Shown here: one piece after another, positions 1 through 44,189 of the stretch
Layout of the letters: each line of letters opens with the position of its first letter
How positions within the stretch are numbered: the stretch's first letter is position 1
Notes under the pieces: model-generated
What the model was told of the DNA's origin: nothing
The model's database searches: none
The model's input: the letters and a program-made list of their open reading frames with translations, nothing else
Assembly: GCA_945892755.1 (NCBI GenBank)
Contig: CAMDDO010000018.1
Span: 1-44,189 of the forward strand
Reading direction: 5' to 3'
Length of the DNA stretch: 44,189 nucleotides
Source: Rhizobium sp. Q54
GTDB taxonomy: Bacteria; Pseudomonadota; Alphaproteobacteria; UBA828
Translations under genes and position numbers: made by a program

Positions 1-134
1 GCTTCCTGCAGGACCTCGGCATGACCGAGCCGACCTTCCTGAAGGAAGCAGGGGTCGACATGCGGAAGGAAGCGCCGGGCCGGCAATACCTGCCGCCTGA
101 CAATCCAAATTGGGCGGGGTTCTTCCCGAAATAG
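1..134 (+). CDS. Branched-chain/amide-type ABC transporter substrate-binding protein, C-terminal end (partial)
   Basis: Only the last 43 codons are inside the window; the reading frame starts at base 3 and stops with TAG at 132-134. The tail (DLGMTEPTFLKEAGV, then RQYLPPDNPNWAGFFPK) lines up with the tail of the complete binding protein at 20613-21887 (DLGFIEPWWLRTLGV, then RQFLPWDDPRYAKYKK), so this is a paralogue of the urea/amide/branched-chain class of periplasmic binding proteins. It would deliver its ligand to the permease encoded by the genes at 277-3791. The ligand cannot be told from the tail. It is separated from livH by 142 bases that hold a hairpin. Confidence 0.8.
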   Translation, partial: FLQDLGMTEPTFLKEAGVDMRKEAPGRQYLPPDNPNWAGFFPK

Positions 135-161
135 CGGGTCGACCAATCATGAAGCCAGGTC

Positions 162-193
162 GGGCCGGAGCGCGGTGTTCCCCGCTCCGGTCC
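162..193 (+). promoter_or_regulatory. Intercistronic GC-rich hairpin between binding protein and livH
   Basis: GGGCCGGAGCG (162-172) pairs with CGCTCCGGTCC (183-193): 11 base pairs including one G-U wobble, with a 10-base loop. No T-run follows, so full termination is unlikely. Such hairpins after a binding-protein gene are known in other ABC operons (malE-malF) to protect the upstream message and lower expression of the membrane genes. That role here is inferred. Confidence 0.55.
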
Positions 194-276
194 GATCCGG
201 TTCGCTTCACCTCGACGGTTCATTCCGGCTATCATTGAGCGTGAGGTAATCCCGAGACCCGTATGGCGGACGCTCG

Positions 277-1188
277 ATGGACACGTTTGCGCTGATCTTC
301 GGCTACGCCTATCAGTATTTCGACAATGTCGGCTTTCTGGTGTTATCCGCCAGCGGGCTGATCATCATTTTCGGCATGATGGGCGTCATCAACATGGCTC
401 ATGGCGAGCTCATGATGATCGGCGCCTATATCACCGCGTTCTCTTATTACGCCGGCGTGCCGGCTCCGATCGCGGTGATTTTTGCCGGCGTCGGCGCCGG
501 TCTCGTCGGCATGGTGCTCGAGCGCCTCGTTATCCGTTATTTCTATAAGCAGCTGCTTTCTTCTCTGGTCGTCACCTGGGGCCTCAGTCTGATGTTCAGC
601 CAGGGCTTCCTTCTGATCTTCGGGCCCTCGATCCTCAATCTGCCGACGCCCTTTGGCGGCTTTCCGATCAGCGAGCAGACCTTCGGCAGCTATCGCCTCG
701 TGCTTTTCGGCTGTGCCTTGGCGCTCGTCGCTGGCATATGGGCGCTATTCACTTTCACCCGCTTCGGCACGCAGGCGCGCGCCACCATGGAAGATCCCGC
801 CATGGCCGACGCGCTCGGCATCAACACGCGCCAAGTCTATTCGCTCACCTTCGGTCTCGGTTGCGCACTTGGTGGCATTGCGGGCGGCCTGTTCGCGATG
901 ACCGCGACGATCTCGCCGTTCTTCGGCGTCAATTACACGCCACTTGCGTTCATCACCGTCGTCATCGGCGGCGGCGCCAATGCGATCACCGGTCTGATCG
1001 CGAGCGCACTGGCGCTGGCCGGTGTACAAACGGTCGTGGTCAACGCGTTCAATCAATATGTCGGCTATATATCGATGATGGCGGCTGCCTTCTTGATCCT
1101 GCTCGCGCTGCCGCGCGGCATCTCCGACTATCTCGAACGGCGCAAACTTAGAGCCGTGCGCGCTTCGAGGCCCTCGCCTCATGGCTAA
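277..1188 (+). CDS. livH: Branched-chain amino acid/amide-type ABC transporter permease LivH (cassette 1)
   Basis: This 303-residue integral membrane protein is almost entirely hydrophobic. Its N-terminal half carries the LivH-type stretch IIIFGMMGVINMAHGELMMIG (about residues 29-49), typical of the LivH/UrtB permease family. It should pair with LivM (1181-2302) to form the inner-membrane channel. The ATG at 277 is preferred because the protein then begins MDTFALI, matching the start of its paralogue at 21973 (MDTLTFI). The 3' end overlaps livM by 8 bases, which suggests translational coupling. The family assignment is firm; the substrate is unknown and could be an amino acid, an amide or urea. 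Confidence 0.93.
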   Translation: MDTFALIFGYAYQYFDNVGFLVLSASGLIIIFGMMGVINMAHGELMMIGAYITAFSYYAGVPAPIAVIFAGVGAGLVGMVLERLVIRYFYKQLLSSLVVTWGLSLMFSQGFLLIFGPSILNLPTPFGGFPISEQTFGSYRLVLFGCALALVAGIWALFTFTRFGTQARATMEDPAMADALGINTRQVYSLTFGLGCALGGIAGGLFAMTATISPFFGVNYTPLAFITVVIGGGANAITGLIASALALAGVQTVVVNAFNQYVGYISMMAAAFLILLALPRGISDYLERRKLRAVRASRPSPHG

Positions 1189-2302
1189 CGCCGCCACGCG
1201 TCTCGATCGGTGGCTTGGGCCACTCAACGGACCGCAAACCATGGGCCGCGGCGTGCCGTTCTGGCTATGCTTCATCGCAGCGGTCGTCGTGCTCGCGATC
1301 GCGCCAAATTTCCTCTCACGCTACGATATCATCAACTTTTCGAATTTCCTGATCTCGGGCCTGCTCGCCCTTAGCCTCGGGCTGATCTGGGGCTATTGCG
1401 GAATCCTGAGCCTCGGCCAGGCCTCGTTCTTCGGGCTTGGCGGCTATGCCTATGGCGTCGTCGCGATGAATCTCCTGCGTGCCCACGGCAATACCGATGT
1501 TGCGTTTGTCGCCGGCATCCTGATTCCGGTCGCGTTCGCGGCAGTCATCGGCGCCATCTTGTTTTACGCGCGGCTGCGCGGGGTCTATGTCGCGATCTTG
1601 ATGCTGGTGATCTCGCTGGTCATTGGCACCTTCCTGCGCCAGACCGCCGACCCGAGCTATACGATCGGCGCCGCCTATCTGGGCGGCATGAATGGCCTGC
1701 GCCCGACCTCGCCCGATGATCCGCTGCTCCCTAGTTTGATTTTCGGTTTCGGCGATTGGGTTGCCGAGTTCGACGGCCGCAGCGTCTCGTTCTATCACCT
1801 TGTGCTTGCGATCGTGGTGGCTGTCTATCTAGGGCTGCGATGCGTCGTCAACTCGACCTATGGATTCCTTCTGGTCGGGGTTCGCGAGGAGCCGGAGCGG
1901 ACCGAAACGTTTGGTTATGACGTACGGCTTATTCAACTTTCGGTGTTTTGCTTGGCCGCCGCGATCGCCGGCCTCTCCGGCGTGCTCTATACGGCGTGGG
2001 GCACCTATATCCACCCCGACGGGTTTGGCGTGGCGCAGAATATCTTAGTGGTGATCTGGGTCGCGGTCGGCGGCCGCAAGGATCTTCTCGCGGCGCTTCT
2101 TGGCGCGCTCGTGCTCAACTGGATTTCTCTGCGCCTCGCGTCGGAGGGCGAGTTCGCGCTCCTCGTCATGGGCGCGATTCTGGTTGGCGTCATGCTGCTT
2201 GCGCCGGAGGGACTGGCGATCGCGATTGGAAATCGCCTTGGGCGCCTGTTTGGACACGGCGCGAAAGTGGGTCAGCCGGCCGTGCGCACGGAGGAAGGCT
2301 AG
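1181..2302 (+). CDS. livM: Branched-chain amino acid/amide-type ABC transporter permease LivM (cassette 1)
   Basis: This 373-residue membrane protein is the second permease subunit. The segment LIWGYCGILSLGQASFFGLGG (about residues 68-88) and the following YAYGV are typical of LivM/UrtC proteins. A short hydrophilic N-terminus (LDRWLGPLNGP) is shared with the paralogue at 22869. The ATG at 1181 lies inside the last codons of livH (8-base overlap). The stop codon overlaps by one base the GTG proposed as the start of livG. It should form a heterodimeric channel with LivH and be energised by LivG and LivF. It looks complete for the family. Confidence 0.93.
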   Translation: MANAATRLDRWLGPLNGPQTMGRGVPFWLCFIAAVVVLAIAPNFLSRYDIINFSNFLISGLLALSLGLIWGYCGILSLGQASFFGLGGYAYGVVAMNLLRAHGNTDVAFVAGILIPVAFAAVIGAILFYARLRGVYVAILMLVISLVIGTFLRQTADPSYTIGAAYLGGMNGLRPTSPDDPLLPSLIFGFGDWVAEFDGRSVSFYHLVLAIVVAVYLGLRCVVNSTYGFLLVGVREEPERTETFGYDVRLIQLSVFCLAAAIAGLSGVLYTAWGTYIHPDGFGVAQNILVVIWVAVGGRKDLLAALLGALVLNWISLRLASEGEFALLVMGAILVGVMLLAPEGLAIAIGNRLGRLFGHGAKVGQPAVRTEEG

Positions 2303-3048
2303 TGGGCGCGCCGGCTACCAAACTGGCCGTGGCCGGGACCATGATCCTGGAGACGCGCGGGCTGATGAAAACCTATGGCGGTGTCGCTGCGCTTCAAGGC
2401 GTCGATTTCGCACTGAAGACCGGCGAGCTTCACTGCATCATCGGCCCGAACGGCGCGGGTAAGAGCACGTTCTTCAAATTGCTCATGGGGATTGAACGTC
2501 CGAGCGCGGGGCAGATCGTCTTCAAGGGCCGCGATATCACGCGCCTTCAAGCGCATGAGCGGGCACGCCTTGGCATCACGGTCAAGTTCCAAAGCATGCG
2601 CGTCTATCAGGACTTGCCGGTCTATCACAATCTGTTCATTCCACTGCGCCGCCATCACCGCGCGCGTGAAATTCCAGCCGTGGTGGAGCGCTTGCTGGCC
2701 GACGTGCATCTGTCGGGGACTGGCGAAGAATATGTGCGCAATTTGTCGCATGGCCAGCAGCAATGGCTGGCGATTGCGATGGCGGTCGCGGCCGAGCCCG
2801 AGGTGCTTTTGCTCGACGAGCCGACCGCCGGCATGTCAGCGGAAGAGACCACGGCGACGGCCCGCATCGTCAAGCGGCTCAACGGGCAGGGCACTTCGAT
2901 CATCGTGATCGAGCATGACATGGCCTTCATTCGCGACCTCGATTCGATGACTTCGGTTTTGCACTATGGCGCGCTGTTCGCGCAGGGTGCGTTCAAGGAC
3001 ATCGAGGCAAGCGTGGAGGTCCAGCGCATCTATTTGGGGACGCTGTGA
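2302..3048 (+). CDS. livG: ABC transporter ATP-binding protein LivG (cassette 1)
   Basis: This is one of the two ATPase subunits of the importer. Counting from the GTG at 2302 (248 residues), the Walker A motif GPNGAGKS is at about 48-55, the LSHGQ signature at 148-152 and the Walker B LLLDEP at 169-174, followed by TAGM as in LivG/UrtD proteins. The GTG start is chosen because a GGAGGAAGG ribosome-binding site ends about four bases upstream and the start overlaps the livM stop codon. An ATG at 2341 would give 235 residues but has no comparable site. The stop overlaps the start of livF. It acts on the cytoplasmic face of LivHM. Confidence 0.92.
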   Translation: MGAPATKLAVAGTMILETRGLMKTYGGVAALQGVDFALKTGELHCIIGPNGAGKSTFFKLLMGIERPSAGQIVFKGRDITRLQAHERARLGITVKFQSMRVYQDLPVYHNLFIPLRRHHRAREIPAVVERLLADVHLSGTGEEYVRNLSHGQQQWLAIAMAVAAEPEVLLLDEPTAGMSAEETTATARIVKRLNGQGTSIIVIEHDMAFIRDLDSMTSVLHYGALFAQGAFKDIEASVEVQRIYLGTL

Positions 3049-3791
3049 TGATGGCGAGTGACGCGCCGGCGACCTCAGCCCGAATGGCCGGGACGGTGCT
3101 TTCGGTAGAGGCACTTTGCGCCGGGTATGGCCGCGTGCGAATCATCCAAGGCGTGACGCTGGATGTGAAGAACGGTGAAATACTCGCCATCATCGGGCGC
3201 AACGGCGTCGGCAAATCGACGTTCCTGAAAACGCTCATCGGTGCGATCTCGCCCATGAGCGGGCGGATCGGCTTCAAGGATCAGGACATTTCAGTGATGC
3301 CGCCATCGCGCCGCGCACGCCTCGGCATCGGCTATGTACCGCAGGGGCGCGGCATCTTCGCGCGCATGAGCGTGGCCGACAATCTTCTCATGGGTGAGCG
3401 AGTCGGCGGCAAAGGCGTGCCAAATTACGAGCGCGTCTTTCAGTTTTTCCCGATCCTGAAGGAGCGGCTCGGCCAGAAGGCCGGCTCGCTCTCTGGCGGC
3501 GAGCAACAGCAGCTGTCGATCGGGCGGATTTTGGTCGGGCATCCCGAGCTCATCCTATTGGACGAACCCTCGGAGGGCATCCAGCCCAACATTGTTCAGG
3601 CAATCGGCCGCATCATTCGACGCCTGCGCGATGAAGCGCAATTGACCGTCGTCATGGTCGAACAGAATCTCGATCTGATTCAGGCCACTGCCGACCGGTG
3701 CATCGTCATCGACAAAGGCCTCGTCGTCGCCGAGATTTCCCCGAGCGATCTCGCTAATTCCGAATCCGCGCGGCGCTATTTGGCCTTGTAA
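3048..3791 (+). CDS. livF: ABC transporter ATP-binding protein LivF (cassette 1)
   Basis: This is the second ATPase subunit, 247 residues from the ATG at 3048, which overlaps the livG stop (TGATG). A GTG at 3045 and another ATG at 3051 are equally in frame, so the start is uncertain by one codon either way. Walker A GRNGVGKST lies at about 50-58, YVPQGRGIF at 96-104 (typical of LivF/UrtE), the signature LSGGE at 148-152 and Walker B LILLDEPSEGIQP at 168-180. The first 16 residues before the ABC fold are a non-conserved extension compared with the paralogue at 25759. It is the last gene of cassette 1, and the next gene points towards it. Confidence 0.92.
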   Translation: MMASDAPATSARMAGTVLSVEALCAGYGRVRIIQGVTLDVKNGEILAIIGRNGVGKSTFLKTLIGAISPMSGRIGFKDQDISVMPPSRRARLGIGYVPQGRGIFARMSVADNLLMGERVGGKGVPNYERVFQFFPILKERLGQKAGSLSGGEQQQLSIGRILVGHPELILLDEPSEGIQPNIVQAIGRIIRRLRDEAQLTVVMVEQNLDLIQATADRCIVIDKGLVVAEISPSDLANSESARRYLAL

Positions 3792-3803
3792 AGCCTCACG
3801 CCG

Positions 3804-3818
3804 CTAGAGCATGTTCCG
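3804..3818. repeat. 15-base motif, copy 1 (partner at 20239-20253)
   Basis: CTAGAGCATGTTCCG lies in the 153-base gap between the convergent livF and SDR genes. Its reverse complement matches the sequence at 20239-20253 at 14 of 15 bases. Similar GAGCATG-type intergenic repeats are common in Hyphomicrobiales genomes. No hairpin with a T-run is seen around this copy. Confidence 0.4.
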
Positions 3819-3944
3819 AGCAAATCAAACCAGTTGCGTTGCGCCGTGGCGAGGTGATTCGCCTGGCGCGACGCCTCGTGCTCCTCTCGCATACGACTCT
3901 GCTGGTCCAGAGCCTCGGCGTATTTCTTTGGTTTCGGCGGCGCG

Positions 3945-4718
3945 CTATTGGGCGACAAAACCGCCGTCGGCGGAAAGAACCCCGCCGGTCACGAATGAGG
4001 CCGCATCGGAGCAGAGCCAGACGATCGCCTCGGCGATCTCCTCCGGTCGGCCGAGGCGCGCCATCGGCACGCGCGCTTTGACCGAGACCATCAACTGATC
4101 GCCCAATTGGGGTTGAGCGCGCACGATCTTGTCGATCATCGGTGTGTCGATCGGCCCTGGGCAAACCGCGTTCACGCGAATTCCCGCGGTCGTATATTCG
4201 AGCGCGGCGGTTTTGGTCAGCCCGATCACGCCGTGTTTCGCCGCCGAATAGGCTGGCATGCCGCTCGACCCGACCAAGCCGAAATTCGACGAAACATTGA
4301 CGATCGCGCCGCCGCCTTGCTTCGACATTTGCGCGATCTCGTATTTCAGGCAGAGAAAAACGCCTTTGAGATTGATCGCGATGGTGCGGTCCCAATTGGC
4401 CTCGCTGCACGCCGCGGTCGGTCCGAGATCACCCTGGATCCCGGCATTGTTCACCGCACAATCGAGCCGGCCATATTTCAGGATCGTTCGCTCGGTCAGT
4501 GCGGCGACGGCATCGGCGCGTGAAACGTCGGTCGCGATGAAAATCGCGTCACCACCCGCGTGTTGGATGGATTGAACCGTCTCGGCACCCGCTTCGGCGT
4601 CGACATCGGCGAGCACCAGCTTGGCCCCGCGCCGGGCGAACAGAAGCGCGGCCGCCTGGCCGATTCCCGAGGCGCCACCGGTGACGAGCGCGACCTTGCC
4701 GTTCAATGGGTCGGACAT
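3945..4718 (-). CDS. SDR-family NAD(P)-dependent oxidoreductase
   Basis: This 257-residue classical short-chain dehydrogenase has the Rossmann motif TGGASGIG at 13-20, NNAG at 90-93 and the catalytic Ser144, Tyr157 and Lys161 (YSAAK). The acidic residue after the second strand (ADVD, 37-40) suggests NAD+ preference. It is the last gene of a four-gene leftward set (6758-7816, 5570-6745, 4788-5561, then this one after a 69-base gap), so it probably oxidises or reduces a sugar-derived alcohol or keto group in the same pathway. The subfamily (glucose 1-dehydrogenase-like versus 3-oxoacyl reductase-like) cannot be fixed from sequence reading alone. The ATG at 4718 follows an AGGGAACTCC-like purine stretch. 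Confidence 0.88.
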   Translation of the reverse strand: MSDPLNGKVALVTGGASGIGQAAALLFARRGAKLVLADVDAEAGAETVQSIQHAGGDAIFIATDVSRADAVAALTERTILKYGRLDCAVNNAGIQGDLGPTAACSEANWDRTIAINLKGVFLCLKYEIAQMSKQGGGAIVNVSSNFGLVGSSGMPAYSAAKHGVIGLTKTAALEYTTAGIRVNAVCPGPIDTPMIDKIVRAQPQLGDQLMVSVKARVPMARLGRPEEIAEAIVWLCSDAASFVTGGVLSADGGFVAQ

Positions 4719-4787
4719 GGAGTTCCCTCTTTTTTGCTTCTAAGTCGACCGCGCCGGCTCGCTGGTGAGCGTTGGGTCTCCCCGGTG

Positions 4788-5561
4788 TCAGGACCAACCC
4801 GCGTCGACAACGTAGCTTTGCGCGGTACACATCGCGCTGTCATCGGCGGCAAAGAACAGCACCGCGCGCGCCAAATCGGCGGGCATTAAATGTCGTTTTA
4901 AGCATTGGCTGTTCATCATCTCGGCTTCCGACTCCGGCGTCAGCCAGAGCGTCTTTTGCCGCTCAGTCATCACCCAGCCAGGCATGATCATGTTGACCCG
5001 GATGTTCTCGGGCCCCAGGTCGGTCGCGAGCGAGCGCGTCAGGCCCCAGACGGCGGCTTTGGCCAGCGAATAACACGCCATGCCGCCCTGGCCGATGACA
5101 TATGTGATCGACCCCATATTGATGATCGAGCCGCCGCCGGCCTCGGCCATGGCCTTGCGCACGGCCTGCGCCGCGAACAATTGATGGCGCACATTCACCG
5201 CGACGCGCTCGTCGAAATAGGCCGGCGTTATGTCGTCGAACGCATGACGATCGTCATTCGCGGCGTTGTTGACGAGCACGCGGATCGGGCCGTCCTGCGC
5301 GATCACGCTCGCAACGGCGCAGCGCAATGCCTCGATGTCCTTGAGATCGCATTGCATGAAGCGCGGTCGGGCATGGCCCTTCGCCTCAATTTCGTGCACG
5401 AGCGAAGTCGAGGGCGCCGCGCCGATATCGACGAATGAAACGCGCGCACCTTGGGCGCAGAAATGCTCGACGATCGAAGCCCCGATGCCCGAGCCGCCAC
5501 CGGTGACGAACACCACGCGATCGCGCAAGCTTGGATAGATGGCATATTGGTTGGCGGTCAT
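4788..5561 (-). CDS. SDR oxidoreductase resembling Caulobacter D-xylose 1-dehydrogenase (XylB-like sugar dehydrogenase)
   Basis: This 257-residue SDR starts at the ATG at 5561; the open frame extends further upstream but runs into the preceding gene. TGGGSGIG is at 20-27, NNAANDDRH at 98-106, and Ser151, Tyr164 and Lys168 form the catalytic set. Several stretches recall Caulobacter crescentus XylB, which makes D-xylonolactone: IYPSL near the N-terminus, NDDRH after the NNA motif, an AQCLKGR-like segment (here SQCLKRH) and the C-terminal VDAGW. This supports oxidation of an aldose at C1 to a lactone. It lies 8 bases after the Gfo/Idh/MocA gene in a leftward operon. Family confidence is high; the actual sugar is unknown. 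Confidence 0.85.
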   Translation of the reverse strand: MTANQYAIYPSLRDRVVFVTGGGSGIGASIVEHFCAQGARVSFVDIGAAPSTSLVHEIEAKGHARPRFMQCDLKDIEALRCAVASVIAQDGPIRVLVNNAANDDRHAFDDITPAYFDERVAVNVRHQLFAAQAVRKAMAEAGGGSIINMGSITYVIGQGGMACYSLAKAAVWGLTRSLATDLGPENIRVNMIMPGWVMTERQKTLWLTPESEAEMMNSQCLKRHLMPADLARAVLFFAADDSAMCTAQSYVVDAGWS

Positions 5562-5569
5562 GCCGGCAC

Positions 5570-6745
5570 CTAGAACGCCACCCAGGCGCTGTTGTTCATG
5601 CCTGATTCGACCGCGCGCGCGAGGAAGCGCACGCCATCGACGCCGTCGGCGACGCCTGGTGTGAGGAGGGCCATCGGGTCGGGCTTGCGTTTTTCGATCC
5701 GCGCGGTCAGGCGTTCGGCGAAATCGCGATAGAGTTGCGCGAAGCCTTCGAGATAGCCCTCGGGATGCCCGGGCGGCGTACGGGTCGCGGCATTGGCTGC
5801 CGCGCCAAGCCCAGCGCCACCCCGCGTTAGAATCCGCGGCTGCTCGCCGAGCGGCGAGTGGATCAGCAAATTTGGGTTCTCCTGCGCCCATTCGAGGCCG
5901 CCGATTCCGCCATAGAAACGAACCTTGAACGCGTTGGCGTTGCCGGGCGCGCATTGGCTCGCCCAAATCAGGCCGCGCGCGCCGCCCTTGAAACGCACCA
6001 TGACGTGTGCGTTGTCATCGACACGGCGGCCTTCGACGAAGCGATGCAAATCGGCCGCGATCGCTTCGGGCTCGAGACCGGTGACGAAGCGGATCAGATT
6101 ATAGGCGTGGGTGCCGAGATCGCCGAGGCTGCCGACCGGGCCGCTCTGCGCCGGATCGGTGCGCCATAGCGCCTGTTTCTGGCCGCTGGCCTCGAGCTTG
6201 GTCGAGAGCCAATCCTGGGGATATTCCGCCTGGATCACACGCAATTCTCCAAGTGCACCCGCGCGCACCATGTCGCGCGCCTGCCGGACCAGCGGATAGC
6301 CGGTGTAATTGTGCGTCAGGCAGAATTCGAGCCCGGTCTTCTCGACCAAGGCGGCGAGGGCCTCGGCGTCGGTCAAATTGGTGGTCAGCGGCTTATCGCA
6401 GATGACATGAATGCCGGCCTCGAGAAAGGCCCTGGCGGCCGGGAAATGCACATGGTTCGGCGTCACGATGGTGACGACGTCGATGCCATCGCGGCGTGCC
6501 GCTTCGCGCTTGGCCATCTCGGCGAAGCTGTCATAGGCGCGCTCGGGTGCGACCAGCAGGCCAGCGGCGGAGCTTCGGCTAAGCGCCGGATCGGACGAGA
6601 ACGCGCCGGCGACCAATTCATAGCGATCGTCGATCCGTGAGGCGATGCGATGCACGCCGCCGATGAACGCTCCTTCACCGCCGCCGACCATGCCAAGACG
6701 CAATCGGCGCGGCGCACTTTTTAGTTTCTCACCTTCGATCGCCAT
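5570..6745 (-). CDS. Gfo/Idh/MocA-family oxidoreductase
   Basis: This 391-residue NAD(P)-dependent sugar/inositol oxidoreductase has a dinucleotide-binding N-terminal Rossmann fold with GMVGGGEGAFIG at 18-29. The family's catalytic Lys lies in CDKPL (Lys118), and Asp209 and His213 occur in the GDLGTHAYNL segment that usually completes the active site. It ends 8 bases before the XylB-like gene and begins 12 bases after the TIM-barrel gene, so all three are likely co-transcribed. Members of this family oxidise sugars, inositols or sugar acids; D-apiose dehydrogenase is one described member. That makes it a second candidate for the sugar-oxidising step. No strong ribosome-binding site is visible before the ATG at 6745. 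Confidence 0.9.
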   Translation of the reverse strand: MAIEGEKLKSAPRRLRLGMVGGGEGAFIGGVHRIASRIDDRYELVAGAFSSDPALSRSSAAGLLVAPERAYDSFAEMAKREAARRDGIDVVTIVTPNHVHFPAARAFLEAGIHVICDKPLTTNLTDAEALAALVEKTGLEFCLTHNYTGYPLVRQARDMVRAGALGELRVIQAEYPQDWLSTKLEASGQKQALWRTDPAQSGPVGSLGDLGTHAYNLIRFVTGLEPEAIAADLHRFVEGRRVDDNAHVMVRFKGGARGLIWASQCAPGNANAFKVRFYGGIGGLEWAQENPNLLIHSPLGEQPRILTRGGAGLGAAANAATRTPPGHPEGYLEGFAQLYRDFAERLTARIEKRKPDPMALLTPGVADGVDGVRFLARAVESGMNNSAWVAF

Positions 6746-6757
6746 GGCACGCCGCGC

Positions 6758-7816
6758 TCAGCTCGCGATGCCGAGGATGCGGCGATTGGCGGCTTCATCG
6801 GTGCCCGCGCCGGCGAAATCATCGAACGCCTTTTCGGTGACTCGGATGATGTGGTCACGAATGAAGGGTGCGCCTTCCGCCGCGCCATCTTCAGGGTGTT
6901 TGATGCAGCATTCCCATTCAAGCACGGCCCAGCCGTCGTAATCGTACGCGGCCAGCTTGGAAAAGATTGCGCCAAAATCGACCTGGCCGTCGCCGAGCGA
7001 GCGGAAGCGCCCGGCGCGGTTGAGCCAAGGTTGATAGCCGGAGTAGACGCCCTGTTTCGCGGTTGGGTTGAACTCGGCGTCTTTGACGTGAAACACCTTG
7101 ATGCGTTCGGCATAGGCGTCGATGAAACCGAGATAGTCGAGCTGTTGGAGCAACAAATGGCTCGGGTCGTAGAGGATGTTGCAGCGCGGGTGATTGTTGA
7201 CGCGCGCGAGAAACATTTCGAACGTCACGCCGTCATAGAGATCCTCACCCGGATGAATCTCGAAACAGACATTCACACCGGCTCTGTCGAATTCATCAAG
7301 AATCGGGCGCCACAGCCGAGCCAGCTCATCGAACGCGGTCTCGATCAGGCCGGCCGGCCGTTGCGGCCAGGGATAGACATAGGGCCAAGCCAGCGCGCCG
7401 GGGAAGCTCGCGTGATTGAGCAGGCCGAGATTCTGCGAGGCCTTGGCGGCTTTCTGGACCTGATCGATTGCCCAAGCTTGACGCGCTTTAGGTTTGCCGC
7501 GCAACTCGGGCGGCGCGAAGCCATCGAACATCGCGTCATAGGCCGGGTGCACGGCGACAAGCTGACCTTGCAAATGGGTCGAAAGCTCAGTGATCGCGAT
7601 GCCGTGTTCGGCGAGCGTGCCCTTGACCTCATCGCAATAGGTCTTGCTCGTCGCGGCCTTGTCGAGATCGATCAGGCGCTTGTCCCAACTCGGCACCTGG
7701 ACGCCCTTGAAGCCCAATTTGGCGGCCCATTGGCCGATAGTGCCGAGTGCGTTGAACGGCGCCTCATCACCGGCGAATTGCGCCAAGAAGATCGCCGGTC
7801 CTTTGATCGTTTTCAT
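6758..7816 (-). CDS. Sugar phosphate isomerase/epimerase-family TIM-barrel protein
   Basis: This 352-residue xylose-isomerase-like TIM barrel has the expected four metal-ligand positions: Glu186 (FEIHPGED), Asp217 (YDPSH), His243 (FHVKD) and Glu300 (VLEWE). It is longer than the usual 270-300 residues because of an insert around NPTAKQGVYSGYQPWLNR (250-267). Family members isomerise or epimerise sugars and some decarboxylate 3-oxo sugar acids (for example OiaC in D-apionate catabolism). The exact reaction here is open. It is the first gene of the leftward operon and diverges from the aldolase gene at 8342 across a 525-base control region. The ATG at 7816 is preceded by a GAGGGAAACAC stretch that can serve as ribosome-binding site. 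Confidence 0.88.
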   Translation of the reverse strand: MKTIKGPAIFLAQFAGDEAPFNALGTIGQWAAKLGFKGVQVPSWDKRLIDLDKAATSKTYCDEVKGTLAEHGIAITELSTHLQGQLVAVHPAYDAMFDGFAPPELRGKPKARQAWAIDQVQKAAKASQNLGLLNHASFPGALAWPYVYPWPQRPAGLIETAFDELARLWRPILDEFDRAGVNVCFEIHPGEDLYDGVTFEMFLARVNNHPRCNILYDPSHLLLQQLDYLGFIDAYAERIKVFHVKDAEFNPTAKQGVYSGYQPWLNRAGRFRSLGDGQVDFGAIFSKLAAYDYDGWAVLEWECCIKHPEDGAAEGAPFIRDHIIRVTEKAFDDFAGAGTDEAANRRILGIAS

Positions 7817-8341
7817 GTGTTTCCCTCGGGCGCGGTTGGTTTTTCAGCCTGTGGCTCCATTGAGTAAAGACGATCGAGACGGGCCTGACAACGCGTCGCT
7901 GGAAATCGGTCAAGGGGATGCCACCGCGCTGCTTCCGGATGAGCGTGGGGCCGAACGTCATCGGGCTCTGATCTGACCGAAGCTTCCCTTGTCAATGGAC
8001 CTTTGACACGCCGACATCTTTTGTCGAGCCTCTTCAAGGCCGCTGAACCAGGGCTGACAGAGGCATTCAACCCGGCAGCGATCACCATGGCTGCATTATG
8101 CTGGACTCGGACCCTGGTCCCTGCAAGATTTTCGGCGGCCGCTGATCTATGATAGGCGCCGGCCGGCCATTGGGGCGATCGCTTCGGGCGATTGGGATCG
8201 ATCGGCGAATGCGCTGCGCGACCGCGCGGCGGGCGTGGCGAGAACCTGGCGGGCGGCCCGCATCGACAGGAAGATCGGCGGGGGACAACCATTCTAGTCG
8301 GCGAGATCACGACGAAGTGACAGGCCGGGGAGGGGTGCTGG
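7817..8341. other. Divergent intergenic control region of the sugar block
   Basis: This 525-base gap separates the leftward operon (6758-7816) from the rightward operon (8342 onwards) and should hold both promoters. It contains the dyad TGTCAA-7-TTGACA (7990-8008) and a GGACC-CT-GGTCC dyad (8109-8120). It ends with a GGGGAGGGG purine stretch that is the likely ribosome-binding site for the GTG at 8342. Open frames cross it, but none has recognisable protein features. No confident -35/-10 pair was identified. Confidence 0.6.
7990..8008. promoter_or_regulatory. Putative operator: TGTCAA-N7-TTGACA inverted repeat
   Basis: Two perfect 6-base arms, TGTCAA (7990-7995) and TTGACA (8003-8008), are separated by 7 bases in the divergent control region. 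The right arm also equals the sigma-70 -35 consensus, but no good -10 hexamer lies 16-18 bases beyond it. The symmetry suits a dimeric regulator binding between the two operons. No regulator gene lies nearby. Confidence 0.35.
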
Positions 8342-9151
8342 GTGGCTCAGCGGACTCTGAGGGAGATGGTGGGCACGCGGCATGCCAAGGTCGGCACGTT
8401 CGTGATCGAGTTCTGCACGCCCGGCATTGGCCAAATTCTCAAGTCCGCCGGCAGCGATTATGCCGTCCTCGACATGGAGCATTCGGGCTTCGGCATCGAC
8501 ACGGTCAAGCAGATGCTGCGCTACATGGAGGCCGGTGAGATGCCGACCATCGTGCGCGTGCCGTCGCACAACTACCACCACGTCGCCCGCGCGCTCGACA
8601 TGGGTGCCGAGGGTATCATGTTGCCGATGGTGGGCTCGGCCGAGGAAGCGCGCGCGATCGTCGCGCACGCGAAATATCCGCCCGAGGGCCATCGCGGCGT
8701 CGCGCTTCAGGTCGCGCACGATCGTTACCAGCCCGGTCCGGTGCTCGAGAAGCTGCGCTACGCCAATCGGCGCACCACGATCTTCGCGCAGATTGAGACG
8801 CGAAGCAGCGTGAACGAAGCCGAGGCGATCGCCGCGCTCGACGGCATCGATTGCCTATGGATCGGCCAGTTCGATCTCAGCGCATCGCTCGGGATCGCCG
8901 GTCAATTCGACCACGCGACGTACCTGGCCGCCGAGGCCACGGTGCAAAGGGCTTGCGCTAAGCACGGGAAATCGTTCGGGCGTCTGGTGCCCGATGTCAC
9001 GACCGGCATCGCCAAATACAAGGCGGGCTTCGATTTCATCTGCTACTCGGGCGATGTCTGGGTGCTGCAGGCGGCGATGGCGGAGGGCATCGGCGCTCTG
9101 CGCAAGGTCTGCAAGGGACGCGCGCCGACAAGGGGAGGCCGCGTCGCATGA
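8342..9151 (+). CDS. HpcH/HpaI-type class II aldolase, paralogue 1
   Basis: This 269-residue TIM-barrel aldolase belongs to the 2-keto-3-deoxy/2,4-dihydroxyhept-2-enedioate aldolase (HpcH/HpaI) family. It would cleave a 2-oxo-4-hydroxy acid to pyruvate or a related acid plus an aldehyde. Residues that can be placed against E. coli HpaI are His47 (DMEHSG; HpaI His45), Arg72 (VRVP; Arg70) and the metal ligands Glu152 (IET) and Asp178 (FDLSASLG). The GTG at 8342 is chosen because the protein then begins VAQRTLREM, aligning with paralogue 3 (MAQPSLKQM), and a GGGGAGGGG site lies upstream. The end overlaps the HyuB start by 4 bases (ATGA). It is the first gene of the nine-gene rightward run. Confidence 0.88.
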   Translation: MAQRTLREMVGTRHAKVGTFVIEFCTPGIGQILKSAGSDYAVLDMEHSGFGIDTVKQMLRYMEAGEMPTIVRVPSHNYHHVARALDMGAEGIMLPMVGSAEEARAIVAHAKYPPEGHRGVALQVAHDRYQPGPVLEKLRYANRRTTIFAQIETRSSVNEAEAIAALDGIDCLWIGQFDLSASLGIAGQFDHATYLAAEATVQRACAKHGKSFGRLVPDVTTGIAKYKAGFDFICYSGDVWVLQAAMAEGIGALRKVCKGRAPTRGGRVA

Positions 9152-10869
9152 CCAGGCAACGTGACTTCGTGACCATGAACATCGTCGAATCGACGCTGCT
9201 TTCGATTTGTCGCGAAATGGGCATCACGCTGATGAAGACGTCGTACTCGACGATCTTCAACGAATCGCTCGACTTCACCTGCGCCTATGCTGATCCCGAG
9301 GGCGAGATGATCGCGGTGGCCGATTATTGCCCCGCGCAGATCGGCGGCATGTCGCTGCTGATCAAGGCCTGCGTGCGCGAGATGGCCAACGAAACGATCG
9401 AGCCCGGTGACGTGATCATGCACAACGACCCCTATCGGGGTGGGCTGCATACGCCGGAGCACACCTTTTTCACGCCGATCTACGTCGACGGCGCGTTCCT
9501 CGGCTATGCCGTGTCGATCGGCCATGTCGCCGAGATCGGCGGCATGGTGCCGGGCGGGTTCTGCAGCGAGGGCACCGAGATCTTCCATGAGGGCCTGCGC
9601 GTGCCGCCGGTCAGGATCAAGCGGCGCGGTGTTGACGTGGACGAGGTCTGGAAGATCCTGCTCGCCAATGTTCGCACGCCGCGCCACAACTACGGCGACT
9701 ATCGCGCGCTGATCAGCGCGTGCGAACTCGGCGCCGCGCGCATCGCCGACGTCGTGCGCAAATACGGCGAAGTGACCTTCCGCCAAACCATCGCCGATTT
9801 GATGGATTACTCGGAAGCCCGCATGCGGGCCGAGATCGCCGCCTTGCCAGACGGCAGATACGCGTTCGAAGACTTCATGGAGGACGACGGAATCGTCGAC
9901 CGGCCCTATAAGATCGCGGTCGACGTTTTCGTGCAGGGCGACGAGCTGGTGGTCGATTTCGGACGGAGCGACGCTCAGGCGCTCGGCTCGATCAACGCAA
10001 CGCTCGGCGTCACCTGCTCCGCCACCTACAACGCGATTCTGCACGTGACCGACCCGACGATTCCGCGCAATTCCGGCTGCTACCGCCCGATCCGCGTGCT
10101 CGCCAAGCCGGGCACCATCGTCAATGTCGATTTTCCGGCGCCCGAGGTCGGCGGCAACACGGAGACGCATCCGCGCATCGCCTATGCCGTGATCGGCGCG
10201 CTCGCGCCCTGTATCCCGGATCGCGTGTTCGCGACCGATGCCGCCACGCATTGCAATTTCCTGTTCGGCGGCCAAGACACCAGGAACAACGAATACTATG
10301 TCTGCTACGACTTCCTGTGCGCCGGCTGGGGTGGGCGCAGCTTCGCCGACGGCAACGATTTTCTGAATTGCATCAACGGCAATTGCCGGACCGTGCCGGT
10401 TGAGGTCTACGAGACACGCTATCCGTGGCTGGTCGAAAGCTTTGGCCTGACCCCGGATTCGGGCGGGCCGGGAAAGTTCCGCGGCGGCCTCGGCTGCACC
10501 AAGACGCTGCGCTGCATCGCCGACGAGATCACCATCAGCCACATGGGTGATCGGCACAAGTTGCGCCCTTGGGGCCTTCTGGGCGGCGGCGAGGCGAACA
10601 ATGCCTCGCTCCTGATCAGGCGCAAGAACGCCGCCGCATGGCAGACAGCATGCGAGGCCTTCGGCAAGGTCTCGCCGAGCAAGTTCGGCAATGTGACGAT
10701 CCGCGACGGCGACCGGGTGCGCCTCTCGACCTGCGGCGGCGGCGGCTATGGGCCGGTCGCCGAGCGGTCGCGCGAGCTGATCGAGGAGGACGTGCGCGAG
10801 GGCTACGTTTCGCGCCGGGCCGCCGAGCTGCGCTATGGGCTCGGCGCGCCGGATCCGGAAGCGGACTGA
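9148..10869 (+). CDS. Hydantoinase B/oxoprolinase-family protein (HyuB), without HyuA neighbour
   Basis: This 573-residue protein belongs to the HyuB family. Signs include the N-terminal ESTLLSICREMGITLMKTSYS, the metal/substrate-loop region VIMHNDPYRGGLHTPEH (about 90-106), GGNTETHPR near residue 330 and the C-terminal SGGPGKFRGGLG and CGGGGYGP motifs. HyuB normally works with HyuA as an ATP-dependent hydrolase of cyclic amides (hydantoins, 5-oxoproline) or as a carboxylase such as acetophenone carboxylase. HyuA usually lies next to it, but here the upstream neighbour is an aldolase with a 4-base overlap and the downstream neighbour another aldolase. Length and motifs look complete. Its role in the pathway is unclear; it could hydrolyse a cyclic intermediate or need a HyuA encoded elsewhere. 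Confidence 0.9.
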   Translation: MTRQRDFVTMNIVESTLLSICREMGITLMKTSYSTIFNESLDFTCAYADPEGEMIAVADYCPAQIGGMSLLIKACVREMANETIEPGDVIMHNDPYRGGLHTPEHTFFTPIYVDGAFLGYAVSIGHVAEIGGMVPGGFCSEGTEIFHEGLRVPPVRIKRRGVDVDEVWKILLANVRTPRHNYGDYRALISACELGAARIADVVRKYGEVTFRQTIADLMDYSEARMRAEIAALPDGRYAFEDFMEDDGIVDRPYKIAVDVFVQGDELVVDFGRSDAQALGSINATLGVTCSATYNAILHVTDPTIPRNSGCYRPIRVLAKPGTIVNVDFPAPEVGGNTETHPRIAYAVIGALAPCIPDRVFATDAATHCNFLFGGQDTRNNEYYVCYDFLCAGWGGRSFADGNDFLNCINGNCRTVPVEVYETRYPWLVESFGLTPDSGGPGKFRGGLGCTKTLRCIADEITISHMGDRHKLRPWGLLGGGEANNASLLIRRKNAAAWQTACEAFGKVSPSKFGNVTIRDGDRVRLSTCGGGGYGPVAERSRELIEEDVREGYVSRRAAELRYGLGAPDPEAD

Positions 10870-10871
10870 GC

Positions 10872-11720
10872 ATGGCGGGGGCCTCGCTTCGCGCGATGAT
10901 GCGCCACCGTCGCCCGAAATTCGGCACCTATGTGATCGAGTTCGATAGCCCCGGCATGGGCCACCTCTGCCGCGCGGCCGGCTGCGACTTCGTGATCGTC
11001 GACATGGAGCATTCAGGCTTCACCTATGATCAGTTGAAGCGCATGCTACGCTATTATCAGGCGGCGGAGCTGCCGGTAATCGTGAACACGCCGATGCACG
11101 ACCATGACGTGATCGCGCGCGCCTGCGACATGGGCGCCGACGGCATCCAGCCCTCGAAGGTCGGCAGCGCCGAGGAGGCGCGCGCCATCATTGAGCACAT
11201 GCGCTACCCGCCGAAGGGTCGGCGTGGCGTTGCGCTCGGCATCGCGCATGACCGCTATCGCCCCGGCGCGGTCGCGGCCAAGCTCGACGCGGCCAATCGC
11301 GAGCTCGTGTTCTTCCCGAAGATCGAGACTCCCGAGGGCATCGAGAACATCGAGAGCATCGCGGCGCTGCCCGATGTCGCCGGCATTTGGATCGGTCATT
11401 TCGACCTCAGCGTCGGCATGGGTATTCCGGCCCAATTCGAGCATCCGGCCTATCGCGCCGCGATGAAACGTGTGCGCGAGGCCTGCCGGCGCCACGACGT
11501 CTCGCTTGGGCGGATCGCGGACAACCCGGCGACCGGTCGCGCGCTCAATCGCGCGGGCTTCGATTTTCTCTGCTATTCGGGGGATAGTTGGCTGCTCCGA
11601 GAGGGCTTGAAGCGGGCGTTCGACGCCCTGCGTGACGAGTGCCGGCCAACCGGCGCGACCAGGCCGACCGGAACGACACGGAACAGCCGTGGCGCGGGGG
11701 CTCATCCGGCGACACAATGA
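10872..11720 (+). CDS. HpcH/HpaI-type aldolase, paralogue 2 (active-site Arg replaced by Asn)
   Basis: This 282-residue aldolase-fold protein starts at the ATG at 10872, two bases after the HyuB stop. It aligns without gaps to paralogues 1 and 3 over the first 190 residues: His47 (DMEHSG), Glu152 (IET) and Asp178 (FDLS) are kept. Position 72, an Arg in the other two and in HpaI (Arg70), is Asn (VNTP), and the following MLPM stretch has become QPSK. The C-terminus carries an extra 20-odd residue tail rich in Thr, Arg and Gly. The metal site should survive, but substrate handling must differ, so this may be a different lyase, a regulatory subunit or an inactive partner. A 91-base gap follows before the transporter genes. 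Confidence 0.85.
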   Translation: MAGASLRAMMRHRRPKFGTYVIEFDSPGMGHLCRAAGCDFVIVDMEHSGFTYDQLKRMLRYYQAAELPVIVNTPMHDHDVIARACDMGADGIQPSKVGSAEEARAIIEHMRYPPKGRRGVALGIAHDRYRPGAVAAKLDAANRELVFFPKIETPEGIENIESIAALPDVAGIWIGHFDLSVGMGIPAQFEHPAYRAAMKRVREACRRHDVSLGRIADNPATGRALNRAGFDFLCYSGDSWLLREGLKRAFDALRDECRPTGATRPTGTTRNSRGAGAHPATQ

Positions 11721-11811
11721 TGCGAACGGTGGCGCCGGCGTGGTGCCGGCATCACTGAATTCCGAGAACGGCACGGCGATGGCGTGCCGAAAAAGCAAAG
11801 GGAGGCGGACG

Positions 11812-13263
11812 ATGCGAAAGGCAACAGGGATCAAGTCACTGCTCGGCGCTCTCGCCGTAACAGGATTGTTTGCGGCGATTCCGTCCGCGAGTCAGGCGGA
11901 GAGCGCCGCCGATATCGCGGTCGAGGCGGCCAAAAAATATGCCGGCACCGAGCTCACCGTGATCTGGGAGGCCGGGCTGCAGTCGCTCGATCCACTCAAT
12001 TTCTCCGGCCCGAAATGGGAGGAGCTGACCGGGATCAAGATCAAGGTCGTCGAATCGCAGGTCAACGAGATGTTCCCCAAGATGATGCAGGAGCATCGCG
12101 CCAAGACCGGCGCCTATGACATCCTGAACGCGGTGCCGGCCTGGCTCGGCGATCTGGTGCGCGCCGGCGCGCTCGAGCCGCTCGATGACTATGTCGACAA
12201 ATACAAGTACCGCGAGGAGCTCGAGGACATCGGCGACGTCTATCGCCTCAACCAGATGAAGGTCGGCGACAAGATCTACGGCTTCCCCGACGATGGCGAC
12301 GTGCTGATTTTGTACTACCGCAAGGACATTTTCGAGGATCCCAAGAACAAGGAAGAGTTCAAGGCCAAGCACGGCTACGATCTCGCCGCGCCGGCCACCT
12401 GGGACCAGTTCTACGACATCTCGAAATTCCTGACCGACAAGTTCGCGCCCGCCATGTACGGCTCGGGCAATATGCGGGCGCGCGGCTTGTTCCACTATTT
12501 CTTCCTGGAGCGCGCGCGGGTCGAAGGCTGCAGGTTCTTCGACGCCGAAAGCATGAAGGCGACCGTGAATGGCCCCGGCTGCGTGAAAGCCATGGCAGGC
12601 TTCATCAAGGAAAACACCACCATGCCGCCCGGCGTCGAGCAGTGGGGCGCGATCGAATCGCTGGCCGCGTTCAATGCCGGCCAGATCGCGATGACGCAAT
12701 GGTGGCCGCCGGTCGGCCGTTGGTCGGCCGGCTATGGCGCCGACGTCGAGGCGCTTTCCTGGGTACCGAAATCGGTGGTTGCGGGCAAGGTCGGCTATGC
12801 GTTGCCGCCGGGCGGCCACCCGGAGCTCGCCGCGGGCTTCTCGATGGCGGTCTCGGCCGACAGCAAAAACAAGGAGGCCGCCTATCTGTTCATCCAGTGG
12901 ATCAACAGCAAGGAGATCAGCCTGCAGCGCGTGCAGCTGCCTTACGCGCTGCGCGATCCATTCCGGAAGTCGCACTTCTCGGCGCCGAGCTATCAGGCGC
13001 TTTGGCCCGATGCCAAGCATTATCTCGCGGCGCTCGAGGCTGGCGCCAAGTCTGGCGTGCTCGACCTCTCGATCATCAACACCTTCGCCTATGAGGACAC
13101 GCTTTCGGCCGGCCTTCAGGCCGCGTTGGGCGGCGAGGATCCGCAGAAGGCGCTCGATGGCGTGGCGGCGGAGTGGGACAAGCTGACCGAGAAGGTTGGC
13201 GTCGACAAGCAGCGCGAGGCCTATAAGGATTGGGCGTCGAAGCCGAACGCTTATCCGAATTGA
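11812..13263 (+). CDS. Sugar ABC transporter substrate-binding protein (CUT1 type)
   Basis: This 483-residue extracellular solute-binding protein (MalE/UgpB-like, family 1) starts at the ATG at 11812, with GGAGG six bases upstream. The N-terminus is a Sec signal: positive MRKATGIK, a hydrophobic core, and a likely cleavage after SASQA near residue 29. The mature part shows the usual pattern of this family, including YDILNAVPAWLGDLVRAGALEPLDDYV and GFPDDGDVLILYYRKD (short of a lipoprotein cysteine). It is longer than the common 400-430 residues. It should capture a sugar or oligosaccharide for the permeases at 13329 and 14228. A hairpin follows in the 65-base gap. Confidence 0.92.
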   Translation: MRKATGIKSLLGALAVTGLFAAIPSASQAESAADIAVEAAKKYAGTELTVIWEAGLQSLDPLNFSGPKWEELTGIKIKVVESQVNEMFPKMMQEHRAKTGAYDILNAVPAWLGDLVRAGALEPLDDYVDKYKYREELEDIGDVYRLNQMKVGDKIYGFPDDGDVLILYYRKDIFEDPKNKEEFKAKHGYDLAAPATWDQFYDISKFLTDKFAPAMYGSGNMRARGLFHYFFLERARVEGCRFFDAESMKATVNGPGCVKAMAGFIKENTTMPPGVEQWGAIESLAAFNAGQIAMTQWWPPVGRWSAGYGADVEALSWVPKSVVAGKVGYALPPGGHPELAAGFSMAVSADSKNKEAAYLFIQWINSKEISLQRVQLPYALRDPFRKSHFSAPSYQALWPDAKHYLAALEAGAKSGVLDLSIINTFAYEDTLSAGLQAALGGEDPQKALDGVAAEWDKLTEKVGVDKQREAYKDWASKPNAYPN

Positions 13264-13272
13264 GCTGAGTTC

Positions 13273-13299
13273 GGGGGCAGGCCGCCCGGCCTGCTCCCC
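13273..13299 (+). promoter_or_regulatory. Intercistronic hairpin between sugar-binding protein and permease genes
   Basis: GCAGGCCG (13277-13284) pairs with CGGCCTGC (13287-13294), and after one mismatch the flanking G-run and C-run continue the stem. The closing loop is very short, so the innermost pairs probably open. No T-run follows. As in the two liv-type cassettes, it sits directly after the binding-protein gene and may cap that message against 3' decay. Confidence 0.5.
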
Positions 13300-13328
13300 G
13301 ATCCCCTTAGCTCAATCGTGCCAATGCC

Positions 13329-14231
13329 ATGACCGCCGCGCTCGGAGCCGGCCAGCGGGCCAATCTGTTCGCCGATCGCCATTTCAAATGGCTCGTGATC
13401 GCGCCGTCGATCGTCGTGCTGCTGGCGATCGGGCTCTACCCGTTGATCTACACCGCCATCGTCAGCTTCCAGCAGATCACCATGGCGGAGGAGAACACCG
13501 CTTGGGCGGGTTTCGACAATTACGGCGCGCTCTTCACCGACGGCCGCCTTTGGCTCTCGATTGCGCACACCTTCATCATTCTGGCCATCGCGCTTCCCAT
13601 CGAGTTCGTGCTCGGGCTCCTGATGGCCCAGCTGTTTCTCGAGCGCATGCCGTTGAAGCAGGTCTTCGTCGCGCTCCTGATCATTCCGACCGTCATTTCG
13701 CCGATCGTCGCGGGCTCGACCTGGCGGCTGATGTTCGACCAGCAATATGGCCCGATCAACCAGATCATCGGCTGGCTTTCCGGCGACCCGGTGATCATCC
13801 TCTGGCTCGCGCGCCCGGAATGGGTCTATCCGGCCATTCTCATATGCGAGGTGTGGCAGTGGACACCGTTCATGTTCCTGATCCTCTTGGCCGCGCTCTC
13901 CAATGTCGACCGTAGTCTGATCGAGGCCGCCGAGATCGACGGCGCGTCATTCTGGAAGACCTTTTTCAAGATCGTCCTGCCGGTGATCAAACCCGTGGTG
14001 GTGATCGCGCTGCTGATTCGCGCGCTCGACCTGTTCCGCATCTTCGACATCATCTGGGCGATGACCAAGGGTGGGCCCGGGACCGCGACCGAGACGATCT
14101 CGATCTACACCTATACCCGTGCGTTCAGGGAATTCGAAACGTCCTACGCCGGCGCGATCGCCTTCCTGGTCATCGTCTTGCTCTCCGTCATCGTGATTCT
14201 TGCCTTGAAGCGCGTGGAGATCGCGAAGTGA
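13329..14231 (+). CDS. Sugar ABC transporter permease (MalF/UgpA-like)
   Basis: This 300-residue inner-membrane protein has about six hydrophobic segments. Near residue 198 it carries the EAA loop EAAEIDGASFWKTFFKIVLP, which docks on the ATPase. TKGGPGTATETISIYTYTRAF (about 243-263) is typical of the MalF/UgpA side of CUT1 importers. The ATG at 13329 starts 65 bases after the binding-protein gene. The stop overlaps the next permease by 4 bases, indicating coupled translation of the two halves of the channel. Cargo is not evident from the sequence, but the surrounding enzymes suggest a sugar or sugar derivative handled without phosphorylation. Confidence 0.93.
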   Translation: MTAALGAGQRANLFADRHFKWLVIAPSIVVLLAIGLYPLIYTAIVSFQQITMAEENTAWAGFDNYGALFTDGRLWLSIAHTFIILAIALPIEFVLGLLMAQLFLERMPLKQVFVALLIIPTVISPIVAGSTWRLMFDQQYGPINQIIGWLSGDPVIILWLARPEWVYPAILICEVWQWTPFMFLILLAALSNVDRSLIEAAEIDGASFWKTFFKIVLPVIKPVVVIALLIRALDLFRIFDIIWAMTKGGPGTATETISIYTYTRAFREFETSYAGAIAFLVIVLLSVIVILALKRVEIAK

Positions 14232-15082
14232 GGGCGACTGCGACCTATCGGCGCGCGCGCGTCAGCCGGAAATCACGCTTCACCGCCGCGCGGTTCTTCG
14301 TCGCACTCATCGTGCTCGTGATCTTCCTGTTTCCGGTCTATTGGCTGTTCATCACCTCGGTGAAGTCGTCCAGCGAGATTTTCGCGCGGCCGCCGGTCTG
14401 GTTTCCGGCCGATGCGAGCCTCGGCGTGTTTGGCGTGCTGTTCAAGGATGGCGATGTCTGGGCGATCTATAACAGCCTGATCATCGCGACGACGAGCACC
14501 GTGGTCGCCATGATCCTCGGCACCGCCGCCGCCTATAGCCTGGCGCGCTTCAGGACCGGCGGCCAGAACCTCGCGATCTGGATCATCTCGCAGCGCATGA
14601 TCCCGCCGATCGTGATCGTCTTTCCGATCTTCTTGCTCTTCGTCTGGCTCGGCTGGGTCGACAGCTATGTCGGGCTCATCTTGCTCTACATCGCCTTCAA
14701 CCTGCCCTATGTGATCTGGATGATGCGCGGCTACATCGAGGACATCCCGATCGAGGTCGAGGAAAGCGCGCTGACTGATGGCTGCTCGCGCTGGCAGGCG
14801 CTGCGAAAGATCGTCTTTCCGATGGCGCGCACCGGCATTTTCGCGACCACCGTGTTCACCTTCATCTTCGCCTGGAACGAATTCGTCTTCGCGCTGATTT
14901 TGACCAGGACCGAGGTGCTGACCTTTCCGGTTCTGGTCACTCACTATTACGGCGCACAATCGACCTTCTGGTCGAAAATCGCCGCGCTCTCGGTGCTTGG
15001 CACGTTGCCGGTGTTCTTCGCGGTCGCGACGCTGCAGCGCTTCCTGGTGCGCGGTATCACCATGGGCGCGGTGAAGGGCTAA
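14228..15082 (+). CDS. Carbohydrate ABC transporter permease (MalG/UgpE-like)
   Basis: This 284-residue protein begins with GTG at 14228, inside the stop of the upstream permease (GTGA). A basic N-terminus (RRARVSRKSR) precedes the first membrane helix FFVALIVLVIFLFPVYWLF, with the typical SVKSSSEIF following. The EAA loop EESALTDGCSRWQALRKIVF lies near residue 178, and the C-terminal FLVRGITMGAVKG is a hallmark of MalG-type subunits. It forms the translocation channel with the preceding protein. No oddities were seen. Confidence 0.93.
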   Translation: MRATATYRRARVSRKSRFTAARFFVALIVLVIFLFPVYWLFITSVKSSSEIFARPPVWFPADASLGVFGVLFKDGDVWAIYNSLIIATTSTVVAMILGTAAAYSLARFRTGGQNLAIWIISQRMIPPIVIVFPIFLLFVWLGWVDSYVGLILLYIAFNLPYVIWMMRGYIEDIPIEVEESALTDGCSRWQALRKIVFPMARTGIFATTVFTFIFAWNEFVFALILTRTEVLTFPVLVTHYYGAQSTFWSKIAALSVLGTLPVFFAVATLQRFLVRGITMGAVKG

Positions 15083-15093
15083 AAGGGGCTCGC

Positions 15094-16188
15094 ATGGCAG
15101 GGGTGACGCTCAAGGCCGTCCACAAGTCCTATGGCAAAGTCCATGCCGTGCGCGGCGTCGATCTCGAGATTCCCGACCGCGCGTTCACCGTGCTGGTCGG
15201 GCCCTCGGGCTGTGGCAAATCGACCATGCTGCGCATGATTGCCGGGCTCGAGGAAATCAGCGCGGGCACCATCGCGATCGGCGAGCGGGTGGTCAACGAC
15301 GTTCGACCAAAAGACCGTGACGTCGCCATGGTGTTCCAGAACTACGCTCTCTATCCGCATATGAGCGTGTTCGACAATGTGGCGTTCGGCCTGCGCATGC
15401 GGAAGACGCCCGAAAAAGAGGTCAAACGGCGCGTCGGCGAGGCGGCCGAGCTGCTCGGCATCGGCGAACTGCTCGAGCGCCAGCCGAAGCAATTGTCGGG
15501 TGGGCAGCGCCAGCGCGTCGCGATGGGTCGGGCGTTGGTGCGTGACGCGAAAGTCTATCTGTTCGACGAGCCGCTCTCCAATCTCGATGCCCAGTTGCGC
15601 GACGAGATGCGGACCGAGATCAAGCGCCTGCATCAGGAGCTCAAACGCACGATGATCTATGTCACGCACGATCAGGTCGAGGCCATGACGCTGGCCGACC
15701 GCATTGTGCTGTTGCGTGCTGGCGTGATCGAGCAGGAGGGCAAGCCGCTCGAACTCTATGAGCGGCCGCAATCACGCTTCGTCGCCGGCTTCATCGGCTC
15801 GCCGTCGATGAACTTCGTGCCGGTGGCCCTCGCCAAAACAAACGATGGGCTGGGCGTGCAGCTACCGGGCGGCGCGACCTTGCCGGTGCCGCCGCAGCGC
15901 GCGAGCGGCCTCGGTGGGCGCAGCCAGATTCTGCTCGGGATCAGGCCGGAGCATCTTCATCACCAGCGCGGCGTCGAGGTGCCAGGTGGCTTCGGCAAAC
16001 TGCGCGTCACGGTCGAGGTGGTCGAGCCGACGGGCGCGAACACGCTGATCAATTTCCATCTCGGCCCTAACTCCCTGATCGTGCGCCTCGACGGCTACTC
16101 CTCGGCGCAGCCGGGCGATCAACTCGACCTTCTGGTCGATATGAACCGCGCGGTCCTTATCGATCCCGAGACCGAGCGGGTGCTGTAG
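15094..16188 (+). CDS. Sugar ABC transporter ATP-binding protein (MalK/UgpC-like)
   Basis: This 364-residue ATPase has Walker A GPSGCGKST at 36-44, the Q-loop FQNYALYPHMSV at 81-92, the signature LSGGQ at 134-138, Walker B YLFDEPLSNLDAQLR at 155-169 and the H-loop VTHDQVEAMTLADRI. A C-terminal regulatory/TOBE region of about 130 residues follows, with LLGIRPEHL near 280, as in MalK, UgpC and MsmK. It energises the two permeases, which start 11 bases or more upstream. It is followed after only 4 bases by the lactonase-like gene, so transport and catabolism share one transcript. Confidence 0.94.
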   Translation: MAGVTLKAVHKSYGKVHAVRGVDLEIPDRAFTVLVGPSGCGKSTMLRMIAGLEEISAGTIAIGERVVNDVRPKDRDVAMVFQNYALYPHMSVFDNVAFGLRMRKTPEKEVKRRVGEAAELLGIGELLERQPKQLSGGQRQRVAMGRALVRDAKVYLFDEPLSNLDAQLRDEMRTEIKRLHQELKRTMIYVTHDQVEAMTLADRIVLLRAGVIEQEGKPLELYERPQSRFVAGFIGSPSMNFVPVALAKTNDGLGVQLPGGATLPVPPQRASGLGGRSQILLGIRPEHLHHQRGVEVPGGFGKLRVTVEVVEPTGANTLINFHLGPNSLIVRLDGYSSAQPGDQLDLLVDMNRAVLIDPETERVL

Positions 16189-16192
16189 GCCC

Positions 16193-18166
16193 ATGGTCCC
16201 CGCGCCCTCAAGCGCCATCATGCTGTTCGGCACCGAGGAGCCACAGGCCGAGGTATTTCGTCTGCGCGCGGGCCGGCTCTCGGCCGAGCTTGAGGCCGGC
16301 AAGCTCCGCTATGTCAGGATCGACGACGTGGAGGCGCTCCGCGCGATTGCCTTCGTGGTGCGCGGACCCGGCTGGGAAACCCTTTATCCGGCGCTCTCCA
16401 AGCTCGAAATCGATCATGACGACGCGCGCTTCACGGTCGCCTATGACGGCGCGATCGAGGCGCCGTGCGGTCGCTTGCGCCTCAAGGCCGCGATCGAGGG
16501 CCACGCCAATGGCAGTCTCCGCTTCGAGGTGACGTGCGAGGTGCTCAGCGATTTCAATACCAATCGCACCGGCTTCGTGATCCTGCATCCGCTCGCGGGC
16601 GTCGCGGGCACGCCGTGCCAGATCGAGAAGGTCGACGGCTCGATCGAAGAGACGGCGTTTCCCGACCGCGTCATGGCGTTGCAGCCGTTCTTCGACATGC
16701 GCGCGATCAGCCATCAGGTGGCGGCCGGCATTCACGTCACCTGCCGCATGGAGGGCGAGGACGCCTGGGAGTGCGAGGATCAGCGTAATTGGACCGATGC
16801 CTCGTACAAGACCTACTACCGGCCGCTTCGCCTGCCGTTCCCCTATGTCATCGCCAAGGGCAAGACCGTCCACCAAACCTTCACGCTCCGGGTCGACGGC
16901 GTCGCCGCGACCAGGCCGAGCGCGCGCGCCGAACCCATAACCATCGCCCTCGGCGGCGCGCGAGCCGAGACCATGCCGCGCCTTGGTCTTGGCGTGCCGG
17001 CCCATCAGGCGACCGCCTCGCTCGCCGCGGCCGATCTCATTCGCGAGATCGGCCCCCATGTGCTGGTCTGCCCCTATGACCCGAATGAAGGGCATGGCGC
17101 GGCCGAGCTGGTGGCGTATCGGCGCCTCGGCGCAGCGACCGGTGTTCCCATCCAGCTCGAAATTGTCGTGCCCTGCGTGCGGCCGGTGAAGGCTGAGCTC
17201 GCGGACATCGCGGCTGAGGTCAAGGCTGCCGGACTGGTGCCCGATTCCGTGGTGGTCGAGCAGGCGCGGCTGCTCAAATTCACGCTCCAGACCATCGAGG
17301 CGCTTGGTATTCCGACGTTCGAGGAGACCTATGGTGCCGCGCGCGCGGCGTTCCTTGGCGTCACGCTCGGCGGCGGCGTGTTCTCGAGCTTCACCGAACT
17401 CAACCGCAATCACCCGAAGCCCGCGCACTACGACTTCATCACCCATTCGACCTGCGCGGTGGTGCACGAGGCCGACGACCGCTCGGTCATGGAGACGCTC
17501 GAAACGCTGCCCTACATTGTCCGCTCGGTGCGCGGGTTCGCGGACGGCAAACCCTATCGCATCGCGCCGAGCGCGATCGGCATGCGCCAGAATCCCTACG
17601 GCCCCTCGACACACGACAACCGTGACAACGGGCGGCATTCGTTCAACCGGCAGGACCCGCGCCAGCGCGCTCTGTTCGGCGCCGCGTTCACGCTTGGCTT
17701 TGTCGCGCGCATGGCGGCGGGAGGGGTGGACGTCGTGAGTCTCGGTGCGCCGGTCGGCGAGTTCGGCATGGCCTATCGCCGGATGGACCATGCGCAGCCC
17801 TGGTTCGATGAGTTCGACCGACCCGCAGTGTTTCCGCTCTATCACGTCGTCGCGGCGATGGCCGGCGCAGCCGGCAAGCGGCTGATGGTGGCCGAGAGCA
17901 CGCAGCCGGGCCGCGTGCTCGCGCTGAGCCACGCGACGGAAGAGGGCCGCCTGGTCTGGCTGGCCAATCTCACGCCTGAACCGCAGCCGGTTGCGCTTGC
18001 CAATCTGCCGGCGCGGCGCGCCCGCATCGGCCGGCTCGATGCGACGAACTTCGTCGAGGCGACCACCGAGCGCGTGTCCTTCGCGGCGCGGATGGGCGAG
18101 GTCGGCGATCCATCGAAACTGACGCTCGGGGCCTATGGCATCGCTCGCCTGGCTTTCGACGCTTGA
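16193..18166 (+). CDS. D-apionate lactonase (ApnL)-like protein
   Basis: This 657-residue cytoplasmic protein shows no signal peptide. It appears to have a beta-rich N-terminal domain (about 1-240), a TIM-barrel-like middle (about 260-560) and a small beta C-terminal domain (560-657). ECEDQRNWTDASYKTYYRP (193-211) and THSTCAVVHEADDRSVMETL (417-436) are the most conserved-looking stretches, and I associate this pattern with ApnL, the lactonase that opens D-apionolactone. I recalled this from memory and could not check it by alignment. A lactonase fits the context well: two candidate sugar C1-dehydrogenases lie in the divergent operon. Acidic residues in CEDQRNW and HEADDRS are candidate catalytic positions. 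The start at 16193 is 4 bases after the ATPase gene; an ATG at 16220 is possible. Confidence 0.6.
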   Translation: MVPAPSSAIMLFGTEEPQAEVFRLRAGRLSAELEAGKLRYVRIDDVEALRAIAFVVRGPGWETLYPALSKLEIDHDDARFTVAYDGAIEAPCGRLRLKAAIEGHANGSLRFEVTCEVLSDFNTNRTGFVILHPLAGVAGTPCQIEKVDGSIEETAFPDRVMALQPFFDMRAISHQVAAGIHVTCRMEGEDAWECEDQRNWTDASYKTYYRPLRLPFPYVIAKGKTVHQTFTLRVDGVAATRPSARAEPITIALGGARAETMPRLGLGVPAHQATASLAAADLIREIGPHVLVCPYDPNEGHGAAELVAYRRLGAATGVPIQLEIVVPCVRPVKAELADIAAEVKAAGLVPDSVVVEQARLLKFTLQTIEALGIPTFEETYGAARAAFLGVTLGGGVFSSFTELNRNHPKPAHYDFITHSTCAVVHEADDRSVMETLETLPYIVRSVRGFADGKPYRIAPSAIGMRQNPYGPSTHDNRDNGRHSFNRQDPRQRALFGAAFTLGFVARMAAGGVDVVSLGAPVGEFGMAYRRMDHAQPWFDEFDRPAVFPLYHVVAAMAGAAGKRLMVAESTQPGRVLALSHATEEGRLVWLANLTPEPQPVALANLPARRARIGRLDATNFVEATTERVSFAARMGEVGDPSKLTLGAYGIARLAFDA

Positions 18167-18194
18167 AACGCCACCCATAGAGGAAAACACAATC

Positions 18195-18995
18195 ATGGCC
18201 CAGCCATCGCTCAAGCAGATGACCCGACATGGCCGGCTCAAGGTCGGCACCTTCCTGGTCGAATTCAACACGCCTGGCATCGGCCAGATCCTGAAGGCGG
18301 CCGGCTGCGAGTACGTGCTGCTCGACATGGAACATTCTGGCTTCGGCGTCGATACCGTGAAGCAGATGCTGCGCTACATGCAGGCGGCCGACATGCCGGC
18401 GATCGTGCGCGTGCCTTCGCGCGAATACCATCACGCCGCGCGCGCCATGGATGCCGGCGCCGAGGGTATTATGCTGCCGATGATTGGCTCGGCCAAGGTC
18501 GCCAAGGAGCTGCTCTCCTATATCAAATATGCGCCCGAGGGCGGGCGCGGCGTCGCGCTACAGATCGCGCACGATCGCTATGAGCCGGGCCCGGTGCTCG
18601 AGAAGCTCAAGGCGGCCAATCGGCGCAGCACGTTCTTCGCGCTGATCGAGACCGCGGAAGGAGTCGAGAACGCCGACGAGATCGCGGCGCTGAAAGACGT
18701 CGACGCACTTTGGATCGGGCATTTCGATTTGACCGTCTCGATGGGCATACCGGGTCAGTTTGACCACCCGGATTTCATCGCGGCGGTGAATCGGATCGCC
18801 GCGGCGTGCCGCAAGCACAAGAAGTCGCTCGGGCGCTTGGTGCCGAACGCGGCCACGGGAACCGCGCTGTTCAAGCAGGGCTTCGATTTCATCTGCCATT
18901 CGGGCGATGTCTGGATGTTGCAGCAGGCCATGCGCGCGGCGGCCGACGAACTGCATGCCGCCTGCAAGGGTGAGCGCAAATGGGGAGGTGGCTGA
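18195..18995 (+). CDS. HpcH/HpaI-type class II aldolase, paralogue 3
   Basis: This 266-residue aldolase starts at the ATG at 18195, with a GAGGAAAAC ribosome-binding site. It keeps every position placed in paralogue 1: His47 (DMEHSG), Arg72 (VRVP), Glu152 (IET) and Asp178 (FDLTVSMG). By eye it is closer to paralogue 1 than to paralogue 2 (for example IGQILK at 29-34 and GVALQ(V/I)AHDRY at 119-129). It should cleave a 2-oxo-4-hydroxy acid with a divalent metal. It sits between the lactonase-like gene (28-base gap) and the 2-hydroxyacid dehydrogenase (3-base gap), which suggests its product may be reduced or oxidised by the latter. Confidence 0.9.
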   Translation: MAQPSLKQMTRHGRLKVGTFLVEFNTPGIGQILKAAGCEYVLLDMEHSGFGVDTVKQMLRYMQAADMPAIVRVPSREYHHAARAMDAGAEGIMLPMIGSAKVAKELLSYIKYAPEGGRGVALQIAHDRYEPGPVLEKLKAANRRSTFFALIETAEGVENADEIAALKDVDALWIGHFDLTVSMGIPGQFDHPDFIAAVNRIAAACRKHKKSLGRLVPNAATGTALFKQGFDFICHSGDVWMLQQAMRAAADELHAACKGERKWGGG

Positions 18996-18998
18996 GCC

Positions 18999-20051
18999 AT
19001 GGCGTCGACATTCCGGATTGCGCTCTCGAGCGATTTCCTGAAGCCAGATGGCGCGCCGGCGTTTCCGATGTTCGACCGCTCGCCGCTTGACAAGCATCCG
19101 AGTGTCGAGTGGGCCTATCTCAAGGGGCGCGAGGGCCCGGTCAGCGCGGCCGAGCTCGCGGGCTATGACGCGCTGATCCTGCTCGCCCAGCGCTTTGGGA
19201 GGGAAAGCGTACCGTCCGGCGGCCGACTGGCGATCGTCGCGCGCTTCGGGGTGGGCTACGACACGGTCGATGTCGAAGCCTGCTCGGACAACGGCATCGC
19301 GCTGGTGATCACGCCCGATGGCGTGCGCCGGCCGGTCGCGGTTTCGATCATCGCGCTCATGCTGGCCGTCACCGGCAAGCTGCTGACCAAGGACAGACTG
19401 ACGCGCCAAGGGCCGGCTGGCTTCGCCCAGAAGGTCAATCACATGGGCGATGGCCTGGTCGGTCGCACGCTCGGCTCGCTCGGCATGGGCAATATCGGGG
19501 CCGAGATGTTCCGCCTCGCCAAGCCGTTCGACATGAAATTCATCGTCTGCGATCCCTATGCCGACAAGGCAGTCGCGGCCGAGCTCGGCGTTCGCCTGGT
19601 CGACATCGAGACGCTGTTTCGCGAGGCCGATGTGCTCGCGGTCAACTGCCTCTTGAACGACGAGACGCACCATATCGTGAACGCCAAGCGCCTCGCGCTA
19701 ATGAAGCCGAGCGCCTATCTGATCAACACCTCGCGCGGCGGTACGGTGGATCAGAAGGCGTTGACACGCGCGCTCCAGGAGAGCCGCATCGCGGGCGCGG
19801 GGCTCGACGTTCTCGACCCCGAACCACCTGCGGCGGACGATCCCATCCTCAAGCTAGACAATGTCATCCTCAGCCCGCACGCGCTGTGTTGGACCGACCA
19901 ATGCTTCGCCGGCATCGGTGCCGCCGACGTAACCGCCGTGTTCGATGTGATGCGCGGCCAAGCGCCGCGCGGTATTGTCAATCGCGCGATCGTGGACGAT
20001 TCTGGTTGGCTCGCCAAACTTGAGCGCTATCGAGCCGCGTTCGGCGACTGA
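18999..20051 (+). CDS. D-isomer-specific 2-hydroxyacid dehydrogenase
   Basis: This 350-residue NAD(P)-dependent dehydrogenase of the phosphoglycerate/glyoxylate reductase superfamily has the nucleotide-binding motif GSLGMGNIG ending near 167. The catalytic triad is Arg246 (NTSRGG), Glu275 (GLDVLDPEP) and His294 (LSPHAL). An acidic residue at CDPY (184-187), after the Rossmann second strand, suggests NAD+ use. It probably interconverts a 2-oxo acid and a D-2-hydroxy acid made by the aldolases. The ATG at 18999 follows the third aldolase by 3 bases, and it is the last gene of the rightward run. The 561 bases after it hold repeats rather than genes. Confidence 0.92.
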   Translation: MASTFRIALSSDFLKPDGAPAFPMFDRSPLDKHPSVEWAYLKGREGPVSAAELAGYDALILLAQRFGRESVPSGGRLAIVARFGVGYDTVDVEACSDNGIALVITPDGVRRPVAVSIIALMLAVTGKLLTKDRLTRQGPAGFAQKVNHMGDGLVGRTLGSLGMGNIGAEMFRLAKPFDMKFIVCDPYADKAVAAELGVRLVDIETLFREADVLAVNCLLNDETHHIVNAKRLALMKPSAYLINTSRGGTVDQKALTRALQESRIAGAGLDVLDPEPPAADDPILKLDNVILSPHALCWTDQCFAGIGAADVTAVFDVMRGQAPRGIVNRAIVDDSGWLAKLERYRAAFGD

Positions 20052-20099
20052 TTGGAGTTTCCCTCACTTTGCTTCGGGACCACCCGGCAGTGACCGGCT

Positions 20100-20177
20100 C
20101 CCGGTTTGTCGGACCAAGGTAGCCTGAGAAATTCCAAGCCTAAGCCTGTCCCGGTTTGTGGCCCAAGGCTCAGGCTA
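20100..20177. repeat. Direct repeats plus 9-base inverted repeat downstream of the sugar operon
   Basis: CCCGGTTTGTCGGACCAAGG (20100-20119) recurs as CCCGGTTTGTGGCCCAAGG (20150-20168) with small differences. TAGCCTGAG (20120-20128) and CTCAGGCTA (20169-20177) are perfect inverted repeats, so the unit can fold as a stem with a 40-base loop. It begins about 50 bases after the dehydrogenase stop codon. It may be a transcript-end structure or a degenerate repetitive element; no T-run follows. Confidence 0.45.
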
Positions 20178-20238
20178 GTTTGCAAGCGTGTTGGGCCTGG
20201 GTGATGAAATGCCTCCGGCGCAATTGGGTCAACTTGGT

Positions 20239-20253
20239 CGAAACATGCTCTAG
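20239..20253. repeat. 15-base motif, copy 2, inverted relative to 3804-3818
   Basis: CGAAACATGCTCTAG is the reverse complement of CTAGAGCATGTTCCG (3804-3818) except for one base. The two copies lie just outside the two ends of the sugar block, in opposite orientation. They are short, so chance or a genome-wide repeat family remains possible. Confidence 0.4.
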
Positions 20254-20523
20254 GTTCGCGTTCGCAATGGGTAAAATGGGAGCGACGACCCGGGCGCAGG
20301 CCGTGGTGCGTGCCTGCAAGGTTCAGCTCTCGACGCGACCCCTCGGCCGGCATCGCCCGCACGAACAGCGGCGCGGCCAATCCTTACCCGAAAGGGTTAC
20401 TTGCGGGGGGGTGGTGCGCTCGCAATGAATGAAGGTGCTCCGCTTCGGCGCTGCGCGTGCTGTCGATCGCTCTGTCCCGAGCCCTCCATTGGGCGGTGAA
20501 CTGGGAAACGCGATACAGCCGGT

Positions 20524-20553
20524 GGCGCATGGGACAGCGGCGCATGGGACGGC
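20524..20553. repeat. Tandem 15-base direct repeat upstream of cassette 2
   Basis: GGCGCATGGGACAGC (20524-20538) is immediately followed by GGCGCATGGGACGGC (20539-20553), identical at 14 of 15 positions. The pair ends about 60 bases before the binding-protein start at 20613. That is a plausible place for activator or repressor sites of a promoter further upstream, or for an element in the 5' leader. Confidence 0.45.
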
Positions 20554-20612
20554 GATTGGCCTTGGCGCCCCGGTGGGGACTTCACCATCAAAGCCAAACT
20601 AGGGAGAGCAGC

Positions 20613-21887
20613 ATGCACGAAAGACCTCTATCGTTCAGGCGATGGCTTGGCGCGGGTGTTGCGCTCGGCATCGCTGCCGGACTGGCTCTGGCCGGTACCG
20701 GGCAGGCTCGGGCGGCCGATGACGGACCGATCAAGATTTGCGCGATCGACGATCACTCGGGCGACTTCGCGTTGATCGTGAAGCCGAAGACGCTTGGCTA
20801 CCAGACCGCGATCAAGGAGATCAACGACAAGGGCGGCGTGCTCGGCCGCAAGCTCGAGCTTGTGTTCTATGACGGGCAATCCGACGTGAAGCGTCATCAG
20901 GAGCTGACCGAGAAGTGCATCCTCGATGACGAAGTCAATGTGGTGATGGCGGGCGCGACCAGCTCGGCCCGCGAGGCGGCTCGGGCCGTCGCGGTCAAGA
21001 ACAAGGTTATTTACTGGCACAACAACCAGGGCGAGGGCGGCATCGCGGATCACTACTCGTTCTTCACCGGACCAATTCCCGAACAGCAGATCCTCACGGG
21101 CGTCGAATACATGATCAAGAAATTCGGCCCGAAGATGTACATCCTCGCGGCCGATTATGGCTTCGGCCAGGTCAGCGCGATATGGACGCATGTCGCCGCC
21201 GGTCTCTATGGCGGCGAGATCGTCGGCGAGGAGTTCATCCCGCTCGGCAATGCGGACTACGCGGCAACCATCGCCAACGTGCAGAAGGCAAAGCCGGACT
21301 TCGGCGTGTTCTATCTGGTCGGCGGGGCTCAATATAACTACTACCCGCAGGCCGCCGCGGCCGGCGCGACGATTCCGGCCATGTCGACGGTCAACATCCA
21401 GCAGGGCTATGAGCACAAACGCTATCCGCCCCCGGCGCTGAAGGACATGTATGTCCCGTTCGCCTATCTCGAGGAGACGCCCGGCGACGCCGCGGCGCGC
21501 TTCAACAAGATGGCGCGCGAGGTCAACCCCGACGAGCCGTACATCAATGAGATGACCCGCGCCGGCTATATCGCGGTGCATTTGATGGCGCTGGCTTGGC
21601 AGCGCGCCGGCACGACCGAGACCGAGGAGACCATCAAGGCGCTGCAATCGGGTCTCTTCTTCGATGCGCCCGAGGGCCGCGTGTTTCTCGACCCGGCTAC
21701 TCACCATCTGACCATCCACATGCGGATGGGCCGCATCAACGAGAAGCACGAGGTCGAGATCGTCGAGGACCTTGGCTTCATCGAGCCGTGGTGGCTGCGC
21801 ACGCTCGGTGTCAATCTGGTCGCGAAGGACGAGGCGCGGCAATTCCTGCCGTGGGATGATCCACGCTACGCGAAGTACAAGAAATAG
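20613..21887 (+). CDS. Amide/urea/branched-chain-type ABC transporter substrate-binding protein (cassette 2)
   Basis: This 424-residue periplasmic protein of the LivJ/AmiC/FmdD class starts at the ATG at 20613 behind AGGGAGAG. The signal peptide is clear: RPLSFRRW, a hydrophobic core and cleavage after ARA near residue 34. The mature domain opens with IKICAIDDHSGDFA and contains INDKGGVLGRKLELVFYDGQ, both typical of type I periplasmic binding proteins. The following genes encode its channel, two ATPases and an FmdA-type amidase, so a short amide such as formamide or acetamide, or a urea analogue, is the likely ligand (inference). Its tail is paralogous to the partial protein at 1-134. Confidence 0.9.
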   Translation: MHERPLSFRRWLGAGVALGIAAGLALAGTGQARAADDGPIKICAIDDHSGDFALIVKPKTLGYQTAIKEINDKGGVLGRKLELVFYDGQSDVKRHQELTEKCILDDEVNVVMAGATSSAREAARAVAVKNKVIYWHNNQGEGGIADHYSFFTGPIPEQQILTGVEYMIKKFGPKMYILAADYGFGQVSAIWTHVAAGLYGGEIVGEEFIPLGNADYAATIANVQKAKPDFGVFYLVGGAQYNYYPQAAAAGATIPAMSTVNIQQGYEHKRYPPPALKDMYVPFAYLEETPGDAAARFNKMAREVNPDEPYINEMTRAGYIAVHLMALAWQRAGTTETEETIKALQSGLFFDAPEGRVFLDPATHHLTIHMRMGRINEKHEVEIVEDLGFIEPWWLRTLGVNLVAKDEARQFLPWDDPRYAKYKK

Positions 21888-21896
21888 GCGAGGCAG

Positions 21897-21933
21897 CCGG
21901 CGCGGGCGAGGCTGACTACCTCACCCGCGCCGG
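21897..21933 (+). promoter_or_regulatory. Strong intercistronic hairpin between binding protein and livH (cassette 2)
   Basis: CCGGCGCGGGCGAGG (21897-21911) pairs with CCTCACCCGCGCCGG (21919-21933) with one C-A mismatch and a 7-base loop, giving ten uninterrupted G-C-rich outer pairs and four inner ones. There is no T-run. It starts ten bases after the binding-protein stop codon, the same relative place as the hairpins at 162-193 and 13273-13299. Confidence 0.65.
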
Positions 21934-21972
21934 TTGGCTCACCCGCCTCGAACGCGCCACGGAGCGCTGTCG

Positions 21973-22863
21973 ATGGATACCCTGACCTTCATCGTCAGCC
22001 TGCTCTACCAATACGCGGATACGCTCGCGCTGCTGTTGCTCGCCGCGATCGGTCTGATCGTCATCTTTGGCATGATGGGCGTGATCAACATGGCCAATGG
22101 CGAGATGATGATGATCGGCGCCTACATCACATCGTTCTCGTACTATGCCGGCATCCCGACGCCGCTCGCGGTGATCTTCGGCGGTCTCGGCGCGGGCCTG
22201 GTAGGCATCGTCATCGAGCTTCTGATCATCAGGCGCTTTTACGGCCAGTTGCTGGCCTCACTGGTAGCGACCTGGGGCCTTAGCCTGATCATGAGCCAGG
22301 GCGCTTATCTATTGCTCGGCCCGCTGATCAAGAGCGTGCCGACACCGTTCGGCAGCTTCGGCGTTGGCGATCTGTCGTTTTCCTACTACCGCATTTTCAT
22401 ATTCGCGATGGGGCTGGCGCTGGTCGCGGCGGTCTGGGCGTTGTTCGCGTTCTCGCGCTTCGGCTTGCATGCCCGCGCGACCATGGAAGACCCCTCGATG
22501 GCGCGCGCGCTCGGCGTCGACGTCAAGCGTATCTATTCGCTTACTTTCGGCCTCGGTACCGGGCTCGCGGGCGTCGCCGGCGGGCTGCTGGCCCTGACCT
22601 CGACGATCGGTCCGTTTTACGGCCAGACCTACACGCCGCAAGCCTTCATCACCGTCGTGGTCGGCGGCGGCGCCGAGATTGTTTCCGGCCTACTCGCCAG
22701 CGCTCTGTCGCTTGGCTTGGTCAAGACCGTCGTCATGAATCAGGTCAACATCCTGCTTGGCCACGTCGCCATGCTTGTGTTCGCCCTCGTGGTGATCCGC
22801 ATGATGCCGTCGGGGATCTCCGATTGGGTCGAGCGGCGGCGCAGCCAGGGAAGACGAGCTTGA
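21973..22863 (+). CDS. livH: Branched-chain/amide-type ABC transporter permease LivH (cassette 2)
   Basis: This 296-residue membrane permease is a clear paralogue of the protein at 277-1188, sharing IFGMMGVINMANGEMMMIG (about 31-49) and EDPSMARALGVD (about 174-185). The ATG at 21973 is chosen over an upstream TTG at 21934 because it gives the same MDT start as the paralogue and has GGAG upstream. The stop (22861-22863) is five bases before the livM ATG. Its partner is LivM2. The cargo is presumably the same amide-like compound as that of the binding protein at 20613. Confidence 0.92.
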   Translation: MDTLTFIVSLLYQYADTLALLLLAAIGLIVIFGMMGVINMANGEMMMIGAYITSFSYYAGIPTPLAVIFGGLGAGLVGIVIELLIIRRFYGQLLASLVATWGLSLIMSQGAYLLLGPLIKSVPTPFGSFGVGDLSFSYYRIFIFAMGLALVAAVWALFAFSRFGLHARATMEDPSMARALGVDVKRIYSLTFGLGTGLAGVAGGLLALTSTIGPFYGQTYTPQAFITVVVGGGAEIVSGLLASALSLGLVKTVVMNQVNILLGHVAMLVFALVVIRMMPSGISDWVERRRSQGRRA

Positions 22864-22868
22864 GCGCG

Positions 22869-23993
22869 ATGCTGCCGCTCGCCCGACTGATCGACCGCGC
22901 GCTCGGCCCCGTGAACGGTCCGCTTGAAACCGGCCGCTCGCCACCGTTCTGGCTGATCTTCCTGGGTGTGGTCGCGGTGCTGGTGATCGCGCCGAGCTTT
23001 CTGTCGCGCTATGAGTTGCTCAATTTCAGCAATTTTCTGACCAACATCTTTCTCGCGCTCGGGCTCTGCCTGATTTGGGGCTATGCCGGAATTCTTAGCC
23101 TCGGTCAGTCGGCCTTTCTCGGGCTCGGTGGCTATGCCTATGGCGTTGTTGGCATCAATCTGATCGAGGCGCATGGCAATACCTGGCTTGCGCTGCTCGC
23201 CGGCCTCGGTTTCCCGGTGCTGGTCGCTGCCCTGCTGGGCTGGATCATGTTTTATGCCCGGCTCAAGGGAGTGTACGTCGCCATTCTCATGCTCGTGGTG
23301 ACGCTCTTGATCGAGACGTTCCTCAATCAAACGGCCGGGCAGGGCTGGAGCATCGGCCTCGCACATTTGGGCGGCAATAACGGGCTCGGCCGTTTCTCGG
23401 GCGTGATCCGCGAGCCGCCGTCGCTCACCCTTGGCTTCTCGGCCGACGCCATGATGATTTTTGGCGGCAAGACCCGCGCGTTCTACTACCTGATCGTCGG
23501 GCTCGGCGTGGTCAGCTATCTTGGCTTGCGCGCGCTGGTCAATTCGCGCCTCGGCCACGTGCTGGTAGCGATCCGCGAGGATCCCGATCGCACCGAGACG
23601 CTCGGTTACGACGTGCGGCGTCTGCAGCTTGGCGTCTTCTGTCTGTCGGCGTTATTGGCCTCGCTCTCGGGCATCCTCTATGTCTCGTGGGGCAATTTCA
23701 TCACGCCGAACGTGTTCGGCGTCTATTACAACATCCTGCCGGTGATCTGGGTCGCGGTCGCCGGGCGCAAGAGCCTGACCGCGACCGTGCTCGGCGCGGT
23801 ATTCCTGGTCTGGCTGTCGCAGAAACTCGCGATCCAGGGCGATATCGCCTTCGTGGTGCTTGGCTTCATCCTGCTCGGCGGCATGATGCTGCTTCCGGAA
23901 GGTGTGATCACCGGGATCGGCGAACGCATCGGCCGTCTGTTCGATCGCCTCGGAATCGGCGCGGCGACACGCGGGGGGCGTCATGGCGGCTGA
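22869..23993 (+). CDS. livM: Branched-chain/amide-type ABC transporter permease LivM (cassette 2)
   Basis: This 374-residue protein is paralogous to 1181-2302 throughout, for example in LIDRALGPVNGP and WGYAGILSLGQSAFLGLGG. The ATG at 22869 gives nearly the same length as the paralogue (373). A TTG at 22860 overlapping the livH stop is an alternative start. The open frame continues upstream into livH, but that part has no homology. The end overlaps livG by 11 bases. It forms the channel with LivH2. Confidence 0.91.
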   Translation: MLPLARLIDRALGPVNGPLETGRSPPFWLIFLGVVAVLVIAPSFLSRYELLNFSNFLTNIFLALGLCLIWGYAGILSLGQSAFLGLGGYAYGVVGINLIEAHGNTWLALLAGLGFPVLVAALLGWIMFYARLKGVYVAILMLVVTLLIETFLNQTAGQGWSIGLAHLGGNNGLGRFSGVIREPPSLTLGFSADAMMIFGGKTRAFYYLIVGLGVVSYLGLRALVNSRLGHVLVAIREDPDRTETLGYDVRRLQLGVFCLSALLASLSGILYVSWGNFITPNVFGVYYNILPVIWVAVAGRKSLTATVLGAVFLVWLSQKLAIQGDIAFVVLGFILLGGMMLLPEGVITGIGERIGRLFDRLGIGAATRGGRHGG

Positions 23994-24741
23994 ACCGCTG
24001 CTCGAAACCCGCGCTGTGTCGAAACGCTTCGGTGGCGTCCAGGCCGTAAGCGAGGTCAGCCTCAAACTCGCGCCCGGCGAGCTCCGTTGCATTATCGGGC
24101 CGAACGGCGCCGGCAAGAGCACGCTGTTCAAGCTGCTGCTCGGCAGCATCGCGCCGGATGAAGGCACCATCCATTTCCAGGGGCGCGACGTCACCCGGCT
24201 GCAGCCACACGAACGCGCGCATCTCGGCATTGGCGTCAAGTTCCAGAACCTGGCTGTCTATAATGCGTTGACCGTGCGCCACAATCTGCTGTTGCCGCTG
24301 CGTCATCAGTTCGGGTCGCGCGAGGTCGAGGACGAGATCGCGCGCCTGCTCGCGCGGCTCAATCTGGTCGGCACCGAGGATCGTTTGGTCGGCAGCCTGG
24401 CCCATGGACAGAAGCAGTGGCTCGCGATCGGCATGGCGCTCGCCATGCGACCCAAGCTGCTCTTGCTCGACGAGCCGACCGCCGGCATGGGCACGGAAGA
24501 AAGCAGCGCGACTGGTGCCTTGATTCAGGCGGTCACGGCCGAGGGCGTCGGCGCGATCGTTGTCGAGCACGACATGGCGTTCGTGCGCGAACTCAAAGCG
24601 CCGGTCACCGTGCTACATTACGGCAGGGTTTTCGCCGAAGGCTCGTTCGCCGCGATCGAAGCGCATGAGGAAGTGCGCCGTATCTATCTCGGCGCGGCCA
24701 GGAGCGAGCGGCCGCGCCGGCTCAGAAATCGACAGCCATGA
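23983..24741 (+). CDS. livG: ABC transporter ATP-binding protein LivG (cassette 2)
   Basis: This 252-residue ATPase has Walker A GPNGAGKS at 39-46, PHERAHLGIGVKFQNLAVY at 75-93, the signature LAHGQ at 139-143 and Walker B LLLLDEPTAGMG at 159-170, closely matching LivG of cassette 1 (LSHGQ, LLLDEPTAGM). The ATG at 23983 follows GGGGGGCG. Unlike cassette 1, livF does not follow directly: an amidase gene begins 17 bases after the stop. Confidence 0.92.
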   Translation: MAAEPLLETRAVSKRFGGVQAVSEVSLKLAPGELRCIIGPNGAGKSTLFKLLLGSIAPDEGTIHFQGRDVTRLQPHERAHLGIGVKFQNLAVYNALTVRHNLLLPLRHQFGSREVEDEIARLLARLNLVGTEDRLVGSLAHGQKQWLAIGMALAMRPKLLLLDEPTAGMGTEESSATGALIQAVTAEGVGAIVVEHDMAFVRELKAPVTVLHYGRVFAEGSFAAIEAHEEVRRIYLGAARSERPRRLRNRQP

Positions 24742-24758
24742 CATAGGAGTATCGCGCC

Positions 24759-25748
24759 ATGCAGACGATCAAACGCGGACAGGTCACACGCTATGCGTTC
24801 GACAAACGGGATGAGGTTTGTCTTCGCGTCAAGCAAGGCGAGAAGTTCGTGATCGAAACCGATGACGCCTTGACCGGATTGATCGAAGACGACAGCGATC
24901 ACCCGAAGGTTCATCAATTCGTTGGCGACGGCCATCTCGGCAATCTTCAGCGGCAATGGCCGCCGCTTTACAACCCCGTGGTCGGGCCGATCCATGTCGA
25001 GGGCTGTGAGAACGGCGATGTGCTTGCGGTGCACATCGACCATATCGACCCGTGGCGCTATGGCTTCTCGGGCATTCTGCCGGGCATGGGGCCCTATGGC
25101 GATTCGATCAAGTGGGGCGACTGCGCGAAACCCCATGTCCAGGTGATCGAGCATCTGCCGGGCCCGAGCGGTCACACGCGCGACGGCAAGGGCAAATATT
25201 CGGACAAGCTGACCTGGGACTTGATGCCGTTTCTCGGCACGCTCGCGACCGCGCCCGAACGCGAGGTATTCACCTCGCTGCTCGGCCAGGGGCCGTTCGG
25301 CGGCAACATCGACTGCCGCGAAATCCGCGCTGGCCATACCATCTTGCTGAACTCCTACAACGCCGGCGGGTTGCTCTATATCGGCGATGCGCATGGCTCG
25401 CAGGGCGACACGGAGTTCACCGGCATCGCCGATGAAACGCGCGCCACCGTCCAGCTCAGCTGCACCGTGATCAAGAAGAAGCGCTTGCCCTGCGTGCGCG
25501 TGATCAAGCCGGACAGCATCGTCGCGATCGGCATCAATTTGCCGATGGAGCACGCGGTCTATGATGCCTGCGCCAACATGCTCGAATGGCTGCGCGAGGA
25601 TTACAAGATCGCGCCCAAGGACATGTACATTCGCATGTCGTGCGACCCGGCCTTCCGCATTCGCACCTATCAAATGGTGCGTGCGCTCACGATCCAGCAC
25701 GTGGTCGGCGCGGAGTACCCGAAATCGCGTTTGGCGCCGGCTATTTGA
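24759..25748 (+). CDS. fmdA: Formamidase/acetamidase family protein (FmdA/AmdA)
   Basis: This 329-residue amidohydrolase of the FmdA_AmdA family hydrolyses short amides to ammonia and a carboxylate. Family signatures are VVGPIHVEGCENGDVLAVHI (74-93), the GGNIDCREI segment (181-189) and IGDAHGSQGDTEFTG (208-222), which contain the usual metal-binding and catalytic acidic and histidine residues. It is shorter than the roughly 400-residue formamidase of Methylophilus and nearer the acetamidase length. The ATG at 24759 has AGGAG eight bases before it. It is embedded between livG and livF (gaps of 17 and 10 bases), which strongly links the importer's cargo to amides. Confidence 0.92.
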   Translation: MQTIKRGQVTRYAFDKRDEVCLRVKQGEKFVIETDDALTGLIEDDSDHPKVHQFVGDGHLGNLQRQWPPLYNPVVGPIHVEGCENGDVLAVHIDHIDPWRYGFSGILPGMGPYGDSIKWGDCAKPHVQVIEHLPGPSGHTRDGKGKYSDKLTWDLMPFLGTLATAPEREVFTSLLGQGPFGGNIDCREIRAGHTILLNSYNAGGLLYIGDAHGSQGDTEFTGIADETRATVQLSCTVIKKKRLPCVRVIKPDSIVAIGINLPMEHAVYDACANMLEWLREDYKIAPKDMYIRMSCDPAFRIRTYQMVRALTIQHVVGAEYPKSRLAPAI

Positions 25749-25758
25749 GGCGGCGTCG

Positions 25759-26460
25759 ATGGTGCTCGCGCTCGATGCGCTGAGTTCGGGCTATGGCGGC
25801 GTGCCGATCGTGCGCGACGTCTCGCTCGAATTGCGGTCGGGCGAGGTGCTTGGCGTCGTCGGGCGGAATGGCGTCGGCAAAACCACGCTGGTCAAGACCA
25901 TCGCCGGTCTGCTGCGCGCGACGAGCGGCCGCATCCGCTACAAGGACCGGGACGTCACCGACCGCGGCGCGCGTGACATGGCGCGCCTCGGGATGGGCTA
26001 TGTGCCGCAGGGGCGCGGCATTTTCTCGCGTCTCTCGGTGATCGAAAACCTGCGGATGGGTGAACAGATCGGTGGCCGCCAAGCGAGTTACGACTACGAG
26101 CAGATCTTCGAGTGGTTTCCGCGCCTGAAGGAGCGGGTGCGCCAGCGCGCTGGCACGCTGTCGGGTGGCGAACAACAAATGCTGGCGATCGGTCGCGTCC
26201 TGGTCGGGCGACCGGATTTTCTTTTGTTGGATGAGCCGTCCGAGGGCATACAACCGAATATCGTGCAGCAGATTGCCGAGGTCCTCGTGCGGCAGAACGA
26301 GAGCCGCAATTTGACCATCCTCTTGGTCGAGCAGAACCTTGATCTTGTCTACATGACCGCCGAGCGTTGCGTCGTGATGGACAAGGGGGCGCTGGTGGCG
26401 GAATTGACGCCCGAGGAACTCGTGGAACCCGAAACCGCGAAGCGCTATTTGTCGATTTGA
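25759..26460 (+). CDS. livF: ABC transporter ATP-binding protein LivF (cassette 2)
   Basis: This 233-residue ATPase has Walker A GRNGVGKTT at 35-43, MGYVPQGRGIFSRL at 79-92, LSGGE at 134-138 and Walker B FLLLDEPSEGIQP at 154-166. The ATG at 25759 lies ten bases after the amidase stop; the frame is open further upstream, but that part is an out-of-frame shadow of the amidase. It is the fifth transporter gene of cassette 2 and the last gene on this strand before a convergent SDR gene. It completes a full importer with LivG2 and LivHM2. Confidence 0.92.
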   Translation: MVLALDALSSGYGGVPIVRDVSLELRSGEVLGVVGRNGVGKTTLVKTIAGLLRATSGRIRYKDRDVTDRGARDMARLGMGYVPQGRGIFSRLSVIENLRMGEQIGGRQASYDYEQIFEWFPRLKERVRQRAGTLSGGEQQMLAIGRVLVGRPDFLLLDEPSEGIQPNIVQQIAEVLVRQNESRNLTILLVEQNLDLVYMTAERCVVMDKGALVAELTPEELVEPETAKRYLSI

Positions 26461-26522
26461 GGCGCTGATCCTGACAGGCTGTCGAGACGCGCGATGGGGC
26501 CGGTCTAATGCATGGTTGGCAC

Positions 26523-27341
26523 TTAGCGGCTTTTCTCGGGGTCGCGTGCGTCGCTCCTGAGCGAAATCAGCTCTGCCATGCTGAAAATCAGACCGGCGCT
26601 GTCAAAGCCGCCGTCGACATTGACGATGCTCCCCGTCATATAGGCGGCGTCGTCACTTGCCAGAAATACCGCGACGCCGGCGACGTCGGCGGCAAGCCCG
26701 AAGCGGCCAAGCGGTATGCGTTCGAGGTAGCGTCGTTCCTGATCGGGCCCGAATTTGGTGATGCCGGTGTCGATCGGGCCGGGCGCGATGGCATTGACCG
26801 TGACGCCGCGGGGCCCAAGCTCGACCGCCATGATGCGGGTCATTTGATGCACGCCGGCCTTGGCGACGCCATAGGCGGTTCGGCCATAGCTGCCGCGTTG
26901 AGCCGAGATCGAGCCCAGGTTGATGATGCGCCCGCCGCCGATCTTGACCATCACCCTGGCCGCCGCCTGAGCAGACAAGAACATGCCTGTCAGATTGGTC
27001 CGAATGACGTGCTCCCATTCCTCGACCGGCATCTCGAGAAAGGCGCGATGATGGGCGATGCCGGCGTTGTTGATCAGAATATCAAGACGCCCACCGAACA
27101 ACTCGGTTGCGCGCTCGATCATTCGAGACACTTGATCGGGCAGGCCAACGTCGGCCGCGCAGGCCTGTGCTTTGCCGCCGGCTTCCCGCACGGCCTGCGC
27201 CGCTGCTTCAGCGACCGCGCCGTCGATGTCGGCGATCAGCACCGAGGCACCCTCGGCGGCGATGCGCCGCGCACACTCGCGCCCGATGCCGCGTCCGCCG
27301 CCGGTAATCACGGCGCACTTCCCGGCCAATCTCATCGCCAT
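26523..27341 (-). CDS. SDR-family oxidoreductase (FabG/3-hydroxyacyl dehydrogenase-like)
   Basis: This 272-residue classical SDR has TGGGRGIG at 13-20, NNAG at 91-94 and the catalytic Ser144, Tyr157 and Lys161. The C-terminal stretch after VNVDGGFDSAG is about 20 residues longer than in most FabG proteins. It ends 62 bases from the convergent livF, with no clear terminator in that gap. The ATG at 27341 has AGGGG before it; a second ATG two codons on is possible. The substrate is unknown. Its place at the edge of the acyl-CoA block suggests a hydroxyacyl-CoA or cyclic alcohol. Confidence 0.87.
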   Translation of the reverse strand: MAMRLAGKCAVITGGGRGIGRECARRIAAEGASVLIADIDGAVAEAAAQAVREAGGKAQACAADVGLPDQVSRMIERATELFGGRLDILINNAGIAHHRAFLEMPVEEWEHVIRTNLTGMFLSAQAAARVMVKIGGGRIINLGSISAQRGSYGRTAYGVAKAGVHQMTRIMAVELGPRGVTVNAIAPGPIDTGITKFGPDQERRYLERIPLGRFGLAADVAGVAVFLASDDAAYMTGSIVNVDGGFDSAGLIFSMAELISLRSDARDPEKSR

Positions 27342-27501
27342 GACCCCTATCGTTCGTCCCGCGTGCGCGGCGCTATTCTGCTTTCACGGGCCCGGTCAGC
27401 GACGCATGGATGAAGCCTTCCGCGCCGAACAGGGGTTTGACCTTTGAGCGCATCGCCGACTGGCGCACACTTTAGATTCCTCCGACGACGTCAGCGATTT
27501 C

Positions 27502-28395
27502 TCAGGCGCCGAGGATCGCCTCGCGGACGCGACCGAGGCTCGTCAGATGCTGGTCCACCGTCTTGAGGCCCGCCTTCATCGAATTGATGCTGAGGTGCGT
27601 CGCGCCGATGCGTTTCCAGCTCTTCGCCCAGTCGTGCCAGGACTTTTCCGTATTGTAGAGCGTGCCGAAGCCATCATCATAGGCGCCGATGTTGAGCCAG
27701 CTCTCGATCCCGACTTTCGCGGGGTCGCGACCAGCCTCGCGCACATAGCGCCGGAACGTCTCCATCACCGCGGCGCCTTTCTCATCGGGCGCGTAGAGCG
27801 GCAGCCAGCCATCGCCCAGGCGCGCGGTGCGGCGCATCACCGCGTCGGAATGGCCGCCAAGCCAGATCGGGATCGGCCGCTGCACCGGTAGCGGATTGAG
27901 GCCGGCGTCGACGATTTCATCGAAGCGCCCCTTGAAGGTGACGAGCGGTTTCGTCCAAAGCTCGCGCAATAGGCCAATCTGCTCTTCGCAACGCGCACCG
28001 CGAGTCGAGAAATCCTCGCCGAGCGCCTGATACTCGACATCGTTCCAGCCGATGCCGACGCCGAATCTGAAGCGACCGCCCGACAGCACATCAAGCGTCG
28101 CTGCTTGCTTGGCGACGAGGGCGGTCTGCCGCTGTGGCAGGATGATAATCGCGGTGGCGAATTCGATCTTGCTGGTCAGCGCGGCCATATACGAGTAGAG
28201 CGCGAACGGCTCAAGAAAGCTGTCGTCGCTGCTATAGGGACCTTTCAATTTGTGCGTCTTGGCATTGCCGCCAACGACATGATCGAAGATCAGGATATGA
28301 TCGAAGCCGAGCGCTTCCGTACCCTGCGCGAAGGCCTTCGCCGCACCCGCGTCATGGCCCAGCTCGATTTGTGGAAAAACGGCGCCAATACGCAT
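27502..28395 (-). CDS. LLM-class flavin-dependent oxidoreductase (F420-type)
   Basis: This 297-residue luciferase-like TIM-barrel protein is of the TIGR03619-type LLM class (F420- or FMN-dependent). It opens with MRIGAVFPQIELGHD and carries LGFDHILIFDHVVG (about 28-41), LDVLSGGRFRFGVGIGWND (about 107-125) and IPIWLGGHSDAVMRRTARLGDGW (split near 178-200). The ATG at 28395 is preferred because an AAGGGGGGATT site lies directly before it; the frame is open further up without homology. It could oxidise or reduce a small hydrophobic substrate such as an acyl chain or ring. The 243 bases before it show no gene. Confidence 0.88.
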   Translation of the reverse strand: MRIGAVFPQIELGHDAGAAKAFAQGTEALGFDHILIFDHVVGGNAKTHKLKGPYSSDDSFLEPFALYSYMAALTSKIEFATAIIILPQRQTALVAKQAATLDVLSGGRFRFGVGIGWNDVEYQALGEDFSTRGARCEEQIGLLRELWTKPLVTFKGRFDEIVDAGLNPLPVQRPIPIWLGGHSDAVMRRTARLGDGWLPLYAPDEKGAAVMETFRRYVREAGRDPAKVGIESWLNIGAYDDGFGTLYNTEKSWHDWAKSWKRIGATHLSINSMKAGLKTVDQHLTSLGRVREAILGA

Positions 28396-28619
28396 AATCC
28401 CCCCCTTGTTACGTGCGCGGAGCGCGCGCCCCCGGTTCAAGCGGCGGCGCACCTAAGCGCGGCGCTGATCTTGGCTGGAATGGCTGGCCAAGTGAAGCCG
28501 CTTCGCTGCCGGTCGGTTTCAGGTCCGCCCGCTGCTCAAGCGCAAGCGCCGTGCCGAATTCCGTTATGCATTGGCACCGCAACATGCTTAACCCAGTTTG
28601 ACTCAATCACCGCCCGCCG

Positions 28620-28640
28620 CAAAAGCAGGACGATCCTGCT
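28620..28640 (-). terminator. Putative intrinsic terminator of the acyl-CoA synthetase transcript
   Basis: Read on the minus strand, AGCAGGA-TCG-TCCTGCT forms a perfect 7-base-pair stem with a 3-base loop, followed at once by TTTT. It overlaps the stop codon of the synthetase reading frame at 28639-28641. The stem is short and the T-tract only four bases, so efficiency is uncertain. Confidence 0.5.
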
Positions 28641-29523
28641 AGTCGTTGACGATCACCGCGTCGACGGCAAATGCGCCATCGGCCGTCGCAATAACCGGGT
28701 TGATGTCGATCGATCGCAATCTTGGGCCCGCCTGCGCCGCAATGACCGAAAGCCGCGACAACATGGTCGCTAGCGCATCGAGGTTGACCGGTGCGCGCCC
28801 CCGCGCTCCACGCAAGAGCGGCGCCGATTTGATGCCGCCGATCATCCTCTGCGCGACGTCCAGGCCGAACGGGCAGCGATGCAACGCCACATCTTCCATG
28901 ATCTCGACAAAAATCCCACCAAGTCCGAAGAGGGCAATCGGCCCGAACACCGGATCTCGTTGGATGCCAAGAATGCACTCGACGCCATCTTTGATTTGCT
29001 TGGCAACAAGCACGCCATCGATTTTGGCGCGCGCCGCGTTCGTTCGGGCGCGCTCGAGCAACAGGCGATAGGCCTCGCGCACGGCATCTTCGCTTGCCAC
29101 GCCAACAATCACGCCGCCGATTTCGGATTTGTGCGCGATATCGGGCGACAGAATTTTCATGACCACCGGAAAACCGAACTGCGGCGCGGCCGCAACGGCT
29201 TCGCCATCTGATTGGCAGGTCGTTTCCGGCGCCATGACGATGCCAGCGTGCGACAGAAGCCGCTTGGCGTCCGCTTCATTGAGCACGGTCGATGGCATGG
29301 CAATCGCGGGCACGTCCGGCGGGCGTTTTCCGTTTTCACCCGCAAAGGCCGCACCAAACTTGCCCATCGCGTCGATCGCCCTGATCGCGCGCATGGGGTC
29401 TTCATAGACCAGATAGCCGTCATCTTCATAGCCGCGTTTGATCTCATCCGAGGCCAGAACCGACAGCACATAGAGGCGATCGGGATCGAACGCGAGAATC
29501 GCTTTTAGTTCGGGGCGGAGCTT
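28639..29523 (-). CDS. Acyl-CoA synthetase (NDP-forming), C-terminal ATP-grasp part after a frameshift
   Basis: This fragment of about 294 residues begins, in effect, at KLRPELKAILAFDPDRLY. It contains the rest of the CoA-ligase domain and the ATP-grasp domain of an NDP-forming acyl-CoA synthetase (FPVVMKILSPDIAHKSEIGG, GLGGIFVE, RSIDINPV). The frame lacks a start codon with a ribosome-binding site near its beginning. Joined to the upstream fragment (29505-30728), it gives about 696 residues, the normal length of the single-chain enzyme. The junction needs one extra base near 29522. It is either a real broken gene or a sequencing error; no translational slippage signal was recognised. Confidence 0.8.
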   Translation of the reverse strand, partial: KLRPELKAILAFDPDRLYVLSVLASDEIKRGYEDDGYLVYEDPMRAIRAIDAMGKFGAAFAGENGKRPPDVPAIAMPSTVLNEADAKRLLSHAGIVMAPETTCQSDGEAVAAAPQFGFPVVMKILSPDIAHKSEIGGVIVGVASEDAVREAYRLLLERARTNAARAKIDGVLVAKQIKDGVECILGIQRDPVFGPIALFGLGGIFVEIMEDVALHRCPFGLDVAQRMIGGIKSAPLLRGARGRAPVNLDALATMLSRLSVIAAQAGPRLRSIDINPVIATADGAFAVDAVIVND

Positions 29524-30728
29524 GGGCCGATCGATGTTGCGCCACCGGCATGGCTGAAAAAAGCCAGAAGCGATTGATAGCCGCCGGAAAGCACCATCTC
29601 GCGGCCGAATTCTCTGACCAACGAGGTCTCGCTCAGCGCTTGCGCCGTGCAATCGACTGGATTGCGCGGCGCGCCAAAGGGCAACAGCGCGCGGAGGCGG
29701 GCTTGCGCATCGTCCGGCATGGCCGGCATGGCGAGCCCGCGATCGGCCGCTTCATCGGCGAGCAAAATGCCCGCGCCGCCGCTCACGGTCAGCACGCCGA
29801 GGGTGTTGTCGACCGGATAGATGCGGCGCGCGGCGGCCGCGGCGATATCGAGCGCCTCGTCGGTGCTGCGCACCCGCATCACGCCGAACTCCGACAACAC
29901 GGCATCGATGACCTTGTCATCGACCGCGATCGAGGCTGTGTGCGAGCGGGCGGCTTCGTGACCGAGCGCGCTGCGCCCGACTTTCATCATGATGATCGGT
30001 TTGTGCGCGCGTCGCGCGATGTCCAGCGCGCGAACAAAGCCGTCGCCGTCGCGAATCCCTTCGACATAGCTGACGACGACATCGATCGCGGCGGACTCCG
30101 CCATCCAGCCGATCGCATCGCAGATCGTCAGGTCGGCTTCATTGCCGGTGGTGATGAAGACCGAGGTGCCGAGGCGGCGATCGCGCGCCGCGCAAAAAAC
30201 ATGCGTGCCGAAGGCGCCTGATTGGCTGGCTATGCCTATGCGACCGGGGTGGGGCCAGCCGGATTCGAAGCTCGCCGTGAAGGTGCCGTAGAGCCCGATC
30301 TCGGCGTTGAGGAGGCCGAGCGAATTGGGCCCAAGGAGACGCATGCCGTGCGCGCGCGCGACCAAGGCAATTTGATTCTGAAGCGCGGTGCCGTTCGCAT
30401 CGGTTTCGGCGAAACCAGAACTGAAAATGACGACGCCATGGACTCCCTGTTTGCCGAGCGCTTCAACGCTATCGAGCGTCTGGGCCGCGGGCAGCGCGAC
30501 AATCGCAAGGTCCGGCACTTCGGGCAGATCCCGCACATGGCCATAGGCCTTCAGGCCTTGGACGGTGTCGCGGTTCGGGTTGACCGGAAAGAGCGCACCG
30601 GAAAAGCCACGCGCCTTCATATAGGCGATCGGTCGACCGCCCGCGCGTGTCGGATCGTCCGAGGCGCCGATCACCGCGACCGATTTCGGCCGCAGCATGC
30701 GCTCGAACGCGGGAAATTGAGCGGCCAA
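29505..30728 (-). CDS. Acyl-CoA synthetase (NDP-forming), N-terminal part, frameshifted at its 3' end
   Basis: This 407-residue frame has an N-terminal CoA-binding Rossmann domain (RPKSVAVIGASDDPTRAGG near 13-31) and two succinyl-CoA-ligase-like domains (GPNSLGLLN; IGIASQSGAFGT; the phosphorylated-His-type loop SHTASIAVDD). The last five residues (SSAPN) are out of frame; the true continuation is the frame at 28639-29523. The TTG at 30728 is chosen because GGAG lies seven bases upstream; an ATG at 30698 is the alternative. The intact enzyme would activate an organic acid to its CoA thioester with ATP, or run in reverse. It follows the thiolase gene by 26 bases. Confidence 0.85.
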   Translation of the reverse strand: MAAQFPAFERMLRPKSVAVIGASDDPTRAGGRPIAYMKARGFSGALFPVNPNRDTVQGLKAYGHVRDLPEVPDLAIVALPAAQTLDSVEALGKQGVHGVVIFSSGFAETDANGTALQNQIALVARAHGMRLLGPNSLGLLNAEIGLYGTFTASFESGWPHPGRIGIASQSGAFGTHVFCAARDRRLGTSVFITTGNEADLTICDAIGWMAESAAIDVVVSYVEGIRDGDGFVRALDIARRAHKPIIMMKVGRSALGHEAARSHTASIAVDDKVIDAVLSEFGVMRVRSTDEALDIAAAAARRIYPVDNTLGVLTVSGGAGILLADEAADRGLAMPAMPDDAQARLRALLPFGAPRNPVDCTAQALSETSLVREFGREMVLSGGYQSLLAFFSHAGGATSIGPSSAPN

Positions 30729-30754
30729 AGACGAATCTCCGGATCGGGGTCGAG

Positions 30755-31906
30755 TTAGAGCGTGGCGCGCGTGCCTAAGAGGACGGTGATTTGCGTCGCC
30801 AAATGACCGCCATTACCGTGGCAGAGCGCGACATCGACCTTCGGCCGCTGGCGTTCGCCCGCCTGACGGCGCAATTGGGTGACGGCTTCGATGATCAGGA
30901 ACAAGCCGTACATGCCCGGATGAACACAGGAGAGCCCGCCGCCATTGGTGTTGACCGCGAGTTTGCCACCCGGCGCGATCCGCCCATCGCCGACAAAGCG
31001 GCCACCTTCGCCCTTCGGGCAGAAGCCAAGGTCTTCCAAGAACAGGATGGTGGTGATGGTGAAGGCGTCATAGAGCATCACGAGGTCGACATCGCTCTGT
31101 TTGAGCTTCGCCATTTGAAACGCGCGCGAGCCGCTTTCTGTTGCGGCGGTCACGGTCAGGTCCGGCATGGTGACGATCGAGCGATGCCATTGCGCCGCGC
31201 CGCCGCCGAGCAAATAAATCGGCTCGCTCAGATGATCCTTCGCCCGATCCGCGCGCACCATCACGCAGGCGGCGCCGCCATCGGTCACCAAACAACAATC
31301 GCGCGCCGATAATGGGTCCGACACCATGCGGCTCGACAATACGTCGTCGACCGAGAGCGGCCCGCGCGCGAACGCATCGGGGTTCATATTGGCCCAGGCA
31401 CGGGCGGCGACCGCAACCTGCGCCATGTGCTCGCGCGTCGTGCCGAATTGGTGCATGTGGCGCGATGCCGCGAGTGCATAGGCGGTGATCGGATGGCGCG
31501 CTTGATAGGGTGTCTCGTGCCATTGCGGCTCACTCATCGATACCAGACGCCCGCCGGCGGTGCGTTGGTTCGAGCCATAGCAAATCAGCGCGACCTTGCA
31601 GAGCCCGGCATCGAGCGTCATGGCGGCTTGCAGCAAATGCATCTCGAAGCTGGCGCCACCAACCATCGTGCCGTCGAAGAAACTCGGTCTTAGGCCGAGA
31701 TATTCGCCAACCGAGGTGGTCGGAAAGGCATGCGCGCTGCTGGCGGAGAATACGCCGTCAATATCCGCCACGCGAAGGCCGGCATCGCCGATGGCGTTCA
31801 GCGCGGCTTCGGCAAGAATTTCGATACCGCTGCGGCCGGGTGCTTCGCCCATGCCCGCCGTGCCGATGCTAACGATCGCGCTTTTGCCGCGCAGTGAATG
31901 GCTCAT
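30755..31906 (-). CDS. Thiolase-fold protein, SCP-x/Ltp2-like
   Basis: This 383-residue thiolase-superfamily protein resembles the sterol-carrier/lipid-transfer-protein branch (SCP-x, Ltp2). The nucleophile segment (VGGASFEMHL, 82-91) has no cysteine, while HP at 329-330 (SCVHPGMYG) and Cys362 (CHGNGG) remain. Loss of the first cysteine is also seen in Ltp2, which acts as a retro-aldolase rather than a thiolase and uses tyrosines; Tyr279 and Tyr333 are candidates here. It overlaps by 4 bases the DUF35 gene upstream (31903-32310). In Ltp2 systems a DUF35 partner is needed. The role may thus be C-C bond cleavage of a hydroxyacyl-CoA. Confidence 0.82.
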   Translation of the reverse strand: MSHSLRGKSAIVSIGTAGMGEAPGRSGIEILAEAALNAIGDAGLRVADIDGVFSASSAHAFPTTSVGEYLGLRPSFFDGTMVGGASFEMHLLQAAMTLDAGLCKVALICYGSNQRTAGGRLVSMSEPQWHETPYQARHPITAYALAASRHMHQFGTTREHMAQVAVAARAWANMNPDAFARGPLSVDDVLSSRMVSDPLSARDCCLVTDGGAACVMVRADRAKDHLSEPIYLLGGGAAQWHRSIVTMPDLTVTAATESGSRAFQMAKLKQSDVDLVMLYDAFTITTILFLEDLGFCPKGEGGRFVGDGRIAPGGKLAVNTNGGGLSCVHPGMYGLFLIIEAVTQLRRQAGERQRPKVDVALCHGNGGHLATQITVLLGTRATL

Positions 31907-32310
31907 CGGGCGATGACCGCCGAATGCACATCAAATACGACGGCCGGTTGGCCGTTGAGCAGCTCGATGCGGGCCTTGACGCGCGTGCCGATCGCGACCG
32001 TCTCGGCGTTCGCGATACGGCTCATCATGCGGACGCCTTCGTCAAGATCGACCAGCGCGACATTCCAGCTGCCTTCACGCGCGCGATTGGCCGTGATCGC
32101 ATAGACGGTGCCTAGGCCCTTGGCCTCGACCCATTCGAGATCGGTTTCGCCCGTGCCCGGTACGGCGACGCGGGGAAAGAACACGTGTTTGCCGGTCGAG
32201 GCGCTGCGCTGAATCATGAAGCGGCCCTCCGCCAAATAGGCTTGGAACTGCGCTTCAGGCCCGAGGCCGGCGTGGCGCGTCGGGTTGGGTTGCCCGGGGG
32301 CGTTTTTCAT
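31903..32310 (-). CDS. DUF35 OB-fold protein lacking the zinc-ribbon cysteines
   Basis: This 135-residue acyl-CoA-binding OB-fold protein of the DUF35 family is a typical partner of SCP-x/Ltp2-type thiolase folds. The pattern EAQFQAYLAEGRFMIQR, GKHVFFPR, LEWVEAKGLGTVYA fits the family. The N-terminal rubredoxin-like zinc ribbon normally has four Cys, but this protein contains no cysteine at all. The ATG at 32310 is used; a GTG at 32322 would add four residues, and neither has a good ribosome-binding site. The stop overlaps the thiolase ATG (ATGA), so the two should be made together. It probably forms a complex with the 30755-31906 product. Confidence 0.85.
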   Translation of the reverse strand: MKNAPGQPNPTRHAGLGPEAQFQAYLAEGRFMIQRSASTGKHVFFPRVAVPGTGETDLEWVEAKGLGTVYAITANRAREGSWNVALVDLDEGVRMMSRIANAETVAIGTRVKARIELLNGQPAVVFDVHSAVIAR

Positions 32311-32642
32311 GGTGGCTGACACGGTTGAGCAATTGTCGCGGCGGAAGCGCGGGCAATTCTATGTGGCGTTCCGGATAACGCAATCTCAATGTCCCCGCGC
32401 GCGGTGAGCCACCATCCGAGGCGCCAGGCGGATGAATATAGGGGTTTGAACTACATGAGCTATTATTCGATCTCGGGTCCTCCATGGCGGAATATCGCTA
32501 TTTGCACGGGCCGGTCCACCAATTCCACCTCACGGAATTCAGCGGAAAATACGATTGCGCTTATCGCTGTTTTGTGGCTTTTCGAGATGGTCCGCTTGGC
32601 GCGGTGGTTGGCGCCGCCCGCGCGACAAAACCCACTTTGGTC
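32311..32642. other. Divergent intergenic region between DUF35 and MaoC genes
   Basis: These 332 bases lie between divergently read genes and should hold promoters for both. An in-frame ATG at 32484 would extend the MaoC protein by 53 residues, but that stretch does not look like the family and lacks a ribosome-binding site. The part around 32430-32470 is AT-richer than its surroundings. No operator or confident promoter was found. Confidence 0.5.
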
Positions 32643-33488
32643 ATGAATTACGACGCGCTCATCGCCTTTCAAATTCCAAAGATGCGCCAACGTTTCGAGC
32701 CGCTTGACGCGGTGCGCTATGCGCTCTCGATCGGCCTCGGCCAAGACCCGCTCGATGCCTGGCAGCTCGCCTTCGTCGACGACCATAAGGGCCCGCGCAT
32801 CGTGCCGTCTTTTTGTGCCGTGCTGGGTCATCCGGGATTTTGGCTCGCCGATCCGCGCACGACGGTCGATGCCAGCCGTGTGGTCCATGCCGAGGAAGGT
32901 TTTCGTCTGGTGAACCCGCTGCTGACCGCTGGCGAGGTGACGGGCGAAACACGCATCGTCGATGTCATCGACAAAGGGCGCGACAAAGGCGCGCTTGTCT
33001 ATCTTGAAAAAGACTTGCGCGATGCCGCGACCGGCACGCTGCTCGCGACCGAAACACGTACGTTGATGTTGCGTGGCGATGGCGGCTATGGCGGGCCCTC
33101 GGGCCAGTCACGCCCGACGCCGCCCGCGCCGACCGGCCAGCCCGATTTCGTTGCCGAAATTCCAACGCGCCCCGAACAGGCATTGCTCTACCGTCTCAAT
33201 GGCGATCCAAATCCATTGCATCTCGATCCCGCGGTGGCCGCCAAAGCTGGCTATGCGAAGCCGATTCTCCATGGCCTTTGCACTTTCGGCGTGGCCTGCC
33301 AGGTTCTGTTGCGGACCCTTGCGGAGACGCGACCCGAGCGCCTCAAGGCGATGTCCGCGCGCTTTACGGCCCCGGTGTTTCCCGGTGAGACCATCAAGGT
33401 CGAAACCTGGAAAGATGGCGTCTTTCAAGCGCGTGTGGTTGAGCGCGATATTGTCGTGCTGAGCCATGGACGGGTCGAGATCGAGTGA
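32643..33488 (+). CDS. MaoC-family double-hotdog enoyl-CoA hydratase
   Basis: This 281-residue enzyme has an N-terminal FAS1-like hotdog (1-150) and a C-terminal MaoC hotdog. The hydratase-2 motif YRLNGDPNPLH (183-193) supplies Asp188 and His193, followed by ILHGLCTFG (208-216). It hydrates trans-2-enoyl-CoA to (R)-3-hydroxyacyl-CoA. The ATG at 32643 is chosen because MNYDALIAFQ is where family members begin; the ATG at 32484 would add a non-homologous N-terminus. Two acyl-CoA dehydrogenases and an SDR follow, and the SCP-x-like/DUF35 pair diverges upstream, so a complete beta-oxidation-like round is encoded around it. Confidence 0.85.
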   Translation: MNYDALIAFQIPKMRQRFEPLDAVRYALSIGLGQDPLDAWQLAFVDDHKGPRIVPSFCAVLGHPGFWLADPRTTVDASRVVHAEEGFRLVNPLLTAGEVTGETRIVDVIDKGRDKGALVYLEKDLRDAATGTLLATETRTLMLRGDGGYGGPSGQSRPTPPAPTGQPDFVAEIPTRPEQALLYRLNGDPNPLHLDPAVAAKAGYAKPILHGLCTFGVACQVLLRTLAETRPERLKAMSARFTAPVFPGETIKVETWKDGVFQARVVERDIVVLSHGRVEIE

Positions 33489-33503
33489 GAGCGGCGGAAC
33501 ACC

Positions 33504-34577
33504 ATGGACATCGAGAGCGATCAAACGGCGACCGACGAAGAGCGGATGGAGACCATCCGCATGCTCCGCGATAGCGCGGCTGGATTTCTAGGGTCCGATC
33601 TCGGGCGCGTGCGCCGACTTCGTTTTCAAGACCCAGGGTTCGACCGTTCGACGTGGCGTGAGATGTGCGGGTTCGGCTGGCTCAGCGTGCGAATCCCCGA
33701 GGCGCAAGGTGGGCTCGGCTTCGGCATGCAAGAATATGTCGCGCTCGCCGCTGAGCTTGGCGCGGCCTTGGTGCCCGAACCCCTGATCCTCGTCGGATTA
33801 TCGGCGCGTTGTCTGCCCCAGGAATATTTGCCGGCTGTTTTGTCAGGCGATCGCATCATTCTTCCCGCCTGGCAGGAAGAGGCGGGCACCCTCGCCGATG
33901 CGCCGCGCCAAACAACATTCGATGGACGCAAGTTGATCGGCGAGAAGCGCTTCGTCATGCACGCTCGGGGAGCGGATGCGTTCTTGGTTACAACAATGTC
34001 CGGCCTTGCGCTTGTCGAAGCCATGGCGTCGGGCGTTTCACTGACAGCCGAACAGACTCAGGACGGCGGCCATTATGGCACGCTTCGGTTCGATGGGGCG
34101 GTAGCCAACGCCATTCCGGACGCGCCGTTTGACGCGGCCGTGGCGGATGCCACGCTGGCGAGCGCGGCCTATCTCCTTGGCCTCTCGGAGCGCGCGTTCC
34201 GCATGACGATCGACTATCTGAAAATTCGCCGTCAATTCGGCAAGCCGGTCGGTGCCTTTCAAGCGCTTCAGCACCGCGCCGTCGATCTTTATCTCGAATT
34301 GGCCTTGACGCGGGCGAGTGTCGAGAACGCCGCCACGACCATCGATTCGAATGTATCGGGTTCGCAGCAGCGAGCGGCGGTGTCGCGCGCAAAGGCGCGG
34401 GCATCGCGCTGTGCCTCGCTGGTTTGTCGCGAGGCCATTCAGTTGCATGGGGCGATTGGATATACCGACGAGGCCGATATCGGCCTCTTTCTCCGCAAGG
34501 CGATGACGCTGATCAATCATTTGGGCTCGGAGCGCGCGCATCGAGCCCGCTACGTCGCGTTGATGAAGGTCGCATGA
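33504..34577 (+). CDS. Acyl-CoA dehydrogenase-family protein, subunit 1 (divergent)
   Basis: This 357-residue acyl-CoA dehydrogenase fold has an N-terminal helical part with WLSVRIPEAQGGLGFGMQEY (59-78), a beta middle domain, and a C-terminal four-helix domain with QLHGAIGYTDEADIGLFLRK near 319-338. The usual flavin-binding QGxSEPGAGSD stretch of the middle domain is replaced by an unrelated sequence (AWQEEAGTLADAPR). That pattern is known in heteromeric (alpha2beta2) dehydrogenases such as FadE28-FadE29, where the two subunits share the active site. The stop overlaps the next gene (a canonical family member) by 4 bases, which supports a complex. Confidence 0.87.
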   Translation: MDIESDQTATDEERMETIRMLRDSAAGFLGSDLGRVRRLRFQDPGFDRSTWREMCGFGWLSVRIPEAQGGLGFGMQEYVALAAELGAALVPEPLILVGLSARCLPQEYLPAVLSGDRIILPAWQEEAGTLADAPRQTTFDGRKLIGEKRFVMHARGADAFLVTTMSGLALVEAMASGVSLTAEQTQDGGHYGTLRFDGAVANAIPDAPFDAAVADATLASAAYLLGLSERAFRMTIDYLKIRRQFGKPVGAFQALQHRAVDLYLELALTRASVENAATTIDSNVSGSQQRAAVSRAKARASRCASLVCREAIQLHGAIGYTDEADIGLFLRKAMTLINHLGSERAHRARYVALMKVA

Positions 34578-35728
34578 GCACCGGCGAGGATTTGAACGCG
34601 CTCGACGACGCGACATTTCGCGCGACCGTACGCGACTGGATCGAAAAGAATTATCCGCCCGAGATCCGCAATCCGACCAAGCGTCTGCATTTTGCCGAGA
34701 ACAAGCCCTGGTATTTGGCGCTGTCGAAAAAGGGTTGGCTGGCGCCAGGTTGGCCGCGCGAACATGGCGGCATGGGGCTCTCGGCCACCAAGCAGCTGAT
34801 CATGACCGAGGAGTTCGAGCGTCATGGTTGCGCGCGGTTGAACGATCACGGCATGACCATGCTGGGGCCGCTGCTCATTCGCTATGGCACCGAAGCGCAG
34901 AACGCGCGCTTCTTGCCGAAGATTCTGTCCGGTGAACATATTTGGTGCCAGGGCTATAGCGAGCCTGGGGCAGGCTCGGATTTGGCCGGCCTCAGCACCG
35001 AGGCCGTGCTCGACGGCGAGCACTGGGTGGTCAACGGTCAGAAGACCTGGACCACAATGGCGAGTGACGCCAACTGGATTTTCATGCTCGTGCGCACCGA
35101 CAAGACGGTGAAGAAGCAGGAAGGGATAAGTTTTCTGCTGGTGCCGATGGACGTGCCGGGTGTCACGGTTCGGCCGATCTTGAATTTGGAGCGGCATGAC
35201 GATTTTTGCGAGGCGTTCTTCGACAATGTCCGCGTGCCGCGCGAGAATCTGGTGGGCGAGGTCAACCAGGGCTGGACCATGGCGAAGACGCTGCTCGGCT
35301 TCGAGCGCATCTTTCTCGGTTCGCCGCGCCAGGCTTCTTATGCCTTGTCGCGGTTGGAACTTCTGGCCGAGCACATGGGCTTGGCCGATGACGCGGTGTT
35401 CCGGGATCGGCATGCGCAATTCGAGCTTGATCTGGCCGACCACAACACGCTGTTCGCCAGCTTCGTTGCGCGGCTCAGGCGCGGTGAAACGCTCGGCGCC
35501 GACGTTTCGCTCCTCAAGATCAGTCAGAGCGAGTTGTTTCGCCGTATCACCGATTACATGCTGGAGATTGCCGGCGAAAATGCAGCCTTGATCGAGCCGA
35601 TCGAAGGCAATCGCGATCTCAATCCGGCCGGCCTTTTCTTGCAGGCGCGGCCGAGCACCATCTATGGCGGCAGTTCAGAGATTCAGCGCAATATCATCGC
35701 CAAGAACGTTCTTGATTTACCAGGCTGA
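34574..35728 (+). CDS. Acyl-CoA dehydrogenase, subunit 2 (canonical flavin motifs)
   Basis: This 384-residue acyl-CoA dehydrogenase starts at the ATG at 34574, inside the stop of the preceding gene. It shows QGYSEPGAGSDLAGL (126-140), VNGQKTWTT (153-161) and the C-terminal STIYGGSSEIQRNIIAKNVL, all standard FAD- and substrate-binding elements. It removes two hydrogens from an acyl-CoA to give the 2-enoyl-CoA that the MaoC hydratase at 32643 can use. Its closest look is to the FadE-type enzymes of steroid and branched-chain breakdown. It is followed after 30 bases by an SDR gene. Confidence 0.92.
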   Translation: MSTGEDLNALDDATFRATVRDWIEKNYPPEIRNPTKRLHFAENKPWYLALSKKGWLAPGWPREHGGMGLSATKQLIMTEEFERHGCARLNDHGMTMLGPLLIRYGTEAQNARFLPKILSGEHIWCQGYSEPGAGSDLAGLSTEAVLDGEHWVVNGQKTWTTMASDANWIFMLVRTDKTVKKQEGISFLLVPMDVPGVTVRPILNLERHDDFCEAFFDNVRVPRENLVGEVNQGWTMAKTLLGFERIFLGSPRQASYALSRLELLAEHMGLADDAVFRDRHAQFELDLADHNTLFASFVARLRRGETLGADVSLLKISQSELFRRITDYMLEIAGENAALIEPIEGNRDLNPAGLFLQARPSTIYGGSSEIQRNIIAKNVLDLPG

Positions 35729-35758
35729 CGGTCTCGTCGCCGCTTGCGGGAGGAACAT

Positions 35759-36664
35759 GTGAACCAAGGCAGGGTTGCAATCGTCACCGGTGCGGGCGGC
35801 GGCATTGGGCGTGAAATCGCGATCGCGTTGGCGAGATCGGGCGCCGCGGTCGTGGTCAATGATATCGGCGTTTCGCTCTCGGGCGAAGGCGGCTCGGCGA
35901 CGCCCGGCGAAGAGACCAAGAGCCTAATCGAAAAAACCGGTGGTCGGGCGGTTGTGGACACTCATAGCGTCGCCACTTGGGATGACGCGCGCCGCATCGT
36001 CGATACCGCGATCAAAGCCTTTGGGCGCATCGATATCGTGGTCAACAACGCCGGCATCGTGCGCGATGCGATTTTTCACAAAATGACCGCGGAGGAATGG
36101 CTGTCGGTCGTCGGCGTTCACCTGAACGGCAGCTTCTTTGTCAGCCGCGCGGCGGCCGAGCCGTTTCGCCAACAGCAATCCGGCTCGTTCATTCACATCA
36201 CCAGCACCTCCGGGCTGATCGGCAATGTCGGCCAGGCCAATTATTCGGCGGCAAAGCTCGGCCTGTGCGCGCTCTCCAAGTCAATCGCGCTCGACATGCA
36301 GCGCTTCAATGTGCGCTCGAACTGCATCGCCCCTTTCGCCTGGAGCCGGATGACGAGCGGCATTCCAGCCGAAACCCCGGATCAGAAAGCGCGCGTCGCG
36401 CGGCTCAAGATGATGACGCCGGAGAAGAATGCCCCGCTCGTGGTGTTCCTCGGGTCGGATGCCGCGCGCGGCGTGAACGGTCAGATCTTCGCCACCAGAA
36501 ACAACGAGATCTTCCTGTTCAATCAATCGCGGCCACTCCGCAGCGTCCACCGCGGCGAGGGCTGGGATCCGCAGTCAATCGCGGATCACGCGCTGCCCGC
36601 GTTGCAGGGGAGCTTCGCGCCGCTCGACCGCACGCAAGACGTGCTCAGTTGGGATCCGTTATAG
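35759..36664 (+). CDS. SDR-family oxidoreductase (multifunctional-enzyme type 3-hydroxyacyl-CoA dehydrogenase-like)
   Basis: This 301-residue SDR starts at the GTG at 35759, behind a strong GGGAGGA site; a TTG at 35744 lies upstream of that site and is rejected. TGAGGGIG is at 10-17. Asp35 (VVVNDIGVSLSGEG) begins the extended insert seen in peroxisomal MFE-2-type dehydrogenases. NNAG is at 96-99, and Ser149, Tyr162 and Lys166 are the catalytic set. It would oxidise the (R)-3-hydroxyacyl-CoA made by the MaoC hydratase. The C-terminal 60 residues beyond the SDR core are unusual compared with FabG. It ends eight bases from the convergent thioesterase gene. Confidence 0.88.
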   Translation: MNQGRVAIVTGAGGGIGREIAIALARSGAAVVVNDIGVSLSGEGGSATPGEETKSLIEKTGGRAVVDTHSVATWDDARRIVDTAIKAFGRIDIVVNNAGIVRDAIFHKMTAEEWLSVVGVHLNGSFFVSRAAAEPFRQQQSGSFIHITSTSGLIGNVGQANYSAAKLGLCALSKSIALDMQRFNVRSNCIAPFAWSRMTSGIPAETPDQKARVARLKMMTPEKNAPLVVFLGSDAARGVNGQIFATRNNEIFLFNQSRPLRSVHRGEGWDPQSIADHALPALQGSFAPLDRTQDVLSWDPL

Positions 36665-36672
36665 GGCCGGCA

Positions 36673-37095
36673 TCAACCGAGCCAGACTTCCATTTTTTGC
36701 CGAAGCTCCGGTTCAACCGGAATGGCCGCGCGGGCCTTCAAATCGAAACGTACGCTCGTTGCCGTCATGGCGGCGCAGAGCTCATGGCTCTCGGCGTTGT
36801 GCATCTCGTATTTGCAGGTGACCGACTTGCCTCCTAGGCGCAGGAGCGCCGAGCGAACAATAACGAGTGTACCAACCGGCAGTTCGTGAAAATACTCGAT
36901 CTCGTGACGCACATCGGCCCAACCTAGTTGGTTTTCCCTGGCGCGGTGCGGCTGGTCGCCGAGCTGTAGCATCATATGCCACGCAGCATCGTCGAACATC
37001 GCCATATAATGACGTGTGGTCAGATGCCCCATCGCATCGCAGAGCCAGGGATGGACGACACCCCGATAGGTTTCCAAGAATTTGGGTTCTGGCAT
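36673..37095 (-). CDS. Acyl-CoA thioesterase (hotdog, 4HBT-like)
   Basis: This 140-residue single-hotdog thioesterase has HPWLCDAMGHLTTRHYMAMF (15-34), which holds the catalytic Asp20 with His24 and Tyr30 in the pattern of 4-hydroxybenzoyl-CoA thioesterase/YbgC proteins. It hydrolyses acyl-CoA thioesters and may recycle CoA in this block. It is alone on the minus strand, convergent with the SDR at 35759-36664 and divergent from the SDR at 37297. The ATG at 37095 has no strong ribosome-binding site; the 201 bases upstream show a GATCATGATC palindrome (37205-37214). Confidence 0.88.
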   Translation of the reverse strand: MPEPKFLETYRGVVHPWLCDAMGHLTTRHYMAMFDDAAWHMMLQLGDQPHRARENQLGWADVRHEIEYFHELPVGTLVIVRSALLRLGGKSVTCKYEMHNAESHELCAAMTATSVRFDLKARAAIPVEPELRQKMEVWLG

Positions 37096-37296
37096 TTTCG
37101 GCCTCGGTGGCGGATTGTAGACTGAACAAAAGCTTCTCGTCTCGGCTCGTTTGTGGGCAACACGACCTCGGCCCGTCGGAGCCTCGTGTGAGCATGATGC
37201 CTTAGATCATGATCGCGACGGGTGGCAGTCGCGGCATCGGCGGCGGCTGCTACAAGAAGAGTCTCGCCTCCGGGATGAAACAAGGAAGGGAAGGGC

Positions 37297-38046
37297 GTGG
37301 TCAATCGTTTGCAGGGTCGGAGAATATTGGTGTCGGGAGCGGCCGGCGGCATTGGCCGGGCCTGCGTCGCGGCGTTTCTTGCCGAAAACGCCTCGGTTGC
37401 TATGCTCGATCGCGATCGCAAACGTCTTGATCGGGCGGCGTCAGAGCTTTCCGGCCATGGAAAAATTACCGTCGTCGATTTGGATATTACGAACGAGGCT
37501 GCGGTCGTCGAAGCCGTCAGGCATGCGGCGCGGGACCTCGATGGCCTTGACGGTGTCGTGAACAGCGCCGGAATCGATCGGGTCGAACCGTTCGAGGAGA
37601 CCGATTGGGCCGTCTGGGACCGCATCATGGCGGTCAATTTGACCGGCGCCATGCGCGTCTGCCGAGCCGCACTTGAGCCGATGAAGGCGAGCGGCAAAGG
37701 CGCCATCGTCAACATCGCCTCGGCCGCCGGGCTCAGGCCATTGAACGATCGGGTGGCGTATTGCGCCTCGAAGGCCGGGCTGATCATGGCGACGAAAGTT
37801 CTCGCGCTCGACCTCGCGAAGCACGGCATTCGCGCCAACGCGGTCTGCCCTGGCGCGACCGACACGGAGCTCTTTCGCCAATATCTCGGCGATGCGACGA
37901 TCGAGGATGTTAAGACGCACTATGCGCTGAACCGGATCGGTACGACGTCGGAGATCGCGGCGACCATCGTGTTTCTTCTATCCGACGAAGCGGGATTTAT
38001 CACTGGCTCGGCGCTAGCCGTCGATGGCGGCCGGGTTTTTCATTAG
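37297..38046 (+). CDS. SDR-family NAD(P)-dependent oxidoreductase
   Basis: This 249-residue classical SDR starts at the GTG at 37297, preceded by AAGGAAGGGAAGGG. SGAAGGIG is at 13-20, NSAG at 89-92 (Ser in place of the usual second Asn of NNAG), and the catalytic set is Ser142, Tyr155 and Lys159 (YCASK). Asp38/Asp40 after the second strand suggest NAD+. The sequence style (FIT-GSALAVDGG at the end, DTELFRQYL) is that of 2-keto-3-deoxy-L-fuconate or 3-hydroxybutyrate-type dehydrogenases. The substrate remains unknown. The following PLP-enzyme gene is 111 bases away. Confidence 0.86.
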   Translation: MVNRLQGRRILVSGAAGGIGRACVAAFLAENASVAMLDRDRKRLDRAASELSGHGKITVVDLDITNEAAVVEAVRHAARDLDGLDGVVNSAGIDRVEPFEETDWAVWDRIMAVNLTGAMRVCRAALEPMKASGKGAIVNIASAAGLRPLNDRVAYCASKAGLIMATKVLALDLAKHGIRANAVCPGATDTELFRQYLGDATIEDVKTHYALNRIGTTSEIAATIVFLLSDEAGFITGSALAVDGGRVFH

Positions 38047-38157
38047 CGCTCCCGGTCGAGAAATCGGAATTGAGCCGGCCGGCCGTGGTGCGGAAGGTCT
38101 TGGTCAAATCGTTCATTGACGATATTTTTGAGCCGCAAGTTGAGGGGTTTGCTCGCA

Positions 38158-39309
38158 ATGATGATCGATCCAGTTCTCGGGCCGAACGCCACGTTTATCG
38201 GCGTGCCCGGCTCGCGCGAACGGCTGGAGACGCCGGCGCTCTTGCTCGACCTTGACGCACTCGAGCACAACATCGCGGATCTCGCGGCACACGCGGCGCG
38301 CAACGGCTATAAACTTCGCCCGGTTGCCAAAATCCATAAGTCGGTCGAGATCGCGCGCCGGCAAATCGCGGCCGGCGCGATCGGCCAATGCTGCGCGACG
38401 CTGGCCGAGGCGGAGGTCATGGTGAAAGCCGGCATACCCGGGGTGTTCCTGTTCACCTCGGTCGCCACGCCCGGAAAGATCGCACGGCTGGCCCGCCTCG
38501 CGTCGCAGGCAGATGATTTCCTGCTCGCGGTCGATGATGCCGGCAATGTCGAGGCAATCGGGGCCGCGGCGCGCGCCGCCGGCACAAAAGTGCGCCTGTT
38601 GGTCGACCTTGAGGTCGGCGCGAGGCGCACGGGGCTTTCCGATGCCGATGCCGCGGTCGCGCTCGCCGGGCGGATCGCCCGCCACGACAGCCTCATCTAT
38701 GCCGGCATTCAAGGCTATAACGGCAGCCTTCAAGCGACACCCAATTTTGCCGAGCGGCGCGCGCTACAGGCCCGTTGCGTCGAAATCGTGCAGGGCGTGG
38801 TCGACCGGTTGAGACAGGCCGGTCTGCCGCCCGAGATCGTGACGGGCGGTGGCACCGGCAGTCACGCGATCGATGCCACGCAGGGCGTGTTCACTGAAGT
38901 CCAGGCCGGCAGCTATATCTTCATGGACACGAACTACGCGGACACCGATATGCGGGCGGATGAAGCGCGCCCGTTCCGCCCGTCCTTGTTCGTGAGCACC
39001 ACGGTGATCGGGGCGGCGCAGGCGGGTTTCGTGGTGACCGACGCCGGCATCAAGGAGTTCGGTCGTGAGGGTAAAGGACCGCCGCGCCCGGCCCGTGGCG
39101 CGCCGGAGGGCGCGCGCTACGCGCTCATTGGCGACGACATGGGACGGATCGAATTCGCCAATACAAACGACCGATTGCCGGTTGGTCGCGCGGTCGAGTG
39201 CCTGACGCCGCATTGCTATGCGACACTGAACCTCTATTCGGTCTATCATTGCGTGCGCGGCGATACGCTGGTCGATATTTGGCCCATCGACGCGCGCGCG
39301 ACCTGGTAA
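38158..39309 (+). CDS. D-threonine aldolase/3-hydroxy-D-aspartate aldolase-like PLP protein
   Basis: This 383-residue fold-type III PLP enzyme (alanine racemase-like N-terminal barrel) belongs to the D-threonine aldolase/D-serine dehydratase group. The Schiff-base lysine is probably Lys58 in RPVAKIHKS. TGGGTGSH (about 241-248) is the phosphate-binding-type loop. The C-terminal metal site normally reads His-x-Asp (D-threonine aldolase) or His-x-Cys (D-serine dehydratase); here it is His352-Cys353-Tyr354 (TPHCYATLNLY), so the second ligand is changed. The ATG at 38158 has GAGGGG upstream; a TTG at 38116 is rejected. It may cleave a beta-hydroxy-D-amino acid to glycine and an aldehyde. It is monocistronic. 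Confidence 0.85.
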   Translation: MMIDPVLGPNATFIGVPGSRERLETPALLLDLDALEHNIADLAAHAARNGYKLRPVAKIHKSVEIARRQIAAGAIGQCCATLAEAEVMVKAGIPGVFLFTSVATPGKIARLARLASQADDFLLAVDDAGNVEAIGAAARAAGTKVRLLVDLEVGARRTGLSDADAAVALAGRIARHDSLIYAGIQGYNGSLQATPNFAERRALQARCVEIVQGVVDRLRQAGLPPEIVTGGGTGSHAIDATQGVFTEVQAGSYIFMDTNYADTDMRADEARPFRPSLFVSTTVIGAAQAGFVVTDAGIKEFGREGKGPPRPARGAPEGARYALIGDDMGRIEFANTNDRLPVGRAVECLTPHCYATLNLYSVYHCVRGDTLVDIWPIDARATW

Positions 39310-39512
39310 AAACGCGACGCCCGATCGTCTGGCGGTGGCTAGATGTGCCGGCGACTCTCGAGGCGGCCAGGCCACGGCAGTAACCTGGCGTTGCCCAGTT
39401 GCCCAGGCGATCGCTATCATCTCGGCCCAGATCCGGGTCCGCGCGAGCTTGGGTGGCAATTTGTGCAACGCCTCGCCGACGCCCTCGCGTAGGTTGCGGA
39501 CTTGCACACGAT

Positions 39513-39527
39513 GTGTTGTGGCAACAC
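39513..39527. promoter_or_regulatory. Putative operator upstream of the Crp/Fnr gene
   Basis: GTGTTG-TGG-CAACAC has perfect 6-base arms around a 3-base centre, ending about 40 bases before the ATG at 39569. Further outer bases GTTGCG (39493-39498) and CGCAAC (39527-39532) add symmetry. It could be an autoregulatory site for the adjacent regulator. No sigma factor motif was fixed. Confidence 0.4.
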
Positions 39528-39568
39528 GCAACACTTCAATGATGGTGGCTCCACAACGAAGGTGATTG

Positions 39569-40267
39569 ATGTCCGCAGACCGACGTACGCTTTCCGGCAT
39601 AGGACTGCTCAGCGGGATCGACCAGGCAGTGCTCGCGGGCATCGAGGAGCGTAGCGTATGGCGGCGCTATCGGTCCGGCGAGCGGGTCTTCGAGCGGGGC
39701 ACGGCGGGACACGAGGTGTTTTTCGTTGTCGAGGGCGCGGTTGACGTGATCAGCCCGGCCCCGTCCGGCATCGAATTTAACTTCGCCCGAATCGGCGTGG
39801 GTGAGGTCGTCGGGCACTTGGCGGCGATCGATGACCTGCCCCGAGCAGCCAGTGTCGTTGCGGCAGAGGACTCGCTCTTGGCGGCGCTGCCCTGCGATCG
39901 GTTTCTAAAATTGTTGCGAGAGAACGGAGAGGTCGCCTTACGCTTGCTGAAATCGCTGTCCCAGATCGTTCGGGCGACCAACGAGCGTGTGGTATCGGCA
40001 AGCTGCAGAGAAGGTATGGAGCGGGTCTACGGCGTGCTGATCGATCTCGCGAGGCCGGACCCATCGACGACCGATCTCCTTGTGATCGAGCCGTTTCCGC
40101 CCCTGCGCGACATCGCCCTGCAAGCCGGCGTGACGCGGGAGCTGGTGGCGAGCGCGCTGAACCGTCTCTACCCCGAAGGCATCGTTCGCCGCCGAGGCAA
40201 TACGCTTTTCATCACCGACGCAACGCGCCTGCAGAATGCCGTGCGCGGGGCCTTGCCTGGCAAGTAA
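39569..40267 (+). CDS. Crp/Fnr-family transcriptional regulator
   Basis: This 232-residue protein has an N-terminal cyclic-nucleotide-binding-like beta-roll (about 10-130, with YRSGERVFERG and RIGVGEVVGHLAAIDDLPRAAS), a dimer helix, and a C-terminal winged helix with PLRDIALQAGVTRELVASAL (about 173-192) and GIVRRRGNTLFITD. There is no Cys cluster for an Fe-S centre in the N-terminal part, so it is not a classical Fnr. The ATG at 39569 follows GAAGGTG; a TTG one codon upstream is an alternative. It is convergent with glnE (19-base gap). It has no obvious operon partner and may bind the dyad at 39513. Confidence 0.9.
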   Translation: MSADRRTLSGIGLLSGIDQAVLAGIEERSVWRRYRSGERVFERGTAGHEVFFVVEGAVDVISPAPSGIEFNFARIGVGEVVGHLAAIDDLPRAASVVAAEDSLLAALPCDRFLKLLRENGEVALRLLKSLSQIVRATNERVVSASCREGMERVYGVLIDLARPDPSTTDLLVIEPFPPLRDIALQAGVTRELVASALNRLYPEGIVRRRGNTLFITDATRLQNAVRGALPGK

Positions 40268-40286
40268 CGCGTCCTCGATCCAATGC

Positions 40287-43148
40287 CTACAGCCGTCTTG
40301 ATTGATCGAAGGCGGCGCCGACGGCTTCGCCCGCCGCCCCTAACAATGTCATTAATTCTCCCCGGTCGGTCGCCCCCACCGCAACCGCCAGGGCCTTGTC
40401 GATCTCCTGCCTTTCGGCATCGCCAAGCACTTCATCCCCGACGGCCAATTCACGATAGCTTTCAATCCGACGAAGCTGAAAGTGTGCGCGCCGCAATTCG
40501 CGTACCGTATGGGCGGGCCATAACGTCAGCGTCTGGAAGCGGTCGAGCGCAGCCGATGTCGAAAGTCCGAGCAATTCGGGAAACTGCCGTGCGCTCCCGA
40601 GCTGGACGACGCGCGTCAGTAGTTCGATGTCATTGAGCCCACCCGGCGCACGGCGTGGGTCGACAGCCAGCGCTCCGGCATCAACGCCGACGCGTTGCAA
40701 GGCCGCATGCCGTGCGCCGACAAGTTGGAAGAGTGCCGCATCGCCGCCATGGATGGCGACAAGGTGCTGATGGACCTCTTTCAGCGTCGCAGCGCCATGG
40801 CTCTCCCGTTCGTGCACCGATCGGGCCGACGCGAACTTCAGCCGAATTGCAAGACCCCGATCGTCGAGCGGCAATTCGCACAGGTCTCGGACCGATGCCA
40901 GCAGCGGCGCCTCTGCCGCCCAAGACCCATTCGTGATCTCGCGAAAGCACTCGACGATCGAGGTACCTAACCGCTCCGCGGCGTCTCGCTCCTCATCGAC
41001 CAGCAGGACAATATCCGAACAATCCAGCCGCTCGATATCGCGCGAGCCGTAGCGTCCGATGGCAATGGCGGGCACCCCGAGGCCGACGATCACCGCATCG
41101 CAGAGATTGGCGATCGCATGGGCCGCGTCAAAAGCGGTCAACGCGTAACGAGCCGTCGCGACACCGACCTGAGCCCTGATACGATCGGCCAGCGCGGTGA
41201 GCCGTTCCATCCGTGCCTCGCCTGCCGAACTGTCGATGATTGACCTGATCTCACGCAACAGAAGCTTCCGCCCTGGCGGACTCAGCGAAAACTCCCGCTC
41301 GACCAAATGCTGCAACACACGTGGCCGCGCCCCGAAAAACGCCAGAAGCGCCGGGGCCCGAGCGGCGGCGGTCGTCACGATGTCAAGCGCGCTCCGGTTT
41401 GCGGCCAAGAGAGCGGGTGTGACCGCGTCGCCGTCGAGATCAACTATGAATCGATCGAACCGGCGGATCAGTTGATCTTTCGTCGCATGGCTTCGCGTTG
41501 CCGCCACCAATTGCGGAACGAGCAAGCGTAGAGCCTGGGCACCCCTGTCTCGCTCCACGTCCGCTTTCGAGCCGACAGCCCAGCGCCGGAACATGGCATA
41601 CATGTCGGCCGGATCGGCGAACCCGGCTTCGACCAGGATCCGCGCCACCTCCTCGCTTGGTGCATCGGTCGAAAAGTCCCAGACGCGAGAATCATCCTCG
41701 TCCGAAATCTTGAACAGCGTCTGGTAATGGTGGGCAACGCGGCGCAGGTGGTGGAAGAGCGTGTCCCGAAACGACCCGACGTCTTCGAAACCCATGAAGC
41801 CCGCGAGCCGCGCCATGTCTGAGTCGTTCGATGGCAAGGTCTGGGTCTGCTCGTCGTTGATCATTTGAAGCCGATGTTCGACCTGACGGAGGAACTCGTA
41901 AGCCTCGGTCATCTCGTCAGCGCTCAACTCGTCGAGATAGCCGGCTTCGGACAGCGTGCTCAGGGCATCGAGCGTTTTCTGACAGCGCAAATAGGGATCG
42001 GTCCCGCCATAAATGAGCTGCTGGGTCTGTGCTCCGAACTCGATCTCGCGGATGCCGCCGCGGCCGATCTTGATGTTGTATCCAAAGAAATCGATCTCGC
42101 TGCCGCCGCGATGCGCATTGATCCGGAGTTTGAGCTGCCGAATTTCCCTCATGGTCCAGAAGTCCACACGCTCCGGCCACACGAAGGGTGCAAGCCCGTT
42201 CAAGAATGTGTGGCCGAGTGCGACATCGCCCGCGGCCGGGCGCGCCTTGATCATCGCCGCACGCTCCCAGGTCTCACCCCGCTCGGGGTAGTACGCCCGG
42301 GCGGACGCGACCGAGAGCGCCAGCGGCGTCGCGCCCGGGTCGGGGCGCAAGCGCCAGTCGACGCGGAAGACATAGCCCTCGCCGATGCGGTCGTTGATCA
42401 GTCGCCCGAGCTTCTGCGTCAACCCGATGAAGAATTGCTGCACACTGCGCGCACCGCGGTAGTCGACCTTCGCCGGGTCGTAGAGCGCGATCAGATCGAT
42501 GTCGGACGAATAATTGAGCTCGCGCGCGCCGTACTTGCCCATTGCGAGGACGAAATAGCCGCAGCCGTCCTCTGGGAACAGACGATCGGCGAGAACGATC
42601 TCTCCTCTTTCGTGCGCAGCGAGCAGCAGGTGGGAGATCACGGCCGAAAGGGCAGCGTCTGCGAGATCGCTGAGCGCATGGGTGACTCGCTCGAGCGACC
42701 AATGGTCGGTCAAATCGGCCAAAGCGATCGCGAGCGCCGCCTGGCGGCGCGCGGTGCGGAGGCCTTGTGCTAGGGTCGCTTCGCTCGTCTCGCGCGTTAC
42801 TGCGCCCTTGACACCGAGAATGACGCGCGAGAATGCCGCATCCGGCCCGTCTTCGATCAGTTCCCGGAAAAAGCCCGGCTCCGCGGCGACAACGCGGGAC
42901 AAAAATGGGCTGCTGCCGAGGATGGCTCGGAGGACGTCGATTTCGGGGCTCGGGTTCGCCAGTAGGCCATTCGCCCAGTCGGCGATTTCGGGGCCTGCTG
43001 TTTCGCGTAGCCGCCCCATGACTTCGGCGAGCGGGTCATAGCCCGCTGCGGCCCCAATAAGCCGCGGCATGCCGAAATACGGGGCTCGGTAGAACATGGG
43101 CGTGCGGCATTTGAGCCCAAGATGTCGTGCGACGCAATCGGTCGCCAT
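40287..43148 (-). CDS. glnE: Bifunctional glutamine-synthetase adenylyltransferase/deadenylase GlnE, with degenerate C-terminal half
   Basis: This 953-residue protein has full length for GlnE, which adds or removes AMP on glutamine synthetase under PII control. The N-terminal nucleotidyltransferase domain (deadenylylase in E. coli GlnE) is intact: GKYGARELNYSSDIDL (204-219) with Asp216 and Asp218, VDWRLRPDPG (263-272) and GRGGIREIEF (362-371). In the C-terminal (adenylylating) domain the corresponding motif is GRYGSRDIERLDCSDIVLL (698-716), with Val714 where the second Asp should be. The expected D-x-RLRPSG stretch is replaced near 755-775, and only GGLNDIE (836-842) is kept. The start at 43148 is weakly supported; an ATG at 43097 is possible. 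It lies 252 bases downstream of glnK. Confidence 0.92.
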   Translation of the reverse strand: MATDCVARHLGLKCRTPMFYRAPYFGMPRLIGAAAGYDPLAEVMGRLRETAGPEIADWANGLLANPSPEIDVLRAILGSSPFLSRVVAAEPGFFRELIEDGPDAAFSRVILGVKGAVTRETSEATLAQGLRTARRQAALAIALADLTDHWSLERVTHALSDLADAALSAVISHLLLAAHERGEIVLADRLFPEDGCGYFVLAMGKYGARELNYSSDIDLIALYDPAKVDYRGARSVQQFFIGLTQKLGRLINDRIGEGYVFRVDWRLRPDPGATPLALSVASARAYYPERGETWERAAMIKARPAAGDVALGHTFLNGLAPFVWPERVDFWTMREIRQLKLRINAHRGGSEIDFFGYNIKIGRGGIREIEFGAQTQQLIYGGTDPYLRCQKTLDALSTLSEAGYLDELSADEMTEAYEFLRQVEHRLQMINDEQTQTLPSNDSDMARLAGFMGFEDVGSFRDTLFHHLRRVAHHYQTLFKISDEDDSRVWDFSTDAPSEEVARILVEAGFADPADMYAMFRRWAVGSKADVERDRGAQALRLLVPQLVAATRSHATKDQLIRRFDRFIVDLDGDAVTPALLAANRSALDIVTTAAARAPALLAFFGARPRVLQHLVEREFSLSPPGRKLLLREIRSIIDSSAGEARMERLTALADRIRAQVGVATARYALTAFDAAHAIANLCDAVIVGLGVPAIAIGRYGSRDIERLDCSDIVLLVDEERDAAERLGTSIVECFREITNGSWAAEAPLLASVRDLCELPLDDRGLAIRLKFASARSVHERESHGAATLKEVHQHLVAIHGGDAALFQLVGARHAALQRVGVDAGALAVDPRRAPGGLNDIELLTRVVQLGSARQFPELLGLSTSAALDRFQTLTLWPAHTVRELRRAHFQLRRIESYRELAVGDEVLGDAERQEIDKALAVAVGATDRGELMTLLGAAGEAVGAAFDQSRRL

Positions 43149-43400
43149 TGAAGCGGACTTTGCAACCGAGTTGACCGCCCGATATCAGGCTACAAACGTG
43201 CGCGATTGCCCGATAGCACGAGGCGATAGTGCGATAGCCAGATGTGGGCGCTTTGCCTCGATCGCACGGGTTGCGAAGGCTAGGGCTTTGCCACAGGGCG
43301 CCAGGGACCCGGTCGCGACAGGCTCCCCGGCATGGCTGGCAAAACGCCGTCGGCCCGGGCCGCCGAAGGATACCCGTGGCTTGGGCCTCGATCTTGACCA

Positions 43401-43745
43401 CTAAAGCGCGTCGACGCTCGCATCCATCTTACCGGAGCGAATCTGGATGACATGAGTAAGTTCGGACACGTAGATGCGCCCATCGCCGACCTCGCCCGTG
43501 ACCGCCGCTTGTCTCAACGCATCGACGGCGCGGCTGGCAAGCTCGTCTGAGACCGCGAATTCAATTCGTGTCTTGGTCAAATAGCCGACCGCATACTCCG
43601 CGCCGCGGTAGAACTCCTTGTGGGTTTCCTGCAGACCGAAACGCCTGACCTCGGAAACGGTCATGGACTCAACCCCAATGCCGGCCAAAGCGTCGCGCAC
43701 CAGCTCGAGCCTATGAGACTGAATCACCGCGATGACAAACTTCAT
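43401..43745 (-). CDS. glnK: PII-family nitrogen regulatory protein (GlnK-like)
   Basis: This 114-residue trimeric PII signal protein would sense ATP, ADP and 2-oxoglutarate and bind Amt and GlnE-type partners. The T-loop reads FGLQETHKEFYRGAEY (36-51), with the uridylylation Tyr51 retained. Unusual positions compared with E. coli GlnB are Gln9-Ser10-His11 for Lys-Pro-Phe, Leu38 for Arg, Glu40 for Lys, Arg90 for Lys and Gln101 for Arg, several of which contact the nucleotide phosphates. Arg103 and Gly-Asp-Gly 87-89 remain. GGAGGGAG precedes the ATG at 43745. It lies 56 bases after amt, in the order amt-glnK rather than the common glnK-amtB. Confidence 0.92.
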   Translation of the reverse strand: MKFVIAVIQSHRLELVRDALAGIGVESMTVSEVRRFGLQETHKEFYRGAEYAVGYLTKTRIEFAVSDELASRAVDALRQAAVTGEVGDGRIYVSELTHVIQIRSGKMDASVDAL

Positions 43746-43801
43746 GACAGGCTCCCTCCGAGCTGTTGTCTCTCACGGTCCGCGAGGAGTGCCCCGATTA
43801 G

Positions 43802-44189
43802 TCAGAGAATGGACTCGCCATGGGCATGGATGTCGAGGCCCTCACGTTCGCCGTGCTCGCTCACTCTCAGTCCAATCGTCCGCTTCAGCACAAGGAGAAT
43901 CGCGGCGGTGACGATCGCGCTCCAGGCGACCGTCACCACGAGCCCATAGAGCTGCTTGACGATCTGAATTGGGGCACCATCCACCGCGCCTGAGGCGCCG
44001 CCATAGGCGCTAGTCGCGAATACGCCGGTCAGAATGGCCCCGACAATACCGCCCACGCCGTGCACGCCAAACACGTCGAGGCTGTCGTCATAACCAAAGC
44101 GATGTTTGAGGTGGCTGGTTGCAAGATAGCAAGCGAGGCCGCCAAGCGCACCAATGGCAAGGGCCGCGGCCGGGGTGACGAAGCCGGAG
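43802..44189 (-). CDS. amt: Ammonium transporter Amt, C-terminal part (partial)
   Basis: The 5' part lies beyond the window. About 128 residues are visible, from SGFVTPAAALAIGALGGLAC through YDDSLDVFGVHGVGGIVGAI to the stop at 43802. The HGVGG histidine is the second of the twin pore histidines of Amt/Mep/Rh channels. The last membrane helix (LYGLVVTVAWSAIVTAAILL) is followed by a cytoplasmic tail with GLRVSEHGEREGLDIHAHGE, the conserved Amt C-terminal signature that interacts with PII. The neighbour glnK product is its expected partner. An in-frame ATG at 44074 would only be an internal methionine. Confidence 0.94.
   Translation of the reverse strand, partial: SGFVTPAAALAIGALGGLACYLATSHLKHRFGYDDSLDVFGVHGVGGIVGAILTGVFATSAYGGASGAVDGAPIQIVKQLYGLVVTVAWSAIVTAAILLVLKRTIGLRVSEHGEREGLDIHAHGESIL

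Follow-up and report, generated by a model that had tools for sequence, protein, structure and literature searches.

GlnE is the textbook case of a protein with two opposing activities, and why these have stayed fused is an open question. The assignment of each activity to one half of the protein is established (PMC12409994), with a deadenylylating (AR) half and an adenylylating (AT) half acting on glutamine synthetase (GS). The window, that is, the whole 44,189-nucleotide stretch of DNA analysed here, carries a glnE paralog, glnE2 (40287..43148, minus strand), in which an earlier note had seen an intact N-terminal and an apparently dead C-terminal half, and this raises the question of which activity the protein could still carry out. 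The reading frame lies where that note had placed it, on the same strand, and runs over 953 codons without an internal stop; the start codon of the 953-residue protein is uncertain, with the next in-frame ATGs at codons 18 and 27.

The AR half of GlnE2 (aa 1–479; 41712..43148, minus) holds the best stretches of similarity to the Pfam families GlnE (PF03710, aa 73–317) and GlnD_UR_UTase (PF08335, aa 352–479) and gives 198 bits against 1v4a, an E. coli AR structure, and a whole-genome PF03710 search matched glnE2 in this half only. All motifs previously described as intact were found: SSDID, whose Asp216-Ile-Asp218 (42495..42503, minus) corresponds to Asp173 and Asp175 of the E. coli AR site, DWRLRPDP, in which Asp264 aligns with the third AR aspartate, Asp223, and GGIREIEF at position 364. 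GlnE2 therefore has the D-x-D and DxRLRP signatures of the N-terminal AR nucleotidyltransferase of GlnE proteins, and in its AR core 97% of the most strongly conserved columns are preserved. Judged by these residues, the AR half looks competent.

The C-terminal half is preserved very unevenly. A profile of the GlnE C-half still recognises the central linker with its regulatory helices (aa 480–690; 41079..41711, minus; 73 bits), which has diverged and keeps just 57% of its best-conserved columns, and the final 120 residues, the C-terminal helical subdomain with its GGLNDIE motif (aa 832–953; 40290..40655, minus; 41.5 bits), but not the AT nucleotidyltransferase core between them (aa 691–831; 40656..41078, minus). 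Within this core, 42 columns show conservation in 90% or more of 48 relatives, and GlnE2 keeps only 8 of them. The segment GRYGSRDIERLDCSDIVLL aligns gap-free in both MAFFT and hhalign, with Cys710-Ser-Asp712 (41013..41021, minus) opposite Asp701-Leu-Asp703 of the E. coli AT site; the acid that has been lost is thus the first catalytic aspartate, replaced by Cys710, while the second is retained as Asp712. The earlier note had instead taken Val714 to replace the second aspartate, but Val714 occupies a non-catalytic position. Its observation that the RLRPSG block is missing was correct, as the whole DxRLRPSG block is deleted and the third aspartate (E. coli Asp752) has gone with it; the WTWEHMAL motif is absent as well. 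The D-x-D and DxRLRPSG signatures of a C-terminal AT nucleotidyltransferase are therefore not found in GlnE2. Of the most conserved AT-core columns GlnE2 keeps 23%, whereas the share is never below 77% among 99 intact GlnE proteins (median 100%), and with 97% of the AR core kept, the AT loss goes well beyond alignment noise. GlnE2 scores 612.5 bits against the NCBIfam equivalog model for bifunctional GlnE, PRK14108, below its cut-off of 724.

Nearby positions might in principle supply the lost acids, which the earlier note had named as the result that would overturn its claim. No acid able to replace Asp701 or Asp752 was found in the gap-free alignment or in the structure model, and a two-residue shift that would bring Asp709 or Asp712 into first place would require an indel that is present in neither the MAFFT nor the hhalign alignment. 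The AT half thus looks catalytically dead, although its fold appears to have been kept. An AlphaFold2 model of the C-half alone (pLDDT 86, pTM 0.84) superimposes on the E. coli AT domain (3k7d_B) with a Z score of 27.7 and an rmsd of 3.7 over 434 residues, so that the AT-domain fold of the GlnE superfamily is retained in the model, and the C-terminal subdomain is built of high-confidence helices. Hence, the C-half is predicted to be a folded pseudo-AT domain without its chemistry.

The earlier note had also predicted that another adenylyltransferase exists, and a search for a second glnE did find one in the same genome. GlnE1, encoded on contig C15 next to a peroxiredoxin-like gene, has both halves intact and scores 1130 bits against the same PRK14108 cut-off. 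The genome further encodes GlnD (1238 bits; cut-off 959), and on contig C36 glnB adjoins glnA, whose product carries the target tyrosine in KNLYDLPPEE. All components of a GS adenylylation cascade are therefore present, namely a GS carrying the target tyrosine, GlnD and PII proteins (GlnB and a second one, PII2). The alternative that GS is not adenylylated in this organism thus finds no support; with the tyrosine kept in GlnA and GlnE1 intact, GS can be adenylylated by GlnE1. Five GS-family proteins (PF00120 matches) are encoded in the genome, and this number, together with the highly divergent C-half of GlnE2 (an end branch of 10 in the C-half tree), leaves some room for the idea that GlnE2 acts on a GS-like paralog or on another AMPylated protein rather than on GS. 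We regard this as very improbable, since the substrate-side residues of the GlnE2 AR half show the same conservation as in enzymes acting on GS and the NLYDLP motif was seen only in the GlnA of contig C36, the other GS-like frames having been read in part.

An intact AR half, a dead AT half and a second GlnE with a competent AT half elsewhere in the genome, which we propose as the genomic marks of an AR-only GlnE, are thus found for GlnE2; such a protein would further be expected to deadenylylate GS when stimulated by PII-UMP and not to adenylylate it. We therefore favour, with a probability of about two-thirds, the reading that GlnE2 is a second GlnE paralog that has turned into a one-way GS deadenylylase with a retained pseudo-AT domain, probably boosting deadenylylation under nitrogen limitation. 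Of the two roles that the earlier note had considered, deadenylylation only or regulation through PII binding, the first is the best reading given an AR half that is competent and an AT half that is dead by sequence, and the near-complete AR core favours an active deadenylylase over a mere PII-binding regulator. GlnE2 could also be an idle pseudoenzyme or PII sink, which binds PII or GS by way of an intact surface and modulates GlnE1 but does not deadenylylate. The erosion of both the linker and the AT core (57% and 23% of columns kept) would fit such a role, and non-catalytic GlnE relatives do occur, as families f80 and f109 encode a further GlnE-like protein in which both halves are degenerate. 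We consider this unlikely, given that every AR motif and 97% of the AR core are retained and that purifying selection on the AR core of an analogous protein in a sister genus (copy A, see below) is very strong (omega 0.039). AR activity is reportedly lost when E. coli GlnE lacks its AT domain (Jiang, Mayo and Ninfa, in 2007), and the degenerate AT domain of GlnE2 might thus fail to support the AR half. The AT domain and linker are probably needed for regulation of the AR half by PII-UMP, which would explain why the pseudo-AT fold has been kept.

The neighbourhood of glnE2 suggests how such an enzyme could be controlled. The gene lies downstream of, and on the same strand as, the 3' end of amtB (43802..44189, minus; PF00909, 118.6 bits), which encodes an ammonium transporter and is cut by the end of the window and contig, and the gene for PII2 (43401..43745, minus; PF00543, 71.5 bits). 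PII2 is a divergent, GlnK-like protein that is 45% identical to the GlnB of the genome and keeps Gln39, Tyr51 and Lys58. PII genes linked to amtB are usually induced when nitrogen is scarce. We infer that GlnE2 is catalytically active, co-expressed with amtB and PII2, and activated by PII2. Transcription together with amtB and PII2 is, however, made less certain by the gap of 252 bp between the PII2 gene and glnE2 and by a scan for sigma-54 promoter patterns that gave no signal (159 matches against 152 expected). Orthologs of PII2 were not found among relatives in the family, which show no PII match besides their glnB. A misbinned contig is unlikely, as DNA elsewhere in the window matches family genomes at 75–81% identity, and the contig thus belongs to the lineage. 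On the other side of glnE2, a gene for a CRP/FNR-type regulator (39566–40267) is convergent with it and ends 19 bp from its stop codon. Elsewhere in the window, two related ABC transporter clusters with BPD_transp_2 permeases (277–3791 and 21934–26460) share about 66% DNA identity, and an acetamidase/formamidase gene (24759–25748) follows the transporter genes in one of them; the clusters possibly serve amide or urea uptake near the nitrogen genes.

Taken with this context, we hypothesize that GlnE1 would set the adenylylation level of GS under the control of GlnB, adenylylating GS and also being able to deadenylylate it, and that GlnE2 would probably add one-way deadenylylation under nitrogen limitation, pulling GS towards its active form. 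PII2 is the likely activator, and GlnE2 may be tuned to the PII protein linked to amtB. Once fully uridylylated, the GlnK of E. coli activates deadenylylation only poorly (PMC5448240), and it can be speculated that a deadenylylase fitted to the local PII would overcome the weak activation by GlnK-UMP. A more far-reaching proposal, which we put forward tentatively and with rather less credence than the main reading, is that amtB, PII2 and glnE2 make up a stand-alone module for nitrogen starvation, with a dedicated deadenylylase that answers to a PII of its own, apart from the GlnB-GlnE1 'off' branch, and that in the sister genus the split would be complete, an AR-only and an AT-only protein replacing the bifunctional GlnE in a natural subfunctionalisation.

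This sister genus (g5, same family) is represented by eight metagenome-assembled genomes, each with two GlnE proteins, and in all eight these form a reciprocal pair. Copy A (about 1030 aa) has an intact AR half, with SSDVD, DLRLRPDP and GGIREIEF, and a dead AT half, with APLD, SPLD or GPLD and RPRPSG. Copy B (about 994 aa) shows the reverse, with SSALD, SSELD or AGALP, mostly KFRPN, and GGIRQIEL or GGIRNIEL in the AR half and SDLD, RLRPSG (RLRPAG in one) and GG.LDLEF in the AT half. In the N- and C-half trees, copy B clusters with the resident GlnE of the family and copy A does not, the latter grouping with a similar copy from family f70 whose AT half is likewise degenerate. The copy B proteins (L133–L139 and L143) are hence resident GlnE proteins that have lost the AR catalytic residues and kept the AT half, with the AR-only copy encoded in the same genomes, and where the GS of these genomes could be read, NLYDLP is kept. 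Selection is relaxed in opposite halves of the two copies. In pairwise comparisons, dN/dS of copy A was 0.039 for the AR core and 0.218 for the AT core, the latter being higher in every one of the 28 species pairs, which are non-independent. For copy B it was 0.252 for the N-half and 0.182 for the C-half, with the N-half higher in 28 of 28 of the same kind of pairs, but the cores alone do not differ (omega 0.146 and 0.162). No such asymmetry was seen in the intact single-copy GlnE of genus g6, with values of 0.097 and 0.124 and a higher C-half in 8 of 15 pairs. These figures describe the g5 copies and the g6 single copies, GlnE2 having no ortholog among the searched genomes that would allow such a comparison. 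From their motifs, the enzyme of g5 appears to have been divided between a copy that can only switch GS on and another that can only switch it off. Like GlnE2, the copy A proteins of g5 and f70 (L028, L093, L144 and others) combine an intact AR half with a degenerate AT half and coexist with a second, AT-bearing GlnE, but their AT core is less eroded (62–77% against 23% of conserved columns) and none was seen adjoining amtB or PII. In one f70 genome (G391), only an AT-degenerate GlnE (L146) was found; two relatives also carry an intact one, and a contig is possibly missing.

A closer parallel in gene context is GlnE L140 of genome G028 (family f9), which has intact AR motifs but only 23% of the AT-core columns, adjoins amtB and a divergent PII gene, and is accompanied by a second, intact GlnE and a GS with the motif DLYDLP. 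In contrast to glnE2, which is on the same strand as amtB and PII2, its gene is transcribed divergently from them, and a contamination of 7% in G028 weakens the case. A common origin of GlnE2 and L140 was rejected in a careful N-half tree (AU p 0.008), whereas with an earlier, quick tree it had not been rejected (p 0.695). Grouping of GlnE2 with copy A of g5 and f70, a distinct clade, found no support but was not rejected either (AU p 0.08). In the careful tree GlnE2 falls into a supported set (95/98) with the GlnE proteins of Kiloniellaceae, Rhodovibrionaceae, Magnetospirillum and relatives, but a grouping with the family's resident GlnE was not rejected (p 0.13), so that GlnE2 may have arisen from GlnE1 by duplication or been acquired by transfer. 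Orthologs of GlnE2 were found neither in the order (22 genomes, same genus and family included) nor, with the C-half as query, in 385 genomes of the class, and the best matches in a plasmid search included only partial GlnE matches at less than 40% identity. The long N-half branch of GlnE2 (0.91–0.95) and the lack of an ortholog in any searched genome speak against the AR-only reading. Together with a slightly lower GC content at third codon positions, falling from 0.78 in the N-half to 0.66–0.71 in the C-half, they would suit a decaying duplicate that is heading for loss and has lost its AT half first. Yet the frame is open over its full length with coding-like codon-position composition throughout, 10 of the 18 strongly conserved columns survive in the C-terminal subdomain, and the AT half has been lost and the AR half kept in at least two further GlnE lineages, which makes decay an improbable explanation. 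The AR-only reading, in turn, rests on motif loss and retention, genome context, intact partners and the reciprocal loss in relatives, and on these grounds we find it convincing at the sequence level.

Compared with the bifunctional GlnE of E. coli and alphaproteobacteria (PF03710, PRK14108, PRK11072), GlnE2 shares the two halves, the AR motifs, the linker and the AT fold, but differs in the loss of the AT active site, in its score under the PRK14108 cut-off and in its location with amtB and PII rather than at the usual glnE locus. In Azospirillum and Azorhizobium, truncation has been used to engineer AT-only enzymes, the unidirectional adenylyltransferases, which serve to make ammonia-excreting bacteria (PMC9249168). 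These show that the two activities can be uncoupled and GS regulation made one-way, as GlnE2 also suggests, but GlnE2 is natural, full length and apparently set in the opposite direction. A search of the full-text literature, in which few subscription journals are covered, found no description of a natural AR-only or AT-only GlnE paralog. GlnE2 and the g5 pair look like natural cases of this uncoupling, the former as an AR-only protein beside an intact enzyme and the latter as a reciprocal AR-only/AT-only pair. As ready separation-of-function proteins, they could be used to study in which direction PII acts on each activity and whether the dead AT domain is needed, with the natural AR-only copies complementing the engineered AT-only enzymes (PMC9249168).

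An extra GlnE copy was apparent in about 9 of about 260 genomes with a GlnE match in the class-wide sample. The degenerate proteins of f80 and f109 (L149, L150 and L151; 950–1010 aa) have lost the AR motifs and the first AT aspartate (APLD or QPLD) and keep the third (DxR.RPGG) and GG..DLD, and two proteins of family f59 (L153 and L154; 877–937 aa) have weak similarity to the GlnE C-half only, with the catalytic motifs absent. PRK14108 scores the AT-degenerate L140 and L144 above its cut-off, and automatic annotation thus calls them bifunctional and can hide the loss of the AT half.
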